Positions 1 through 64,000 of a stretch of DNA of 64,000 nt are shown here, in pieces. This DNA comes from Gluconacetobacter diazotrophicus PA1 5 (GTDB taxonomy: Bacteria > Pseudomonadota > Alphaproteobacteria > Acetobacterales > Acetobacteraceae): the NCBI RefSeq assembly GCF_000021325.1, contig NC_011365.1, positions 2,074,001-2,138,000 on the forward strand. The letters run 5' to 3'. The stretch's first letter is position 1. Every line of letters starts with the position of its first letter. Position numbers and translations under genes: made by a program. Below the pieces are notes generated by a model. The model was not told the origin of the DNA and ran no database searches. It saw only the letters and a program-made list of their open reading frames with translations.

Positions 1-192
1 GACCATCAGCAGCGGAATGATCGGGAAACGCCTGAGGCCCGGCAGGCGCGGAATGGCATCCGTAATGAGACGGCTGAACAGACGCGCGATAAAAGCGGCG
101 ATGACCAGCAGCAGGATCGAGGCGACGGGGGCGGGAAGCCAGTCGAACCAGTGGCGGACGCCGGACATCGAGGCGACGTAATCATGTCTCAT
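1..192 (-). CDS. Probable mechanosensitive ion channel (MscS-like), N-terminal fragment
   Basis: The coding sequence starts at an ATG at 192 (minus strand) and runs off the left edge, so only 64 residues are visible. The ATG is preceded by a GAGGGAGA ribosome-binding site. The fragment has a short polar N-terminus, then one clear hydrophobic helix (about residues 21-38, core ASILLLVIAAF), followed by an Arg-rich segment and the start of a second hydrophobic stretch. This pattern (WLP-x-P before the first helix, Arg/Leu-rich linker) is common at the N-terminus of small MscS-type channels, but the diagnostic pore helix lies outside the window. It could be another small multi-pass membrane protein. 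Confidence 0.5.
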   Translation of the reverse strand, partial: MRHDYVASMSGVRHWFDWLPAPVASILLLVIAAFIARLFSRLITDAIPRLPGLRRFPIIPLLMV

Positions 193-324
193 CGGTGCGA
201 ATATCTCCCTCTCGCGGACGCCGCGTCCGGCGTCGCGCCAGTATGTCAAAATGTGGCTGGAGTATTTCTAGCGCACGAATGACACGCAGGGTTGCAAGGA
301 TCAACAGATCGGGATGCGAAATCT

Positions 325-363
325 CCTGCCCGGCCGGGTCCGGGCAGGACCCGGCCTTTTTTA
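325..363 (+). terminator. GC-rich hairpin with T-run (copy E of dispersed repeat)
   Basis: A 10-bp perfect stem (GGCCGGGTCC / GGACCCGGCC) is followed on the plus strand by a run of seven T. It has the form of a strong intrinsic terminator for plus-strand transcripts and lies just past the stop of hpnN, which is on the minus strand. It shares the core CCGGGTCCGGGCA with the dispersed repeats at about 30.4, 48.7 and 61.1 kb. Confidence 0.65.
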
Positions 364-2958
364 CTACCGCTCGTCGATCGCACGCTTGGGCAGCAGCGCC
401 GGCACGAAGATCAGCGTCGCCAGCAGGGTGCAGGCCAGCGACAGCAGCAGCAGCCGCCCCATGCTGGCCGTGCCCGGATGGTGCGATGCCGCCAGCGAGC
501 CGAATGCGGTCCCGGTCGTCAGGGCCGAGAACAGGACGGCCCGCGCCGTGGGGCTGGACAGCGGGGCCTGGACGCCGGACCGCCAGTTCATGACGAAATA
601 GATGTTGAAGGACACACCGACGCCCAGCAGCAGCGGCAGCGCGATGATGTTCGCGAAATTGAGCTGTTCCGGCACCACGACGATCAGGATGACCGTCATC
701 AGCGCCGACAGCAGCAGCGGCGCCAGCACCAGCGCCATGTCCAGCAGGCGGCGCAGCGCCACCAGCAGGATCACCGCGATCATGACGATGGCGGACATCG
801 CCGCGAAGACGAAGGCCCGGACCATGGTGGACGCACTTTCGACCACGTCGATCGCATCGCCGCCCGCGTCGGGCGCCACGCTGCGGATCTGCGCGACATA
901 GCGGTGCAGTTCGGTGCTGCTGTCCATCGAGGCCTTGGGATGGATCGCCACCACCGCGCGCCCGTCGGGCAGCAGGTAATCCTGTCGGATGGATTGCGGG
1001 ACGTCGTCCAGGGTCACGGCCTGCGCCGAAAGCATCTGCCGCAACTGGTCGAGCTGCCCGGGCAGGAAGCGCACCAGCGCGCTGTTCGCCGCCATCACCT
1101 GTGCGTCCGGCGCGTGCGACAGCCGCGCCAGTGCAGCCTGGATGCGGCGCAGCGGATCGCCGGGGGCCAGCTTGTCCAGCACGCCGCCCAGGTCCCGGGC
1201 GGCCTTGGCCGCCGAGGCACGCAGGGCATCGGCGTCCGGCGCGGGACGCGGATTGGGCACGACCAGGGTGGGCAGCAGGATTGAGGCCGCGTCCTGGATC
1301 ATCGCCAGCTTGGGCGGCTGATCGGCCGGGACCAGCGAGCCCAGCCACATCGCGTCATCGACCAGCGGCAGTTGCGACAGCCGGTCCGCCAGGGCATGGG
1401 CCTGCTGCAGGTTCGGGACCAGCACCTGCGCCCCGTAGGGCGAGGTCTGCGGATCGGTCATCAGCAGCTTCAGCGTCCGCATGCCGTCCGAATTCGGGTC
1501 CTTGGTATGCAGCGGATCGGCATCGAAGGTCAGCACCGGAATCAGCACCGCGCCCAGCACCGCCAGGAAGGTGAAGACGCTCAGGATCGGGGTGCGATGC
1601 AGCCGCACCGCGCGATCCGCGGGGCGGGCGAAGGCGAAGCCGGTCGCCGGATGGTCCAGCGACGGGCGGAACAGCCGCAGCAGCGCCGGCAGCAGCGTGA
1701 CGGTGCAGATGAAGGCGATCATCATGCCGAACCCGGCGATCAGGCCAAGCTGCGCCACGCCGACGAAGGCGGTGGGCGTGAAGGCCAGGAATCCCGCCAT
1801 CGTCGCCATGGCGGCCACCAGGATCTGGTGCCCCGTTTCCTCGCCGGTATGCTCCAGCGCCGCCTGGACCGTGGGCATGGCGCCGGAGGGCAGGCGCTGG
1901 GCGCGGAAGCGGACCGAGAACTGGATCGCGAAATCGACCGCGATACCCACGAACAGCACGGCGAAGGCCACGGAAATCAGGTTCAGCGTGCCGACCGCCA
2001 GCGCCGCGAAGCCCGTCGTCAGCAACAGGCCCGCCACCAGGGTGATGACGATGGGCGCGATGATCCGCCAGGTCCGCACGGCCAGGAACAGCCACAGCGT
2101 GACCAGCACCAGCGACCCGATCAGCCCCGCGACCATGCCCTGGGCGACGGTGGCGAATTCCTCGTCACTGATCTGGACGTCGCCGGTCAGATGCACCTTG
2201 GCGTGGCCCGACCGGACGAATTCCAGTTGGCCGATGGCCTGGCGCATCGCGTCGCTGGCCGCGCCGCCGGGCTGGAACGAGCCATAATCCATGCGCGGCC
2301 GGGTCACGACGAAGACGAACTTCCCGCCCATGTCCGCCAGACTGCCGGCCAGCATCCGCTCCCACGACAGGGGCTGGGCGTGGCCGTCGGCCGCCTGTTC
2401 CAGCGTGGTGGCGAAAGCATCCAGCGCGGGCTGGAAGCCTTTCAGGTTCGCCTGGCCCTGCGACACGCCCAGCGCGATCAGCGACAGGGAATCGAACAGG
2501 CCGCGCCCCGACGGGTCGGCCGCCAGGCCGCCCAGGAAGGGCTGCGCCGTCACGACGGTGTCCAGCACCCCGCCCAGGTTCTTCTGATCCAGGAACATCA
2601 GCCCGTTGCGGACCAGATAGGGATTATCCTGCGGAAGGGTGACCGACAGGAAATGCGCGCTGTCGCCCCGCAGCCGGTCGGCCAGCGCGCGGGCCGTCGC
2701 CTGCGCTTCCTCGGGCAGGTCGGCCTCGACCACCGCCACCAGCAGGTCCTGCTGCTGCGGCAGCAGGCGCGCCAGTTCGTCCGAGCGCTGCTTCCACGGC
2801 AGGGTGCGCGAGAACATGGTGCCGGTATCCGTCGTGACCCCCAGCCGGTGCATGCTGCAGTCGACCGCACCCCCGACCAGCGCCGCGAACAGCAGCAATA
2901 CGAGCACGGCGCGACGGGAACAGAACGCCACGAGGCGACCGATCGGAAGGGACAGCAT
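364..2958 (-). CDS. hpnN: Hopanoid-associated RND/MMPL transporter HpnN
   Basis: An 864-residue inner-membrane protein with RND-family (MMPL-like) architecture. There is one N-terminal helix (about 15-35), a large periplasmic domain to about 250, a cluster of five or six helices (about 255-410), a second periplasmic domain (about 470-690) and a final helix cluster to residue 860. HpnN homologues move hopanoid lipids from the inner to the outer membrane in alphaproteobacteria. The length matches that family (about 850-880) and the start is an ATG at 2958. The next gene upstream encodes an HpnL-like protein, which supports the hopanoid assignment. No squalene-hopene cyclase genes are in the window, so the rest of the pathway lies elsewhere. 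Another MMPL lipid exporter is the main alternative. Confidence 0.8.
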   Translation of the reverse strand: MLSLPIGRLVAFCSRRAVLVLLLFAALVGGAVDCSMHRLGVTTDTGTMFSRTLPWKQRSDELARLLPQQQDLLVAVVEADLPEEAQATARALADRLRGDSAHFLSVTLPQDNPYLVRNGLMFLDQKNLGGVLDTVVTAQPFLGGLAADPSGRGLFDSLSLIALGVSQGQANLKGFQPALDAFATTLEQAADGHAQPLSWERMLAGSLADMGGKFVFVVTRPRMDYGSFQPGGAASDAMRQAIGQLEFVRSGHAKVHLTGDVQISDEEFATVAQGMVAGLIGSLVLVTLWLFLAVRTWRIIAPIVITLVAGLLLTTGFAALAVGTLNLISVAFAVLFVGIAVDFAIQFSVRFRAQRLPSGAMPTVQAALEHTGEETGHQILVAAMATMAGFLAFTPTAFVGVAQLGLIAGFGMMIAFICTVTLLPALLRLFRPSLDHPATGFAFARPADRAVRLHRTPILSVFTFLAVLGAVLIPVLTFDADPLHTKDPNSDGMRTLKLLMTDPQTSPYGAQVLVPNLQQAHALADRLSQLPLVDDAMWLGSLVPADQPPKLAMIQDAASILLPTLVVPNPRPAPDADALRASAAKAARDLGGVLDKLAPGDPLRRIQAALARLSHAPDAQVMAANSALVRFLPGQLDQLRQMLSAQAVTLDDVPQSIRQDYLLPDGRAVVAIHPKASMDSSTELHRYVAQIRSVAPDAGGDAIDVVESASTMVRAFVFAAMSAIVMIAVILLVALRRLLDMALVLAPLLLSALMTVILIVVVPEQLNFANIIALPLLLGVGVSFNIYFVMNWRSGVQAPLSSPTARAVLFSALTTGTAFGSLAASHHPGTASMGRLLLLSLACTLLATLIFVPALLPKRAIDER

Positions 2959-3182
2959 GATTCGTAATTCAGCCCTTGAGAAACTGGCGGCGCGACCGCG
3001 GCGCCCAGAACGCCGCGCAATGGGGGATCGTTTGACCCGGGATGGCGGAAGGATGCAAGACGCATGTTCGGCGGACAGCCCTGCCCGCCGGCGTCACCCC
3101 GCCCGCGCCGGACGCGCCAATCATCGGCATGCGAGGAAAAACATTATAAAGGATAAATACTTAGGTACATGCCCCCCCGCCC

Positions 3183-4184
3183 CTAATGGCCGGGCAGGCC
3201 GATACCGTGATCCAGCTTGCTGGGGCCCCGCCAGTGGGTTTCCATCCACTGCCAGCCGGCCAGCGCGGGCAGGCCCCAGGCGATCTCGCGCAGCCGCTTG
3301 ATCAGCGACAGGCCGATCGAGACCGCCGGCGGCAGGCCGAACAGGCTGCCGATCAGGATGAACCCGCCCTCGGACACGCCCAGCGCGCCGGGCACGGCAA
3401 AGCCCACCGACTTGGCGGCCTGGCCCACGCTTTCGATCACGAAACCGCTGGTCAGCGACCGGTCATGGCCCATGAAATGCAGGATCAGGCAGACTTCGAC
3501 CGCACCCAGCGACCATGCGACCAGTTGATAGACCCCTGCCCGAAACGCGCGGCCCGGGGCGGTGTACAGGCCCATGATCTCGCCATGCAGTCCACGAATG
3601 CCCTCGACGCCCGTCCATCCCAGGTGGGCAGCGATGCGCACCAGCAGCCGTTCGATGAGCGACACCGCCCCCAGGCACTGGCTGCCCAGGCAGACCGCCC
3701 CCAGCACCAGCGCGACCCCCGCGCTTTCGACCAGTTCATCAGTAACCGTGGAGCGTTTGACGAGGCAGAGCAGCAGGCCCAGCCCCAGCAGGGTGAAGAC
3801 GACCTGGCTGAGCAGCTCGATCGTCAGGTCGCAGATCGTCGCGGCGGCGGCCCGGCGCAGCCCGACCCCACGCCGGGCCAGCAGGCGGGCCGATATGACC
3901 TCGCCCCCCACCTGGGCGACGGGAAGCAGGTTGTTCACACCCTCGCGCACGCAGCGCAGGGCGACGTAATCGCGCAGCGGCAGGCCGGCCCGGTCCTGGC
4001 CCGCGATCGCCCGCCACGACCCGGCGGACAGCAGGACCTGCACGGTATGGAACAGGATGGCGGCCAGGATGCCCCAGCCCCCCTGGGCCACCAGATGCGC
4101 GATTGCGTGGACGCCGAAGCGGGATAGGAGCCAGACCGTCAGCGCGACCCCGAACAGTCCGGCCGTCAACGTCACCAGCTTCAT
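3183..4184 (-). CDS. hpnL: HpnL-like integral membrane protein (lysylphosphatidylglycerol synthetase-like fold)
   Basis: A 333-residue multi-pass protein with about seven to eight hydrophobic helices. It has the UPF0104/HpnL-type pattern: an N-terminal helix ending near WLLSRFG, a conserved LR-x-VREGVNNLLPVAQVGGE segment near residue 85, and a late segment GVSEGGFILIGSLFGL near residue 270. Members of this family sit in hopanoid gene clusters; their biochemical role is not settled. It lies between hpnN downstream (224-bp gap) and ribH upstream (72-bp gap), all on the minus strand, so it may be read from the riboflavin operon promoter or from its own. A generic flippase-like LPG synthase TM protein is the alternative. 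Confidence 0.65.
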   Translation of the reverse strand: MKLVTLTAGLFGVALTVWLLSRFGVHAIAHLVAQGGWGILAAILFHTVQVLLSAGSWRAIAGQDRAGLPLRDYVALRCVREGVNNLLPVAQVGGEVISARLLARRGVGLRRAAAATICDLTIELLSQVVFTLLGLGLLLCLVKRSTVTDELVESAGVALVLGAVCLGSQCLGAVSLIERLLVRIAAHLGWTGVEGIRGLHGEIMGLYTAPGRAFRAGVYQLVAWSLGAVEVCLILHFMGHDRSLTSGFVIESVGQAAKSVGFAVPGALGVSEGGFILIGSLFGLPPAVSIGLSLIKRLREIAWGLPALAGWQWMETHWRGPSKLDHGIGLPGH

Positions 4185-4256
4185 TCCGCGCCCCCGCCGC
4201 CCGGCCCCCCGGGACCATGGGCCGGCGGTGGCGCCGACCCGTGTCAGGCCAGCGTA

Positions 4257-4739
4257 TCAGCCCTTGATTTTGCGTATCAAGGCCAGACTTTCGACGCAGG
4301 CGGCCGCGGCCTCGCGCCCCTTGTTATGTTCGTCGGTGCGCGAGCGCAGCACGGCCTGTTCGTCGGTGTAGGTGGTCAGCACCCCGAACGCGACCGGGAT
4401 CTCGGTCGCCAGCGAGGCCTGCATCAGGCCGATCGCGGCGCCCAGGCTGATGAATTCGAAATGCGCCGTGTCGCCCTTGATCACGCAGCCCAGGCAGATC
4501 ACCCCTTCATAGCGGCCGGTACGGGCCAGCGTCTGGGCCAGAAGCGGCAGTTCGTAGGCGCCCGGGGCATACAGTACGTCGTCGTCCGCGACGGTGATGC
4601 CGTGCTCGCCCAGCCATTCCAGCGCCCCGTCGCGCAGGCCGTGGGTGACGGTTTCGTTGAAGCGGCTGACCACGATCGCCAGGCGCGGCGGCCGCGCGAA
4701 GGTCAGGTCGGGCGAGGAAGACGGCGTATTGGTGCTCAT
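4257..4739 (-). CDS. ribH: 6,7-dimethyl-8-ribityllumazine synthase
   Basis: A 160-residue cytoplasmic enzyme, the usual lumazine synthase length. It condenses 5-amino-6-ribitylamino-uracil with 3,4-dihydroxy-2-butanone 4-phosphate to make lumazine, the substrate of riboflavin synthase. Visible family motifs are SRFNETVTHGL near residue 30, the substrate-binding stretch APGAYELPLLAQ near 63, CLGCVIKGDTAHFEF near 85 with the catalytic His, and AFGVLTTYT near 117. It is the last rib gene of the operon, 33 bp after ribAB. Confidence 0.95.
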   Translation of the reverse strand: MSTNTPSSSPDLTFARPPRLAIVVSRFNETVTHGLRDGALEWLGEHGITVADDDVLYAPGAYELPLLAQTLARTGRYEGVICLGCVIKGDTAHFEFISLGAAIGLMQASLATEIPVAFGVLTTYTDEQAVLRSRTDEHNKGREAAAACVESLALIRKIKG

Positions 4740-4772
4740 GTCGATTCTATCCGGTCGGTGGTCTGCGGCGCC

Positions 4773-6050
4773 TCACTCGGCCGCCGCGCTGACGGTGGAG
4801 CAGAGATGGTGTCCCATCCGGGTACGCTTGGCGTCCAGATAGGCGCGGTTGAAGGGATTGGGCGGGATCTCGACCGCGACGCGCTCGCGCACGGTAAAGC
4901 CGTGCCGCTCCACCGCCACGACCTTGGCCGGGTTGTTGGTCATCAGGTCCAGCGTCCGCACGCCAAGCGTGCGCAGGATGGCGCCGGCGGCGCTCCAGTC
5001 CCGCGCATCGGTCTCGAAGCCCAGGCGGTGATTGGCGTCCACCGTGTCCAGCCCGCGATCCTGCAGCGCATAGGCACGGATCTTGTTCGCCAGGCCGATA
5101 CCGCGCCCCTCATGCCCGCGCAGATACAGCAGGACCCCGCTTTCCGCCGCGCCGATACGCGCCAGCGCGGTCTGGAGCTGCGCCCCGCAATCGCAGCGCA
5201 GCGAGCCCAGCGCGTCGCCCGTGACGCATTCCGAATGCAGCCGCACCAGCGGCACCGCGCCGGCGGCGGCGGGATCGCCCTTGACCAGCGCCACGTGCTC
5301 GGTCCCATCGGCGGCGCGGAAGGCGTGGATCATCAGGTCCTCGCCGCCATAGCAGCTCGGCAGCGCGGCCTCGGCGACCGTCTCGATCCGTTCCCCGGAA
5401 TCGCCAGCGGCCTGCCCGGATGCCTGTCCGGCCTGGGTCTTCATCCACGACACCAGTTCCGCGATCGACAGGATCGGCAGCCCGTGCCGCTCGGCATAGG
5501 GGCGCAGGTCGGACATCCGCGCCATGGACCCGTCCTCGTTCATGATCTCGCAGATCACGGCGGACGGCGCGCGGCCCGCCATGCGCGCCAGTTCGATCGA
5601 GGCCTCGGTATGACCGTTGCGGGCCAGCACCCCGCCCGGCACCGCGCGCAGCGGGAAGATATGCCCGGGCGACACCAGGTCGGCAGGTCCCGCGCCGTCC
5701 GCCACCGCGACCTGGATGGTCCGGGCGCGGTCGGCGGCGGAAATGCCGGTCTCCACACCCTCGCGCGCCTCGATCGACACCGTGAAGGCGGTCTCGCGCG
5801 GGCAGGTATTCACCTGCGTCATCATCGACAGGCCAAGCTGCTCGACCCGTTCGGCCTCCAGCGGCAGGCAGACCAGGCCGCGCCCGTGCGTGACCATGAA
5901 ATTGATCGCCTGCGGCGTGACCATGTCGGCGGCCATCACCAGGTCGCCCTCGTTCTCGCGATCCTCGTCATCGACCAGGATCACCATGCCGCCCGCCCGG
6001 ATCGCCGCCACCGCGGTCCGCAGGCCGGGACTCATCACCGGTACTGGCAT
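4773..6050 (-). CDS. ribBA: Bifunctional DHBP synthase / GTP cyclohydrolase II
   Basis: A 425-residue fusion that makes both riboflavin precursors. The N-terminal half (about 1-210) is 3,4-dihydroxy-2-butanone-4-phosphate synthase, with the acidic motif DDEDRENEGDLV near residue 26 and the later motif RNGHTEASIELA near 142. The C-terminal half (about 225-410) is GTP cyclohydrolase II, with the zinc cysteines in HSECVTGDALGSLRCDCGAQ (C-x10-C-x-C) and the catalytic segment GHEGRGIGLANK. Both halves keep their key residues, so both activities are expected. The start overlaps the ribE stop by 16 bp, which suggests coupled translation. Confidence 0.95.
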   Translation of the reverse strand: MPVPVMSPGLRTAVAAIRAGGMVILVDDEDRENEGDLVMAADMVTPQAINFMVTHGRGLVCLPLEAERVEQLGLSMMTQVNTCPRETAFTVSIEAREGVETGISAADRARTIQVAVADGAGPADLVSPGHIFPLRAVPGGVLARNGHTEASIELARMAGRAPSAVICEIMNEDGSMARMSDLRPYAERHGLPILSIAELVSWMKTQAGQASGQAAGDSGERIETVAEAALPSCYGGEDLMIHAFRAADGTEHVALVKGDPAAAGAVPLVRLHSECVTGDALGSLRCDCGAQLQTALARIGAAESGVLLYLRGHEGRGIGLANKIRAYALQDRGLDTVDANHRLGFETDARDWSAAGAILRTLGVRTLDLMTNNPAKVVAVERHGFTVRERVAVEIPPNPFNRAYLDAKRTRMGHHLCSTVSAAAE

Positions 6051-6652
6051 AGGGTCTCCACATATTTCGCGATGACATCGACCTCGACATTCACGCCATC
6101 GCCGGGCGACAGGGTGCCCAGCGTGGTATGGGTCCAGGTATGGGGAATGATCATCAGCGCGACGGGGAATTCCTCCGCGCCGCCCGCACCCGTTCCGACC
6201 TCGCCGATCTCGTTCAGCGTCAGGCTGATGCCGTCCAGGGTGATCGAACCCTTCTCGACCAGATAGCGGCGCAGCGCGGCCGGGATGCCGAAGACGATGC
6301 GCCGGGATTCGCCCGCATCCTCGACCGACAGCAGGCGCGCCGTGCCGTCCACATGGCCCTGCACGATATGGCCCGACAGGCGCGTGGCCGGCGTGACGGC
6401 GCGTTCCAGGTTCACGCGGCTGCCTTCGGCCAGGCGGCCCAGGCTGGTGCGCTCCAGGGTCTCCGAACTGATGAAGAAGGAGGCATTGCCCGCCGCGTCA
6501 TAGGCGGTCACCGTCAGGCACACGCCGTTGACGGCGATGCTCTCGCCCATCGACAGGTCGCCGATGCCCGTGGCCACCGCGACATGCAGCGACCGGTCGC
6601 CGCGCCGCGCCGCCGTGACGGTGCCCAGATGCTCTATGATGCCGGAAAACAT
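6035..6652 (-). CDS. ribE: Riboflavin synthase, alpha chain
   Basis: A 205-residue enzyme that dismutates two lumazine molecules to riboflavin. It opens with the family signature MFSGIIEHLG and contains two tandem lumazine-binding barrels, roughly 1-95 and 97-190. The second begins with GHIVQGHVDG, and SMGESIAVNGVCLTV is the substrate-site motif of the first. It overlaps ribD by 19 bp upstream and ribBA by 16 bp downstream, so the rib genes form one translationally coupled unit. The symbol ribE follows the convention for the trimeric synthase (ribC in some annotations). Confidence 0.93.
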   Translation of the reverse strand: MFSGIIEHLGTVTAARRGDRSLHVAVATGIGDLSMGESIAVNGVCLTVTAYDAAGNASFFISSETLERTSLGRLAEGSRVNLERAVTPATRLSGHIVQGHVDGTARLLSVEDAGESRRIVFGIPAALRRYLVEKGSITLDGISLTLNEIGEVGTGAGGAEEFPVALMIIPHTWTHTTLGTLSPGDGVNVEVDVIAKYVETLCQYR

Positions 6653-7812
6653 GCTTCCTCCCCATGTACCGTCCCTGGATGTGCCGTCCCCGGCGCCGCC
6701 AGTTCCGCGAACAGGCGCAGCGGCGTATCCGTGCCGCAGCGGACGGCGACATCCATCCGTTCCGTCCCGTCCGGGCCGACCCCGATGGTCAGCCAGTCAT
6801 CCCACAGCCCCGCCGCGCGCAGCGCATCCAGCAGGGCCGGCCCGGCCTCGACCAGCGCCCACAGCACGCCGTCGGCCCCCAGCATCGCGGGTAGCCGGGT
6901 GATATCGTCGCAGGTCCGCACGTCGAACCCGCGCCCCCTGGCGGCGGCGCGCCAGTCCTCCGGCACCCGCCCCCGCCGGTCGCAGACGACCAGCGGCCGC
7001 GCGGCCCGGTCCGCATGGTCGGCCACGCGCCGCACATCCAGGCCCGGCCGGTCGGCCAGCACGGTGCCGCTGCCGGTCACGACGGCATCGGTCGCCCGGC
7101 GCAACCGGTGCGCCAGCGTCAGCGCGGCGTCGGAGGTAAAGGTCGTCCGCCCGGCCGGCGGGATCATCGATCCGTCCGCATCGACCGCCTGCTTGACCGT
7201 CAGCCACGCGCGACCGGTCCGCGACCAGTGCACGAAGGGGGCGATCAGCGCCCGGCACGCAGCGGCCAGTTCGGGGAACGGATCGGGGAGCAGCTCGCCC
7301 CCCGCTTCCCCCAGCACATACACGGCGCAGCCCGCCGCGCGCAGCCGGGCGGCCCCGCCCCCGGCCACGCGGGGATTGGGATCGGCGGCGCCCACCCAGA
7401 CCGTGCGAATGGGCGAGGCCAGGATCGCCTCGGAACACGGGCCGGTGCGGCCGGTATGGTTGCAGGGTTCGAGGGTCACGACGGCCACCGACGCGCGATC
7501 CATCAGCCCCTGTTCCGCGCACTGGCGCAGGGCCAGGGCCTCGGCATGCGGGGCGCCGGCCCGGTGATGGGCGGCGACGGTCAGGATCTCGCCACGCGCG
7601 TCCAGGATGGCGCAGCCGACGGGGGGGTTGGGGGCGGTGGCACCCATATACCGCGCGGCCTCGGCCAGCGCGGCACGGAAGGCCCGCGCGATGCGGGCCG
7701 GATCGACAGGGGGGGCGAGGGCGGCAGCGGACACGGAACGGCCGGCCGCGTCATGCGCGGCCTCCACGGTCCCCGAATCTCGCAAGTGCGCAGCCAACAC
7801 GAACGGTCCCAT
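6634..7812 (-). CDS. ribD: Bifunctional pyrimidine deaminase / reductase
   Basis: A 392-residue protein catalysing the second and third riboflavin steps. The N-terminal deaminase domain has TAPNPPVGCAILD, the zinc ligand HAEALAL, and TLEPCNHTGRTGPC with the two zinc cysteines. The C-terminal part (about 170-390) is the reductase, with WLTVKQAVDADGSM near its start. The ATG at 7812 is chosen because it falls just beyond the FMN riboswitch and gives a normal length; a GTG at 7767 is a plausible alternative. The reading frame stays open further upstream, but that part is riboswitch RNA. Confidence 0.9.
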   Translation of the reverse strand: MGPFVLAAHLRDSGTVEAAHDAAGRSVSAAALAPPVDPARIARAFRAALAEAARYMGATAPNPPVGCAILDARGEILTVAAHHRAGAPHAEALALRQCAEQGLMDRASVAVVTLEPCNHTGRTGPCSEAILASPIRTVWVGAADPNPRVAGGGAARLRAAGCAVYVLGEAGGELLPDPFPELAAACRALIAPFVHWSRTGRAWLTVKQAVDADGSMIPPAGRTTFTSDAALTLAHRLRRATDAVVTGSGTVLADRPGLDVRRVADHADRAARPLVVCDRRGRVPEDWRAAARGRGFDVRTCDDITRLPAMLGADGVLWALVEAGPALLDALRAAGLWDDWLTIGVGPDGTERMDVAVRCGTDTPLRLFAELAAPGTAHPGTVHGEEACFPAS

Positions 7813-7885
7813 CCATCCGGACGGACCCAGGGCGTACGGACCCGCCGACGCACCACGACACAGCGCGGCACGCCCGGGCGGGCAT

Positions 7886-8050
7886 CGTTCTCTATCATCC
7901 GGACTGTAACCGTCGGCTCCGGAATCACACCGGATCTGCTGTCCCCGCCATGCCCAAAGGCCTGGCGGGCGCTCGCGGGCTGATGCACCCCGGCCTGATG
8001 ACCGGGCGCAAATACCGCCGGTGGGGACTTTCACCCCGCCCCGAGAACGT
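7886..8050 (-). promoter_or_regulatory. FMN riboswitch (RFN element)
   Basis: Read on the minus strand, this 165-nt stretch carries the conserved RFN blocks in order. These are GGGGTGAAAGTCCCCACCGG followed by CGGTA, then AGCCCGCGAGCGCC, then GATCCGGTGTGATTCCGGAG followed by CCGACGGT, and ACAGTCCGGATG. The closing stem pairs CGTTCTC at the 5' end with GAGAACG at the 3' end. It lies 74 nt ahead of the ribD ATG. By family knowledge, FMN binding turns off transcription or translation of the downstream riboflavin genes. Confidence 0.95.
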
Positions 8051-8159
8051 CAATTCGACCGGCCGCAAGGACCGGAACGTTTTTATTATTGGGAAAGGAC
8101 CGGTGGAAATGCAAGGCCCATCTGCGGGCCTGCCACGCGGGCAATGCCGGACGGAATGC

Positions 8160-8187
8160 GGAACGGGACGCGCGCGCGTCCCGTTCC
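8160..8187. repeat. 28-bp perfect palindrome downstream of entericidin-like gene
   Basis: A perfect inverted repeat with arms GGAACGGGACGCGC / GCGCGTCCCGTTCC lies 21 bp past the stop of the small lipoprotein gene and about 110 bp upstream of the FMN riboswitch. It can form a very stable hairpin on either strand but has no T-run, so it may be a transcript-end stabiliser or a weak terminator. Confidence 0.5.
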
Positions 8188-8208
8188 GGCCGCCGTTCAG
8201 GGCATGAA

Positions 8209-8415
8209 TTACCGGGGCGACGCCCCCGTCGACTTGGTGATCGCGTTCTGCGAGGCGTTCGCCCCACGCGACACATCATGGCCGACCGAGCTGACATCCT
8301 GGCCCGCCCCGCGGACCGTGTTGCACGCGGTCAATCCCCCCGCCAGGCCGAGCATCGCCACCACCAGCAACGCAGCACGGGACAGGCTGGATGCCGGAAA
8401 ACGGTCGTGATGCAT
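8209..8415 (-). CDS. Entericidin-like small lipoprotein
   Basis: A 68-residue peptide with a lipoprotein signal: hydrophobic core LLVVAMLGLAGG and lipobox LTAC, with the lipidated Cys near residue 32. The remaining mature part, NTVRGAGQDVSSVGHDVS, matches the entericidin A/B family pattern (N-T-x-x-G-x-G-x-D). Entericidins are small envelope lipoproteins linked to stress and bacteriolysis. The ATG at 8415 is preceded by a near-ideal GAGGAGG ribosome-binding site. A monocistronic gene is likely. Confidence 0.85.
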   Translation of the reverse strand: MHHDRFPASSLSRAALLVVAMLGLAGGLTACNTVRGAGQDVSSVGHDVSRGANASQNAITKSTGASPR

Positions 8416-8537
8416 GAAAACCTCCTCTATAGGTTGATATCCTCGCAAACCCCGGCGAAGGGCCAAAGTTCCCGACCCGCCCCCCTCGGCCCCTTCCCCT
8501 GCCCTGCCCCCCGCCACGGGAGTACCACCGCGCCGCC

Positions 8538-10046
8538 ATGCCCCACGCCGAACCCGTCATCATCGGCCTGTACCTGCTGGTCCTGGCCGCCGTGTCGCTG
8601 GGCCTGTCGCGCGGCCGCCATGTCGCGGCCGACTATCTGGCCGGCCGCCACGACATGCCGACCTGGGCGATCTGCCTGTCGATCGTCGCGACCGAGACAT
8701 CGACCCTGACCATCGTCAGCGTCCCCGGCGTGGCCTATGGCGGCGGGATGGTCTTCGTCGGGCTGGGGCTGGGCTATCTGGTCGGGCGGATCGCGGTGGC
8801 GCGCATCCTGCTGCCGCTCTACATGCGGGGCGGCCCCGGGGGCAGCCTGGCCAGCGCGTATCAATATCTGGGCCACCGGTTCGGACGGGACATGCAGCGC
8901 CTGGCGGCCGGCGCGTTCCTCCTGACCCGGCTGCTGGCCGAGGGCGTGCGGCTGTTCGCCTCCACCCTGCCGATCTGCGCGCTGCTGGCGGCGGCGCACC
9001 TGCCGGCGGGGCGCATGCCGGTGCTGATCGGGCTGACGGCGCTGACCGCGCTCTATACCGCCATCGGCGGGTTGCGGGCCGTCGTGTGGTCCGACAGCAT
9101 CCAGTTCGGCGTGTATGCCGCAGGGGCCGCGTTCTGCGTCGCCCTGCTGCTGCCCCGGGATGCCGCCGGATCGCTCGACATGACATCGCTGCACGCGGCC
9201 TGGCTGGCGGGGCGGTTCGCGCTGTTCCAGCGGGGGGGCGCGATCCTGACCTCGCCCTACGCCCCGGTCACGGCGATCGTCGGCGGGGCCATCATGTCCA
9301 TGGCGTCGCACGGCACGGACCAGTTGATGGTCCAGCGGGTGCTGGCGGCCCGGTCGCTGCGCGCGGCCCAGGCCGCGATGATCGGCAGCGCCATCGTCGT
9401 CACGCTGCTGTTCGGCCTGCTGTCGGCGGTGGGGGTGCTGCTATGGCTCCGCCATGGCGGGGCATCGCCGGCGGCGCTGGGCCTGCCCTCGCCCGACGCG
9501 CTGTTTCCCGCCTTCATCGCCCGCGACCTACCGCCGGCCCTGGCGGGGCTGCTGATCGCGGGGATCGTCAGCGCGACGATGGGATCGCTGGCCTCGGCGC
9601 TGAACGCCATGACGGCATCGACCCTGTCGGACCTGCTGCCCACCCGCCTGACGCGGCGATCCGGCGCGGTGGCGCTGTCGCGGGCCATTACCGCCGCGTG
9701 GGCGGTGATGCTGGTCGTCACGGCGTCGTGCTTCTCGGCCACCGGCCAGTCGGTGGTGATCTTCGGCCTGTCGATCGCGGGCTATTCCTACGGGGCGCTG
9801 CTGGGCGCGTTCCTGCTGGGCCTGCTGGTCCGCGGCGCGCGGCAGCGCGATGCGGTCGCGGCCTTCCTGGGCACGCTGGCGATCATGACGGCGCTGATCC
9901 TGGGCGTGCATCCCGGGGGACACGCCATCGCCTTTCCCTGGCTGGTCCCGATCGGCGTGGCGGCCAGCCTGGCGATCGGCGGCGCCTGCCGCCTGCGCCC
10001 GGACCCCATCCCCACCGACCAGCCGACGGAGCGGCCGACACCATGA
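8538..10046 (+). CDS. Sodium:solute symporter (SSS/SLC5 family)
   Basis: A 502-residue polytopic inner-membrane protein with about 13 predicted helices. SSS-family features include the early DYLAGRHDMPTWA segment after helix 1, ATETSTLTIVSVPG near residue 52, and the RLLAEGVRLF and TALYTAIGGLRAVVW segments around 135 and 175. The family couples Na+ to uptake of sugars, amino acids or vitamins; the substrate cannot be read from sequence. The stop overlaps the next start by 4 bp (ATGA), so the symporter and the following serine hydrolase are likely co-translated. The hydrolase may therefore act on the transported compound or its precursor. Confidence 0.85.
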   Translation: MPHAEPVIIGLYLLVLAAVSLGLSRGRHVAADYLAGRHDMPTWAICLSIVATETSTLTIVSVPGVAYGGGMVFVGLGLGYLVGRIAVARILLPLYMRGGPGGSLASAYQYLGHRFGRDMQRLAAGAFLLTRLLAEGVRLFASTLPICALLAAAHLPAGRMPVLIGLTALTALYTAIGGLRAVVWSDSIQFGVYAAGAAFCVALLLPRDAAGSLDMTSLHAAWLAGRFALFQRGGAILTSPYAPVTAIVGGAIMSMASHGTDQLMVQRVLAARSLRAAQAAMIGSAIVVTLLFGLLSAVGVLLWLRHGGASPAALGLPSPDALFPAFIARDLPPALAGLLIAGIVSATMGSLASALNAMTASTLSDLLPTRLTRRSGAVALSRAITAAWAVMLVVTASCFSATGQSVVIFGLSIAGYSYGALLGAFLLGLLVRGARQRDAVAAFLGTLAIMTALILGVHPGGHAIAFPWLVPIGVAASLAIGGACRLRPDPIPTDQPTERPTP

Positions 10047-11215
10047 CAGACGCCATGACGGATCTTGGCCGCCGGACGATCCTGCGGGCGATGGTCGCGG
10101 CCGGAGGCGCGGGACTGGCCGCCGGATGCGCCGCCGCCCCCGCCCGCCCGTTCGCCCCGGTCGACCGGCTGGTGGACCGTGCGATCGCGGACAGGCAGAT
10201 TCCCGGCGCGGTCGTCGTCATCGCGCATGGCGGGGCGATCGTCCATCACCAAGCCTATGGTAGGCGTGCCCTGCTGCCCACGGCAGAGCCGCTGGACGAG
10301 GGCACGCTGTACGACATGGCGTCGCTGACCAAGCCGGTGGCGACCACGGTCGCGGCCATGCAGTTCTTCGAGGCCGGGGCCTTCCGGCTGGACGACCCGG
10401 TCTGCCGGTACCTGCCGGATTTCGCACGCAACGGCAAAGCGGACATCACGATCCGCCACCTGCTGACCCATTATTCGGGCCTGCCGCCCGACCTGGACCT
10501 GTCCACATCCTGGACCGGCAAGGACGAAGCCGTGCGCCGCGTGATGGACACGCGCCCCGACCACCCGGCGGGCGAGCGGTTCGTCTACAGCGACATCAAT
10601 TTCATCACGGTGGGGCTTCTGGTCGAACATCTGTCGCACCAGCCCCTGGACCGCACCGTGCAGGAACGCGTGCTGGACCCGCTGGGCATGACCCATTCGC
10701 GCTTCCTGCCCCCCGCCGCATGGCGCCCCGCCATTGCGCCGACCCAGTTCGATGCGGACGGGGTCATGCTGCGCGGAATCGTCCACGACCCGACGGCGCG
10801 GCGGATGGGCGGCGTGGCGGGCCATGCCGGCCTGTTCTCCAACGCCGCCGACATGAGCATCTACGCCCAGGCGCTGCTGGACCGGCGGGCCGGACGGCCC
10901 AGCGCCTATCCGCTGAAGCCCGAAACCCTGGTATTGATGACCACGCCCCAGCAGCCCGCCGGCAAGCCGGACCTGCGCGGCATCGGGTGGGACATCCGCA
11001 CCCATTATTCCACGCCGCGCGGCGATATCTTCCCCGTGGGCTCGTTCGGCCATACCGGATTCACCGGCACGTCGCTGTGGATGGACCCGGCCAGCGACAG
11101 TTTCGTGCTGATCCTGACCAACCGGGTGCACCCCAGCGGCGGCGGCGGCCGCGGCATCGTGCGCCTGCGCCACGATGTCGCCACCGAAGCCGCGCGAATC
11201 CTGCTGGCGACGTAA
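10043..11215 (+). CDS. Tat-exported serine hydrolase (class C beta-lactamase / esterase family)
   Basis: A 390-residue protein. The N-terminus has a twin-arginine signal (DLGRRTILRAMVAAG) ending in a lipobox-like LAAGC, so it is probably a periplasmic lipoprotein. The beta-lactamase fold has the catalytic SxxK as SLTK (about residue 94), the YxN-type motif as YSD followed by IN, and a C-terminal HTGFTG in place of KTG. Such proteins include esterases, D-aminopeptidases and penicillin-binding-like hydrolases; true beta-lactamase activity is not implied. It is translationally coupled to the upstream SSS symporter. Confidence 0.85.
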   Translation: MTDAMTDLGRRTILRAMVAAGGAGLAAGCAAAPARPFAPVDRLVDRAIADRQIPGAVVVIAHGGAIVHHQAYGRRALLPTAEPLDEGTLYDMASLTKPVATTVAAMQFFEAGAFRLDDPVCRYLPDFARNGKADITIRHLLTHYSGLPPDLDLSTSWTGKDEAVRRVMDTRPDHPAGERFVYSDINFITVGLLVEHLSHQPLDRTVQERVLDPLGMTHSRFLPPAAWRPAIAPTQFDADGVMLRGIVHDPTARRMGGVAGHAGLFSNAADMSIYAQALLDRRAGRPSAYPLKPETLVLMTTPQQPAGKPDLRGIGWDIRTHYSTPRGDIFPVGSFGHTGFTGTSLWMDPASDSFVLILTNRVHPSGGGGRGIVRLRHDVATEAARILLAT

Positions 11216-11309
11216 CGGGCCCCGGTCACGCAGTGTTTTGCGCCCGCCCGGCATCCCGCGACGACGCTGGCGCGTAACACCGCCATACCCGCCACGACGG
11301 AGATCCGGC

Positions 11310-11846
11310 ATGGCCCCAGACACGGACACAGACACGGGCAAGGACACACTGCCGCCCCCGCCCGGCTTCATACCCATGCCTGAACCCTTTCCCGGCGGGT
11401 TCAACACCGCAAGCGGCGGCTTCCTGGTGGGGTTGGAAGCCGGTGAACTGATCGGGGGGTTTCGGGTCACGACCGCATTCTGCAACCGGGGCGGGATCTG
11501 CCACGGGGGCAAGCTGGCCACCGTCTGCGACGTCTATCTGGCGCTGGCCGCCCTGTTCCGCGAGGATCTGCGGACCGATTTCCTGCCCACCGTGTCGCTG
11601 GGGCTGGATTTCCTGACGCCGGTCGCGCACGGCGCCTGGGTCGAACTGCGGTCGGAAACATTGCGCATCACACGCAGCCTGGTCTTCGTCCAGGGCCTGG
11701 CAACCGTCGAGGGCACACCGGCCGTGCGCGCCAACGCAACCTACCACCGCACGCCGCAGCGCCCCGATGCCGCCCCTGATACCGGGGCGATGCTGCGCGC
11801 CCTGCTGGACCATGCCATACCCGCCCGGGGCGGGGTTACGCCGTAG
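11310..11846 (+). CDS. PaaI-type hotdog-fold thioesterase
   Basis: A 178-residue cytoplasmic protein. The central part (about 60-165) fits the hotdog thioesterase family: FCNRGGICHGGKLATVCDVYLALA carries the HGG motif of PaaI/YdiI-like enzymes, and a later stretch ending LGLDFLTPV is the substrate-channel strand. It should hydrolyse acyl-CoA or aryl-CoA esters; the substrate is unknown. The ATG at 11310 has a weak CGGAG site. Its 3' end overlaps the convergent acyltransferase gene by 11 bp. Confidence 0.75.
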   Translation: MAPDTDTDTGKDTLPPPPGFIPMPEPFPGGFNTASGGFLVGLEAGELIGGFRVTTAFCNRGGICHGGKLATVCDVYLALAALFREDLRTDFLPTVSLGLDFLTPVAHGAWVELRSETLRITRSLVFVQGLATVEGTPAVRANATYHRTPQRPDAAPDTGAMLRALLDHAIPARGGVTP

Positions 11847-13104
11847 GGCCCGAGACCCGCAACGCCGGCGCCCCCTCGACCGGCGTCCCCCCGGCCGGAA
11901 CGACCGGAGCAGGACGCGTTTCCCGATTCATGAAGGGCCGTTCCACAAGGATATAATACGCCAGACCGGCGACCCATACCGAAGGAAACAGGATCATCGC
12001 ATCCACGGCCCACCAGGGCACGACCGATTCCAGCGGCAGATGATGCAGAACCAGCCGCTCGATGGCTTCCATCAGCGGCACATGCACCAGATAGATCGAA
12101 TAACACATCGTCCCGGTCAGGCAGATCCACGAATTCGCAAAGATCCTCCGGCATCGTCCGCCATACATGGCACCCAGCATCACCAGGGCGCAGGCGACGA
12201 TCGCAGCGGCCTCCAGCCCGCTATAGGGCACGGCCTGCCGCGCTTCGGCATTGACCCGGGTAAATGCCAGCCCGACCAGCAGGAACAGGACGATGCCCAC
12301 GGCAAAAACCAGGTCGAACCGGCGCGGGCTGGTCCGCATGGCGTAACCATAGGTCTGGACAAGGTCGGCGACAACGATTCCCATGACGAAATAAGGAAGA
12401 TGTGCAAAAACGCCATAGCGGAACCGCCCGTCGAACGGGAACACGCTATGGACGTACCCCAAAACCGCGACATACAGCACCATGGCCGTCATCGTCGCCG
12501 CGATCCGCGACGGCCCCATGGCCCGGTAGATCCACATCATAAGGGGAAACAGCAGGTAGAACTGCACCTCGACCTCCAGCGACCACAGCGGAGGAATGAA
12601 CATCGAGGACGCATTCCAGACGATTCCGTGAACATAGAACAGGCTGGCCAGGAAACTCTCGGTCGGAGAAATCACCCATGCATGGTTGGCGTGAACGAAA
12701 TCCAGGAACACGGGAATGCTGAACAGGACAAGCGCAATGATGTAGGGCGGATAGATCCTGTGAATACGGCGGTAGTAGAATTTGCCCAGTACGATCCGGC
12801 GATCGGGCTGGCTCAGGAACGGTTTTGCGATGATCAGTCCGCTGATCATGAAGAACAGGACGACCCCGATCTCGCCATGTGGCAGGAACCGGTACAGCGA
12901 TCCCGTGTTCCGCCCGGTGGGATCGATCCAGTCGCCATGGCGCACCATCCGCAATCCCCCATGCCACAGCAGGACCGAAGCGACGGCCAGGCAGCGCAGC
13001 CCGTCGATCTGGGGGTTGTATTTCGTGTCGTCCTTCGGACGCCTGTACAGCGCCGGTATCGTGCCGATCAGCCGACCCAGGTTTGAAACGACTCTTTCGA
13101 ACAT
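11836..13104 (-). CDS. Acyltransferase 3 family membrane protein (OafA/YrhL-like)
   Basis: A 422-residue protein with about ten transmembrane helices and the acyltransferase-3 opening NPQIDGLRCLAVASVLLWHGG, including the conserved His of the first helix. A second motif, GEIGVVLFFMISGLIIAK, matches the family SGFLI region. These proteins transfer acetyl, succinyl or other acyl groups to surface polysaccharides or lipids. It follows the GH16 gene by 45 bp on the same strand, which suggests a two-gene operon for modification of an exopolysaccharide. The Pro/Ala-rich C-terminal 25 residues look unstructured. Confidence 0.85.
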   Translation of the reverse strand: MFERVVSNLGRLIGTIPALYRRPKDDTKYNPQIDGLRCLAVASVLLWHGGLRMVRHGDWIDPTGRNTGSLYRFLPHGEIGVVLFFMISGLIIAKPFLSQPDRRIVLGKFYYRRIHRIYPPYIIALVLFSIPVFLDFVHANHAWVISPTESFLASLFYVHGIVWNASSMFIPPLWSLEVEVQFYLLFPLMMWIYRAMGPSRIAATMTAMVLYVAVLGYVHSVFPFDGRFRYGVFAHLPYFVMGIVVADLVQTYGYAMRTSPRRFDLVFAVGIVLFLLVGLAFTRVNAEARQAVPYSGLEAAAIVACALVMLGAMYGGRCRRIFANSWICLTGTMCYSIYLVHVPLMEAIERLVLHHLPLESVVPWWAVDAMILFPSVWVAGLAYYILVERPFMNRETRPAPVVPAGGTPVEGAPALRVSGPTA

Positions 13105-13149
13105 CTTCTGCGTCCTTGAAACAAGACGGACCTGAAAACCTGGGTCGTC

Positions 13150-14013
13150 CTAATGCGCCTGTCCCACCAGGCAACGGGCGAACGCGGCGGGATCGGCGGC
13201 CGGATAGACGCGGGCGTAATCCACCTTCATGATGGCCGGATTCAGGGTCTTGTCGATCGGCCAGCCCGAACCGAGCGCCAGGTTGATCAGGAACATGAAC
13301 GGCGACCGGTGTTCCGGCGGGGTCGGACTGCGCCAGATTTCCTTGCGATCGAGGTAGAAGGTGATCCATCGCGGTGTGACCAGCGTGCCGTAGGTATGGA
13401 AATCATCGACCAGGGAATGGGCCGGCACCTTGATGATCGTCCCGGCACCCCCGTCCGGCTGTGACGACCGCCCGTGCCAGACATGGACCGTGGTGTGAAA
13501 CCCGTCGGTGAACTGGCCATAATATTCGATCGTGTCGATTTCGACGGTCGGCAGCATCCAGTCCTTCGGAGCCGATTCGTTCAGCCATGTCCCGACCCAT
13601 GTACCGGGGCCGGGCGGCAGTTTCATGCGGGTTTCGAAATATCCGTACATCGCCGTGAAGCCGTTGCCGGCCCCGTCCGCCGACGCCAGCAGGCCGGCCG
13701 TCCAGCGCCCGGCGGCATCCTTGCGCGCCGCGATCGACAGGATACCGTCATGGACGGAAAAGGCGGAGCCCGGGCCGGGATCGGTAAACCGCGCATCCCC
13801 GAAATCCCCTCCCCACGGGGTATGGGTGATCCAGCGCGCCCCCCCCAACTGCCAGGCCGAGAGCCGGAGGTCATCGAACTCGTCATGAAAGACCGGCATC
13901 TCGCCGCAAAGCCGCAGACCGCCGGCCGAAGCGGCCCGGGCCGCCCCCCCGGCCATGACCAGGCAGACCAGACAGGCGATCACGAGAACATGAGATGGAC
14001 GGAACCCGGTCAT
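13150..14013 (-). CDS. Secreted GH16 beta-glucanase-like hydrolase
   Basis: A 287-residue protein with a Sec signal peptide (VLVIACLVCLVMAGGAARA, about 1-28) and a concanavalin-like GH16 domain. The catalytic signature E-x-D-x-x-E is present as VEIDTIEYYG near residue 157, with both Glu in place. HDEFDDLRLSAWQ near residue 43 is the typical GH16 opening. GH16 enzymes cut beta-1,3/1,4-glucans and related exopolysaccharides such as succinoglycan. Pairing with an acyltransferase suggests trimming or export-linked processing of a self-made polysaccharide. Confidence 0.88.
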   Translation of the reverse strand: MTGFRPSHVLVIACLVCLVMAGGAARAASAGGLRLCGEMPVFHDEFDDLRLSAWQLGGARWITHTPWGGDFGDARFTDPGPGSAFSVHDGILSIAARKDAAGRWTAGLLASADGAGNGFTAMYGYFETRMKLPPGPGTWVGTWLNESAPKDWMLPTVEIDTIEYYGQFTDGFHTTVHVWHGRSSQPDGGAGTIIKVPAHSLVDDFHTYGTLVTPRWITFYLDRKEIWRSPTPPEHRSPFMFLINLALGSGWPIDKTLNPAIMKVDYARVYPAADPAAFARCLVGQAH

Positions 14014-14209
14014 GACGCCCCTTTCGCTGCCCGCTTCAAGACACGCGCCGACGACGACCCGAACGCGCCGCGCGGATGCTCCACGGGCCTAACCCTCCGA
14101 ACCCCGCCCGGTTCCACCCCCACCCCGCCCCACCGAAACCCACACGAAAAAAAATGAACCGGAGGGGGTTGCCGTTTCCCCAGCACTCGGTTAAACAGCG
14201 CCCCAAGCG

Positions 14210-14286
14210 GCACCCGTAGCTCAATTGGATAGAGCACCAGACTACGAATCTGGGGGTTAGAGGTTCGAGTCCTTTCGGGTGCGCCA
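14210..14286 (+). tRNA. tRNA-Arg (anticodon ACG)
   Basis: A 77-nt cloverleaf with encoded CCA. The acceptor stem pairs GCACCCG with CGGGTGC, the anticodon stem CCAGA pairs with TCTGG around the loop CTACGAA (anticodon ACG), and the T-arm is GAGGTTCGAGTCCTTTC with loop TTCGAGT. An A34 (ACG) tRNA-Arg is normally deaminated to inosine to read CGN codons. An MFS gene and an insertion sequence lie directly downstream. Confidence 0.97.
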
Positions 14287-14446
14287 TTCTCCTTTTAAAG
14301 TTTTCCAAAATTAGCGGTTTCGGCCGGTAAGCGACTGTGTGCTTGCGAACTCGTATAGTCGCATGCCGCCCCGCCGGAATTACCGGACACACGCCATCCT
14401 CGCGCTATCAGGGCCTGAAGATGGGCGGGGCATCCCACCCCGTTCT

Positions 14447-15754
14447 CTACCCCCGGAACCGGCGTTGCAACTGGAAGAGGTGGACCGCCGGCCAGAAGCT
14501 GAGGATGGCGGCCACCAGCAGCGACATGCGCAGGGCGTTGATGCCGAAATGCGGCGTCAGCATATCGCTGATCCAGCCGAAGAGCGGGGGGCCGAGCCCG
14601 ATACCGATTGCGTTGGCGAGCAGCGCATACAGCCCCACCGCCGCCGCGCGGCGATGTGCCGGCACGATGCTCGGGATTGCTCCGTAGATCGGGCCGGTGC
14701 AAAAAGCCGAGATCGTCGCACTCAGCACCAGCATCGTCAGCGAGAGATCGAGCGAGTGCGTCAGCACCTGGACGATCTGGAAGGGCTGGGAGACGAGGTA
14801 GGCCCAGAAGACGAAGCGCATCGCGCCGCCGAAACCGGTGCGTCTTGCTACCCGGTCGGCGATCGGTCCGCCGATGAAGGTCCCGACGACGCTCGCGATT
14901 CCGATCCCGAGGCCGAACCACGTACCGGCCTGGCCCGCCGTCAGGCCGAAGGACCGCATATAGAAGGAAACGCCCCACAAGGTGACGCCGTAGCTCACGA
15001 CCTGGCTGGTGACACCGTAGAGGAGCAGGTCGCGCAACGGCCGGTTGGCGAGCAACGTGAGCCAGGATTCCCCGCCCCGGCTCGCCCGCGGTATCCGCGG
15101 CTCGCGGACGAACAGCAGCATCAGGATCGCGACCGGAACCCCTGCAAGCCCGACGGCCGCGAAGGTCGCGCGCCAGCCGATGTGCTCGACCAGATAGCCA
15201 CCACCCGCCAGCCCGATGATATAGCCAAGATAGGACACGCCGTAGGAGATCGCGAACGACGTGCTGCGCTTCGCGGGGGTCGAATACGCCGCATTCAGGG
15301 CTGCGGAGGAGGGCGAGAACGCCGCCTGCCCCAGTCCCACGCAGACGCGGGTGGTCGCCATGGCGGCGATTCCATGCGTGCGTCCCATCAGGGCGGTGGC
15401 GACACTCCATAGTGCAATGCCGATCGACGCCATGCGCGCGGCGAAGCCGCGATCGGAGATCAGGGCGAAGGGCAGGATCATCACGCCGTAGAGCAGCGCG
15501 AAGGCGGTCCCGCCCAGCAGGCCGACCGTCGCGTCCGAGAGATGAAGGTCGTGCTTGATCGCGTCGTTGGCGGTCGAGAAGACGAACCGGTCGATGAAGT
15601 CGAGCATGCCTGCCACGCCGAGCAGCAGGGTGACGGTGAGCGACCAGCCCCGCGCGGGAGGAACGTCGGAATGCGCCTCGGGGCCGGTTGCATTCATACC
15701 CTGCGGCCCATCGCCCACATGCTCCGAGCCTGAGGGAACGGGTCTCAGGTCCAT
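14447..15754 (-). CDS. MFS transporter
   Basis: A 435-residue major facilitator with 12 predicted helices. The loop 2-3 motif is present in altered form (ALISDRGFAARMASIGIALW) and a family-typical GGPIADRVARRTG sits at the matching place in the second half. The overall pattern resembles spinster-like/metabolite:H+ transporters such as those of sphingomonads; the substrate is unknown. An internal ATG at 15697 (residue 20) has a better upstream GC-rich AGGG site and may be the true start. It lies between tRNA-Arg and an IS element, so it may be part of a transferred segment. Confidence 0.8.
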   Translation of the reverse strand: MDLRPVPSGSEHVGDGPQGMNATGPEAHSDVPPARGWSLTVTLLLGVAGMLDFIDRFVFSTANDAIKHDLHLSDATVGLLGGTAFALLYGVMILPFALISDRGFAARMASIGIALWSVATALMGRTHGIAAMATTRVCVGLGQAAFSPSSAALNAAYSTPAKRSTSFAISYGVSYLGYIIGLAGGGYLVEHIGWRATFAAVGLAGVPVAILMLLFVREPRIPRASRGGESWLTLLANRPLRDLLLYGVTSQVVSYGVTLWGVSFYMRSFGLTAGQAGTWFGLGIGIASVVGTFIGGPIADRVARRTGFGGAMRFVFWAYLVSQPFQIVQVLTHSLDLSLTMLVLSATISAFCTGPIYGAIPSIVPAHRRAAAVGLYALLANAIGIGLGPPLFGWISDMLTPHFGINALRMSLLVAAILSFWPAVHLFQLQRRFRG

Positions 15755-15841
15755 CGTTCGGACGGCCTGCGGTTATTCGATGTCATGATCGCCTCCATCT
15801 TGGTGCATGGCTGGAATCAGTAGATTCGCACAAGATGCCAC

Positions 15842-16924
15842 TCACCTGCTACGGGCGACCGGAGCCCGCCTGGCGTCCCGGGCATTCAGCCATGACGGGC
15901 CTTCGTTCATGCCGACGTAGGTGTTTTGTCCCGGGATTTGGTGGTGCGGATTATGTATGAACCGTGATGGTTCTTTTTCCCACTGCTGACAAATGAATTC
16001 ATATGGAGTGAGGCCGCGCAGGGTCTTGAGCCTGCGGGCGAAATTGTAGGCGGTAACGAAGTCGGCGAGGTGTTGACGCAACTGGTCATGTGTTTCGTAG
16101 TAGAAGCGCTTGACGGTGGCGTCCTTGATCGTGCGGTTCATCCTCTCGACCTGGCCATTCGTCCAGGGATGTCGCGGCTTTGTCAGTCGATGCTCGATAT
16201 CGAGATCAGCACAGGCCAGTTCAAAAGAGTGGCACCGGAACAGGACACCATCCGCCCGCATGGCCTTGATGTCTTCGGGTGTCCATCCATTGCCGGCCGG
16301 ATCGGTAAAATGCGTGCCGTTATCGGTCAGCACGGTATGGATGCGGTAGGGAACCGCAGCGGCCAGAGCACGCAGGAAGTCACCGGCAACGCGACGTGTC
16401 GCTTTCTCGTGCAATTGGACAAAAGCGAATTTCGAGGTCCGGTCGATCGCCACCAGAAGATAAAGGCGCCCCATTTCAGTGCGGACTTCAGCAATGTCGA
16501 TGTGAAAATAGCCGATCGGACAACTCTTGAACTTCGACCGTTTTGGTTTGTCGCCTTCGGTCTCGGGCAGGCGGCTGATCCCATGGCGCTGAAAACAACG
16601 GTGCAGGGAAGATCGCGTCAGATGCGGGATCGTCGCCTGAAGCGCATAAAGGCAATCATCAAGAGGCAGCAGGGTATGGCGACGGAAGGCCACAACGATC
16701 GCTTCTTCTTCGGTCGACAGGATGGTTGAGGATGCGACCTTCGGACCGGTGCGTCGATCCGACGTATCGGTCCGCCCCTTCCATTTGGCGACCGTCTTCG
16801 GGTTGATCCCGTAGCGTTTCGCCAGAACCCTCAGGCTCTCTTGACTATGTTGTATCGCTCGACGGACTGCCGCTGTCGTCGTGGCGCTTCCGTGGTGAAC
16901 CTGGCCCATAGCGCATCCTTCCAC
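15842..16924 (-). CDS. IS481-family transposase
   Basis: A 360-residue frame. The N-terminus has a helix-turn-helix (LRVLAKRYGINPKTVAKW, about 32-49). The DDE integrase core has the first Asp in FHIDIAEVRTE, the second in VLTDNGTHFTD and the Glu in WTNGQVERMNRT. These residues are intact, so it is probably active. The element itself ends at 15922 and contains no stop. The frame therefore continues about 26 residues into flanking DNA (from about YVGMNEGP), which is not part of the native transposase. Confidence 0.93.
   Translation of the reverse strand: MEGCAMGQVHHGSATTTAAVRRAIQHSQESLRVLAKRYGINPKTVAKWKGRTDTSDRRTGPKVASSTILSTEEEAIVVAFRRHTLLPLDDCLYALQATIPHLTRSSLHRCFQRHGISRLPETEGDKPKRSKFKSCPIGYFHIDIAEVRTEMGRLYLLVAIDRTSKFAFVQLHEKATRRVAGDFLRALAAAVPYRIHTVLTDNGTHFTDPAGNGWTPEDIKAMRADGVLFRCHSFELACADLDIEHRLTKPRHPWTNGQVERMNRTIKDATVKRFYYETHDQLRQHLADFVTAYNFARRLKTLRGLTPYEFICQQWEKEPSRFIHNPHHQIPGQNTYVGMNEGPSWLNARDARRAPVARSR
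15916..15921. repeat. Left target-site duplication CGTAGG of the IS481 element
   Basis: CGTAGG directly abuts the left inverted repeat and is repeated immediately outside the right one at 16966-16971. This marks the insertion point exactly. Joining the flanks through one copy rebuilds the pre-insertion sequence. Confidence 0.85.
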
Positions 16925-16965
16925 TCATGTGAAAATAATGCACCACCAAATCCCGGGACCAAACA
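15922..16965 (-). mobile_element. IS481-type insertion sequence, complete (1044 bp)
   Basis: Terminal inverted repeats of 26 bp differ at one position only. The outer part reads TGTTTTGTCCCGGGATTTGG at the left end and TGTTTGGTCCCGGGATTTGG, inverted, at the right. The copy is bounded by a 6-bp direct repeat CGTAGG at 15916-15921 and 16966-16971, the expected target-site duplication. A single transposase gene fills the element. The clean duplication points to simple transposition without later deletion. Confidence 0.93.
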
Positions 16966-17063
16966 CGTAGGTCAGCAGAACATCCGGCCTGTCCGGCCGT
17001 CGGTGGGACGCCGACGGGATGGGGACAACCGGCAACCGTAAAAATCGGTCACCGGCCGGCAGA

Positions 17064-19511
17064 TCAGAAATCCACGCTCGCCGTGCCGCCGACGAAGAAC
17101 GGCGCTGCGACGTCGAAGGACGTACTGGCCCCGGCAATCTTCGTTCCATAGACACCCGTGGTCGGCAGGGCGTTGGCAGACGTACCATGGACGAAGCCCA
17201 GATAATGATTGTTCGTGATGTTCTGCAGGTTGAGCCGCAAGGTCGGCGCCTTGAGCGGACCGACATCCTTGAAGCGGTAGCCCGCATTCACATCCATCGT
17301 CAGGTAGTCCGGAATGGACTGGTCGTTATTGAAGGTGGAATACTGCCTGGCGACGTATTTCAGGCCGAAACCGCCGAACAGGTGACCGTCATCATAATCC
17401 AGGTGGAAAGCGAGCTGATATTTCGGTGTCTGGGGCGCGAACTTGCCCTTGCTGAACACATAGTCGCCATTTCCGGCGCCCACGTTGCTGTCCGTCCGCG
17501 CATTGACATATTCAGCCGAGAAATAGGGACGGAGATGATAGAGGATCGGCCGCGTCCCGACTTCAAAATCGACGCCGTCGGCATGGGAGCCGCCACCGTT
17601 GATGCTGCGCGTATAAATGGCGCCGCTCGGGTCGATGAGCGTCTGCGTATACAGCCGATTGGTGAAGTTATAATGGAAATAACTGAGCGTGCTGTTGAGG
17701 AGCGGCCCCTGATAGCGCCAGCCGAATTCCTCCGAGATCGAAATTTCCGGCTTGGTGTCGGCATTGGCCTTCGCGGTGTAGCCGACGCCCTGCTTGTAGG
17801 CTCCGGAATCGTACAGCGACGTGTTCATCGGAATACGGAAATTGGTCGTTGAGGACGCGAAGAGCTGGTTTTCGTCGTTGATCTTGTAGCGGATGGACAC
17901 GGCCGGCAGCGGCTCCTGCCACGACCCATGGATATAAGGACCGGTCGACGTGTCCGGCAGGAAATTATGCCCGTCACGGTCGACGACGGCATATTTGAGC
18001 CCGCCTTCGATCGTCAGCCGGCCGTGCAGCAGCGACAGGCTGTCATCGATGAACATCGTATGGATGCGGGTCTGCGTCAGCGTGTCGCGGTACTCGGCCG
18101 TCATCCCGTTCGAGAGAACCATGTTGGGCCCGCCGCCATATTCGTCGTAGGGCTGGCCGGTCGCCATGTTGACCAGACTGTAGGGGCCGGTCTGCAACTG
18201 CTTCGAATATTCGAACCAGTACCCCACCGTCAGGCGGTTGATCCCGGTATGCAGGCTGAGCTTGGTAACGGCGCCTGGACGATAGGTCTGGGTATTGGAG
18301 GGGTTATAGAGCAGCATCGATTTGGTATTGGACGCATTATAAGGCCCGATGGAGCCCGTCAGGCTCTGCGCGCCCCACTGCTGGCTCGTAAGGCTCTCGT
18401 TGTACGCACCGCCGCCGTTCCCGTTGCCGTACCAGAAATACGGCGTTTCGGTCAGCGTCAGGTTGTCCGTCAGCGTGAAGGTCGAAGGCGCGCTGGCATA
18501 GATATTGGTGAACGGATTGCGATGCAGTTGGTAGTAGTTCGCATCCGGCGCCTTCGGATTCCATTTCACGTCATAGGTATAGTAGGCGCCGTATTTCTTC
18601 CAGTTCGCCAGCGACATCGACGGGAACAGGGTGCTTTCGCTCTGGTTCCCGATCAGCGAGAAGGAAATCACGTTTCCATTGCCCCAGGCATTCACCCATT
18701 TGGTTTCGCCATGGAGCTTGGACTGATCGCCCGGGCCACGCCAGGAATGTTCGTCGGCGGCGGAGAAGGACACGAAGCCCTTGAGATTGGTGTTGCCGAT
18801 GAACCCGGTATTGACGCGGCCGAAAATCCGCCTGGAATTGTAATTGCCGTAGGTTCCATCCACGGTGCCGCCGAAATGGTCGGTGGGGTCGATAAGATAC
18901 ATATCGACCGCGCCGCCGGTGGCGCTGATGTGCGGACTGTCGAGGTCGGCCGAACCCTGTTCGACATTGATCATGCGCAGGTTTTCGGAATCCACGATTT
19001 CCTGCGGATAGACGGCATAGTTGCCGATATCGTTGATCGGAAAGCCTTCCAGCGTGAAACCGATCTGGCTCTGGTTGAGCCCGCGCATCGTCATTTCGCC
19101 GCCATTGATGCCCAGCGGATCGACCGATGTCGTATTCACGCCCGGCAGATACTGGATGAGCTGCATCGGGTTCAGGCCCGGCGTCTGCTTCGCGATGAAC
19201 TCGGCCGTGACCGTGGAACGGGACTTCGCCGCATCCTCGTGGGTCATCATGCCGCCGCCCACGGCGGTATGGCGCGAACCATGCACCTCCACGACTTCGC
19301 CCCGGGCGTCCGTCGGCGCCGTCGCCCCCATCATCGAAGGCGCGTCATTATTGTCCGATGGAGCCTTCCCGGGATGGGACGGGGACTTGGACTGAGCGCC
19401 AGCGGTGGGCGCAACACTCGACACCACGGCCGGTGCCCCCGTTTGCGCCAGGGCATGGGAAGTCAGGATAGTCGAACAACAAAAGAAAGCCCAGAGCGAG
19501 CGACAACGCAT
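17064..19511 (-). CDS. TonB-dependent outer-membrane receptor
   Basis: An 815-residue protein with a signal peptide (about 1-22, ending SHALAQ), a low-complexity Ser/Pro linker, a plug domain (about 75-215) and a 22-strand-type barrel ending in Phe (GGTASVDF). The plug contains the family stretch LPGVNTTSVDPLGINGGEMT and then MRGLNQSQIGFTLEGFPIND. Such receptors import siderophores, vitamins, sugars or other large solutes using TonB energy. The substrate is not evident. It is divergent from an S1/P1 nuclease and phosphoesterase, which suggests, as inference only, a role in phosphorus scavenging. Codon use is less GC-biased than in neighbouring genes. Confidence 0.92.
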   Translation of the reverse strand: MRCRSLWAFFCCSTILTSHALAQTGAPAVVSSVAPTAGAQSKSPSHPGKAPSDNNDAPSMMGATAPTDARGEVVEVHGSRHTAVGGGMMTHEDAAKSRSTVTAEFIAKQTPGLNPMQLIQYLPGVNTTSVDPLGINGGEMTMRGLNQSQIGFTLEGFPINDIGNYAVYPQEIVDSENLRMINVEQGSADLDSPHISATGGAVDMYLIDPTDHFGGTVDGTYGNYNSRRIFGRVNTGFIGNTNLKGFVSFSAADEHSWRGPGDQSKLHGETKWVNAWGNGNVISFSLIGNQSESTLFPSMSLANWKKYGAYYTYDVKWNPKAPDANYYQLHRNPFTNIYASAPSTFTLTDNLTLTETPYFWYGNGNGGGAYNESLTSQQWGAQSLTGSIGPYNASNTKSMLLYNPSNTQTYRPGAVTKLSLHTGINRLTVGYWFEYSKQLQTGPYSLVNMATGQPYDEYGGGPNMVLSNGMTAEYRDTLTQTRIHTMFIDDSLSLLHGRLTIEGGLKYAVVDRDGHNFLPDTSTGPYIHGSWQEPLPAVSIRYKINDENQLFASSTTNFRIPMNTSLYDSGAYKQGVGYTAKANADTKPEISISEEFGWRYQGPLLNSTLSYFHYNFTNRLYTQTLIDPSGAIYTRSINGGGSHADGVDFEVGTRPILYHLRPYFSAEYVNARTDSNVGAGNGDYVFSKGKFAPQTPKYQLAFHLDYDDGHLFGGFGLKYVARQYSTFNNDQSIPDYLTMDVNAGYRFKDVGPLKAPTLRLNLQNITNNHYLGFVHGTSANALPTTGVYGTKIAGASTSFDVAAPFFVGGTASVDF

Positions 19512-19818
19512 GGAATATCCCCTATTCCGTGTGGCCGTATTTCAAAACATTTCTGTAAGACGACCCCCCGAGGCCGGTCTGCGTGACCATCTATTAAAAA
19601 TTGTTTCGATTTGCACCATTCCGAATCGCAGTTTCATTTAATCTTCACAAAACCGCGATTCAGCGCCCACCGGCGCGGGCAAGGTCCCCGGCCTTTTGCG
19701 AATTTGCGACCGTCCCGGAAAAAAGGAGTGGCCTCGGCACGGCCCGGCCTCTAACTAGAGCCTGCTTGAGAGTGCGGCACTCCAGGCCATCAATGGGAAA
19801 ATCGAAGGAAAAATCGGC
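19512..19818. other. Divergent intergenic region with AT-rich regulatory stretch
   Basis: This 307-bp gap separates the TonB receptor (minus) from the nuclease (plus). An AT-rich core at about 19590-19655 stands out from the GC-rich surroundings and holds a Pho-box-like direct repeat (separate entry). The nuclease-proximal half has an AAAAAAGGAG stretch near 19720 but no obvious open frame. Confidence 0.6.
19632..19648 (+). promoter_or_regulatory. Pho-box-like direct repeat (TTTCAT-N5-CTTCAC)
   Basis: Two 6-mers, TTTCAT (19632-19637) and CTTCAC (19643-19648), are spaced exactly 11 bp apart. That is the period and half-site spacing of PhoB boxes (CTGTCAT-N4-CTGTCAC type). The match is partial, so this is a candidate operator only. 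It is followed by AATCTTCACAAAA-like sequence; AATCTTYACAAAA recurs at 20763-20775. Confidence 0.35.
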
Positions 19819-20742
19819 ATGTCACACGATTCGCGCTTCCGGCGCGGCATGACGCGTCTGCTCGCCGTGGGTCTGCTGGCGCTGGCCGGTACGCTGCCGG
19901 ACCATGCCGCCCGCGCCTGGGGGCGGGAAGGCCACGCGATCGTCGCCGATCTGGCCTGGGATTATCTGTCGCCGGATACCCGGCAGAAGGTCACGGCCAT
20001 CCTGGCACAGGACCATGACACATTGACGGCGCCCGACCTGGCGGCCCGTGCGAGCTGGGCCGATGCGTGGCGCGCCGCCGGTCACAAGGAAACCGGTTCC
20101 TGGCATTTCGTCGACCTGGAAATCGACCGGCCCGATCTGGCGCAGGCGTGCTACGGATTTCCTTCCGCCCAGCCGGCCAGCACCGGACCGGCCCAGGATT
20201 GCGTCGTCAACAAGCTTCAAGAGTTCACCCGCGAACTGGCCGATCCCGCCACAACCCCGGCTGAACGGGTGCTGGCGTTGAAATATGTGGTGCATTTCGT
20301 TGGCGACATTCATCAGCCGCTGCATGCGGCCGACCGGCACGACAAGGGCGGCAACTGCGTGCGCCTGGCGATGGGCGGCCCGCGCACCGTCAATCTGCAC
20401 AGCTACTGGGATTCGGTGACCGTCAGCGAAATCGACCCGGACGCACGCCATTTCGCCGACACGCTGTTTTCGCGAATCACGGTCGCGCAGAAGAACGAAT
20501 GGTCGCAGGGTGACGCGCGGCAATGGGCCGAGGAGAGCTTCAGCCTGGCACGAGACGTCGCCTATCACCTGGACGCACCGAGCGGATGCGATCCCGACGC
20601 GGCGCCGGTATCGCTGCCGCCGGGCTATGACGCCGCCGCGCGCGACACCGCGACGCTGCAACTGGAAAAGGCCGGGGTGCGCCTGGCCTGGGTCCTGAAC
20701 CGATCGCTGGCGGATCTGAAACTGCCGTCTCCGACAATGTGA
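19819..20742 (+). CDS. S1/P1-type nuclease
   Basis: A 307-residue secreted enzyme with a signal peptide (about 1-32, ending ARA). The mature protein starts at WGREGH, where the N-terminal Trp and the His six residues later are zinc ligands in this family. Other ligands are visible in RASWADAWR, WHFVDLE, the segment VHFVGDIHQPLHAADRHDKG, and NLHSYWDS. These enzymes degrade single-stranded DNA and RNA or 3'-nucleotides in the periplasm or outside the cell, releasing phosphate-containing nutrients. A metallophosphoesterase follows 90 bp downstream. Confidence 0.9.
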   Translation: MSHDSRFRRGMTRLLAVGLLALAGTLPDHAARAWGREGHAIVADLAWDYLSPDTRQKVTAILAQDHDTLTAPDLAARASWADAWRAAGHKETGSWHFVDLEIDRPDLAQACYGFPSAQPASTGPAQDCVVNKLQEFTRELADPATTPAERVLALKYVVHFVGDIHQPLHAADRHDKGGNCVRLAMGGPRTVNLHSYWDSVTVSEIDPDARHFADTLFSRITVAQKNEWSQGDARQWAEESFSLARDVAYHLDAPSGCDPDAAPVSLPPGYDAAARDTATLQLEKAGVRLAWVLNRSLADLKLPSPTM

Positions 20743-20755
20743 AACATTTATGAAA
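20739..20755 (-). promoter_or_regulatory. Pho-box-like repeat (TTTCAT-N5-TTTCAC on minus strand)
   Basis: Read on the minus strand, TTTCAT and TTTCAC lie 11 bp apart, matching the layout of the candidate site at 19632-19648. It overlaps the nuclease stop codon and precedes the phosphoesterase start by about 75 bp. Its orientation is opposite to the downstream gene, which weakens the case. Confidence 0.3.
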
Positions 20756-20831
20756 CCGTTGAATCTTTACAAAAATATCCGCAGTTTTCTTCCTGGCCGG
20801 TGATCCATGCCTGATACGGGGTACGCTGTTC

Positions 20832-21773
20832 ATGCTTCACGTTAACCGACGTTCCTTTCTCGCGCTGGGTGCAGGCCTGGCGCTGACGGGCACGGGTGGC
20901 GCGTTCGCGTCGGTGCCCAGCCGCCCGCCGCTGCGCGCGCATGAACCGTTCACCTTCCTGTTCATCACCGACACGCACCTCCAGCCGGAATTGAACGCGA
21001 ACAGCGGGTGCCACATGGCGTTTGCCAAGGCCCGGTCGGTGCCGGCGGATTTCGCGATCCAGGGCGGCGATCACGTCTTCGACGCGCTGGGCGTCAATGC
21101 CGGGCGCGCCACGATGCTGATGGATCTCTACAAGCGCACGGCGGACGACCTGACGCTGCCGGTCCATCACACGATCGGCAATCACGACTGCTTCGGGGTC
21201 TATACCCAGAGCGGCGCGCGGCCGACCGATCCGCTATATGGCAAGAAATATTTCGAGGACAGTTTCGGCCGCCTCTATTATGCGTTCGACCACAAGGGTG
21301 TCCACGTGGTGGTCCTGGATTCGATCGGAATCACGGCCGATCGCGCCTACGAGGGACGGATCGACGCGGTCCAGCTTGCATGGCTGGCAAAGGATCTGGC
21401 CGCGCAGCCCGAGGGTACGCCCATCATCGTGGTCACACATATCCCCCTCGTCACCGCTGTCGAGGACTACGCGGCCCCGCCGGCCAGACCGGCCGCCCAT
21501 CACGGCCTGAGCGTCGTCAACGCCTACGAGGTTCTGCCGCTGTTCGATCGGTACAACGTCATCGGCGTGTTCCAGGGCCATACGCATATCCTGGAGCGGA
21601 TCGACTGGCATGGTGTGCCCTACATCACCGGCGGGGCCGTCAGCGGCAATTGGTGGCACGGAACGCGCTACGGCACCCCGGAAGGGTTCATGGTGGTGGA
21701 CGTCGCGAACGGAACCGTGAAAACCCGCTATGAGACATATGGTTTCCAGACCATATCCCCCCAGAATACCTGA
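20832..21773 (+). CDS. Tat-exported metallophosphoesterase
   Basis: A 313-residue calcineurin-like phosphoesterase. A twin-arginine signal (VNRRSFLALGAGLAL) is followed by an Ala cleavage region, so it should be periplasmic and exported folded. All five metal motifs are present: FITDTHLQPE (DxH), QGGDHVFDALG (GGDH), IGNHDCFG (GNHD), VVTHIPLV, and FQGHTHILE (GHxH). It removes phosphate from an unknown diester or monoester. The upstream nuclease may feed it nucleotides. The next gene is a lipid-kinase-like enzyme. Confidence 0.88.
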   Translation: MLHVNRRSFLALGAGLALTGTGGAFASVPSRPPLRAHEPFTFLFITDTHLQPELNANSGCHMAFAKARSVPADFAIQGGDHVFDALGVNAGRATMLMDLYKRTADDLTLPVHHTIGNHDCFGVYTQSGARPTDPLYGKKYFEDSFGRLYYAFDHKGVHVVVLDSIGITADRAYEGRIDAVQLAWLAKDLAAQPEGTPIIVVTHIPLVTAVEDYAAPPARPAAHHGLSVVNAYEVLPLFDRYNVIGVFQGHTHILERIDWHGVPYITGGAVSGNWWHGTRYGTPEGFMVVDVANGTVKTRYETYGFQTISPQNT

Positions 21774-21891
21774 CGGAGACCGGTTCCGCGTGCCGGCGGG
21801 AACCCAGGACGCATAAAATCCCCGCCCTGTCCCCCTTGGCCGCGTGGACACATCCGGGTACTGATCGACCGGATCATCCTTGGCGGCCTGA

Positions 21892-22767
21892 ATGCGTATT
21901 CTGGTTATCTACAATCCCACGGCGGGACGGCGACGCCTGGGCCGGCTGCGACAGTTTGTCCGATGCCTGGAGGCAGCGGGCGCGGCGGTAACGGTGGCGG
22001 CGACGGCCCATGCCGGGCATGGCCGTATCCTGTCGCGCGCCGCATGGCAGGCAGGGACCGTTACCCATATCGTGGCGGCAGGCGGCGACGGTACGATTTC
22101 CGAGGTCGCCGACGGCCTGTCGGGGTCCGACCTGACCATGGGCGTATTGCCCCTGGGCACGGCCAACGTCCTGGCCCATGAACTCGGGATTCCGTTCGCG
22201 CCGGCCGACAACGCCCGGGCGCTGCTGTCGGGCGCATCTCGCACGATATGGCCGGGCCAGCTTCAGACCGGCACACAGACGTGCCTGTTCATGCAGATGG
22301 CCAGCGCGGGCTTCGATGCGCAGGTCGTGCATCACGTGTCATTGCGCGGCAAGCGCCTGCTGGGCCGCACCGCCTATGCCGTGCAGGCCATCCGCGAAGC
22401 CGGCCGCTACGATTTCCCCCCGCTGCATGTCACGATCGACGGCGAGGCATGCAGGACGTTCGGAGTCGTCGTCTCCAAGGGACGGTTCTATGGGGGGCGC
22501 CACGTCCTGGCGCCCGAAGCCACGCCCCTGCGGCGCGGATTTTCCGTGACGTTGCTGGATGCGCCGGGGACGGGCCAGATGGCCAGGGCGGGGCTCGGCC
22601 TGCTGCGCGACCGCCCCGATCAGGTGCCGGGCATGCGGCGCGTCCGGGCGTCGCATATCCGCCTGATCGCGCCCGCCTGCGCCCCGGTCCAGCATGACGG
22701 CGACGCATCGGGCCACCTGCCGCTTGTGATAAGCGATGCCCCGTTTCCGCTGCGCATCGCCGTATGA
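21892..22767 (+). CDS. Diacylglycerol kinase-family lipid kinase (YegS/DagK_cat)
   Basis: A 291-residue cytoplasmic or peripheral membrane protein. The nucleotide-binding motif GGDGTISEV lies near residue 64. The preceding IYNPTAG near residue 6 and LPLGTANVLAHEL near 85 are family hallmarks. Family members phosphorylate diacylglycerol or sphingoid bases. No membrane segments are seen, so it resembles the YegS/DgkB type rather than DgkA. It follows the phosphoesterase by 118 bp in the same direction. Confidence 0.85.
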   Translation: MRILVIYNPTAGRRRLGRLRQFVRCLEAAGAAVTVAATAHAGHGRILSRAAWQAGTVTHIVAAGGDGTISEVADGLSGSDLTMGVLPLGTANVLAHELGIPFAPADNARALLSGASRTIWPGQLQTGTQTCLFMQMASAGFDAQVVHHVSLRGKRLLGRTAYAVQAIREAGRYDFPPLHVTIDGEACRTFGVVVSKGRFYGGRHVLAPEATPLRRGFSVTLLDAPGTGQMARAGLGLLRDRPDQVPGMRRVRASHIRLIAPACAPVQHDGDASGHLPLVISDAPFPLRIAV

Positions 22768-22789
22768 TATCGGCCTGCCTTGCGACTGG

Positions 22790-23677
22790 TCATAACCGCA
22801 CAGCGCGTGGCAGGCGCAGCAGGCCGGGCCGGGCGAAGGTCACGAGATTGCCCAGCAGGACCAGGATGATCCCCAGCGTCATGCCCGACGTCCAGCGCGT
22901 TCCCTCGAACAGGATCGATATCGCCAGCGCCACGACAGGCGACAGGATGGTGGTATAGGCCGCCCGGTCGGCACCGATCCGGTGGACCAGATGCAGATAC
23001 GCCAGGAACGCCACCACCGATCCGGGCAGCGCCAGATAGAGCAATGCCCCGATCCATGCCGGGTCGGTCGAACCCGCCAGGGATTCGCCACCGGCAACAA
23101 GGCGCACGGCAAGGAACACACAGCCCCAGGCCATGCCGCGAAAGATCGCGTTGGGCAGGTCCACGCCAGCCATCACCACGCGACGCGACACCATGTTGCC
23201 GCAGGAAAACAGGGCCGTTCCCGCCAATGCCAGAAGCGCCCCGGTCCGCGAGATCCCGCCTGCCCCGGCCATGCCGGTCATGAACACGATGCCCAGAATC
23301 GCGATGCAGCCGCCGGCAATACCGCGCAGGCTGGGACGATGGCGAAAGAACAGCCACTGGTTCAGGGTATTGAACAATGTCGCGAGGCTGAAAATGACCG
23401 ACACCGTGCCGCTGGCCAGGTAGGTCTCCGACCCGTAGATCGCCAGGAAATTGCCCGAGAACATGCACGCACCCATCAGGGCCAGCCAGGCATGCAGCCG
23501 CAGGGGCACCCGACGCAGACGCCCGGCCAGGCCCAGCCAGCCCCCCAGTGTCAGCGATGCGATCAGGAAGCGCCAGAAGATCGCGGTTTCCGGCGGCGTG
23601 CTGCCCACCTGCACGTGGATGGCGAACCATGTCGTGCCCCAGATCAGCACGACGGCGAAAAACAGCACACCCAGCAT
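22790..23677 (-). CDS. EamA/DMT-family transporter
   Basis: A 295-residue protein with ten predicted helices in two EamA repeats. The first helix has LIWGTTWFAIHVQVG, typical of RhaT/YdcZ-like drug/metabolite exporters, and the second half repeats the pattern from about residue 150. Family members export amino acids, nucleosides or drugs; the substrate is not evident. It is convergent with the DagK gene, 22 bp apart. Confidence 0.85.
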   Translation of the reverse strand: MLGVLFFAVVLIWGTTWFAIHVQVGSTPPETAIFWRFLIASLTLGGWLGLAGRLRRVPLRLHAWLALMGACMFSGNFLAIYGSETYLASGTVSVIFSLATLFNTLNQWLFFRHRPSLRGIAGGCIAILGIVFMTGMAGAGGISRTGALLALAGTALFSCGNMVSRRVVMAGVDLPNAIFRGMAWGCVFLAVRLVAGGESLAGSTDPAWIGALLYLALPGSVVAFLAYLHLVHRIGADRAAYTTILSPVVALAISILFEGTRWTSGMTLGIILVLLGNLVTFARPGLLRLPRAVRL

Positions 23678-23881
23678 GTGACGCCTTATCCTTGGAACAA
23701 GATCATGACCGGGCCGGCGGCCCTGCCTCGCGCACTCTAGCGAAGCGCGCCGGTCCCGGAGTGGCCGCGCCTGTCAGAATCCTGCGCTTTGTTGCGATCC
23801 GGTTCGCGCGGCCACCTGTCCTGTCCGTGAGGACCCGCTCTATGATACCCTCTCCAGTCCCCACCCCCATGGCCGCTCGCG

Positions 23882-24799
23882 ATGACACAACTGGCCGACC
23901 TGACGATCTTTCGCACCCTGCACGATACCGACGCGACGCTGCGCGCGTCGGCCCATGTCGGCGAAGGGCTGGCCGTTGCCATATGGGACCGCGACGAGGT
24001 CGCCCTGACGCGGTACGACACCCCCAACCATCATACGTTGAGCCTGTACCTGGAACACGGCGAAGGATTCCGGAAAAGGCTTGATCAAGGCTGGAAATGC
24101 AGCAATGGCGCGGGAGATTTGTGCCTGATGCCCGCACGTGCCACCAGCGACTGGGACGTCAGCGGGCCGATCCGGATGTTCCATCTCTATATCGCGCCGC
24201 ACGCTTTCGACCGTGCGACATCCGAAATGTTCGACCTGGACCCCGCCCGCATAAGCCTGCGCGAGGATGCCTATTTCCGCCATGCCGGGATCGAGGCGAA
24301 AATCCGTTCGGCCATTCTGCCGCGACACTGGGCCCAGCCGGCGGACCGTGTCGCGGTGACACAGGCGGGAATGGACCTGCTGTCCTATCTTCTGGCACAC
24401 ATGACCGACCGGCGGCTGGACCTGCCACGACGGGGCGGGCTATCGGTCGCGGCCTTCCGCCGGGTCCGCGCCCTGATCGACGCCGAGATGGACCGGGCCC
24501 TGTCCATCGACGATCTGGCCATGGCCGCGGGGCTGAGCAGCTTTCATTTCGCACGGGCCTTCCGCCAGTCGCATGGCGAGACCCCGCACCAGTTCCTGAC
24601 GCGCCTGCGCATCGAACGCGCCCGGCATCTGCTACGCCTGGGCGAATCCCCGAAGCGGATCGCAGGCCTGTGCGGCTTCAGCAGCCATAGCCACCTGACG
24701 GCACGCTTCCGGGCGCTGACCGGCCTGACGCCCAGCGACTATGCCCGCCATTGCGGCCACCGGACGGATCCGGGACCCGGCGACGATCAGTTGATCTGA
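23882..24799 (+). CDS. AraC-family transcriptional regulator
   Basis: A 305-residue regulator. The N-terminal part (about 1-180) is a sensing domain of unknown ligand. The C-terminal part (about 195-295) has the two AraC helix-turn-helix motifs: SIDDLAMAAGLSSFHFARAF, then RIAGLCGFSSHSHLTARFRA with the conserved end TGLTPSDYA. It starts 204 bp from the divergent EamA transporter gene, its likely but unproven target. The stop overlaps the convergent EAL-protein stop by 13 bp. Confidence 0.88.
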   Translation: MTQLADLTIFRTLHDTDATLRASAHVGEGLAVAIWDRDEVALTRYDTPNHHTLSLYLEHGEGFRKRLDQGWKCSNGAGDLCLMPARATSDWDVSGPIRMFHLYIAPHAFDRATSEMFDLDPARISLREDAYFRHAGIEAKIRSAILPRHWAQPADRVAVTQAGMDLLSYLLAHMTDRRLDLPRRGGLSVAAFRRVRALIDAEMDRALSIDDLAMAAGLSSFHFARAFRQSHGETPHQFLTRLRIERARHLLRLGESPKRIAGLCGFSSHSHLTARFRALTGLTPSDYARHCGHRTDPGPGDDQLI

Positions 24800-26808
24800 T
24801 CCAGCAGCGGCTGGATTTCGGAGGCCGGACGGGGCCGGCAGATGAAAAAGCCCTGGATTTCGGAACAATTGATCTGCTTGAGGTAATCGAACTGTTCCTG
24901 CGTTTCCACGCCCTCGGCGGTGGCGACCACGTTCAGGCTGCCGCACAGGCTGGTAATCGCCCCCACGATCGCCGCCCCGTCGCCGACACCCTGGCCCAGT
25001 TCGCGGACGAAGCTGCGATCGATCTTGATCCGGGTAAAGGGCAGGCTCTGCAGGAAACTGAGCGAGGAATACCCCGTTCCGAAATCGTCCAGCGCGATCT
25101 TCACGCCCATCTCGCGCAACTGCCGCAGCACCCGTGCCGCGCGCGGCACGTCGTCGATCATCGCGGTTTCGGTAATTTCCAGTTCCAGGCGCCCGGCATC
25201 CAGCCCCGACCCCAGAAGCGCCTGGGCCACGGTTTCGACCAGTCCGTCATGCCGGAACTGCGCCGCCGACACATTGACCGAAACGACGATATCCTCCGGC
25301 CAGGCAGACGCCTGACGGCATGCGGTGTTCAGCGTCCAGACGCCGATATCGTACATCAGGCCCATGCCCTCGGCCACCGGGATGAAGTCGCCCGGCGGGA
25401 TCAGGCCACGGACGGGATGCATCCAGCGGATCAGCGCCTCGACACCCACGATGCGATGGGTCCCGATATTCAGAAAAGGCTGGTAGAACAGGACGAATTC
25501 ATCCTGCGCCAGCGCACGCTGCAGGTCGCGTTCCAGGTCCATGCGTTTCTGGCGCATGCGGTCCATGACCGGATTGTAGAACCGGATTCCCTCGCCCTTG
25601 CCGTCCTTGGCATACTGAAGCGCGATATCGGCGTTCCACATCAGGGTATCGCGATCGCTGCCGTCGGCGGGAAAGCGCACCACGCCGATCCCGACCCCGA
25701 CCGTGACGTCGTGGCCCAGGACCGACATCGGGCGCGACAGGACGCTGCGCAGATGCTGCGCGTGCGCCCAGATCATGTCGCTATCCTGTTCCGCCCGCAT
25801 GACCAGCGCGAATTTATTGCCCCGGATGTGGGCGGCGACGTCGTCCGGCTCCATCAACCGGCGCACCCGGTCGGCGACGAGGCGCAGCAATTCGTCCCCT
25901 GCCGCGTGGCCCATGGTGTTGTTGATGCGCTTGAAGCCGAACAGGTCGAAATACAGGACCGTAAAGCGTTCCGACGGCCGTTCGCACAACATCTGGAGAT
26001 GCGTCTGCAATCCCGGGAGGTTGGCAAGACCCGTGACATCGTCATGCTGTTCCAGAAAGCGCGCGCGGCTTTCCGACCGGCGCAGGTCCGTCAGGTCCCG
26101 GCACAGCAGCAGCCGGCGCCCATCCGGCAGCCCGGTCCAGGACAGGCGCAGCGACCGCCCCTGCCGCAGGATTTCGGTCGTCCAGTCGCACGCACCGTCC
26201 GCCGTCCGCGCGGTATCGCCGGACAGCACCGCCATGATCGCCCGGGCCTGGGTACCGGGCCACAGCAGGTCATCCGGCAGGGCAAGCGTGCTCCCGAACA
26301 GGTCATTGCGATAGAGCAGGCCGCAATCCGCCCCGAACAGGGCGATGCCGTCGGGAATCCGGTCCAGGACCGGACGCAGCGCCGGATCGGCACCCTGCGC
26401 CGGCCCACCCGCCGCCGACACATCCTGCACCACGACGACGGCCGCCGGCATGTCCGCCAGGATCGCGCCGATATGGCGGGAATGGTCCAGGGCATGACAT
26501 TCGATGCGGGCGTGGAACCGGGTGCCGTCCCTGCGGGCGATCAGTTCGACCCGCTCGGCCTGTCCCTGGACCGGAAGGGCGGCCCCTGTTTCCCCGGCGC
26601 CCCGGCACGGCGAAAACAGCGCGGCCAGAGGACGGCCCAGCATGTCGTCGGCCGTATAGCCCGTCAGGTTGCGGGCGTCCGCGCCCCAGGCCGCGACACG
26701 GCCCGATGGGTCGAGAAGACAGACGAACCGATCAGACATGATCGGGACCACGGCGAAAGTGCCCGGCATGACACCGGAGAATTGCGAGGAATCCGTCAGA
26801 AGCGCCAT
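24787..26808 (-). CDS. PAS-(degenerate) GGDEF-EAL protein, probable c-di-GMP phosphodiesterase
   Basis: A 673-residue soluble signalling protein. Residues 1-135 contain a PAS-like sensor and residues 145-245 a second one; the GGDEF domain (about 260-425) and EAL domain (about 430-670) follow. The GGDEF signature is replaced by RGNKF, so it should not make c-di-GMP. The EAL site is intact, with EALIRW, VSVNVSAAQF and LDDFGTGYSSLSFL, which predicts phosphodiesterase activity. c-di-GMP controls cellulose synthesis in acetic acid bacteria. Its stop overlaps the AraC gene by 13 bp. Confidence 0.9.
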   Translation of the reverse strand: MALLTDSSQFSGVMPGTFAVVPIMSDRFVCLLDPSGRVAAWGADARNLTGYTADDMLGRPLAALFSPCRGAGETGAALPVQGQAERVELIARRDGTRFHARIECHALDHSRHIGAILADMPAAVVVVQDVSAAGGPAQGADPALRPVLDRIPDGIALFGADCGLLYRNDLFGSTLALPDDLLWPGTQARAIMAVLSGDTARTADGACDWTTEILRQGRSLRLSWTGLPDGRRLLLCRDLTDLRRSESRARFLEQHDDVTGLANLPGLQTHLQMLCERPSERFTVLYFDLFGFKRINNTMGHAAGDELLRLVADRVRRLMEPDDVAAHIRGNKFALVMRAEQDSDMIWAHAQHLRSVLSRPMSVLGHDVTVGVGIGVVRFPADGSDRDTLMWNADIALQYAKDGKGEGIRFYNPVMDRMRQKRMDLERDLQRALAQDEFVLFYQPFLNIGTHRIVGVEALIRWMHPVRGLIPPGDFIPVAEGMGLMYDIGVWTLNTACRQASAWPEDIVVSVNVSAAQFRHDGLVETVAQALLGSGLDAGRLELEITETAMIDDVPRAARVLRQLREMGVKIALDDFGTGYSSLSFLQSLPFTRIKIDRSFVRELGQGVGDGAAIVGAITSLCGSLNVVATAEGVETQEQFDYLKQINCSEIQGFFICRPRPASEIQPLLDQIN

Positions 26809-27069
26809 GTCTCGCCATTCAATTCAGACTCCGCCGAACCGCTGAAGAAATATCCACCTGTCATGAAGGGTCCGGCGACCGGTACTGGTCCGAAAAATGG
26901 GAAGGAAACGAAGCAGGAAAAACGTTCCGCAGCCGGCCGCCGGCACACGGACCGCGATGCCGTCCACTGGCCCGTCCGGGCAACGATTCATCACCCAGGA
27001 CAATATCATGACGAAACGTTACGGAGAATATGCCAGATCAGTCAATACGATAAAGCAACCTCCTCCGCG

Positions 27070-27945
27070 TCAATCACCGAACACGACCGTCTTGTTGCCG
27101 TTCAGGATCACACGATCATCTAGGTGATAGCGTACGGCGCGGGCCAGGACGCGACGTTCGATGTCACGCCCCTTGCGCACCAAGTCGGCGGGCGTATCGA
27201 AATGGCTGACGCGTTCCACATCCTGTTCGATGATGGGGCCTTCATCCAGGTCGGCTGTCACGTAATGCGCCGTCGCCCCGATCAGCTTCACCCCCCGCGC
27301 ATGCGCCTGGTGATAGGGCCGCGCGCCCTTGAAGCCCGGCAGGAAGGAATGGTGGATGTTGATGCACCGCCCCGACAGCCGCGCGGTCAGGGAATCCGAC
27401 AGGACCTGCATATAGCGGGCCAGCACCACCAGTTCGGAATTGGTCTGCCGCACCAGGGTCCACAGGCGCTCTTCCTGCTCGGCCTTGTTGTCGCGCGTGA
27501 CCGGCAGGTGGTGGAACGGGATATCGGCCATGTCGATATGGCCATAGGCCGCGCGCGGATGATTGGCGACGATGGCCGTCGGCGTCATCGGCAGCTCGCC
27601 GATCCGCCAGCGGTACAGCAGGTCGGCCAGGCAGTGGTCGAATTTCGAGACCATCAGCAGGACGCGGCGGCGCACCGCGCGGTCATGCAGGGTCCAGTTC
27701 ATGTGAAAGCGTTCGGCCACGGCACCCAGCCGCGCCCGCAGCCAGTCCAGGCGCTCGCCGTCCGTACGAATACTGAAGACGACGCGCATGAAGAACAATC
27801 CGGTTTCGACGTCGTCGAACTGCTGCGCCTCGGTAATATTGCCGTCGGCTTCGTACAGCGTGGTGGCGATCGCCGCCACGATGCCCGGCCGGTTGGGACA
27901 GGACAGCGTCACTGTAAAGCTTGCCGGAACCTGATGATGGGTCAT
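27070..27945 (-). CDS. purU: Formyltetrahydrofolate deformylase
   Basis: A 291-residue enzyme that hydrolyses 10-formyl-THF to formate and THF, balancing the one-carbon pool and supplying formate to PurT. An N-terminal ACT domain (about 1-85, starting [20 protein letters not shown]) precedes a formyltransferase domain. The catalytic triad segments are [20 protein letters not shown] (Asn, His) and LDEGPIIEQ (Asp). The ATG at 27945 is chosen over upstream starts because the family begins within about five residues of this ACT domain. Confidence 0.93.
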
Positions 27946-28033
27946 GTCGGACAATCCACGGGCACGCGCCAGCCTGGTCCGTCCAGCCTGGTCCGTCACA
28001 ATAGGCGCCGGCCGCCGGAACTCAAGCCCGCCC

Positions 28034-28282
28034 CTACGGACCTGCGCCGCGCACCGCCCTCCATGCGGCCTCCAGCGCGTCGGGCATGGTATCGCAGAAC
28101 GCGCTCCAGTCCGGCGCGTCGCCGGGGGCGGCGTCGGCCCCCCCGATCGCGGCGCGCCAGCGCAGGGCCCCATGCGGATCGGCCGTCTTCTCGATCCGCA
28201 CGATCCTGTCGTCGGGGATGCGCGACAGCAGCCGGGCCAGCCGGCGTTCGGGCGTCATCGGCGTCGCATAATTATGGGACAT
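28034..28282 (-). CDS. Small conserved-type hypothetical protein
   Basis: An 82-residue soluble protein of unknown family. The ATG at 28282 has a GGAGG site eight bases upstream, which supports expression. The middle is Arg/Asp-rich ([17 protein letters not shown]) and the C-terminus is helical. It is 88 bp upstream of purU on the same strand, so it may be co-transcribed with it. No motif was recognised. Confidence 0.6.
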
Positions 28283-28432
28283 CGGGGGCCTCCTGCATTC
28301 CAGAGTGGCCCGCGCACGGCGGACGGCGCAAGACGAACAGCCATTCCCCGGTTGCATTCCGCAGGCCGAACGGCTTCAACACCAACATACCTCAATCCAC
28401 CAGCAGGCCCGCCCCCAGGTCAAGGAAGCCCC

Positions 28433-28921
28433 GTGTCCCCCTTTCCCGGATTACTGCCCGACGAGCCGGTCGACACCGTCGCCCACCTGATCCAGACCGC
28501 CCTGACCCCCATCTTCATGCTGTCGGGGATCGGGACGCTGCTGAACCTGTTCAATACCCGCCTGGCGCGCGTGTCCGACCATATCGAGAAGGCGAACGAG
28601 ACGCTGGAGCAGACCAAGACGCCGTCCGAACGCCGGCACCTGCACCGGCACCTGGGCCATCTGCACCGGCGCACGCTGCTGCTGGATGCCGCCATCCTGC
28701 TGGGCGCGGTCGGCGGCGCGTCGGCCTGCGGCGCGGCCTTCGTGCTGTTCCTGGGCAGCCTGCGGGATTCCTCGGTGGCATCGTGGCTGGTCGTGATGTT
28801 CGGCGTGGCGCTGTGCTGTACCGTGGGGGCGCTGGCCATGTTCCTGTGCGACAGCCTGCTGGCGTGGCATGGGTTGCGGATGACCACATCCTGGGCACGA
28901 TCGATCAAGCCGAAGATCTAG
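28433..28921 (+). CDS. DUF2721 membrane protein
   Basis: A 162-residue protein with three predicted membrane helices (about 15-38, 83-110, 120-145) and a charged Arg/His-rich loop (about 45-80). The core IQTALTPIFMLSGIGTLLNL followed by NTRLARVSDHI is the DUF2721 signature. Function is unknown. The start is taken as GTG at 28433 because it has an AAGGA site at the right distance and fits the domain boundary; upstream in-frame sequence lacks family character. Confidence 0.75.
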   Translation: MSPFPGLLPDEPVDTVAHLIQTALTPIFMLSGIGTLLNLFNTRLARVSDHIEKANETLEQTKTPSERRHLHRHLGHLHRRTLLLDAAILLGAVGGASACGAAFVLFLGSLRDSSVASWLVVMFGVALCCTVGALAMFLCDSLLAWHGLRMTTSWARSIKPKI

Positions 28922-28963
28922 ACGACCGCGTCGAAGCACGAATTTTTCATTACAAACGCATAA

Positions 28964-28998
28964 GATCAATAAATGTGCACAATGCCCATTTATTGATC
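28964..28998. repeat. Inverted repeat, 12-bp arms (GATCAATAAATG)
   Basis: Arms GATCAATAAATG (28964-28975) and CATTTATTGATC (28987-28998) are perfect complements around an 11-nt loop. It follows the DUF2721 stop by 42 bp. No T-run follows on the plus strand, so it is not a classic terminator; operator or RNA stem-loop are alternatives. Confidence 0.6.
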
Positions 28999-29083
28999 AT
29001 TTCTTCCGTCGAACCCTGATGATCTCCCCACGATCGCATAGAAACGCGTCACGATTCAGCACGGCGTGTTTTTCGACTCCAAT

Positions 29084-29131
29084 CAATAAACATTCTCATG
29101 TTCAAAGAATGAACAGAATATTCGTTTATTG
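29084..29131. repeat. Long imperfect hairpin (CAATAAAC ... GTTTATTG)
   Basis: Nested complementary arms CAATAAAC/GTTTATTG, ATTCT/AGAAT and GTTC/GAAC stack around a 7-nt loop, with one 4-nt bulge. It lies about 105 bp upstream of the small hydrophobic peptide ATG. Confidence 0.5.
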
Positions 29132-29236
29132 TTTACTATGCATTTTCCAGTCACCTGCCTCCCTCTTCTTTCCTGTTGCGTGGGGCAGGAATTCGGTGTT
29201 GGTTCCGCCCGAAACCAACCCATAGGATTTTGGATA

Positions 29237-29368
29237 ATGCTTATTCAGGAAATCGGTAATCTGGTCGCCCACTCGATGGACGTCGCGTCGGTCCTGCCGA
29301 TGGTCGCCTTCCTGCCGCTGGTTGCCGCGCTGATGGTCGCCACCGCCGTCGCCGACCGGATTGCCTGA
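29237..29368 (+). CDS. Putative small membrane peptide (43 residues)
   Basis: The sequence MLIQEIGNLVAHSMDVASV is followed by a hydrophobic run (LPMVAFLPLVAALMVATAVA) that would span a membrane once, then a charged end (DRIA). The ATG at 29237 is preceded by AGGATTTTGGATA, a passable ribosome-binding site. It resembles small hydrophobic stress or toxin peptides in form only; no family was recognised. The AT-rich hairpin region upstream makes it more credible than a chance frame. Confidence 0.45.
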   Translation: MLIQEIGNLVAHSMDVASVLPMVAFLPLVAALMVATAVADRIA

Positions 29369-29383
29369 CGCCGAGCTTTCCGC

Positions 29384-30343
29384 CTACGGCGTGCCGTCAG
29401 CCGGATCGACGGCGTAGTCGGACAGGTTCATGTCCCGATGCACCACGCCGCGGGCACGCAGGAATGCCATGAACGCCCGATAGCGCCGCGCATTCAGGAC
29501 CGAGGGCTGCTTGCAGACGCGCGACAGGGTCGCCGTCCAGGCGGCACGGTTCAGCTTCGTATCCAGTTCGGGATGCTCCCGGACGGCCTGGGCCAGGATA
29601 TCGTCCGGATGGTTCAGCAGGACGTTCGTCCCCTCCTCCAGCGCGTCCATGAAGCGGACGATCCTGGGGTCATGGGCATGGTCGCGCGCGGCCAGGAAGA
29701 TCAGTTCGTCATTCAGCGGCACGCCATGTTCCTCGGGATAGACCGCGCCGGGGGCGAATCCCTTCTGCCGCAGGTCGATCAGTTCATAGGTGCGCGTCGC
29801 CCCGATCACGGCATCGACCGCGTGTGACATCAGGGCCTGTTCCAACTGGAAATTGACGTTGACCTGATGCACGTCGGACAGGGACAGCCCGACCGACCCC
29901 AGCATGGCCGCCAGCACCGCGTCGTCGACCCCCGCCATGGAAATCCCGATCGTCCTGCCCTTCAGGTCCTTCAGGGAATGAATGTCCGGCCCGGTGATCA
30001 GCGTATCCAGCGGCGTGTCGATCAGCGTGCCCACCCGCACCAGCGGAATCCCCTGCTCGGCCAGCATGCCCAGCTGCGTTTCGTAGGACACCGCCAGATC
30101 CGCCTGCCCCGCCGCCACCAGCCGCGCGGGGGACCCGGGATCGGACGGGGCGATCAGGTGCACCTGCAATCCATGCCGGCGGAACGCGCCGCTATAGTCG
30201 GCCGCCAGAAGCGCCGCGTGATCGGCATTCAGGAACCAGTCGAGAATGACCGTCACCGTGTCCGGCACCTGGGCACGGGCTGGAGACAGGACGGACAGGG
30301 ACAGGACCGCCAGACCTGTCAACACGCGCAGCAATCCGGTCAC
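29384..30343 (-). CDS. ABC-type substrate-binding protein (NMT1/THI5-like)
   Basis: A 319-residue periplasmic protein with signal peptide (about 1-24, ending SPARA). The NMT1/THI5 fold begins VTVILDWFLNADHAALLAAD, typical of proteins that bind thiamine precursors (ThiY) or aromatic/alkyl sulfonates. No permease or ATPase gene is adjacent, so it is an orphan here. The start is taken as GTG at 30343, with AAGGACT upstream; an ATG further upstream falls inside the dispersed repeat at 30362 and is less likely. Confidence 0.8.
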   Translation of the reverse strand: MTGLLRVLTGLAVLSLSVLSPARAQVPDTVTVILDWFLNADHAALLAADYSGAFRRHGLQVHLIAPSDPGSPARLVAAGQADLAVSYETQLGMLAEQGIPLVRVGTLIDTPLDTLITGPDIHSLKDLKGRTIGISMAGVDDAVLAAMLGSVGLSLSDVHQVNVNFQLEQALMSHAVDAVIGATRTYELIDLRQKGFAPGAVYPEEHGVPLNDELIFLAARDHAHDPRIVRFMDALEEGTNVLLNHPDDILAQAVREHPELDTKLNRAAWTATLSRVCKQPSVLNARRYRAFMAFLRARGVVHRDMNLSDYAVDPADGTP

Positions 30344-30361
30344 GGCGTGAGTCCTTATCCT

Positions 30362-30413
30362 CGGGGTGCAGGGCATCATGCCCTGCCGGGTCCGGGCACA
30401 GCCCGGCTTTTTT
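30362..30413 (+). repeat. Dispersed GC-rich hairpin repeat, copy A
   Basis: Core GGGGTGCAGGGCATCATGCC continues CTGCCGGGTCCGGGCACAGC and ends CCGGC plus seven T. Two stacked hairpins are possible: GGGCATCATGCCC, and CCGGG/CCCGG followed by the T-run. It lies between a glycosyltransferase gene and the binding-protein gene, antisense to both. Confidence 0.75.
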
Positions 30414-32070
30414 ATGGGGGTGTCGGTCCAAACAGCCCGATATCGAGATGCTTGCCCGTCGAATAATTCAGCCCCGCGACGCGGCCGAATTCGATCACGT
30501 TCAGGCCGTCCCGCCGCAGGCGCGCGCGAAAGGCCGGTTCGTCGCGGCGGTCCACCAGCGCCAGGCCGCAGGCCCGGTTGTCGCGCAGCAGGTCGGCCGC
30601 GGCAACGGGATCGACCAGCGCCGTATTCTGCCCCACCAGGAACACCAGGCTGGGTTCCGAGAACGAGGGCGAGGCCACGATCGTATCCGGGCACGGCCGG
30701 TAATCGTCCACCAGCGCGGCCAGGCGCGGACTGAGCCAGATCGCCTGCAGGTTCGGGATCACGGTCACGAACAGGCCGACATGGATGATTACCGCCGCCG
30801 CGACCGCCGCCATGGCGGCCCGCAGGGGCTGGCGCCCCACCAGCAGCCAGGCGGACACCAGCACCAGCGGCAACGCGCCCAGCGGCACGATCAGCGCCGC
30901 GGGCTCCACCCGATGCTCCAGCCGCCACAGCAGCACAGGCCCCGCCACGGACAGCGCGACCCCCAGCACCAGCCACAGCACGCCGTACACCGCCAGCACC
31001 ACCCGGCCCCACAGCGCGGCCGGCCATGACCAGCGGTCGGGCATGGTCATGATCGCCGCCGCGGTCAGCATCGCGATCGCCGGATAGGTGGGCAGCACGT
31101 AATGCGGCAGCTTGGTCGCGATGGCTTCGAACACCAGCCAGTGCGGCACGATCCAGCACAGCAGGAAACGCACCGGCGGCGCATGCCGCCGGGCCCAGAC
31201 GAAGGGCAGCGCCATCGCCGCGAAGATCGAGCCGGGCCAGAAGGCGATGGCGAACGCCAGCAGGTGATACCCGGGCGGCAGGCCGTGCGCCTGCTGGCCA
31301 TGGGCCACCTTGCCGAGGAAATTGGTTCCCACCGCGCGCGAGAAGAAATCGCCATGGCTGACGACCCCGATCGCGACGCACCAGGGCAGGACGATCGCCA
31401 GCATCACCGCCCAGCCCCACGCGGGCCGCAGCCGGTGCCACCAGTCGATGCGCCGTTCCACCAGCGCCAGCGCCAGCGGCGTGCCGAAGCCCGGGATCAG
31501 CACCACCGGCCCCTTGAGCATCAGCCCCACCCCCAGCGCCGTCCAGTACAGCAGCGCGGCCGAAAGCGGCGTCGGCCGGTCGCGTTCACGGTCCAGATAG
31601 GCGCGCAGGAGCCCCGTCTGCGCCAGCAGCACCGCCAGCAGCAGGGTGGTGTCGATGGTGGCCATCCGGCCCTCGGCCGTCGTCAGCACCGACACGGCGA
31701 GCAGTCCCGCCGCCAGCAGACCGCTGGCCGGACCGAACAGGGTGGCGCCGATCCAGGCCGTCAGCACCACCACGGCCGTCACCGCCAGCAGCGACGGAAT
31801 GCGATAGGCCCACACCGCATGCTGGCGCAGGGTGCCGGTGGCGGCGACCGAGGCGGCCTCCAGCCAGTAGATGCCGGCGGGCTGCAGATAGCGCGGCTGG
31901 TCCTGGAACCGGACATCGATGAAATTGCCGCTGCGCAGCATCTGCGCGCTGGCTTCCATATAGCGCGGCTCGTCCCGGTCCAGGGGCGGCAGGCTGGCCC
32001 GCCCGGGCAGGAAGATCATGAACGTACACAACGCCAGCATGACGTAATGCCGCAAGGTCAGCCGCGTCAT
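30412..32070 (-). CDS. ArnT-like membrane glycosyltransferase (GT-83/PMT type)
   Basis: A 552-residue protein with about 12 helices. The first loop carries PPLDRDEPRYMEASAQML, with the acidic DxDEPRY motif of lipid-linked glycosyltransferases that work at the periplasmic face. The next loop has LQPAGIYWLEA. Such enzymes transfer a sugar from a polyprenyl phosphate donor to lipid A or other envelope acceptors. The adjacent GT2 gene may make that polyprenyl donor, an ArnC/ArnT-like pair by inference. They are 10 bp apart. Confidence 0.85.
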   Translation of the reverse strand: MTRLTLRHYVMLALCTFMIFLPGRASLPPLDRDEPRYMEASAQMLRSGNFIDVRFQDQPRYLQPAGIYWLEAASVAATGTLRQHAVWAYRIPSLLAVTAVVVLTAWIGATLFGPASGLLAAGLLAVSVLTTAEGRMATIDTTLLLAVLLAQTGLLRAYLDRERDRPTPLSAALLYWTALGVGLMLKGPVVLIPGFGTPLALALVERRIDWWHRLRPAWGWAVMLAIVLPWCVAIGVVSHGDFFSRAVGTNFLGKVAHGQQAHGLPPGYHLLAFAIAFWPGSIFAAMALPFVWARRHAPPVRFLLCWIVPHWLVFEAIATKLPHYVLPTYPAIAMLTAAAIMTMPDRWSWPAALWGRVVLAVYGVLWLVLGVALSVAGPVLLWRLEHRVEPAALIVPLGALPLVLVSAWLLVGRQPLRAAMAAVAAAVIIHVGLFVTVIPNLQAIWLSPRLAALVDDYRPCPDTIVASPSFSEPSLVFLVGQNTALVDPVAAADLLRDNRACGLALVDRRDEPAFRARLRRDGLNVIEFGRVAGLNYSTGKHLDIGLFGPTPP

Positions 32071-32080
32071 CCGCCGCGCC

Positions 32081-32830
32081 CTAGCGTTCGGTGATATGAT
32101 GGGGAAGCCGTGTGCGGTTGTTCAGCCACATCACGCCCAGAAGGTCGCGGATACCGACCAGCGCGCGGTTCAGGTTGGTGTATTTGGAATGCCCGTGCAG
32201 ACGGTTGCGGTGCCGCACCGGCCGGCACAGCAGGGGCACGCCCTGCCGCCCCAGCAGCGCGGGCAGGAAGCGATGCAGCCCCTCGAACTGCGGCAGGCGC
32301 AGGAAATCCGCGCGCAGGAATACCTTCAGCGGTGCGCCGGTATCGGGGCAGCCGTCGCGCAGCAGCCGGCCGCGCAGGCCGTTGGCAAAGCGCGTCGCAA
32401 ACCGGCGCGACAGCGTATCGCGGCGCCGCAGCCGGACACCCACGACCAGCGGCGCGCGGCCCGGCGCATTCCGCGCCAGGTCCAGCATATCGGCGATTTC
32501 CGAAGGATCGTCCTGCCCGTCGCCGTCGATCGTCGCGATCCAGCGCCCGTGCGCGGCCTCGATCCCCGTACGCAGGGCGGCGGATTTTCCAAGCCGGCGA
32601 TCGTGGCAGAGGACCCGCAGGCCGGGCAGCACACCCTCGGCCCGGGCAGCCAGCAGGGCGTCCACGGTGCCGTCGGTGCTGCCGTCATCGACGAAGACGA
32701 CTTCGCACGGCGGCAGGGAGCGGAGCGATTCGGCCAGTTCGGCACAGACGGGCCGAATGTTCTCCGCCTCGTTCAGGACGGCCGCCACGATCGAAAGGAC
32801 GGGCTCCGAACGATCAGGGGATGAGGACAC
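32081..32830 (-). CDS. GT2 glycosyltransferase (polyprenyl-phosphate sugar synthase-like)
   Basis: A 249-residue cytoplasmic protein lacking membrane helices. It has the GT2 motifs SIVAAVLNEAENIRPV at the start, VFVDDGSTDGT near residue 45 and IDGDGQDDPSE near 98, with the DxD-like metal site. It probably moves a sugar from a nucleotide donor to polyprenyl phosphate, feeding the adjacent ArnT-like transferase. The start is a GTG at 32830, only 20 bp from the atpF stop, so it may be read from the ATP synthase operon. Confidence 0.85.
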   Translation of the reverse strand: MSSSPDRSEPVLSIVAAVLNEAENIRPVCAELAESLRSLPPCEVVFVDDGSTDGTVDALLAARAEGVLPGLRVLCHDRRLGKSAALRTGIEAAHGRWIATIDGDGQDDPSEIADMLDLARNAPGRAPLVVGVRLRRRDTLSRRFATRFANGLRGRLLRDGCPDTGAPLKVFLRADFLRLPQFEGLHRFLPALLGRQGVPLLCRPVRHRNRLHGHSKYTNLNRALVGIRDLLGVMWLNNRTRLPHHITER

Positions 32831-32850
32831 GGTCAGAAGGGCGACCCCGG

Positions 32851-33345
32851 TCAGGCGGCGCGGTGGGACAGGGCCGACGGCAGGTCGGCGATCGCCCGAT
32901 CGACGATCGCATGGTCCGCGCCGGCCGGAAGCGCCGTGGCCAGCACATCGCGCGTGGCCTGGATCGCCACGTCGATCGCGACCTGCCGGACCTCGCGCAC
33001 CGCGCTGCGTTCCGAGGCCGCGATGCGGTCACGGGCCATCTGTTCGCGGCGGGTGGCAACGGCTTCGGCCTCGCGACGGGCCTCGTCGGCAATGCGCGCG
33101 GCCTCGATCAGCGAATGCTCGACCAGGGCGCGGGCCTCGACCATCGCGGTTTCACGCTCGCGGGTCGCGTCTTCCAGCATCTGCTCGGCCTCGCGACGCA
33201 GGCGCGCGGCCTCGTCCAGGTCGGCGCGGATGCGGTCGGCGCGGCTGTCCAGGGCGGCGGCCAGCGGCGTCCAGAGCTTCTTGCCGAACAGGACGAAGAA
33301 GAGGACGAAGGCGACGGCCGACCAGAAACGGGGTTCATGCAGCAT
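32851..33345 (-). CDS. atpF: ATP synthase F0 subunit b
   Basis: A 164-residue stalk subunit. A short membrane helix (about 8-25, WSAVAFVLFFVLFGKKLW) is followed by a long, charged coiled-coil rich in Glu, Ala and Arg (about 30-155). It forms, with b', the peripheral stator that holds F1 against the rotor. It is the last gene in the F0 group and follows b' by 30 bp. Confidence 0.93.
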   Translation of the reverse strand: MLHEPRFWSAVAFVLFFVLFGKKLWTPLAAALDSRADRIRADLDEAARLRREAEQMLEDATRERETAMVEARALVEHSLIEAARIADEARREAEAVATRREQMARDRIAASERSAVREVRQVAIDVAIQATRDVLATALPAGADHAIVDRAIADLPSALSHRAA

Positions 33346-33375
33346 GGTCTTGGACCTGTTCCTTTGCGTCCGCGA

Positions 33376-33987
33376 TCAGAAACCGTGCGCCGTCGCGGCG
33401 TCGTCGACCCGGCGGGCCAGTTGGTCGGCCGGAACCGACGTGCCGGACAGCTGATGAACCAAGGCCTGCGCGGTATCGTCCGCGATCTGGCGCAGCGACC
33501 CCAGGGCCGCGGCGCGCGCCGCGGCCACCCGGGCCTCGGCATCACGGATTTCCGCCGCGAGGCGGGCATTCATGTTCTGTGTCTCGTGAAGGGCGGCGAG
33601 ACGGGCGTCCTCGACCACCTTTTCGACATTGGCCTGCGCTTCGGCCATCGCGGCGCGACGGGCCTGGTGCAGTTCGTCCACCGCCGCGTCGGCTTCATCC
33701 TTGGCGCGATGGGCGATATCCAGGTCGTTTTCGATCGTCTGGCGCCGGTTGGCCAGCACCCGGTCAACCTTCGGCAGGGCCGAACGGCTGAGCAGCAGGT
33801 AGAGGACCAGGAAGATCACGCCACCCCAGACCACCTGACCGATGATCAGGGGGTTGGCAAAATCAAGCTGCGGCATGCCCACGGCGCGCGCGCCCGGCGC
33901 GGCCATCGCCATAACGGGCAGGGCCAGCGCGGACGACGTCAGGAGCGACGCCGCCTTGCGGGTGATCGACACCGCGGAACGTGCCAT
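33376..33987 (-). CDS. atpF2: ATP synthase F0 subunit b'
   Basis: A 203-residue homologue of subunit b with a longer N-terminus: a signal-like hydrophobic stretch (about 15-35) before the membrane helix (about 48-68), then an extended coiled coil. Organisms with b and b' use a heterodimeric stator, common in alphaproteobacteria and photosynthetic bacteria. It sits between atpE and atpF in the typical alphaproteobacterial order. Confidence 0.9.
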   Translation of the reverse strand: MARSAVSITRKAASLLTSSALALPVMAMAAPGARAVGMPQLDFANPLIIGQVVWGGVIFLVLYLLLSRSALPKVDRVLANRRQTIENDLDIAHRAKDEADAAVDELHQARRAAMAEAQANVEKVVEDARLAALHETQNMNARLAAEIRDAEARVAAARAAALGSLRQIADDTAQALVHQLSGTSVPADQLARRVDDAATAHGF

Positions 33988-34001
33988 TTCGGCCTCCGTT
34001 C

Positions 34002-34226
34002 TTAGACGAACAGGATCAGGAAGGCGATGAGCAGGGCGTACAGGGCAACGGCTTCCGTCAGGGCGAAGCCCAGCATGCCCAGGCCGAACACGTGCGGACG
34101 CGCGGCCGGATTGCGGGCGATGCTGCTGACCAGCGTGGAGAAGATGTTACCCAGGCCGATGCCGACGCCGGCGAGGGCGATAACGGCGATACCGGCACCA
34201 ATTTCCCGGGCTGCAGCGATGTCCAT
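34002..34226 (-). CDS. atpE: ATP synthase F0 subunit c
   Basis: A 74-residue proteolipid with two helices. The polar loop is in [12 protein letters not shown], and the ion-binding carboxylate is the Glu in [17 protein letters not shown] (about residue 58). No sodium-type motif is seen, so it should be proton-driven. It lies 55 bp after atpB and 14 bp ahead of the b' gene. Confidence 0.96.
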
Positions 34227-34281
34227 AGCGAGGCTTTCCTTGGTTGTTCAGGCGTTCAAAGAGGCTGGGGATACGTCGCGA

Positions 34282-35031
34282 TCAGTGCGCGACCGCCTCC
34301 CGCAGGTAGATGCAGGTGAGAATGGCGAAGACATAGGCCTGCAGCGCACCCACTAGCAATTCAAGTGCCATCAACGCGACATTGATGACCACCGGCCCGA
34401 CGGCGAGCACGTCGCCGAACAGTCCGAGCCCGGCCAGCATGATCGTGAAGGCGGCGAACATTTCCAGCATCACGTGACCGGCGACCATGTTGGCGAACAG
34501 ACGGATCGACAGGCTGACGGGACGGGAAAGGAATGAGAGGATTTCGATCGGCACCAGCAGTGGGGCCAGGGCGACGGGCGCCCCCGCCGGCATGAAATGC
34601 GCGAAGAACTTCGGGCCCTGCGCCTTGAGCGAGACGATGACCGCCAGCACGAACACCAGCAGCGCGAGCGCGAGCGTCACGGCGATATGGCTGGTAAAGG
34701 CGAACGAGAAGGGCAGCAGGCCGAGATAGTTGCCGGCCAGGATGAAGAAGAACAGCGTAAAGATGAACGGGAAGAACGCCCGACCCTCGGGCCCGATCGT
34801 GTCCACCGCCATGTCATGGATGAAATCGTAGCAGATTTCCGCCGCCGCCTGCAGGCGGCCGGGCACGATGGCGGCGGGACGCATGCCGACATACAGGAAC
34901 GCCAGGACCAGGACGGACGCCACGATCATCATGACGGGCGACTGGCTGAAGCGCAAGGATTCGCCCAGTCCGCCCAGGACGGGATGGAGTTCGAACTGAC
35001 CCAGTGCGTCGATGGTGGATCCAGCCGCCAA
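34282..35031 (-). CDS. atpB: ATP synthase F0 subunit a
   Basis: A 249-residue subunit with five to six helices forming the proton half-channels. The essential Arg is in the helix SLSIRLFANMVAGHVML (about residue 183), the family's signature segment. The start is TTG at 35031, preceded by GAGGGAAGACGAAG; no ATG gives a normal N-terminus. Confidence 0.93.
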   Translation of the reverse strand: MAAGSTIDALGQFELHPVLGGLGESLRFSQSPVMMIVASVLVLAFLYVGMRPAAIVPGRLQAAAEICYDFIHDMAVDTIGPEGRAFFPFIFTLFFFILAGNYLGLLPFSFAFTSHIAVTLALALLVFVLAVIVSLKAQGPKFFAHFMPAGAPVALAPLLVPIEILSFLSRPVSLSIRLFANMVAGHVMLEMFAAFTIMLAGLGLFGDVLAVGPVVINVALMALELLVGALQAYVFAILTCIYLREAVAH

Positions 35032-35061
35032 CTTCGTCTTCCCTCTACCGCGCCGGCCCGC

Positions 35062-35388
35062 CTACGGATCCGGCTTGTCCCCCGGCGTGTCCATGGGCCT
35101 GACCAGACGCCAGACATTCAGCACACCCGCAGCACCGCCCAGGAACGAGAACAGGATCAGGAAAGCCGGACGGCTGCCCAGCCATCGATCCAGCCCCCAC
35201 CCGACCGCGACGCCGACCACAAGGGCGGAGACCATCTCGGTGCCAGCCCTGAGGGCGAACCCCAGGACAGACATGTCGCTGCCCTGCGTCGTCGCCCCCT
35301 GCGTCTCCCGGCCGGAAATATTCCGGTCCCGGGCCTGCCGCAGGCGCGCGTCGAAGGACTGACGGGAACTGTCCGTATCCTTACCCAA
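35062..35388 (-). CDS. atpI: ATP synthase assembly protein AtpI (AtpZ/AtpI family)
   Basis: A 108-residue protein with two membrane helices (about 48-70 and 78-97) and a charged N-terminus. It heads the F0 operon, where AtpI helps assemble the c-ring. The start is TTG at 35388 with GAGGTG seven bases upstream. An AT-rich promoter-like gap lies upstream. Confidence 0.85.
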   Translation of the reverse strand: MGKDTDSSRQSFDARLRQARDRNISGRETQGATTQGSDMSVLGFALRAGTEMVSALVVGVAVGWGLDRWLGSRPAFLILFSFLGGAAGVLNVWRLVRPMDTPGDKPDP

Positions 35389-35500
35389 AATTCACACCTC
35401 CAGGCAGGTGCAGGCGCTAGCTAACGACGCGGCATGAGGCTGTCAAGCGACCGGTCGTATTTGATATTGGGGAAAACAGGGATGTTCCGTCCCGGGTTGC

Positions 35501-35525
35501 ATGCATTCGTGACGTATATGCATTC
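35501..35525. promoter_or_regulatory. Direct repeat ATGCATTC x2 upstream of atp operon
   Basis: ATGCATTC occurs at 35501-35508 and again at 35518-35525, a 17-bp period, in the AT-rich 173-bp gap upstream of atpI. It may be a binding site for a regulator of the F0 operon; no known consensus fits. Confidence 0.3.
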
Positions 35526-35561
35526 ATAACATAACTGTCATGCCGCGAACGCATAATTGTG

Positions 35562-36344
35562 TCACGGGTGGGCACTCGCCCCCGGGATCTCGTCATAGGC
35601 CGCGCTGCCGGGGAAGGCGCCGGGCATCGGCGCGTCGGGAGGGGCGACCCGCATGGTCTGCCCGGCCGAGGGCCCGATGTCGCGCGCGTCGATCGCCGTT
35701 CCCAACGCGCCGGTGCTGCCGTTGCCCACGGCATAGAGCGGACGGCCGGGCTGCAGCCAGGCGGCCAGGCGCGCGGCCTCGGCCGCCGTCAGGTAAATGG
35801 CGCTGTGGTCCTGCATCACCGCGCCGATCAATTGCCCGTGCAGGCTGTAGAGCGGCGCGCGCACCGTGCCGTCCACCACGATGTCCGGCCCGCTGGTGGG
35901 CGTGGGCAGGCGGACCGAGACGGCCCCCGCATCCTCGATACGGCGGCCGCGCGGGCCATCGACCGCATAGGCCCGCACGATCGGCAGGGTACGGCCCCGC
36001 AGGCCGCTGACCGAAACCCGGTCGCCCGGCTTGACCAGCCCGGCAATGGCCAGCCCGAGTTCGTGCGAGCAGAGGATTTCCGTCCCGTCGGTCAGGATCA
36101 GCCCGTCCACGTCACCCGCCGGCGTGGGCAGGTAATGCGCGACCGTGCCCGAGGTGACGGGAAGCGGGGAAAAGTCGTAGGCCGAAACCGGCTGCCCCGT
36201 GGACACCGCGGCAGCGGGCGCTGCGGCGGGACGCGCGGGCGCGGCCGACGGCCGGGCGGCCGCCGATCCGGCCAGCAGGACGGACAGGCCGGCCGCCACC
36301 GGAAGAAGGGGGAAACGGCGGAACATATCCTGGAACATTTCCAT
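35562..36344 (-). CDS. Secreted hypothetical protein with duplicated OB-like domain
   Basis: A 260-residue protein with a signal peptide (about 1-31, ending SAAA), a Pro/Ala-rich linker (about 31-52) and two similar domains (about 55-130 and 140-215). Each domain follows the pattern G-T-V-x(3)-L ... G-x(3)-G-x(2)-x-x-D-x-T/S-x-I ... P-G-x(3)-x-V-x-G. That suggests tandem duplicated beta-barrel (OB-like) units. The last 40 residues are low-complexity. No family was recognised. It ends 173 bp from the atp operon. Confidence 0.6.
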
Positions 36345-36433
36345 GCCTGGTCTCGTCTCTGCGTGGTCGTCGTGCGTGGGGCGGAACAGTCAAGTCGATC
36401 CCGCCCGGCGCGACAATCCCCGCTTGCGTCGGA

Positions 36434-38011
36434 TCAGTGCCGGAAGTGGCGCATACCTGTGAACACCATGGCGATGCCCGCCCGGTCGGCGGCGGCGATG
36501 ACCTCGTCATCGCGGATCGATCCGCCCGGCTGGATCACCGCCGTGGCGCCGGCCGCGATCGCGGCCTCCAGCCCGTCGGCGAAGGGGAAAAACGCGTCCG
36601 ACGCCACCACGCTGCCCGTCGTCAGCGGCTGGTCCAGGCCGGCGGCCCGGGCGGCTTCCGCCCCCTTGATCGCGGCGATGCGCGCCGAGTCCACGCGGCT
36701 CATCTGCCCCGCGCCGATGCCGGCGGTCGCCTGGCCCTTGGCATAGACGATGGCGTTCGACTTCACATGCTTGCCGACGCGGAAGGCGAAGATCAGATCC
36801 GCCATCTCGGCCTCGGTCGGGGCGCGGCGGGTCACCACCTTCAGGCCGGCGGGGACGATCCGGCCATTGTCGCGGGTCTGCGCCAGGAAGCCGCCGGCGA
36901 CCGAACGGATGGCCACCCCGCCCACGGACGGGTCGGGCATCGCGCCGGTCAGCAGCAGGCGCAGGTTCTTCTTCTTCGCCAGGATCGCCTGGGCCTCCTC
37001 CGTCGCGTCGGGGGCGACGATGACCTCGGTGAAGATGGCCGCGATGCGCGCGGCGGCGTCGGCGTCCAGCGTGCGGTTCAGCGCGACGATGCCGCCGAAG
37101 GCCGAGACCGGATCGCAGCGCAGCGCCAGGTCCCAGGCCGCCGACAGCGTATCGGCGGTGGCGACGCCGCAGGGATTGGCGTGCTTGACGATCACCACCG
37201 CCGGGCCGTCGAATTCCGCCACGGCCTCGAACGCCGCATCGGTATCGTTCAGGTTGTTGTAGGACAGGGATTTGCCCTGCACCTGGCGGGCGGTGGCCAC
37301 ACCGGGCCGGCTGCTGCCGTCGGCATAGAAGGCCGCCTGCTGGTGCGGATTTTCGCCATAGCGCAGGCTTTCGCGGCGCAGGCCCGCGACGGCCAGGCGT
37401 TCCGGCAGCACGTCGCCGCGCTGCACGGCGAACCACGCCGCGATGGCGGAATCATAGGCGGCGGTGCGGGCATAGGCCGCGCCGGCCAGCGCGCGCCGCG
37501 CCGCAAGCGTGGTGCCGCCCTGGGCCAGCGCGTCGATCACCGCGCCGTACTGCGCCGGATCGGTCAGCACCACGACATGGCCGTGGTTCTTGGCCGCCGC
37601 GCGGATCAGGGCGGGGCCGCCGATATCGATGTTCTCGATGCAGTCCTCTTCCCCCGCGCCGGAGGCCACCGTGGCCTCGAACGGGTAGAGGTTCACCGCG
37701 ACCAGGTCGATCGGCGCGATCCCGTGTTCGTCCATCTGCGCCAGATGGGCCGGCAGGTCGCGGCGGCCCAGGATGCCGCCATGGATCTGCGGCACCAGGG
37801 TCTTCACCCGCCCGTCGAGAATTTCGGGAAAGCCGGTATGGTCCGACACCTCGGTCACCTTCAGTCCGGCCTCGCGCAGCGCACGGGCCGAGCCCCCGGT
37901 CGAGAGGATTTCCGCCCCATGGGCGATCAGGGCGCGGGCGAGGTCGAGCAACCCCGCCTTGTCGGAAACGGAAATCAGGGCGCGGCGGACCGGCACGGGC
38001 GTCTGGGTCAT
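36434..38011 (-). CDS. purH: AICAR transformylase / IMP cyclohydrolase
   Basis: A 525-residue bifunctional enzyme completing purine synthesis: formylation of AICAR and ring closure to IMP. The N-terminal MGS-like IMP cyclohydrolase domain (about 1-200) starts [20 protein letters not shown] with the STGG motif and [12 protein letters not shown]. The C-terminal transformylase has [22 protein letters not shown] (Lys/His active-site region) and [11 protein letters not shown]. The ATG at 38011 is chosen because the upstream in-frame region has no family match. Confidence 0.95.
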
Positions 38012-38082
38012 CGCGGGAAGCGACCTTTCACATGGACGGGCGGCAAAGCCCGCGTCCTTATCCAACCTGGACCACGGGAGCA

Positions 38083-38128
38083 AGGCTGGGCATGATGCCC
38101 CGCACCCCGAACGATTGGGTTTCCAAAG
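38083..38128 (-). repeat. Dispersed GC-rich repeat, copy D (partial, reversed)
   Basis: On the minus strand this reads GAAACCCAATCGTTCGGGGT, then GCGGGGCATCATGCCC. It matches the 5' part of copies B and C but lacks their terminator-like end. It lies in the gap between the pabC-like gene and purH. Confidence 0.65.
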
Positions 38129-38147
38129 GGCTCGGCCCTTTGGCGGG

Positions 38148-38957
38148 TCAAGGGCTGAGCCCTTGTACACACGCCCGAATGTCCTCGACCAACCCCGGCA
38201 GAACAGACAACGCCATCCCGTCCAGACTGACAACCGGACGCACCGACAGGCTGTTGACCAGCACCACACCCCCTGCCCCCCGCAGATCGTCGGGTATCAG
38301 CGAGGCCTCCTCCACCATGCAAGCCGCCAGCAGCACGGCGCGAGCGATCCCCGGCAAGGCGCCGTCGCCGACCGGCGGCGTGACCAGGCGCCCCTGGTGA
38401 TGGACCAGCACCGTGCTGACCGTGCTTTCGGCCACCCGCCCCGCCGCGTTCAGCAGCAGCGCGTCATCCGCGCCGCGCTGTTCGGCCTCCAGCCGGGCCA
38501 GGATGTTGGGCAGGTAATTCAGGCTCTTGACCCGCGAGAGCGGGGATGCCGCATCCCGCCGGACGCGGGTGCTGACCACCAGGCGGGCCGGTCCCGGGGC
38601 GGGCGCCGGGGGAAAGGGCACGATCAGCAGGCTGGGTTGCGGAGAGGCGGGCGGGAACAGGCCGCGCGGGCCGCAGCCGCGCGTCAGAGTCAGGCGCAGC
38701 GCGCCTTCGGCCAGCGCATTGTGCCGCACCACCTGGCGCAACGCGTCCTCGATCCGGTCCAGGTCGGGGCCCGGAAACATCAGCAGGTCCGCACCCTGGC
38801 ACAGCCGGTCGAGATGCCGGGCCAGATGGGCGATGCGCCCCCCCGCGACGCGCATCGTCTCGAACAGTCCGTCACCCAGGGTCAGGCCGCGATCGGCGGG
38901 ATCGATCCGCGCCCGGTCCGCCGGGACCAGCCCGTCATTCAGCCACAGCATCGTCAT
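38148..38957 (-). CDS. pabC: Aminotransferase class IV, probable 4-amino-4-deoxychorismate lyase
   Basis: A 269-residue PLP enzyme. [15 protein letters not shown] near residue 25 is the family opening. The PLP lysine lies in [19 protein letters not shown] near 140, and ESTVSTVLV near 170 binds the phosphate. In the PabC role it splits ADC to p-aminobenzoate and pyruvate for folate. The start overlaps the pabB stop by 4 bp (ATGA), which strongly supports pabC over a branched-chain or D-alanine aminotransferase. Confidence 0.85.
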
Positions 38958-40348
38958 GACGCCATCCCGGCCGGCTCGGCCCCGAACAGGGCCAGCAGCG
39001 GCGCGATCTTCAGGCACATTTCCGCATATTCCCGCCCGGGGTCCGACAGGATCGTGATCCCGCCCCCCGCCGCCGCCACGATCGCATCCGGCGTCGTGGC
39101 CAGGGCGCGGATGACGACCGAACTGTCCATCGCGCCATCGGTGCCGATGCGAAAGACCACCCCGCAATAGGCCTGCCGCGCCGACGATTCCAGTTCGTCG
39201 ATGATCTGCATCGCGCGGTGCTTCGGCGCGCCGGTCACCGATCCGGGCGGCAGGGTGGCGCGCAGCAGGTCGATGGCATCCCGTCCCGGGGCCAGGGTGG
39301 CCGTGACCTCGGACACCAGGTGATGGACATGGGTGAAGGTCTCCACCGACAGCAGTTCCGGGACACCGACGCTGCCGATCCGCGCGACACGACCCAGATC
39401 GTTGCGCATCAGGTCCACGATCATCAGGTTTTCCGCCCGTTCCTTCTCATCGGCCGCGAGTTCGACACGGCGGGCGGCATCCTGTGCCGGGGTGGCGCCG
39501 CGCGGGCGGGTGCCCTTGATCGGCCGGGTGCGGGCCACCCCGTCAGGGCCGAGATGCACGAACCGCTCCGGCGAGGCCGACAGCAGGCCGAAACCCGGCC
39601 CGCAGGCCAGCCACGCCCCGAACGGCGCGGGCGAGGCCCGGCGCAGGGCCCGGTAGATGGCGCCGTCCGTCAGGCCGGGCGGGCGGCGGGCGGCCATGCG
39701 CCCGGTGATGTTGACCTGGAAGATGTCGCCCGCCGCGATCCGCTCCACCGCGCGCGCCACCGCGGCGGCGTACTGCCCCGGCGCCTGGTCGGCGGCGAAG
39801 GCCAGGCGCGGCAGGGCGGCGGGGGCCGGGGCCGGCTCCATGGCCGCCCACGCGGCGCTTACGTCGGCGATCAGCCGGTCCGGATCGGGGCGGATCGTCG
39901 CCAGGTAGGCGCGCCGCCGCACACGGTCGAACAGGACGGCATGGTCATAGAACCCCGCCGCCAGGTCCGGCTGGGCCGGATCGGCCACGTGGCGGGTCGC
40001 GATCCCTTCGAGGCGCCGCCCCACCCCGTACCCGGCGAAGCCGATCACCCCGCCCGCGAACGGCAGGGCCTCGCCGGATGCGGTCACGGGCGGCGATCCG
40101 GCCGGCGGCAGCAGGGCGCGCAGGGCCGCCAGCGGATCAGATGCCAGCGGGGCCCCGCCGTCCCGCCATTCAAGGACCTGGCGCGGCCGGCGGCAGAGGA
40201 TGGTCCAGCGCGCGCGCGGCCCCGCCGGCCCGCCGCTGTCCAGGCAGGCCAGCCACGGTTCGTCCCGCCACGCCCACAGCACGTCATCAGGGTCCCGCCA
40301 CGGCAGTTCGACGGCGTGAAGGTCCCCGATGCCAACCGGACCATCCAT
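38954..40348 (-). CDS. pabB: Aminodeoxychorismate synthase component I
   Basis: A 464-residue chorismate-binding enzyme that makes 4-amino-4-deoxychorismate. It has the catalytic segments RPIKGTRPRGATP near residue 265, the metal/chorismate segment ENLMIVDLMRNDLGRV near 300, and PGGSVTGAPK-like PPGSVTGAPKHRAM near 362. No glutamine amidotransferase (pabA) is in the window; it may be supplied by another gene. PIKGT (Lys) marks it as PabB rather than anthranilate synthase TrpE. It ends 5 bp from the following ptsI. Confidence 0.92.
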   Translation of the reverse strand: MDGPVGIGDLHAVELPWRDPDDVLWAWRDEPWLACLDSGGPAGPRARWTILCRRPRQVLEWRDGGAPLASDPLAALRALLPPAGSPPVTASGEALPFAGGVIGFAGYGVGRRLEGIATRHVADPAQPDLAAGFYDHAVLFDRVRRRAYLATIRPDPDRLIADVSAAWAAMEPAPAPAALPRLAFAADQAPGQYAAAVARAVERIAAGDIFQVNITGRMAARRPPGLTDGAIYRALRRASPAPFGAWLACGPGFGLLSASPERFVHLGPDGVARTRPIKGTRPRGATPAQDAARRVELAADEKERAENLMIVDLMRNDLGRVARIGSVGVPELLSVETFTHVHHLVSEVTATLAPGRDAIDLLRATLPPGSVTGAPKHRAMQIIDELESSARQAYCGVVFRIGTDGAMDSSVVIRALATTPDAIVAAAGGGITILSDPGREYAEMCLKIAPLLALFGAEPAGMAS

Positions 40349-40353
40349 GACCG

Positions 40354-42210
40354 CTACCCCCCCGCGGCGAAGGCGTCGATCAGGGACAGGACTTCGGCCA
40401 CGTCCGGGGATTCCATCACGCGGTGGGCCAGCCGTCGGCAGTCCTCGAACGACAGGGCGCGCACCCTGCGCTTCACCCGGGGCACGGCGGAGGCGGTCAT
40501 CGAGAAGCTGCGCAGGCCCAGCCCGACCAGCAGCGGCACCACCCGCGGATCGCCGGCGATTTCCCCGCAGATCGAAATCGGACGATACTGGCGCAGCGCG
40601 GCCTCGGTCACCGTCTGGATCAGGCGCAGCACGGCGGGATGCAGCGGCTGGTAGAGGGACGCGACATCGGCCAGGGCGCGATCGGCCGCCAGCGTGTACA
40701 TCGTCAGGTCGTTGGTGCCGATGGCCAGGAATTCGGCTTCCTGCGCCAGCGCATCGCCCATGATGGCGGCGGCCGGGGTTTCGACCATGATGCCCAGCGG
40801 CGGCAGGCTGTCACCCAGCTTCACCCCCCGGCGGCGCAGGCGGCGCGCGACGCGCTGATAGATGTCGCGGGCCTCGCGCAGTTCCGGGACGGTCGTGACC
40901 ATCGGCAGCATGACGCGCATCGGCCCGGCGGACGACGCCTTCAGGATCGCGGCGAACTGGGTTTCCAGGATCGCGGGATGGCGCAGCAGCAGCCGCAGGC
41001 CGCGCACGCCCAGCGCCGGATTGACGTTGTCGCCGTCACGGTCCAGCCCCGCGCGGTTCAGGGCCTCGCTATGCTTTTCGCCGCCCCAGTCCACCACGCG
41101 GATGGTGGTGGTATCCCCTGCCATCGCGGTGATGATTTCGGAATAGATCGCGGCCTGGCTGTCCTCGTCCGGCATGGTTTCGGCATTGATGAACAGGAAT
41201 TCCGTGCGCAGCAGGCCGATGCCCGACGCGCCGGACTGCGCGATCAGCGCCAGTTCGGCCGGCAGTTCCAGATTGGCCTGCAGATGCAGCTTCTCGCCGC
41301 TGGACAGGCGGGCCGGCAGGCGGCGCAGCCGGCCCAGCGCCTGGCGTTCGCGCGCATGTTCGGCCACCCCGCCGCGCGCCGCCGCCAGCGTATCCTCGGT
41401 CGGGTCCACCACCACCAGCCCGGCGGTGCCGTCCACCACCACGGTGGCCCCCTCGCGCACCCGCGCCATCAGCCCGTGGGCGGCCAGCACGGCGGGAATG
41501 CCCAGGGCGCGCAGCATGATGGCGGTGTGGTCGGTGGCGCCCCCTTCCTCGGTCGCGACCGCGACGATGCGCGACGGGTCGATCAGCGCCGCATCGGCGG
41601 GGCGCAACTGTTCGGTGACCAGCACCGCGCCCTCGGGAAGCGCGCTGAACGAGCGAAAGGGCATGCGCCCCAGGTTGCGCAGCAGCCGCCGGCCGATTTC
41701 GCGGAATTCGCCCGCGCGGCGCTGGGCGGCGGCGGCGTCCTCGCCCTCGGGCACCGGGGCGTCGGCCCCGCCCAGCAGGGCCAGGGCCAGGCTTTCGGTT
41801 TCCTGCCGGACGGCGGCTTCGGCTGTCAGTCCGTCCTGGACGATGCGGCGGCGGATGCCGCGCTGCAGGCGCGACGGGCCGAGCATCCGGCGATAGACCT
41901 CCAGCAGCGATCCGATTTCGATCTGGCTGTCCTCGGGCAGCACCGCCAGGCGGTCGCGCAGGCGTTCGACCTGCCGCACCGACCGTTCCACGGCCTCGGC
42001 CAGGCGCTCCAGCTCGGGTGCGGGGTCGGCGGCGCGGGCGTCGGGATCCATATCCGGCGCCGGGCTTTCCAGCGCCACCGCCGCCGGGCCGATGGCGATG
42101 CCGCGCACCGTGGCATCGCCGGACAGCCGGTGTTCCGCCCGCGTTCCCCGCCGGCCGGCAGCCCGCCGGCGCGGCGCGGACGAGGGGCCGGCGGCGTCAG
42201 TCGTCTTCAT
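40354..42210 (-). CDS. ptsI: PEP-protein phosphotransferase, PTS enzyme I
   Basis: A 618-residue enzyme with the phosphohistidine site in GGATDHTAIMLRALGIPAVL (about residue 218), the SxLRTEFLFIN segment near 336 and the C-terminal PEP-site cysteine in RPISICGEIAGDP (about 530). It takes phosphate from PEP and passes it to HPr. Its first 14 bp overlap ptsH. An unusual Arg/Ala-rich N-terminal tail of about 45 residues precedes the normal domain. Confidence 0.92.
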   Translation of the reverse strand: MKTTDAAGPSSAPRRRAAGRRGTRAEHRLSGDATVRGIAIGPAAVALESPAPDMDPDARAADPAPELERLAEAVERSVRQVERLRDRLAVLPEDSQIEIGSLLEVYRRMLGPSRLQRGIRRRIVQDGLTAEAAVRQETESLALALLGGADAPVPEGEDAAAAQRRAGEFREIGRRLLRNLGRMPFRSFSALPEGAVLVTEQLRPADAALIDPSRIVAVATEEGGATDHTAIMLRALGIPAVLAAHGLMARVREGATVVVDGTAGLVVVDPTEDTLAAARGGVAEHARERQALGRLRRLPARLSSGEKLHLQANLELPAELALIAQSGASGIGLLRTEFLFINAETMPDEDSQAAIYSEIITAMAGDTTTIRVVDWGGEKHSEALNRAGLDRDGDNVNPALGVRGLRLLLRHPAILETQFAAILKASSAGPMRVMLPMVTTVPELREARDIYQRVARRLRRRGVKLGDSLPPLGIMVETPAAAIMGDALAQEAEFLAIGTNDLTMYTLAADRALADVASLYQPLHPAVLRLIQTVTEAALRQYRPISICGEIAGDPRVVPLLVGLGLRSFSMTASAVPRVKRRVRALSFEDCRRLAHRVMESPDVAEVLSLIDAFAAGG

Positions 42211-42520
42211 GGAAGCCCGCCTCGATCAGGGCCACCAGGGCCTCGATCGCCGCATGGGCATCCCATCCCGTGGCCATCAGGGTAATGGATTCCCCCCGAC
42301 CGGCCCCCAGCATCATCAGGCCCATGATCGAGCGCGCCGATACGGTCTGGTCGGCCCGCGTGACCTCGACATTCGCGTCGAACTGCTCGGCCACCGTCAC
42401 CAGCTTGGCCGCCGCGCGCGCATGCAGCCCGCGACGATTGACCATGGTCAGGGTCACGGACAGGACATCGGGGTCCTGGGGGTCCAGCCCGCCAGGAGCC
42501 GACATGCCGGGCGAGGACAT
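42197..42520 (-). CDS. ptsH: HPr phosphocarrier protein
   Basis: A 107-residue protein, longer than typical HPr (about 88) because of an N-terminal tail of about 20 residues. It has the active His in NRRGLHARAAAK and a Ser region SARSIMGLMML that fits the Ser46 site of HprK phosphorylation. It accepts phosphate from EI and passes it to EIIA-Man. The adjacent HprK gene makes Ser phosphorylation likely. Confidence 0.9.
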   Translation of the reverse strand: MSSPGMSAPGGLDPQDPDVLSVTLTMVNRRGLHARAAAKLVTVAEQFDANVEVTRADQTVSARSIMGLMMLGAGRGESITLMATGWDAHAAIEALVALIEAGFHEDD

Positions 42521-42526
42521 GCCCGG

Positions 42527-43024
42527 TCAGCCCATGGCGACCCGCCGCGGCGCAGGACGGTACAGCGCCTGCGGCGGCATGTCGGCGGGGCGTTCGCCCA
42601 GCAGGCAGCTCCGGGCGCCCCCCAGGCATTGCGGCGGCAGGTGCGAGGCGGTGGAGATGTATTTGCGGCCCGCGCCCTCGGCCAGGTCCGCGCATTCCTC
42701 CAGCGTGTGGCCGTTGCGGATCTGCGCCAGCTTGACCATCATCGGCACGTTGACGCCGGCCAGGACTTCCACCCGGCCCGCTTCCATCGTGGAAATGGCG
42801 AGGTTCGAGGCCGTGCTGCCGAACATGTCGGTCAGCAGCAGGACGCCATCACCCGTATCGACGCCGGCGATCACCGATTGCAGGTCCGCGCGTCGCAGGA
42901 CGGGATCGTCACCAGCCTCGATGTTCAGGGTAGCCAGTTGGGGTTGCGGCCCCACCACGTGCTCCATCGCGCGTTTCAGCGTGTCGCCGAGCTCGCCATG
43001 GGTGACGAGGACCATACCAATCAT
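42527..43024 (-). CDS. PTS mannose-family EIIA
   Basis: A 165-residue protein with the EIIA-Man active His in VLVTHGELGDTL (about residue 9) and the core LTDMFGSTASNLAI. EIIA-Man domains are normally about 130 residues; here about 35 extra residues follow (from about PPQCLGGARSC), Cys- and Pro-rich and without known motif. No EIIB, EIIC or EIID genes are near, so it is probably regulatory. Its start overlaps rapZ by 4 bp. Confidence 0.85.
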   Translation of the reverse strand: MIGMVLVTHGELGDTLKRAMEHVVGPQPQLATLNIEAGDDPVLRRADLQSVIAGVDTGDGVLLLTDMFGSTASNLAISTMEAGRVEVLAGVNVPMMVKLAQIRNGHTLEECADLAEGAGRKYISTASHLPPQCLGGARSCLLGERPADMPPQALYRPAPRRVAMG

Positions 43025-44091
43025 GAGGAATACTGCCCTTCCACCACGTCCGCCGCGTGCTCCCTCGGTCGGCTGGCCCAGCGCCAGCTAGATCGCCCCT
43101 GCCGGGCCAGTTCGCGGTGCATGACGATGATCGGCCACGCACCCTGAGCATCCGCGCCGCCCGACTGCACATCGGTCGGGGCCGCGCCCTTTTCAATATG
43201 GGCAGGTTTCCCGGGGCTGTCGCATGTTCCACCGGGTTCCGCAAGATTTTTGGCCGCAAGGCGCCGCGCCAGCGCCTCGACCAGCGTGACCGAGCGATGG
43301 CGGCCGCCGGAACAGCCGATGGCGATGGTCGCGTATTTCTTGCCCTCGCGCACGAAGCGCGGCAGCACCAGGCCCAACATGCCGTCGATCTGGTCCAGGA
43401 AGCGCGGATAATCGGGGTCGGACGCCACATAGTCCGCCACCGCCTGGTCCAGCCCATTCCGGACGGACAGGTCGGGATCGTAATAGGGGTTCCGCAGGAA
43501 CCGCGCGTCGAACACCATGTCGGCCTCGCGCGGCAGGCCGGCGGGAAAGGCGAAGGACATCAGCGCGACGGTCAGCCCTTCGGCCATGCGGTCATGGCGG
43601 GGGGCGAAGCGCATTTCCACGACCTGCCGCAGTTCGGGCGGCGGCAGGTCGGAGGTATCGATCACCATGTCGGCGGCGGCCCGCAGCCGCGCGGTCAGTT
43701 CAATTTCCGCCTCGATCCCTTCCTTGACCGTACCGCGCATGGCCAGCGGGTGCCGCCGCCGCGTGGCGGTATAACGGCGCAGCAGCACGCTTTCCTCGGC
43801 CGTGGCATAGATCAGCTCGGCCTGCAGGTCGGGATTGACGCGCAGCCGCCCCAGGGCGGCCAGCACGGCGGCGGCGTCGAAGCCCCGGGTGCGGGAATCC
43901 ACCCCGATCGCGACCGGCTGTTCCGCGCGGGTCACGATCTCGTCCATCATGCCCAGCGGCGGATTGTCTATGACCTCGTATCCCAGATCCTCGAGAATGC
44001 GCAGAATCGAGGATTTTCCCGCCCCGGACAGACCGGTGACCAGCAGGATGCGACGCGGCGCCGGTACTCCGTCATGTGAAGAATCCGTCAC
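43021..44091 (-). CDS. rapZ: RapZ/YvcJ-family nucleotide-binding protein
   Basis: A 356-residue protein with an N-terminal P-loop (LLVTGLSGAGKSSILRIL) and the C-terminal signature IAIGCSGGRHRSVTLVEALA. In enterobacteria RapZ senses glucosamine-6-phosphate and adapts RNase E cleavage of small RNAs; in other groups it is a GTPase of less clear role. Between the last helix and a family-like MHREL segment there is an unusual insert of about 35 residues. The start is taken as GTG at 44091. Confidence 0.9.
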   Translation of the reverse strand: MTDSSHDGVPAPRRILLVTGLSGAGKSSILRILEDLGYEVIDNPPLGMMDEIVTRAEQPVAIGVDSRTRGFDAAAVLAALGRLRVNPDLQAELIYATAEESVLLRRYTATRRRHPLAMRGTVKEGIEAEIELTARLRAAADMVIDTSDLPPPELRQVVEMRFAPRHDRMAEGLTVALMSFAFPAGLPREADMVFDARFLRNPYYDPDLSVRNGLDQAVADYVASDPDYPRFLDQIDGMLGLVLPRFVREGKKYATIAIGCSGGRHRSVTLVEALARRLAAKNLAEPGGTCDSPGKPAHIEKGAAPTDVQSGGADAQGAWPIIVMHRELARQGRSSWRWASRPREHAADVVEGQYSS

Positions 44092-44229
44092 GGGAAATCC
44101 TGGCTGAACAACGGGCCGGACAGTTCCGGACCCGAGAACAGTCGCCGCACCGCAAGGGAATGATGCGTCAACGTCCATCTGACACCCAAAGCACCGCCAT
44201 GAAAAGGACACACAGGCATCACATCGGCA

Positions 44230-44715
44230 TCACATCTGCTCGGACGTTAAAATTTTGCAACGTCCATGCTGGCAGTCAAGAGCCAGATTGACCCGCGCCA
44301 CCGCCGAGGCCAGCGCCGGATCGAGCCGGATTTCAGGCAGGCCGGTCACCGGATCGTGCGCCGGCAGGGGCAACCGGTCGGGCCGGTCGTCCGGTCCGAC
44401 CAGCCGGACCACCAGCACGGGCCGCGCCCGCGCCAGGAAGGGCATGCGCACGATGCCCATGCCCCGGATCTCGATCAGACCGGCCAGGGCAGCGGGGGCC
44501 GAGGCCCAGCCGCCGGCCAGGTCCACCCGGTCGTCGGCCACAAGGTCGTAGCCCGCATCGACCAGCCGCAGCAGCAGGTCGGACTTGCCCGCCCCCGGCG
44601 GCCCCAGCAGCAGCACGCCCTGGCTGTCCGTTTGGTGGCCGTCTACCCCCCGGGGGCCGCGCCTAGCGGCACAGCCGGCATGAATCTGATTCTTCTGCGA
44701 TGGATACGGTTCCAT
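44230..44715 (-). CDS. hprK: HPr kinase/phosphorylase, short alphaproteobacterial form
   Basis: A 161-residue protein containing only the kinase/phosphatase domain. The P-loop is LLLGPPGAGKSDLLLRLV near residue 36, and ADDRVDL near 60 and IEIRGMGIVRMP near 82 are HprK hallmarks. An insert, RGPRGVDGHQTDSQ, near residue 20 is not in most homologues. It can phosphorylate HPr at Ser. The gene heads the PTS operon. Confidence 0.88.
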   Translation of the reverse strand: MEPYPSQKNQIHAGCAARRGPRGVDGHQTDSQGVLLLGPPGAGKSDLLLRLVDAGYDLVADDRVDLAGGWASAPAALAGLIEIRGMGIVRMPFLARARPVLVVRLVGPDDRPDRLPLPAHDPVTGLPEIRLDPALASAVARVNLALDCQHGRCKILTSEQM

Positions 44716-44828
44716 GATTCCTCGAAATCGCCTTGCCGGGGTTGAATTTTATCGTGAACACAATATGACACTTTTGTTATTTTCAGGTTCGTTATTGATA
44801 CATCCGGCGAAGGAGCATCGCGCACCGC

Positions 44829-45152
44829 ATGATGGGACAGGACATCCATGTTCGGCACCTGACAGGGATCGACCCCACGACCGGGCGTCCGGCCCCCAAC
44901 CTGGTCGAGCAATGCCGCATCGCCCTGGACCATGGCGCGGCCATCCTGGCGCGCGACGGATATGCGATGCAGGACGTGACCCGCATTGTCTTCATGCTGC
45001 GCGATACAGATGCCTTTTCCACCTGTTTCCCGCTGCTGCGCGAGGCCTTCGGAACCGGCCGCCCCGCGACGACGCTACGCCGGGTGCCGGGCTTCACCGA
45101 CGCGGCGACGTTGATCGAGATCGAACTGGTGGTCAGTTCGGCGGCAGATTGA
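44829..45152 (+). CDS. RidA/YjgF-family protein
   Basis: A 107-residue protein with the YjgF fold. MQDVTRIVFMLRDTDAF and the C-terminal GRPATTLRRVPGFTDAATLI are family-typical; this Arg is where the ligand binds in RidA (R105 equivalent). RidA hydrolyses reactive 2-aminoacrylate-type imines made by PLP enzymes. It is divergent from hprK with a 113-bp promoter region. A start one codon later (45th Met) is possible. Confidence 0.7.
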   Translation: MMGQDIHVRHLTGIDPTTGRPAPNLVEQCRIALDHGAAILARDGYAMQDVTRIVFMLRDTDAFSTCFPLLREAFGTGRPATTLRRVPGFTDAATLIEIELVVSSAAD

Positions 45153-45156
45153 ACCG

Positions 45157-45176
45157 TTCGTTCTTTTCTGAACGAA
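45157..45176 (+). terminator. Stem-loop after ridA-like gene
   Basis: Arms TTCGTTC and GAACGAA pair around a TTTTCT loop, five bases past the stop. The following sequence is pyrimidine-rich (CTTCCTTTCC) rather than a pure T-run, so termination may be partial. Confidence 0.45.
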
Positions 45177-45220
45177 GGCTTCCTTTCCTTCAAAACGAGA
45201 GACCATTCCGGACAGACCAC

Positions 45221-45236
45221 CATGACAGATGTCATG
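45221..45236 (+). promoter_or_regulatory. 16-bp dyad CATGACA-GA-TGTCATG upstream of ABC operon
   Basis: A perfect inverted repeat with 7-bp arms lies 72 bp upstream of the ABC ATPase start, in the likely promoter region. LuxR/NarL-type response regulators often bind such dyads, and one is encoded three genes downstream, so autoregulation is a reasonable inference. Its location before the start is compatible with activator action. Confidence 0.4.
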
Positions 45237-45307
45237 CCCGGCACCTGACACCCGGCAATTCCTCGCCAGGACCACGTCCTCCACACTCGAACACCGAGGA
45301 GGACCCC

Positions 45308-46210
45308 ATGACACAGCCACCACCGGCCTGCCTGTCGGCCGTCACGAAACGACTGGTCGGCAAGACCGTACTCTGCGATTTCAGCCTGACACTCGGGGCC
45401 GGCGAGGTCACGGCCCTTCTCGGCCCCAACGGCGCCGGCAAGACCACCGGCATCGGCCTGCTGACCGGCCGTCTGCGCCCCGACGCGGGTCAGGCCCGCC
45501 TGTTCGGTCTCGACCCCGCCCGGGCCGCCGCCCGCGCGAGAATGGGCGTCATGCTCCAGGCCGCCGGCCTGCCGGACGCCATGACCGTCGCGGAACTCGT
45601 CACCCTCCAGTCCGGCTATTACCGCCGTCCGCGCCCCGTCGCCGAGACACTTGCCCTCGCCGGCTTGTCCGATCTCGCCCACCGCCGCTGCGCCGCCCTG
45701 TCGGGCGGCCAGGCCCGCCGCGTGCAGTATGCGCTCGCCATCTGCGGCAGGCCCGACCTGCTCATTCTCGACGAGCCCACCGCCGCCATGGATCGCGCCT
45801 CCGCCCGCGCCCTGTGGAGCACCGTCCGCGATGCCGCCGACGACGGGGCCGCGATCCTGCTGACCAGCCACGACCTGGCGGAAGCCGACGCCCTCGCCGA
45901 CCGCGTCGTCGTCATGAATGCCGGTCAGATCGTCGCCGACGATACCCCGGCCGCCCTGCGCACCCGCACCGGCGGCTCGGTCATCCGCTGCCGGTCCGCC
46001 CTTCCGCCCGCCATCGCCGCGACGCTCCCCGCCGTGCGCGAGGCCGTCCGTGACGGCGCCGACCTCCGCCTCGTCACCGCCGACGCCGTCGCCACCGCAC
46101 GCGGCCTGTGCGACCGCGACCCGGCCCTGGCCGCCCTGCGCATCCACGACGCCACGCTCGAAGACGCCATCGCCATCCTCCTCACCCCGGAAAAGGGCCT
46201 CGCCGCATGA
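45308..46210 (+). CDS. ABC transporter ATP-binding protein (ABC-2 exporter type)
   Basis: A 300-residue ATPase with Walker A GPNGAGKTTGI, signature LSGGQARRVQYALA, Walker B LLILDEPTAAMD and H-loop LLTSHDLAEAD. It powers the permease in the next gene (4-bp ATGA overlap). Such pairs export drugs, antibiotics or lipids. The operon continues with a sensor kinase and response regulator, so the pump is probably induced by an envelope or antibiotic signal. Confidence 0.9.
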   Translation: MTQPPPACLSAVTKRLVGKTVLCDFSLTLGAGEVTALLGPNGAGKTTGIGLLTGRLRPDAGQARLFGLDPARAAARARMGVMLQAAGLPDAMTVAELVTLQSGYYRRPRPVAETLALAGLSDLAHRRCAALSGGQARRVQYALAICGRPDLLILDEPTAAMDRASARALWSTVRDAADDGAAILLTSHDLAEADALADRVVVMNAGQIVADDTPAALRTRTGGSVIRCRSALPPAIAATLPAVREAVRDGADLRLVTADAVATARGLCDRDPALAALRIHDATLEDAIAILLTPEKGLAA

Positions 46211-46959
46211 CCGACCTCGCCTTGCCCGCCGGCATCTATGGCCGCGAATGCGCCGCCGAGCTGAAACGCTCCTGGCGCCTGCCGCAATTCATCGTCCCGA
46301 CCGTCCTGACCCCCGCCGCCTTCTACGCCCTGTTCACGCTTGCCATCCCCGCGCACCCGTCGCCATCGGAAGCCACCGCCACCCTGGCGACCTATGGCGT
46401 CTTTGCCGCCATAGGTCCGGCGCTGTTCGGCTTCGGCGCCGGCATCGCGTCGGAACGCGAACAGGGGCTGATCGAACTCAAGCGCGCCTCCCCCATGCCT
46501 GCCGGGGCCTATGTCGCGGCGAAACTCGTCGCCACCCTTGCCGCCACGGCCGCCGCCATCATGCTGATCGACGCCCTCAGCCTGATTGCCGGTGTCAGGC
46601 TGACCGCCGCGCAATGGGGCGCCCTGACACTGCTCCACCTCGCATCGGCCATCCCGTTCGCCCTGGTCGGCTTCGGAATCGGCATGCGCATGAGCGCAAA
46701 GGGGGCGGTCGCACTCGCCAATGTCCTGTTCCTGGGGTCCGCCATCCTGGGCGGCCTGTGGTTTCCCTCGCAGTTACTGCCGGGGTGGATGCGCGCCATC
46801 GGCGAGGTGCTGCCCTCGTACCACCTGGGGCAACTGGCCCGCTTCCTGGTCGGCGCCGACACGATCGGAACCGTCGCCACGCACGCCGCCGCCCTGCTGG
46901 CCATGACAGCCGCCGCCTTCCTCTGGGCCCGGGCCGGCTGGCGCAGGAGCGCCGCTTGA
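46207..46959 (+). CDS. ABC-2 type permease
   Basis: A 250-residue membrane protein with six predicted helices, matching ABC-2 transporters; the FGFGAGIASEREQGLIELKR motif of the family lies near residue 80. It partners the preceding ATPase. It overlaps the upstream stop by 4 bp and the TTG candidate start of the kinase by 4 bp. Confidence 0.85.
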   Translation: MTDLALPAGIYGRECAAELKRSWRLPQFIVPTVLTPAAFYALFTLAIPAHPSPSEATATLATYGVFAAIGPALFGFGAGIASEREQGLIELKRASPMPAGAYVAAKLVATLAATAAAIMLIDALSLIAGVRLTAAQWGALTLLHLASAIPFALVGFGIGMRMSAKGAVALANVLFLGSAILGGLWFPSQLLPGWMRAIGEVLPSYHLGQLARFLVGADTIGTVATHAAALLAMTAAAFLWARAGWRRSAA

Positions 46960-46991
46960 CGCCCGCCCCCGCCACACGCAACGATCCGACG

Positions 46992-48062
46992 ATGCACACA
47001 CGGGGCGAGCGCTGGTGGGAGGGGCCATGGCCCTGGCTCGTCTACCTGATCTTCTACGTCCTGCCCTGGGCGTGGGAGCCACCCCATGCGACCGACCTGA
47101 TCGCCTCGGCCATCGGGCTGGCCGTGTTCCTGCCGGTGTATTTTGTCAGTCACCGCCTCACCGACCTGCCGCTGCTGGCCTGTGCCGGCATCATGCTGGG
47201 CATCGGCATCGCACTCGCCCCGTTCGGCAGCTGGACCGTCTTCCCGATCTACGCCAGCGCCGTGGCCGGCCACCTGCGACCCGTCCGTTTCGCCGTCGCG
47301 ACAGTCGCGGCCATTGCCGTCGCGACGGCATTGGCCGGGCTGGCCTGGCACCAGCCCGTGCTGTGGTGGTTCCCCGGAATCCTGCTTGTCATCATCATCG
47401 GCGGCAGCACCATGTCGCGGGTGGCCTTCCATGAACGCACCCAGGCCCTGCTGGCCAGCCAGGAAGAAGTCCGCCGCCTTGCCGGGACGGCCGAGCGCGA
47501 ACGCATCGCGCGTGACCTGCACGACGTCATCGGCCGCGCTTTGACCCTGACCGCGCTGAAGGCCGACCTCGCCGCCAGGCTCGCCCCCCGGGACGCCGAG
47601 GCCGCCGAAGCCGAGATGCGCGCCGTCGCCGCCCTGGCGCGCGAGGGCCTGGCCGAAATCCGTGCCGCCCTGGCCGGACACGCCGGAGGAAGCCTGGCGC
47701 ATGAAATCGCCGCCTCCACCGCCGCCCTTGAAGCCGCGAACATCGCCTCGACCCTTGCCGGGGACCCCGCCGCCATCCCCGCCGATGCCGGCGCCGTCCT
47801 CGCAATGACCCTGCGCGAAGCCGTCACCAACGTCATCCGCCACGCCGAAGCCACATGTTGCGTCATTCAGCTGGACCATCACGACGGCACCGCCCGCCTG
47901 TCCGTATGCGACAACGGCCACGGACGCAGTTTCACGGAAGGACGGGGCCTGACCGGAATGCGCCAGAGGCTGGCGGCCGCGGGCGGCGCGCTGGCCTTTC
48001 AGCCCGGCACGCCGGAGGCCGGCAGGCAGGGCATCCGGCTTGTCGCCACGGTGCCCGCATGA
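46992..48062 (+). CDS. Membrane sensor histidine kinase (DesK/LiaS-like, HisKA_3)
   Basis: A 356-residue protein with an N-terminal membrane part of four to five helices (about 15-145) and a C-terminal HisKA_3/HATPase domain. The phospho-His lies in ERERIARDLHDVIGRALT (about residue 185), and the ATP lid is the DNGHGRSF region (about 310). The upstream TTG at 46956 overlaps the permease stop and would add 12 residues. This kinase class is best known from Gram-positive bacteria, where it senses membrane state. Confidence 0.88.
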   Translation: MHTRGERWWEGPWPWLVYLIFYVLPWAWEPPHATDLIASAIGLAVFLPVYFVSHRLTDLPLLACAGIMLGIGIALAPFGSWTVFPIYASAVAGHLRPVRFAVATVAAIAVATALAGLAWHQPVLWWFPGILLVIIIGGSTMSRVAFHERTQALLASQEEVRRLAGTAERERIARDLHDVIGRALTLTALKADLAARLAPRDAEAAEAEMRAVAALAREGLAEIRAALAGHAGGSLAHEIAASTAALEAANIASTLAGDPAAIPADAGAVLAMTLREAVTNVIRHAEATCCVIQLDHHDGTARLSVCDNGHGRSFTEGRGLTGMRQRLAAAGGALAFQPGTPEAGRQGIRLVATVPA

Positions 48063-48664
48063 TCCGTCTTGTCATCGCCGAAGACCAGACGCTCGTGCTC
48101 GGGGCCATCGCCGCCCTGCTGGAACTGGAAGACGACCTGACCATCATCGGCCGCGCGAAGGACGGAACGGCGGCGCTGGACCTTGTCCGCACCCTCGTCC
48201 CCGACATCCTGCTGACCGATATCGAAATGCCGGGCCCGAGCGGCATCGACGTCGCGCGGGATATCGCCGCGGCCAGCCTGCCGACACGCACGATCATCGT
48301 CACCACCTTCGCGCGCCCCGGCTACCTCGCCCGCGCCCGCACCGCCGGAGTACGCGGCTACCTTCTGAAGGACGCCCCGGTGGAACAGCTTGCCGCCGCC
48401 ATCCGCACCGTCGCCACGGGCGGGACCTTCATTCCCCCCGACCTCATGGCCGCCGCCTGGGACGCCGGCGCCGACCCGCTGACCGCCCGCGAACGCGACG
48501 CGCTCCGCCTTGCGGAAGAAGGCCTTTCCAACAAGGACATCGCCCGCCGCCTGGGCCTGTCGCCCGGCACCGTGCGCAACTACCTCTCGACCGCCGCTGG
48601 CAAGCTCAACGCCGCCAACCGCATCGAAGCCGGGCGGATCGCCCGCGCCAACGGATGGCTGTAG
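48059..48664 (+). CDS. LuxR/NarL-type response regulator (DesR/LiaR-like)
   Basis: A 201-residue protein with a receiver domain (about 1-120) whose phospho-acceptor Asp is in PDILLTDIEMPG and whose conserved Lys is in GYLLKDAPVEQL. The LuxR HTH is at about 140-200, with LTAREADAL-like opening LTARERDALRLAEEGLSNKD. The ATG at 48059 overlaps the kinase stop by 4 bp. The dyad at 45221 is a candidate target. A dispersed repeat follows the stop. Confidence 0.9.
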   Translation: MIRLVIAEDQTLVLGAIAALLELEDDLTIIGRAKDGTAALDLVRTLVPDILLTDIEMPGPSGIDVARDIAAASLPTRTIIVTTFARPGYLARARTAGVRGYLLKDAPVEQLAAAIRTVATGGTFIPPDLMAAAWDAGADPLTARERDALRLAEEGLSNKDIARRLGLSPGTVRNYLSTAAGKLNAANRIEAGRIARANGWL

Positions 48665-48685
48665 ATGTCGGCAAGGACCTTGCCC

Positions 48686-48752
48686 TTTGAAAACCCATTC
48701 GTCCGGGGTGCAGGGCATCATGCCCTGCCGGGTTCGGGCAGAGCCCGACCTC
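48686..48752 (+). repeat. Dispersed GC-rich repeat, copy B
   Basis: Contains AAACCCATTCGTCCGGGGTG, then CAGGGCATCATGCCCTGCCG and GGTTCGGGCAGAGCCCGACC. Hairpins GGGCATCATGCCC and CGGGCAGAGCCCG are possible. It fills most of the gap between the response regulator stop and the convergent UPF0262 stop. The T-run of copy A is missing here. Confidence 0.75.
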
Positions 48753-49241
48753 TCAGCGCCGTTGCTGCAGGATACAGGCCAGCGTGAACAGCCGCCGGGC
48801 CGTTTCCTCATCCATGTCGATCTTGCCGCGCAGGCGTTCGATCATCAGCGCCGCGCCGTCATTATGCAGCCCGCGCCGGCCCATATCGATCGCGCGGATG
48901 CGCATCGTATTCCCCTCGGTCACCGCCTGGTCGAAGCTGTCGACCAGCAGGACGTAATCCTTGATCAGGCGGCGGAATGGGGTCAGCGAGACCCGATAGA
49001 TCCGCAGCGGCACATCCTGCACACTGCGGATATCGAAGATCAGGCCGTTGGTCTGGACCGACAGATGCAGGTTGAACGGCCCGACCAGTCCCTGGGGGAC
49101 GAAGCGGGCCGTCTGGTGCAGGTCGGCGATCGCCTGGGCGACATCGTTCCGCCGGACCCGGCCGGCCCCCAGCCCATCATCGACGTCATCGAGAATGACA
49201 TGGGCCAACATGCGCGGCCCAGTGTCTGGGAGCGATGACAT
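48753..49241 (-). CDS. UPF0262 family protein
   Basis: A 162-residue cytoplasmic protein of unknown function, restricted mainly to alphaproteobacteria. The family region starts near residue 12 (LAHVILDDV) and includes RRNDVAQAIADL and ALMIERLRGKIDMDEETARRLFTLA. The ATG at 49241 is used; a GTG at 49265 would add eight residues. The length fits the family. Confidence 0.75.
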   Translation of the reverse strand: MSSLPDTGPRMLAHVILDDVDDGLGAGRVRRNDVAQAIADLHQTARFVPQGLVGPFNLHLSVQTNGLIFDIRSVQDVPLRIYRVSLTPFRRLIKDYVLLVDSFDQAVTEGNTMRIRAIDMGRRGLHNDGAALMIERLRGKIDMDEETARRLFTLACILQQRR

Positions 49242-49326
49242 GCCAGGCGATGGATGATGGGCCACGGACCTTGTCCCGTTCCTGCCCCGGCGGCCCCGGG
49301 GCGGGAGCAGGACCGGGTACGTTATG

Positions 49327-50253
49327 CTACACCACCGGGGTCAGCAGCGACTGCCCGGCGAACCAGGCGGCGAGGTTGCGAACGACTAGGTCGCCCATTG
49401 CCAGACGGGTTTCCACCGTGGCACTGGCGCGATGGGGCTGCAAGGCGACATTGTCCATCGTCTTCAGCGCATCGGGCACATGGGGTTCATGCTGGAACAC
49501 GTCCAGCCCGGCGCCGCCCAGTGTCCCGGCCTGGAGTGCCGCGACCAGCGCGTCCTCGTCCACCACGGTGCCGCGCGCGACGTTGATCAGCACGCCGTCG
49601 GGACCCAGGGCCTCCAGCACCGTCTTGTCGACGATATTGCGCGACTGCGCGCCGCCGGACGCCGCCACGACCAGCACGTCGCTGTCCCGCGCCAGCTCGG
49701 TCAGGTCGGCGAAATAGGTATAGCCGCTCTCGGGAATTTCCCGGATATCGTGATAGGCGATCGGCATGTCGAACGCCCGCGCCCGGGCCGCGATCGCGCG
49801 CCCGACCTGCCCTAGGCCGAGAATGCCCAGCTTCCGCCCCGTCACCGTATGACCCAGCGCGATCGGGGCCTTGCCCCACGATCCGGCGCGAACATAGCGG
49901 TCGCCGGTGCCCAGGCCCCGGCAGGCCATCAGGATCAGGCCCAGCGCCATGTCGGCGACATCGGCGGTCAGCACGCCCGGCGTCGTCGTGACGCGGATGC
50001 CGCGCTGGCGCGCCACGTTCAGATCCACCGCGTCGGTCCCGATCCCGTTGATCGCGATGATTCCCAGTTCAGGCAGGGCCGCCATCACATCGGCCGGCAC
50101 GCCGCTGCCGCCGCCGGTCGCGATGCCGCGGATCGACCCGGCAACGCCCGCCAGCGCCGCGACGTCGGTGAAACGATGCACGGTATAGGCATCGTCGAGG
50201 GCCTTCTCGATCTGCGGCATCATCGGCTCGATCAGAAGAATATCGGGTTTCAT
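49327..50253 (-). CDS. D-isomer-specific 2-hydroxyacid dehydrogenase
   Basis: A 308-residue NAD(P)-dependent reductase. The Rossmann motif is LGILGLGQVGRAIAARA (about residue 145). The catalytic Arg lies in VVAASGGAQSRNIVDK, the Glu in the LDVFQHEPHVPDALK stretch, and the His in NVALQPHRASATVETR. It should reduce a 2-keto acid such as 2-ketogluconate, glyoxylate or hydroxypyruvate. It closes the sugar-acid cluster on the minus strand, after a hydratase-like gene. Confidence 0.88.
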   Translation of the reverse strand: MKPDILLIEPMMPQIEKALDDAYTVHRFTDVAALAGVAGSIRGIATGGGSGVPADVMAALPELGIIAINGIGTDAVDLNVARQRGIRVTTTPGVLTADVADMALGLILMACRGLGTGDRYVRAGSWGKAPIALGHTVTGRKLGILGLGQVGRAIAARARAFDMPIAYHDIREIPESGYTYFADLTELARDSDVLVVAASGGAQSRNIVDKTVLEALGPDGVLINVARGTVVDEDALVAALQAGTLGGAGLDVFQHEPHVPDALKTMDNVALQPHRASATVETRLAMGDLVVRNLAAWFAGQSLLTPVV

Positions 50254-50303
50254 TCATGTTCTCCGGTTCAGGGCCCGCCATGGGCCCCAATGAGCAGGCG
50301 GAC

Positions 50304-51080
50304 TCAGCCGCAGGTCAGCGACAATGTGCCCAGATGCGGGAATGTCGCGCTGACCCGCGTGCCGGGTTCGACGAAAAGGGTGCCGGTGGTCGATCCGGTG
50401 GTGACGATGGTGCCGGCGGCCAGTCCCCCGGCATAGCGCGCGGCATGCGCCGCCAGCCACACCAGGGTGCGGATCGGATCGCCGGCCGAATTGCCGCCGA
50501 CGTGATCGTCCACCACCTTGTCGCCGACCGTCAGGATCACCCGTTCCTCCACCGGTACCAGGGACCGCCAGTCGGTGATCCCCGGGCCGACGAACAGGGC
50601 GCCGTGGCTCTGCTGGTCCGCCAGATGGTCCAGCGCGGGCTGGCTGCCGGCGGTGGCGAAGCGCGTATCGATGATTTCGATCGCGGTGTGGACCGACACG
50701 ATCGCATCACACACCTCCGCGGTCGTATAGGGCGCGTCGCGCGGCGGCAGGCCGTGCCCGAACCGATAGGCGATTTCGGCCTCGACGCCGATCAGCCGGC
50801 ACAAGCCGGGCGGCAGCACGGTTTCGCCGTCGAACAGGGTCGCGGCCAGGATCGGGGCCGCGAACGGTTCGGAATCCGGCGTGCGGGCGCCGACCTTCCA
50901 GCCCGCGATCCGGTCACCCATGGCATGCATGGTCGCATGCTGCACCCGATACGCCACGTCGTCCGAGGGAACCTCGCACCCTTCGGGCACGTGGGCCAGC
51001 GGGGGGGCGCCGGCACGGACCCGCAGGAAGGCTTCAGTCAGTTGATCAACCAGTGGGTCGGTGGAAACGGTCACACACAT
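50304..51080 (-). CDS. 2-keto-4-pentenoate hydratase / MhpD-family protein
   Basis: A 258-residue enzyme of the MhpD/FAH superfamily. Metal-ligand positions fit GVEAEIAYRFGHGLPP (Glu-x-Glu) and the later THTA-like HTAIEIIDTRF. The GTIVTTGSTTGTLFVEPG end is typical of the family. It likely acts on a 2-keto-3-deoxy sugar acid. The ATG at 51080 has AGGAGC upstream; the frame upstream of it is open but lacks family match. Confidence 0.8.
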   Translation of the reverse strand: MCVTVSTDPLVDQLTEAFLRVRAGAPPLAHVPEGCEVPSDDVAYRVQHATMHAMGDRIAGWKVGARTPDSEPFAAPILAATLFDGETVLPPGLCRLIGVEAEIAYRFGHGLPPRDAPYTTAEVCDAIVSVHTAIEIIDTRFATAGSQPALDHLADQQSHGALFVGPGITDWRSLVPVEERVILTVGDKVVDDHVGGNSAGDPIRTLVWLAAHAARYAGGLAAGTIVTTGSTTGTLFVEPGTRVSATFPHLGTLSLTCG

Positions 51081-51143
51081 GCTCCTGTGCTGCCCAGGGA
51101 AGATGGAATCTTCTGTATTCAAGAAAGAACGAGGACCCACACC

Positions 51144-52571
51144 CTAGCTATTGATCAGGTCACGCCGGTCCAGCAAATCACGGTCACGCGGTTCGGGGGC
51201 GAACAGCGTGGTCACGATCGTGATGGCCGCCAGCACCATCACATACAGTGCCAGCGGCACCCAGGCGATCAGGCCGGGACGGGCCGCACCGGCATCGTGG
51301 CTGGTCACCACCGCGATAATCACGGACCCGACCAGCGGCGCGATACCGCCGGACAGCACGGCCGAAACCTCACGCGTCAGGGAAACGCCCAGATACCGAT
51401 GGCGGGACCCGAACATTTCCGGCAGCAGCGCGCCCTGGGTACCGAACATGCCCCAGGTGGCACAGCCCAGCGCCAGCGACAGCGCCGCGATCGTCAGCGG
51501 CAGATAGCCGAAGCTGAGCGCGTACCAGACCGGAAGGGCGGCCAGCATCTGCAGGATGGCGAACCCGCGATAGACGGGAATGCGCCCGAACCGGTCGCTG
51601 AGCAGGCCGGCGGCCGGCACCACGAAAGCCCCCACGATCGCGGCGCACAGCAGCGACAGCGCGCCGGTCGCATTGCGCATACCCACGACATTGACCGAAT
51701 AACTGACGGCCAGGACCTGATAGATCGAAGATCCGCCATTCTCGGCCATGCGCAGGCCCATGCCCAGCAGGATCGTCTTCCACGATTCCCGGACCACTTC
51801 GGGCAGGGACATGGCCCGGGCATGTTCCTCTTCCTCGATTTCCGCGAAAGCCGGCGATTCCTTGAGGTTGAATCGCATATAAAGCGCGATGATCAGGATG
51901 ACGGAACTCAGCAGGAACGGCAGGCGCCACAGCCAGCTCTGCAGTACATTGGTCACGTGGAACAGCAGCGCGAAATAGACGATGGCGGCGATCACGGTCC
52001 CGATCTGGATGCCCAGGAACGGCAGGGCGGCATAGAAACCCCGCCTGCCCTTGGGGGCATATTCCGTCATCAGCACGGCCGCACCCGCCTGCTCCGCCCC
52101 CGCGCCCAGACCCTGCAACAGGCGCAGCACGATCAGCAGGATCGGCGCCCAGATACCGATGGTCTGATAGGTGGGAACCAGGCCGATGGCGGTGCTGGCA
52201 CCGCCCATCAGCGTCACCGTCAGCAGCAGGACGAGCTTGCGCCCGAACCGGTCGCCCACCATGCCGAACAGGATTCCGCCGATGGGGCGAACGGCAAACC
52301 CCAGGAAATAGGTCGCGAAACTGGCGATCAGCCCGATGCTGGTCCCCTGGTGCGGGAAGAACAGCGGCCCGAAGACCAGGGCCGCCGCCAGGCTGTACAA
52401 GGCAAAATCGTAATATTCCAGCGCACTGCCCAGCGAACTGGTCCAGGCCGCGCGGCGCAGGTCGGCCGTGGTGACCTCGGGGCGCGACAGCTCCATCTCG
52501 CGGTTCGGCGTGCGGGACCGGCCCGGGGGGACGCCTGCCTGGGCCACCCCGGCGAGAACTGGCTGTTTCAT
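51144..52571 (-). CDS. MFS transporter, metabolite:H+ symporter (MHS) family
   Basis: A 475-residue transporter with 12 helices. The MHS pattern is clear: SSLGSALEYYDFALYSLAAA at helix 1, then the loop motif FGMVGDRFGRKLVLL. Family members import citrate, shikimate, alpha-ketoglutarate and sugar acids with protons. The start overlaps the preceding dehydrogenase stop by 4 bp. It probably imports the substrate of the sugar-acid pathway. Confidence 0.88.
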   Translation of the reverse strand: MKQPVLAGVAQAGVPPGRSRTPNREMELSRPEVTTADLRRAAWTSSLGSALEYYDFALYSLAAALVFGPLFFPHQGTSIGLIASFATYFLGFAVRPIGGILFGMVGDRFGRKLVLLLTVTLMGGASTAIGLVPTYQTIGIWAPILLIVLRLLQGLGAGAEQAGAAVLMTEYAPKGRRGFYAALPFLGIQIGTVIAAIVYFALLFHVTNVLQSWLWRLPFLLSSVILIIALYMRFNLKESPAFAEIEEEEHARAMSLPEVVRESWKTILLGMGLRMAENGGSSIYQVLAVSYSVNVVGMRNATGALSLLCAAIVGAFVVPAAGLLSDRFGRIPVYRGFAILQMLAALPVWYALSFGYLPLTIAALSLALGCATWGMFGTQGALLPEMFGSRHRYLGVSLTREVSAVLSGGIAPLVGSVIIAVVTSHDAGAARPGLIAWVPLALYVMVLAAITIVTTLFAPEPRDRDLLDRRDLINS

Positions 52572-53572
52572 GGCAGGTTGATCCCGATTTCACGTCCGGT
52601 GCGGGCGGATTCACGCAGGGCCAGCGCAATACCCAGCGATGCCACACCGTCCTCGCCCGTGGCGGCGGGACGGCCGTCACCATGGATGGCGGCGGTGAAC
52701 AGGGCGAAGGCGCGATGATAAAGGTTATGATGCTTCAACGGTATGTCATGTTCGCCCTCGCCGTCGCGCACCGATACGGTGCCGATGGGCCGCTGGCTCA
52801 TGCAATCGCGGCCGATGATGATGCCGCGCTCGCCCATGATCTCCACGCCGCCCGGTGAAAATGGCGTGGTATATCCGCCATGAATCTGCACCAGGACATC
52901 GCCGGGAAAGCGCAGGACGGCCATGATGCCGTCCTCGATCCCGTCCTGCGCCAGGCGCCCGCTCTGCGTCATGGCGAAGACGCTGACGGGGTTTTCATCG
53001 AACAGGAAACGCAGCGTGTCGATATCGTGGATCGTGCTGTCCAGGATCACCCCGCCACCCTGGTCGTTGACGCGCCATCCCTGCAGCGCGGCGGCCAGGA
53101 AATTGGCGTGAAACAACCGGGCCGCGATCAGGCCGCCGATCCGCCCGTCCTCGATCAGGCCATGGATGGCCATGTGGGTCGCGGCATTGCGCAGATGGTG
53201 GTTGGTTCCCAGCACGACGTTGGACTGGCGGCAGACGCGCACCATCTCGCTCGCGTCATCGACCGACAGGGCCAGCGGCTTTTCGCACATGACATGCTTG
53301 CCCGCCCGCGCGGCGGCGATGGTCTGTTCGAAATGCAGGCGGTTGTTGGTACTGATATAGACCGCGTCGATGTCCGGCCTGGACAGCAGGTCCTGAAGGG
53401 ACGTCGTGTGATAGGCGATGCCGTTGGCCTCGGCGAACGCCGCACCGCGCCCGGCATCGCTGCTGAGCACTCCGCGCACGTCGCTGCCGGGCTGGGCGCG
53501 GATCGCGTCGATGATCCACTCCCGCGCGACGTTGCTTGCCCCTATCAGACCCCATCCGGTCGGATGCGTCAT
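52568..53572 (-). CDS. Gfo/Idh/MocA-family oxidoreductase
   Basis: A 334-residue NAD(P)-dependent enzyme. The Rossmann fold starts GWGLIGASNVAREWII, and the substrate-site Lys is in HVMCEKPLALSVDDASEM near residue 95. These oxidise or reduce sugars, inositols and sugar acids. It is the first gene of the minus-strand cluster (oxidoreductase, MFS, hydratase, 2-hydroxyacid dehydrogenase), with a 314-bp gap upstream. Confidence 0.88.
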   Translation of the reverse strand: MTHPTGWGLIGASNVAREWIIDAIRAQPGSDVRGVLSSDAGRGAAFAEANGIAYHTTSLQDLLSRPDIDAVYISTNNRLHFEQTIAAARAGKHVMCEKPLALSVDDASEMVRVCRQSNVVLGTNHHLRNAATHMAIHGLIEDGRIGGLIAARLFHANFLAAALQGWRVNDQGGGVILDSTIHDIDTLRFLFDENPVSVFAMTQSGRLAQDGIEDGIMAVLRFPGDVLVQIHGGYTTPFSPGGVEIMGERGIIIGRDCMSQRPIGTVSVRDGEGEHDIPLKHHNLYHRAFALFTAAIHGDGRPAATGEDGVASLGIALALRESARTGREIGINLP

Positions 53573-53885
53573 ACCGTCCTCCTTCGAGGCACCAGGCCCC
53601 GGTCCTTGTTCGTATTATTGATTGTCGTAAAGACCCGGATGAGCGACCGGCAGAATACCGCGCGGCGGAACGGGTCTGTCCGGATGGAACGATGGTCCCT
53701 CGGCTTACCCCGCCATGACGGTCGGCTATCCTGACAATCCGCCCCTGCCAGGCAGCGCGTCCGCTGGTCCCGACAGGATACGAGATTCGATCATAGAGGC
53801 CATCGTCACCAGCCCCGCAAGAGCGCGCCACCCCCAACCGGTTCACAAATTCGTATTTGTGCAGTGCAAAATTATTCAGTCTTTT
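53573..53885. other. Gap upstream of the catabolic operon
   Basis: This 313-bp stretch between the Gfo/Idh start and the UPF0303 stop holds no supported gene. The part nearest UPF0303 is AT-rich, while the Gfo-proximal half is GC-rich. It should contain the promoter for the minus-strand operon, but no motif was recognised. Confidence 0.5.
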
Positions 53886-54422
53886 TCAGGATGGTATCTG
53901 AATCGTATCCAGCGGCACGTCGATGAAGGTCGCCAGGGCCTCCACCACCAGCCGATGGTCCTCGCGCTGCGGCAGGCCGGAGACGCATAGCGTGCCGACC
54001 ACCCCCACCCCGCGCACGCGCAGGGGGAACGCCCCGCCGAAGGGGGCGTACTCGGCCTCGGGCAGGCCGAACCGCTCGGCGATGGTCTTGCCTTCCTGGA
54101 GAAGCTGCAGGCCCACCGCGTACGAGGACCGGTGGAAGCGCGCCGCCACGCGGGCCTTGCGCGCGATCCAACCCAGATTGTCCGGCGTCGCCCCGTCCAG
54201 GCTGGCGCTGAACAGCGTGTGGCCACCCCGGCGGATGTCGATCGCGATCGGATGCCGGCGCTCATTGGCTGTCTGGCGCAGCCAGCAGCCCATGATCCAC
54301 GCGTCTTCCTCGGTCAGGCCCGGCAGGATCAGTTCGCGCTCCTGCCGGGCGATCCGTTCCAGATCGCGCGCCAGCGCCGGATCGTCCGACCTGATAATCC
54401 CTGCCCCTGCCTGTTCCGCCAT
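53886..54422 (-). CDS. UPF0303 / GlcG-HbpS-like protein
   Basis: A 178-residue soluble protein related to the HbpS/GlcG group, which includes heme-binding and glycolate-linked proteins; function is not settled. The family segment PIAIDIRRGGHTLFSASLDG lies near residue 60, and GGAFPLRVRGVGVVGTLCVSG near 120 is characteristic. The ATG at 54422 is preceded by GGAGGACGAGG. It is divergent from the idonate dehydrogenase-like gene. Confidence 0.75.
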   Translation of the reverse strand: MAEQAGAGIIRSDDPALARDLERIARQERELILPGLTEEDAWIMGCWLRQTANERRHPIAIDIRRGGHTLFSASLDGATPDNLGWIARKARVAARFHRSSYAVGLQLLQEGKTIAERFGLPEAEYAPFGGAFPLRVRGVGVVGTLCVSGLPQREDHRLVVEALATFIDVPLDTIQIPS

Positions 54423-54591
54423 GATGCCTCGTCCTCCGTTCATGCGTTCCCCGATATTCGGCCTGGGGAATGTGAACGGTATCATCGGCCATACGATCCC
54501 AATGGGGAATTACTTTATCGTGATTTCGATCCCACCAGCCCGACCGATAAAGGACTGTTTCAAAAGTCCCATTCCTGTGCGGGATACCAAC

Positions 54592-55641
54592 ATGACAGAT
54601 CTTTCGACCCACGATGCGCTGGTCATTCACGGCAAGGGCGACCTGCGGATGGACAGGATCGCGACCCCGCCGCCCGGCCCGGGCGAGGTGCGTGTCCGCA
54701 TCGCCTGGGGTGGAATATGTGGGTCCGACATGCATTATCTGCGCCATGGCGGGGTCGGCGCGTCGGTCCTGCGGGAACCGATGGTGCTGGGGCACGAGGT
54801 CTCGGGCACCGTCGAAGCCTGCGGCCCCGACGTCCACGGATGGCAAGCGGGAGAGCCGGTGGCCATCCATCCGGCCAAACCGTGCGGGACATGCCCCGAA
54901 TGCCGACGCGGGCTGCATAACCTGTGCCGCAACATGCGGTTCTTCGGCAGCGCGGCCTATCTGCCGCACACGCAGGGCGGATTCCGCCGCACGATGACCG
55001 TGGCGGCGTCGCAATTGCACCGCCTGCCGCCTGGGCTGGACCTGCGCCGCGCCGCGCTGGCCGAACCGTTCGCGGTGGCGCTGCACGCGATTGCCCGCGC
55101 CGGGTCGTGCGCGGGCAAATCGGTTCTGGTCCAGGGGGCCGGCCCGATCGGGGCGTTGATCGTCGCGGGACTGGCGGTACGGGGCGCCGCGCGGATCGTC
55201 GCGGCGGACCTGCATGATTTCCCGCTGTCGGTGGCCCGCCGCCTGGGCGCGACCGAGACGTGGAATACCGGCGCGCCCGCGCCGGACGCCTCCCGCGACG
55301 AGGAATTCGACATCGTGTTCGAAGCCACGGGCGTCGTCGCGGCCCTGCCGTTCGCCATCGCCCACACGCGGCGTGGTGGTGTCCTGGTGCAGGTCGGCAT
55401 GTTTCCGCCCGGGACTATCGAAGTGCCGATGGCGCAGATCATCGCCCGCGAACTGGACCTGCGCGGTACGTTCCGCTTCGACGCCGAATTCGCCGAGGCA
55501 CTGGATCTGCTGGCCGCCCATCCGCAGATCGCGGACGGGCTGGTGACCCATGAATTCGCGTTCGACGCCTACGCGGCGGCCTTCGACGCATCGTCGAACC
55601 GGCAGGCCGCATCCAAGGTCATGCTTGAAATCGGGGGATAG
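54592..55641 (+). CDS. Zinc-type polyol/sugar-acid dehydrogenase (L-idonate 5-dehydrogenase-like)
   Basis: A 349-residue medium-chain dehydrogenase. Catalytic zinc is held by GICGSDMHYLRHGG (Cys) and GHEVSGTVEACG (His, Glu). The structural zinc Cys are in KPCGTCPECRRGLHNLC. The Rossmann motif is VQGAGPIGALIVAGLA. Best match in form is L-idonate 5-dehydrogenase; sorbitol or threonine dehydrogenase are alternatives. It opens a plus-strand unit 170 bp from UPF0303. Confidence 0.85.
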   Translation: MTDLSTHDALVIHGKGDLRMDRIATPPPGPGEVRVRIAWGGICGSDMHYLRHGGVGASVLREPMVLGHEVSGTVEACGPDVHGWQAGEPVAIHPAKPCGTCPECRRGLHNLCRNMRFFGSAAYLPHTQGGFRRTMTVAASQLHRLPPGLDLRRAALAEPFAVALHAIARAGSCAGKSVLVQGAGPIGALIVAGLAVRGAARIVAADLHDFPLSVARRLGATETWNTGAPAPDASRDEEFDIVFEATGVVAALPFAIAHTRRGGVLVQVGMFPPGTIEVPMAQIIARELDLRGTFRFDAEFAEALDLLAAHPQIADGLVTHEFAFDAYAAAFDASSNRQAASKVMLEIGG

Positions 55642-55645
55642 GGAT

Positions 55646-55717
55646 CAGGGGCTTTGCCCCTGTCTTATCACCGAATTGTGATGCAAGGACCGAGGCCCCT
55701 GCCCCGTTCGGGCAGGG
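55646..55717. terminator. Two GC-rich hairpins between convergent genes
   Basis: Hairpin one is CAGGGGC-TTT-GCCCCTG (55646-55662), followed by TCTTATC. Hairpin two is CCCTGCCC / GGGCAGGG around a 5-nt loop (55697-55717). They lie between the dehydrogenase stop (55641) and the convergent DUF2501 stop, so they probably end both transcripts. Confidence 0.55.
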
Positions 55718-55733
55718 CCCGAACCGTATTACA

Positions 55734-56189
55734 TTACAGTATCGACTGGGCGCGGCTGAGCACCATGTTGCAGATTTTCTGCGTCATCTGCTGCTTGATA
55801 CCATGTCCCGCGCCGGCCAGCGAGAACGTGCCGCCATTTCCCGTGTTCAGGATGCCGTTCTGCCCCGCCTGGTACTGGCTGTCGCCCTGGCCGTTGATGC
55901 CGGCCTTCTGCCCCAGGCTGCTCATGACCGGAGACGCGGCGCTGGCCCCCAGGTAATTGTTCTGCACGCAGAAGCCCAGAAGACCGGCCAGGTTGCTGGG
56001 ACCGGCGGACGACACGGACGGCAGGCCCATCATCCCCACGCCACTGCCGCCGCCCATGGCCATGCCGGACATGCTGCCCCCGGGCATGCCGGGCATCGTC
56101 GGCATCTGGGCGCGCGCCGCCGAAAGGGAGGCGACGGAGGCCACCGAAAGGGCCGCTGCAAGCGACAGGGTCGCGAAATGACGGGTCAT
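55734..56189 (-). CDS. DUF2501 secreted protein (YjjA-like)
   Basis: A 151-residue exported protein. The signal peptide is about 1-26, then a Met/Gly-rich region (MPTMPGMPGGSMSG), then the DUF2501 core with AGLLGFCVQNNYLGA near residue 72 and the C-terminal KQQMTQKICNMVLSRAQ. Function is unknown. The ATG at 56189 is used because it gives the clean signal peptide. Confidence 0.8.
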   Translation of the reverse strand: MTRHFATLSLAAALSVASVASLSAARAQMPTMPGMPGGSMSGMAMGGGSGVGMMGLPSVSSAGPSNLAGLLGFCVQNNYLGASAASPVMSSLGQKAGINGQGDSQYQAGQNGILNTGNGGTFSLAGAGHGIKQQMTQKICNMVLSRAQSIL

Positions 56190-56269
56190 GTTTCGGGTCC
56201 TATTCCTGTTGTCGTCGCAAGCATGGGCCGCCATTCTGTCCAGACGATGATGGGCGATATCACATCCGG

Positions 56270-56578
56270 TCAGAGTGGCGCGTTAAAGACCAACGTATAG
56301 TAAAGCTGCCGGACCAACGGGATCAGCACATACTGAATCAGCAGCAACAGGACCAGCGGACTGAAATCCATGTTGCCCATGACCGGCAGGATATTTCGGA
56401 TCGGCCGCAGGACCGGCTCGGTCAGGCGATTGAGAAAGCGCCCGATGTTCCACACGATCGGGTTGCGCGTGTCCAGGACGCCGAAACCGTAGAGAAAACT
56501 GAACACGCAGGAGAGAATGATCACCCACGTATACAGTCTGATGGCTTGAAGCAGCAGGCTGAAGACAAGCGTGAGCAA
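56270..56578 (-). CDS. YggT-family membrane protein
   Basis: A 102-residue protein with two membrane helices and the YggT pattern: WVIILSCVFSFLYGFGVL, then LNRLTEPVLRPIRNILPVMG and DFSPLVLLLLIQYVLIP. Function is linked by association to cell division and osmotic traits in some bacteria. Confidence 0.9.
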   Translation of the reverse strand: MLTLVFSLLLQAIRLYTWVIILSCVFSFLYGFGVLDTRNPIVWNIGRFLNRLTEPVLRPIRNILPVMGNMDFSPLVLLLLIQYVLIPLVRQLYYTLVFNAPL

Positions 56579-56777
56579 GATAGCGTTCCCCGTCGGTGGC
56601 AGGGCGGAATCCTACCGAAGCCGGACCAGCCGCACAACACCGCCCCCGCCCGCGACGGTGCCCCGCGGACCGACCCGAAACCCCGCCCGGAATCGGGCGC
56701 GACCCCGTACCGTCCCCGCTTTGATCGCCGCTTGACAAACGCCGGGCGCCCGTTATTTATCCACCCCGTCAGGCAGT

Positions 56778-56853
56778 GGGGCTGTAGCTCAGTTGGGAGA
56801 GCGCCTCGTTCGCAATGAGGAGGTCAGGGGTTCGATTCCCCTCAGCTCCACCA
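56778..56853 (+). tRNA. tRNA-Ala (anticodon CGC)
   Basis: A 76-nt cloverleaf with encoded CCA. Acceptor GGGGCTG pairs with CAGCTCC, the anticodon stem CCTCG pairs with TGAGG around TTCGCAA (anticodon CGC), and the T-arm is AGGGG-TTCGATT-CCCCT. It reads the GCG codon. Confidence 0.97.
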
Positions 56854-56969
56854 CTGGCCGACAATCTTCACAGAAAATCATTGGAAGATAATTTCTTCTT
56901 TTTCTGACGAAAAAGAACGGAGACTATCGTTCCGGGCATCAGCGGGACGCGATGCCTGAAGGACGGTCC

Positions 56970-57320
56970 ATGATATTCTTCATTCTGAAGGCCGCGCTAT
57001 CCGGCCTCCTGATCGCGCTCGTCTCGACCATCGCGCGGCGTTATCCGGGGCTGGGCGCCCTGGTGGCGTCCCTGCCCCTGATCTCGGTATTCGGCATGAT
57101 CTGGCTGTGGCTGGAGACAAAGGACCCGGTCCGGATGGAATCCCATGTCGGCGCGACCTTCTGGTACGTGATCCCGTCCCTGCCCATGTTCCTGCTGATT
57201 CCGTGGATGATGCGCCATGGCGTGCAGTTCTACATGGCGCTCGGGCTGGGATGCGGCCTGACGGTCCTGCTGTATCTGGGCATGGCGTGGCTGGCCCCGA
57301 AGATCGGCGTCAGCCTGTGA
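56970..57320 (+). CDS. DUF3147/GlpM-like small membrane protein
   Basis: A 116-residue protein with four hydrophobic helices and the DUF3147 opening IFFILKAALSGLLIALVSTI followed by PGLGALVASLPLISVFGMIW. Function is unknown. The ATG at 56970 follows GAAGGACGG at good spacing; an ATG at 56952 is also in frame. Confidence 0.8.
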   Translation: MIFFILKAALSGLLIALVSTIARRYPGLGALVASLPLISVFGMIWLWLETKDPVRMESHVGATFWYVIPSLPMFLLIPWMMRHGVQFYMALGLGCGLTVLLYLGMAWLAPKIGVSL

Positions 57321-57433
57321 TGCCGGACCCACTCGAGTTCGGCCCCGTTCCACTTCCCGCGATCGTGATGGCGGCGCATCCTGGCCAATCCGGACCGGAC
57401 GACCATGTGTCGATGGTCAACCAGGAGGCAGTC

Positions 57434-57610
57434 ATGTCATCCAAAGGCCACCCCCACAAACACACCCCGGGCCGGCACAAGGCCCCGCATTACGGCGCCG
57501 CGCATTACGCCAAGAGCTCGACGAAGACCGGCACCGATCGGCTGCTGGACCTCCGCGACACCGACGTGGCCGGCCGCGTCGCCAAACCGGGTGCCCCCCG
57601 CGGCAAATAG
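57434..57610 (+). CDS. Small basic His-rich protein
   Basis: A 58-residue protein rich in His, Lys and Arg at the N-terminus (GHPHKHTPGRHKAPHYGAAH), with pI clearly basic. The ATG has AGGAGG immediately upstream, the best site in the region, which supports expression. It may bind nucleic acid or metal; no family was recognised. Confidence 0.6.
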   Translation: MSSKGHPHKHTPGRHKAPHYGAAHYAKSSTKTGTDRLLDLRDTDVAGRVAKPGAPRGK

Positions 57611-57670
57611 CCGGGGCAGCAGCACCACCACCCAGCGATCCGGCGTCTCGTCCCGAAGCGGCTACCCGCT

Positions 57671-57916
57671 TCAGGGGCGGGACGCCGCGCGCCGGCGCGG
57701 ATGTACCGTCCCGCCCATCATCGACGCGTCCCGGTGCTTTGCGACAAGCTGGCGCAGCGTCCCGGCCATTCCATGCATGACCTGGGTCAGCAGGCCAATG
57801 CGACGTCCCATCTCCGACAGGGGATAGCGGTCGAGGCACGACGATATTGTCGCGACACGACTTTCCAGGAGGGCGACGTGCGCCTCCAGGGACTGATTAT
57901 GGCTATCGTTCATCAT
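57671..57916 (-). CDS. Hypothetical small helical protein
   Basis: An 81-residue protein with a helical, coiled-coil-like N-terminal part (SLEAHVALLESRVATISSCL) and an Arg-rich C-terminus. Two adjacent ATG codons start the frame (57916 and 57913), preceded by GTGGGGGG. No family was recognised. Confidence 0.5.
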   Translation of the reverse strand: MMNDSHNQSLEAHVALLESRVATISSCLDRYPLSEMGRRIGLLTQVMHGMAGTLRQLVAKHRDASMMGGTVHPRRRAASRP

Positions 57917-58381
57917 GACCCCCCACTGACGCTTATCCTTAATTGGACGGGACACGGTTCTGCCGTGCGGCGTTCAAGGCGACCAAGGCGACCAAGGGGC
58001 ATCGGGACTGTTCGTCCTCTTTCTTTCAATTACCTTATTGGCATTCATCCATGAATGAATTGCAAGATATTATTTTATGGTGAGTGGGGAATCTTTCGAT
58101 ACCGTGGCACGCGATGAGCGGCGCTTCGCCACAAGACAGTCTGAAACGACTATTCCATGCCTATAAACGGATAAATAACAAAATCATAATGACATATACA
58201 ATATCATTCAGTTTATATATTTACGTCAGATCATGTCATGTTTCAAATGTAACGCTCGGAATTTCATAATGTAACATGGTTATTGTTTCGAGTATTAAAA
58301 TCTTTTTTTCTGTTATGGCTTGACTTCATTCCATCATGTCCTGCCGGGACCACCTCCGTTTCGCGCGGTTTGGAGAGAAGC
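57917..58381. other. AT-rich intergenic island
   Basis: From about 58020 to 58320 the sequence is strongly AT-rich (runs such as ATATACAATATC, TTTATATATTTA). It includes a palindrome ATTCAT-CC-ATGAAT at 58043-58056 and the hairpin GGCG-CTT-CGCC near 58120. No RNA gene or convincing frame is seen. It looks like an acquired or promoter region for the sulfotransferase-like gene. Confidence 0.55.
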
Positions 58382-59154
58382 ATGCCCACCTCCCCCAAGG
58401 CCGCTCTCGCGCTGCAACAAGGAGAAAGTGCCGCTCGCCGGTCTCAGGCGACCGGACCGGCCTTGCCGCTGTTCGGCCATGTCACGCGGCTGATGGGGTT
58501 CCGGCTACAGACCGACCTTCACGAATGGGCATCGGAAATCGGCGTCCGCAGACCGACCTTCACGAATGGGCATCGGAAATCGGCGTCCGCCTGCCTCTGG
58601 GCACCAAACGGCAGGAACGCATCGACGTGATCGCCCGGCGCGGCATCCTGTTCATCCACGTGCCGAAGAACGCGGGGACCTCGGTTGCCACCGCGCTGTA
58701 TGGCCGGGCGCTGTCGCATGAATCGATGCGCCTGTTCCTCGACGTCGCGCCGCGTCTGGCCAGGACGCTGCCCAGCGTCGCCATCCTGCGGGACCCGGTG
58801 GAACGGTTCGCCTCGGCCTATCGCTATGCGCGCGATGGCGGCAGCCGGCACCGCAACGTCGCACCGCCCTTTCGCGACCGCTATATGCGGTTCGGTTCGG
58901 TCGACGACGCGCTGGATCATCTGGAGCAGGCGCGCTCGCTCTATCACATCGACCATATCTTCCGCCCGCAATCCTGGTACATCACGGACCTGCGCGATAT
59001 CTCGCACCTGCCCGATCGCGTACCGGAACTGCGTACGCTGCGCCTGCCGCATCTGAACGAAAGCCGCTCCTATCCCCTGACCCTGACGGACCGGCAGCAG
59101 GAGCGGATCCGCGCTTTCTATCGCGCGGATTTCGCGCTGTTCGACGGGCGATAG
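58382..59154 (+). pseudogene. Sulfotransferase-like gene, disrupted by a 41-bp tandem duplication
   Basis: The ATG at 58382 (with GGAGAGAAG upstream) starts one frame that reads through the first copy of a 41-bp repeat. The sulfotransferase-like part lies in another frame that continues from the second copy. Removing one copy joins MPTSPKAALALQ... directly to HVPKNAGTSVATALYG (PAPS-binding-type motif) and RDPVERFASAYRYA, giving one protein of about 240 residues. The family transfers sulfate to carbohydrates. An internal ATG at 58525 could still drive the second part (about 209 residues). Whether the duplication reverts is unknown. Confidence 0.8.
58508..58589. repeat. Tandem duplication, 2 x 41 bp
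   Basis: Two identical units of 41 bp (58508-58548 and 58549-58589) lie end to end; each starts CAGACCGACC and ends GGCGTCCG. Because 41 is not a multiple of three, the second copy shifts the reading frame of the surrounding gene. Confidence 0.97.
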
Positions 59155-59203
59155 TCCCGCTTTCCTCTTCTTTTTCGCAAGACAAAAGAAGATAACACCC
59201 TCC

Positions 59204-60346
59204 ATGTCTCCCCATCCGCTGACCCGGGCCCAGGCCCGGCGCATCTGGCTGCACGCCCAACGACTGGACGAACCAGCACCCTTCGGCAGCGGGCCGGACG
59301 CCACGCGCCGGGCCGTGGAACATCTGGGCTATGTGCAGATCGATACGATCAACGTCATCGAACGCTGCCATCATCATATCCTGTGGTCACGCATCCCGGA
59401 TTACCGGCGCGAACATCTGCACCAGGCGCAGAGCATCGACAAGACCGTCTTTGAATACTGGACGCACGCCCTGTCCTACGTTCCCACCCGGGACCTGCGG
59501 TTCTTCCTGGCGGATATGCGGCAGAGGCGGCAGTCACCCGGAAGCTGGTTCGATACCGTTACGCCGGAGGATCTGCGCAAGGTCCTGGCCCGCGTACGCC
59601 GGGACGGCGCGCTGTCGATCCGCGATATCGACGACGACGTGCTGGTCGAGAAAGATCATGCCTGGGCCAGCCGGAAGCCCTCGAAACGCGCCCTGCAACT
59701 GGCCTTCCTGACCGGTGCCCTGGCCGTCAGCGCGCGAGCGGGCATGCTGAAGACCTATGAGCTGACAAACCGCCATTTCGGCTGGGAGACCCCGCCCCGG
59801 CCGGTATCGGAACGACGGACCCTGGATTACCTGCTGGACCGCGCCCTGCGGTCACAAGGGGTCGTCAGCCTGGAGTCCATCTGTCACCTGGATGCACCAC
59901 GCAAGGCCGGTATCCGCCAGGTCATCGAAGACCGGGTGCGCCGGAACCACCTGGTGCCGGTCGCCCTGGAGGATGCGGGCAGGACCGGACACTGGGCCCG
60001 CCCCGAGGACCTAGCCCCCCTGCCCCCCATGGACCACGCGCCGGTTCACATCCTGTCCCCCTTCGATCCGCTGATCATCCAGCGCCGGAGACTGCGGCAG
60101 ATGTTCGGCTACGATCACCGGTTCGAGGCCTATGTGCCCAAGGCAAAACGGGTCTTCGGCTATTTTGCCCTGCCCGTCCTGGTCGGCGACACGATCGTGG
60201 CGGCGATCGACCTCAAGGCCGATCGGCGGCGCCGCAGCCTGCAGATTCAGCAATGGACCTGGATCGGTCCCGGTTCGGACGCCCACAAGGGCCGGATCGA
60301 AGACATGCTGCACCGGTTCGAACGGTTCCAGTTCCCCACGGAATGA
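59204..60346 (+). CDS. YcaQ/AlkX-like winged-helix DNA glycosylase
   Basis: A 380-residue protein of the HTH_42 family. The catalytic-type motif QxD is present as QIDTINVIERCHHHILWSR near residue 45. The C-terminal region has ILSPFDPLIIQRRRL and FGYFALPVLVGD, typical of YcaQ. YcaQ (AlkX) unhooks interstrand cross-links by cutting alkylated bases. It is monocistronic. Confidence 0.85.
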   Translation: MSPHPLTRAQARRIWLHAQRLDEPAPFGSGPDATRRAVEHLGYVQIDTINVIERCHHHILWSRIPDYRREHLHQAQSIDKTVFEYWTHALSYVPTRDLRFFLADMRQRRQSPGSWFDTVTPEDLRKVLARVRRDGALSIRDIDDDVLVEKDHAWASRKPSKRALQLAFLTGALAVSARAGMLKTYELTNRHFGWETPPRPVSERRTLDYLLDRALRSQGVVSLESICHLDAPRKAGIRQVIEDRVRRNHLVPVALEDAGRTGHWARPEDLAPLPPMDHAPVHILSPFDPLIIQRRRLRQMFGYDHRFEAYVPKAKRVFGYFALPVLVGDTIVAAIDLKADRRRRSLQIQQWTWIGPGSDAHKGRIEDMLHRFERFQFPTE

Positions 60347-60355
60347 CACGCATCG

Positions 60356-61036
60356 TCAGCACGGCCCGGACGGCGCGCCGTCCGGCATGGGGGCGATCAG
60401 GTCGGGGCCGTCATTGCGCACGGAATTGACCCGCGTTCCGACCGGCCAGGCATGCAGCACTGCATCGGGGCTGGGCGCCAGTAGGGTGGACGCGACCATG
60501 GGCGGCGCGTGAAACCACATGTCACGATCCTGGTCCGCGATCACGACGGGCATGCGATCGTGGATGGGGCGGGCACTGTCATTGGCGCGCGTGGTGATGA
60601 TGGCGAAGCTGCGCAGGATATCGCCCTCATGCTCCCAGGATTCCCACACCGCGGCCAGGGCCATCGGGGCGCCGTCGCGCCGCGCGAAGGCATAGGGTTG
60701 CCGGGGTGTGGGGCCGGCACGCCATTCGTAATAGGCCGTGGCTGGAACCAAACACCGGCGCGAGCGGAACGCCGCGCGAAACATCCCGGACTCCGCCACG
60801 GTTTCGGCACGCGCGTTGATCGGCTGCCGCCCCATCTCATGCGCCCAGTTCGGCACCAATCCCCAAAGCAGAAGGTCCAGACGCAATGTTTCGCTGGCCG
60901 GATGGCGGCGAACCACCATCGCGGGCTGTCTGGGCGCGATATTCCATGACGGCATCCATTCCGGCGCCGGTCCGGTGGTCCGGAAGATCCGCTGCATCAG
61001 ATCCTTCGGCAGGTCGTTGGCGAAACGTCCGCACAT
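60356..61036 (-). CDS. SOS response-associated peptidase (SRAP/YedK)
   Basis: A 226-residue protein. Cys2 in MCGRFAN is the crosslinking residue that bonds to abasic sites in single-stranded DNA, and its active-site partners are in INARAET, TAYYEWRAG and PIHDRMPVV. It protects abasic DNA. The ATG at 61036 is the only start that places Cys at position 2, which the mechanism requires. It is convergent with the YcaQ-like gene; both are DNA-damage genes. Confidence 0.95.
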   Translation of the reverse strand: MCGRFANDLPKDLMQRIFRTTGPAPEWMPSWNIAPRQPAMVVRRHPASETLRLDLLLWGLVPNWAHEMGRQPINARAETVAESGMFRAAFRSRRCLVPATAYYEWRAGPTPRQPYAFARRDGAPMALAAVWESWEHEGDILRSFAIITTRANDSARPIHDRMPVVIADQDRDMWFHAPPMVASTLLAPSPDAVLHAWPVGTRVNSVRNDGPDLIAPMPDGAPSGPC

Positions 61037-61096
61037 GAAACCCGGCTTTCTATCGAAAGAGATAGGTAAAAACCCTGTCCTTGAACCTGCCCCTAT

Positions 61097-61163
61097 GGAA
61101 ACCCATTCGTCTGGGGTGCAGGGCATCATGCCCTGCCGGGTCCGGGCAGAGCCCGGCCTTTCC
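61097..61163 (+). repeat. Dispersed GC-rich repeat, copy C
   Basis: The same core as copy B with few changes: GAAACCCATTCGTCTGGGGT, then GCAGGGCATCATGCCCTGCC and GGGTCCGGGCAGAGCCCGGC. Its 3' end abuts the aldose epimerase stop. Copies B and C share 60 or more aligned positions with few differences. Confidence 0.8.
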
Positions 61164-62042
61164 CTAAGACGAGGCGTACTCGGCCGTCATCGACCACGAT
61201 CCACGCCATTCCCCACCCGGCGGGATATGGATCAGGCCCGGCTTTGTATCGAAATCACCTGAAAAATCCACGGGTGTCGCAAACCCGTGCCAGGGTTCGA
61301 TACACAGGAAATCCGCCCCGGGCTTCATCCAGAGTCCCAGCTCGCGAAAGCCCTGCCATTCCATGGCCAATCCCGTGCCATCCGGCGCACGGAAACGGAC
61401 CTGGTTGCTGGCCGGCGCATCCAGGATGATGGCATCGTCCGCGAACAGGTCCTCGGACAGATGAAGGGTACGCCCGACGATCGGTGACGCGAAATGTTCC
61501 GGCAGCAGCAATCCATTCGCGATCCGGCGGATCGGCGCCGGTTCGGGCCGGTCGAATTCCAGGACATGATCCCGCTTGGCCACGCCTGCGCGCTGCGGCC
61601 AGACAAAGGCCGGATGCGCGCCCAGCGAGGCCGGCAGCGTCCGTCCGGTGTCGGGATTCTGCAGCCTGTAGCCGACATGAAGCCTGTCGCCCTCGGCCCG
61701 GTATTCCAGCGTCAGGGCAAAGCGAAAGGGAAAGACGGCCTGGCTCTCGGCATCATCCGTCAGGATCAGCGCGCAGCCGTCGGCCTTCCGGTCCAGCCAG
61801 CGAAAGGCCCGGTCGCGGGCGAAACCGTGCTGGGTCATGTGAAAGGGGCGGCCGTCGATCCAGGCCGTGTCGTCCTTCAACCGGCCGACGATGGGAAACA
61901 GAACCGGCGAATGACGCGGCCATGCCGGCAGGCCCGCCCAGATCCGTTCCTGGCCCGATGCGTCGGTCAGGGATTGAAGTTCCGCCCCGTGTTCGGCGAC
62001 CCGGACGCTCAACCGGTCGGAGCTGAATACATGATCTGTCAT
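61164..62042 (-). CDS. Aldose 1-epimerase-family protein (LacX-like)
   Basis: A 292-residue protein of the galactose mutarotase fold. It begins SVRVAEHGAELQSLTD, and the catalytic-type His region is HGFARDRAF near residue 73, with LGAHPAFVWP near 142. Alternatives are glucose-6-phosphate 1-epimerases. The start at 62042 is preceded by AGGAGGATGGA. Confidence 0.85.
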   Translation of the reverse strand: MTDHVFSSDRLSVRVAEHGAELQSLTDASGQERIWAGLPAWPRHSPVLFPIVGRLKDDTAWIDGRPFHMTQHGFARDRAFRWLDRKADGCALILTDDAESQAVFPFRFALTLEYRAEGDRLHVGYRLQNPDTGRTLPASLGAHPAFVWPQRAGVAKRDHVLEFDRPEPAPIRRIANGLLLPEHFASPIVGRTLHLSEDLFADDAIILDAPASNQVRFRAPDGTGLAMEWQGFRELGLWMKPGADFLCIEPWHGFATPVDFSGDFDTKPGLIHIPPGGEWRGSWSMTAEYASS

Positions 62043-62096
62043 TCCATCCTCCTGCGTGGCGTTCTCCCTTCTTTTTTCTGAAGAAGGAGAACCCCT

Positions 62097-62546
62097 TCAA
62101 AAGGGACGAACAATCACCATGATAACGACGACCATCATCAGCACGGTCGGAATTTCGTTAGCCGCACGGTAAAATTTTTCGGATCGCGTATTACGGTCCT
62201 GCTCGAACCCCCGCCGCCAGCCGGCGCAGGCGCCATGAAAACCCGCCAGGCCCAGTACGGCGGCAATTTTGGTGTACCACCAGCCGGCATGCCAATCGAC
62301 GGTACCCGGCGTCAGCGCCAGCAGGATGCCGAACAGGAAGGTGCAGAGCATGGCGGGCGTCATGATCTGTCGCAGCAGCTTGCGTTCCATCACCTTGAAG
62401 CGGGCACTCTCGGCCGATGCAGGGTCCACCTGGCAGTGATAGACGAACAGGCGCGGCAGGTAGAACAGGCCGGCCATCCATGCGATCAGCGACATCACAT
62501 GCAGCGCCTTGAACCATGCCAGCCAGGGCAGGAAACCCAGGATCAA
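62097..62546 (-). CDS. hemJ: Protoporphyrinogen IX oxidase HemJ
   Basis: A 149-residue membrane protein with four helices. HemJ hallmarks are FKALHVMSLIAWMAGLFYLP (essential His) and a second Lys/Arg-rich segment VMERKLLRQIMTPAML. It oxidises protoporphyrinogen in heme synthesis. The start is TTG at 62546, which overlaps the stop of the HAD gene as TTGA and gives the usual length. It sits in a heme-gene unit with hemE. Confidence 0.9.
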   Translation of the reverse strand: MILGFLPWLAWFKALHVMSLIAWMAGLFYLPRLFVYHCQVDPASAESARFKVMERKLLRQIMTPAMLCTFLFGILLALTPGTVDWHAGWWYTKIAAVLGLAGFHGACAGWRRGFEQDRNTRSEKFYRAANEIPTVLMMVVVIMVIVRPF

Positions 62547-63280
62547 GACCGTGTTCCGCCTGATGCCTGCGCCGCCAGGATCCGTTCCAGCAACGGCGCG
62601 AATTCGGACAGATGCGCGATACGGAACAGCCCCGGCCAGTCGGGCGCCGGCAGGTCCAGCGGGCGCAGCAGCACGCAGGCCATGCCGGCCGCCCGGGCGG
62701 CGCTGGCGCCGGTGTCGGTATCTTCCAGGACGATGCATTCGTCCGGGGCAACGCCTTCGATTTCGGCGGCATGCAGGTAGACGGCCGGATCGGGCTTCGG
62801 CTTGCCCATGTCGCGCGCCGAGTGAATCCGGTCGGCGACGAAGCGATCCAGCCCGGTCCGGGCGAATTTCACGTCCATCTCAGCGATCGAGGAGTTGGAA
62901 CCGACCCGCACCGGCAGGTCGAGGCCGATCACCGCCGTCAGCATGCCGTGCGCGCCATCGATGACGCGGGCCTCCCGCTGCATCAGTTCGACCAGCTTCT
63001 GCTGCACCACCGCCGCCCAGTCATCGGGCAGCACGCGGCCGGTTTCGGCCTCCATTTCGGTCTTGATCCGCGTCAGGGCCCGTCCGGCCAGGCGTTCCAC
63101 CGCCGCTTCGTCATCCAGTTCGACGCCGATCTGGCGCAGTTCCCGTGCCACGACACGGCAGGACGGGCCCTCGCTGTCGATCAGCACGCCGTCGCAATCG
63201 AAGATGACCAGCCGCAGCCGGCCGTCCGGCCGGACCGACCGGGGCAGCGTCGCCGCGGGCCATGATGTTCCGGGCTCCAT
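62543..63280 (-). CDS. HAD-family phosphatase (PGP/beta-PGM type)
   Basis: A 245-residue HAD hydrolase with the nucleophile in VIFDCDGVLIDSEG (about residue 28), motif II in VGSNSSIAEMDVKFARTGL and motif IV in VLEDTDTGASAARAAGM. Alternatives include phosphoglycolate phosphatase and beta-phosphoglucomutase. It is flanked by heme genes and coupled to both (2-bp gap to hemE). Confidence 0.85.
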   Translation of the reverse strand: MEPGTSWPAATLPRSVRPDGRLRLVIFDCDGVLIDSEGPSCRVVARELRQIGVELDDEAAVERLAGRALTRIKTEMEAETGRVLPDDWAAVVQQKLVELMQREARVIDGAHGMLTAVIGLDLPVRVGSNSSIAEMDVKFARTGLDRFVADRIHSARDMGKPKPDPAVYLHAAEIEGVAPDECIVLEDTDTGASAARAAGMACVLLRPLDLPAPDWPGLFRIAHLSEFAPLLERILAAQASGGTRS

Positions 63281-63282
63281 GC

Positions 63283-64000
63283 TCAGACCTCCCTGACGGT
63301 GCGCACAAGATCACCGACATGTTCGGGCGGCGTCGGGGGCACCACGCCGTGGCCGAGATTGAAGACGTGCGGCCGCCCTTTCATCGCATCGCGAATGGCG
63401 CGGGCTTCCTGCGCCATGGCATCGCCGCCCGCCAGCAGCAGCAGCGGGTCCAGGTTGCCCTGCACCGTCATGCCGGGCGGCAGCAGGCCGGCCATCGCCG
63501 CCATGTCGGCGCCGGTATCCAGCGCCATGACACGCAGGCCGGTCTCGCGCGCATATTCCGCCGCCATGATCCCGGCCAGGCGCGGAAAGCCGATGACCGG
63601 CACGCCGGGGCGGCGGGCCTGGATCTCCTGCACGATGGCGCGGGTCGGGGCGATGACGTGGCGGCGGAACTGCGCCGGCGGCAGCAGGCCGGACCAGCTG
63701 TCGAACAGCATCACGGCCTCGGCCCCCGCGTCGATCTGCGCGACCAGCATGTCGGCGGTGGCCTGGGTCAGCGTCGCCATCAGCCGGTCGAACAGCAGCG
63801 GATCGGAATAGGCCATGCCGCGCGTGGCATCGAATTCACGCGAGCCATGGCCCTCGACCATGTAGCACGCCACGGTGAAGGGCGCGCCTGCGAAGCCCAG
63901 CAGGGTGACGCGCCCGCCCTGGGCCGCGCCGATCGGATCGGGCCCATCCAGAATCGCGCGCAGGCGGCTCAGGGTTTCCATCACCGGGGCCGTCGCGTCG
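63283..64000 (-). CDS. hemE: Uroporphyrinogen decarboxylase, C-terminal part
   Basis: Coding continues beyond the right edge, so the N-terminus is missing. Visible are VTLLGFAGAPFTVACYMVEG (family core), LFDSWSGLLPPAQFRRHV with the substrate-site Asp/Ser region, and the C-terminal FNLGHGVVPPTPPEHVGDLV with the signature His. It removes four carboxyls from uroporphyrinogen III in heme synthesis. It precedes the HAD and hemJ genes by short gaps. Confidence 0.95.
   Translation of the reverse strand, partial: DATAPVMETLSRLRAILDGPDPIGAAQGGRVTLLGFAGAPFTVACYMVEGHGSREFDATRGMAYSDPLLFDRLMATLTQATADMLVAQIDAGAEAVMLFDSWSGLLPPAQFRRHVIAPTRAIVQEIQARRPGVPVIGFPRLAGIMAAEYARETGLRVMALDTGADMAAMAGLLPPGMTVQGNLDPLLLLAGGDAMAQEARAIRDAMKGRPHVFNLGHGVVPPTPPEHVGDLVRTVREV

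Follow-up and report, generated by a model that had tools for sequence, protein, structure and literature searches.

Simple-sequence contingency loci are short repeats located in surface genes. The locus described here resembles them in that a changed repeat number could shift the reading frame, but it has no tract of short units and was formed by one duplication event that left two units of considerable length. Reversible tandem duplications have been reported in the pneumococcal capsule genes cap3A, cap8E and tts (Waite et al. 2001, 2003, as cited in the excerpt of PMC4243769 consulted). As in those genes, a duplication inside the open reading frame breaks the gene and the loss of one copy reopens the frame; in the pneumococcal genes, however, reversal and phenotype have been reported, whereas the present case is known from sequences alone and concerns a lone sulfotransferase gene whose two alleles both carry an additional lesion. 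With respect to its product, the gene is similar to members of the Pfam family PF03567 and to heparan sulfate 6-O-sulfotransferase (PDB 5t03), since the Pfam match was above the cut-off and 5t03 was the best match among solved structures both by sequence (E 0.00026) and by fold (8.8e-4, the sole fold match below 0.001, with the predicted model of the Nguyenibacter vanlangensis protein as query). It differs from PDB 5t03 in being a bacterial lone gene without a core segment, and the identity of the fold match was 15%.

The window, i.e. the whole stretch of 64,000 nucleotides that was analysed, belongs to the chromosome of Gluconacetobacter diazotrophicus PAl 5 as sequenced by JGI (G000). Two adjacent 41-bp units, at 58508–58548 and 58549–58589 (plus strand, as are all features below unless stated otherwise), were identical by direct sequence comparison, and TRF reported the array at 58508–58590 (period 41, 2.0 copies, 100% matches, score 166), the remaining nine rows for the window scoring just 51–65. 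The ends of the unit have 1 bp in common, which fits an accidental duplication. A search of 336 kb of the chromosome for exact tandem repeats (unit 12–600 bp, two or more full copies) gave seven, with periods of 12, 12, 12, 14, 14, 15 and 41 bp; besides the 41-bp array, none of them had a unit longer than 15 bp.

The reading frame of the ATG at 58382, preceded by a Shine-Dalgarno-like GGAGAG at 58372–58377, crosses the first unit and ends after 82 codons at the TGA 58628–58630, to which the extra unit leads; this stretch, 58382–58630, encodes the N-terminal 82 aa of the sulfotransferase. The frame with the sulfotransferase motifs crosses the second unit and continues to the stop at 59152–59154, with the catalytic part at 58591–59154 (187 aa plus stop). 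The offset between both frames equals 41 mod 3, and the array is a frame-shifting duplication inside a reading frame, of the same kind as that of cap3A. The identical adjacent units and the offset frames had already been pointed out in a preliminary description of this DNA, and both were confirmed, the former by sequence identity and TRF and the latter by the reading of the open frames. Compared with intact orthologues the frame is disabled, with no other stop within the gene, and the catalytic frame alone is still open for 272 codons, as a mechanical ORF from the ATG at 58336 to 59154 that the preliminary description had missed. In the two-copy allele, translation might start instead at the ATGs at 58336 or 58525, with no Shine-Dalgarno-like sequence 5' of either. 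A GTG of the catalytic frame at 58627–58629, overlapping the TGA of the N-terminal part (GTGA) and preceded by AGGAA at 58613–58617, is a putative restart site. As the catalytic frame has these candidate starts, we infer, and do not take as observed, the complete silence of the two-copy allele.

The catalytic part matched PF03567 with 30.8 bits (cut-off 22) over residues 11–128. Both motifs of the family, HVPKNAGTS and ILRDPVERF, which we take to be the 5'-phosphosulfate loop and the 3'-phosphate motif, were present and aligned with those of the homologues. The match in the window covered profile positions 3–176 and those of the sister proteins reached position 250, but a paralogue of the genome G011 that has the 12-codon segment discussed below reached position 165 only, and a short Pfam match is thus weak evidence of damage. 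No NCBIfam family was obtained for the four proteins scanned. When whole genomes were searched in six frames with PF03567, the gene was missed in both PAl 5 genomes, contrary to the direct Pfam match, and the copy number was taken instead from the protein search, which gave one match in the JGI genome.

Homologues were detected by protein search in 23 of 147 genomes (own genome included), and 53 of the 397 genomes drawn from the family had a match, which was weak in a few cases (the count takes in the own genome and species). At the genus level, 13 of 14 genomes matched by DNA, again including the own genome and species, the exception being G009. The homologue at G366:C3:575588-575980 shows two TGA and one TAG inside the match and is apparently a broken copy, so the gene seems to be broken elsewhere in the family too. 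A nearly whole APS kinase domain was found in both PAl 5 genomes, which makes a supply of PAPS likely and leaves the activity of the enzyme undecided. The papers listed for the strain in combination with sulfotransferases had nothing on this gene in their titles and the first lines of their abstracts, and the part of PMC10783055 consulted contained no newer assembly of the strain.

An AlkZ-like DNA glycosylase gene (59204–60346; PF06224, 6.2e-69) adjoins the sulfotransferase gene in the window and also in two loci of the Nguyenibacter group, which are the two nearest loci, one of them from N. vanlangensis LMG 31431. The order sulfotransferase, AlkZ-like, SRAP-like and epimerase-like gene is common to these sister loci (L039 and L040), the names of the last two having been read from the frames by eye. 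With these neighbours in common, the loci hold one and the same gene in an unchanged genomic position. The neighbours in the window were unmatched in the other loci searched, the AlkZ-like one being found in the Nguyenibacter-group loci only. Ten flanking frames from eight loci of other species were scanned, and a Pfam family was obtained for eight frames from six loci: lipase-like (twice), alpha/beta hydrolase, RF3, RuvC, SBF-like transporter, TonB receptor and OprB.

A cluster for surface sulfation was considered and is unsupported, given the AlkZ-like, SRAP-like and epimerase-like neighbours and the mixed flanks in other species. The role of the product as a surface sulfation enzyme, as proposed in the preliminary description, was a guess that finds no support in a gene adjoining that of a DNA glycosylase. 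The upstream region was also described there as AT-rich and as adding to an odd context. It is indeed AT-rich (26–42% G+C at 58150–58349, compared with 67% for the window); it is intergenic and partly alignable with the upstream regions of relatives. The stretch at 58251–58290, around ATTTCATAATGTAACATGG, aligns with those regions and may, judging from this alignment, be a conserved promoter element.

The second chromosome of PAl 5, sequenced by RioGene (G281), carries the 41-bp unit once, with an open frame across the junction (L026:1204-2061). The preliminary description had predicted that one unit less would give one continuous frame, and the one-copy allele that it predicted exists: the continuity of this frame was read from a natural chromosome. 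As for cap3A, an open-frame one-copy allele therefore occurs within the same species, in a sample of two genomes with one allele of each kind. A single unit was also present in the seven loci of relatives that were aligned at the DNA level (L003–L007, L010 and L011), and the one-copy protein aligned over the junction with those of relatives. The comparison of strains and relatives that had been proposed thus gave a one-copy allele in the second chromosome and single units in the relatives; two copies in all strains, which would have spoken against the prediction, was not what was found. Since the unit is single in the RioGene chromosome and in these relatives, two units are the derived state.

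Exact tandem duplications of at least 10 bp in the open frame were found in 2 of 34 homologue loci from whole genomes and in none of the 80 named loci, five of which (L067, L095, L101, L109 and L129) failed the frame-coverage test, with matches ending early in two. The two positive loci were that of the window and L025, with an unrelated 15-bp repeat near its end. The latter (G011:C1:868577-869161) is a second, 61% identical sulfotransferase gene of its genome, and its in-frame tandem repeat encodes GTISG units. The doubled 41-bp unit gave no matches in a scan of viral contigs.

Over window positions 39198–64000 (about 25 kb), only six SNPs and three indels separated the two PAl 5 sequences, which indicates that the duplication is recent. 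The indels were a single base, the 41-bp unit, and an intergenic tandem unit of 9 bp, CAAGGCGAC, which lies upstream of the array at a distance of 533 bp and is extra in the window with respect to the RioGene chromosome (57975–57983, position according to the aligner).

A second lesion, overlooked in the preliminary description, was found in both G. diazotrophicus sequences. Twelve codons are missing in frame between WYITD and LRDIS, and the alignments place the site of the missing 36 bp (in relatives, for example, KSGQPAVRYLVH) at 58989–58990 of the window. The segment was ungapped in all 80 named homologue loci (the best 80 of 105 relatives) and was kept by the other 32 of the 34 aligned loci, which overlap the 80 named; 37 loci had been given for this alignment, of which L022–L024 failed the 1e-12 threshold. 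Two of its residues, V203 and L206, are nearly invariant in the homologues. In the predicted model of the N. vanlangensis protein the segment holds the third strand of the sheet (E205–208, local confidence about 94), and the equivalent strand is absent in the model of the catalytic part from the window, which overall is not a bad one (mean confidence 80.9). The three blocks of 10 residues after the site had confidences of 56, 64 and 57 in this model, compared with a fall from about 94 to 67 in the sister model. Structure prediction judges damage poorly, and this comparison of models supports damage to the protein and does not prove it. With the strand-bearing segment gone and the normal frame broken, a complete fold was not found in the window copy. 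Since a segment conserved in 80 of 80 homologues is missing in both alleles, the one-copy allele possibly has no working "on" state; the deletion is in frame, and function could be partly retained in spite of it.

Selection was estimated with a codon model from an alignment of 10 sequences that had 186 codons after gapped columns were dropped. Omega was 0.145 for the G. diazotrophicus branch, against 0.162 for the other branches; omega = 1 was rejected (2 delta lnL about 23), and one ratio fitted no worse than two. The relaxed selection that is expected of a pseudogene was thus not observed, and the estimate fits a recent loss only: selection held for most of the branch, so any loss must be recent. 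The low omega is the main evidence against an old decay and would be compatible with a one-copy protein that still works in its shortened form.

On these grounds, the most probable explanation is that of a spontaneous frameshifting duplication, formally revertible, in a sulfotransferase gene that is being lost, after a 36-bp deletion shared by both sequences. The gene would encode a PAPS-dependent sulfotransferase similar to heparan sulfate 6-O-sulfotransferases, located at the same place in the sister lineages and on its way to loss in G. diazotrophicus. The in-frame deletion, common to both PAl 5 sequences, would have come first and taken out the conserved core segment, and the tandem duplication would have arisen later by a spontaneous event, in the JGI-sequenced line only, with translation from the normal start then expected to end prematurely. 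One of two direct 41-bp copies can be lost via slippage or recombination, and the two-copy allele is for this reason formally revertible; such a loss would reopen the frame, probably only to an already damaged enzyme. Gene loss is also the more economical explanation, as two independent lesions occur in one species and neither of them in the 80 named homologues.

The preliminary description had instead suggested that the array could be a reversible on/off switch. In a rival explanation along these lines, selection would maintain an array that flips often enough to be useful, with one unit as the on state and two as the off state. Both states do occur in two sequences of the same strain name, the lineage is under purifying selection, and reversible sequence duplication is reported for the pneumococcal capsule genes in the excerpt of PMC4243769. 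However, two genomes with one allele of each kind give no sign of repeated change, no third copy number was seen, the frames of all 80 named loci were devoid of exact arrays, the 1-bp overlap of the unit ends is what an accidental duplication gives, and the conserved 12-codon segment is missing from both alleles. A switch is therefore possible and, in view of the shared deletion, unlikely. Its full form, in which the 41-bp unit, present once or twice, would switch a lone sulfotransferase between type-strain lines of a nitrogen-fixing endophyte and the enzyme with the 12-codon deletion would be active, is decidedly improbable.

An error in one of the two published sequences at the array, either a false duplication in that of JGI or a collapse in that of RioGene, is an unlikely alternative. 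At 83 bp, the array is short against the usual length of plasmid-end reads, which speaks against an artefact. Such reads are described for RioGene in the part of PMC2765452 consulted. According to the excerpt of PMC3035290 consulted, both sequences are said to derive from ATCC 49037 and are in wide conflict, which would favour an error, but the optical map was fitted better by the JGI sequence. The excerpt of PMC2765452 names BR 11281, a culture kept in the Embrapa collection, as the source of the RioGene DNA and contemplates that the two sequences may represent two strains, or one that is diverging fast.

Along 323,812 aligned bases (only alignments of more than 3000 columns, on one strand), the JGI and RioGene sequences differed by 61 indels and 679 SNPs, of which 482 were transitions and 197 transversions. 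The SNPs were strongly clustered, their number per 20 kb varying between 1 and 156 (L153–L169 against L136–L152), and this clustering, together with the transition bias, suggests that most of them are real polymorphism, which argues against an artefact. Those located in crudely chosen ORFs were 252 synonymous and 253 nonsynonymous, an even split that, with this choice of ORFs, leaves room for some sequence errors. The clustering, as from recombination blocks, and the excess of transitions suggest two different strains under one name. The 41-bp unit was the largest of the differences flagged as an exact tandem unit in these aligned bases; a difference of 51 bp, not flagged as such, sits in a repetitive stretch. 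A 16-bp tandem duplication, CCAGCATCTGCCGGAT, at G000:C1:2194770 is double in RioGene and single in JGI, that is, in the opposite direction. The window also contains, at 15842–16964, a transposase-like element with a minus-strand frame of 360 aa that looked integrase-like by eye; about 1,042 bp of this stretch are missing from the RioGene chromosome.

It is very improbable that the two-copy allele escapes silencing by translation of the catalytic frame from ATG 58336, ATG 58525 or GTG 58627 with a changed or shortened N-terminus, since, although the 272-codon ORF, the GTGA overlap with its AGGAA and the mostly low model confidence for residues 1–63 of the sister protein would allow it, both ATGs lack a Shine-Dalgarno-like sequence, a start at the GTG would leave little of the helix that precedes strand 1 (H68–80 in the sister model), a stop-start overlap of such kind is fairly likely by chance, and the 12-codon segment is gone whichever start is used.

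Overall, the sequence observation of the preliminary description is correct. A duplication of this kind can be regarded, by analogy with the pneumococcal capsule genes, as already known, and the present one is a clean frameshifting tandem duplication that sets apart two genome sequences published as one strain. If both sequences are right, a single PCR would distinguish which PAl 5 line a laboratory has. The locus also calls for caution: where the same gene carries a second lesion, the restoration of a frame by the loss of a repeat does not count as evidence of a switch. If the switch were nevertheless true, it would represent phase-variable sulfation in a plant endophyte.
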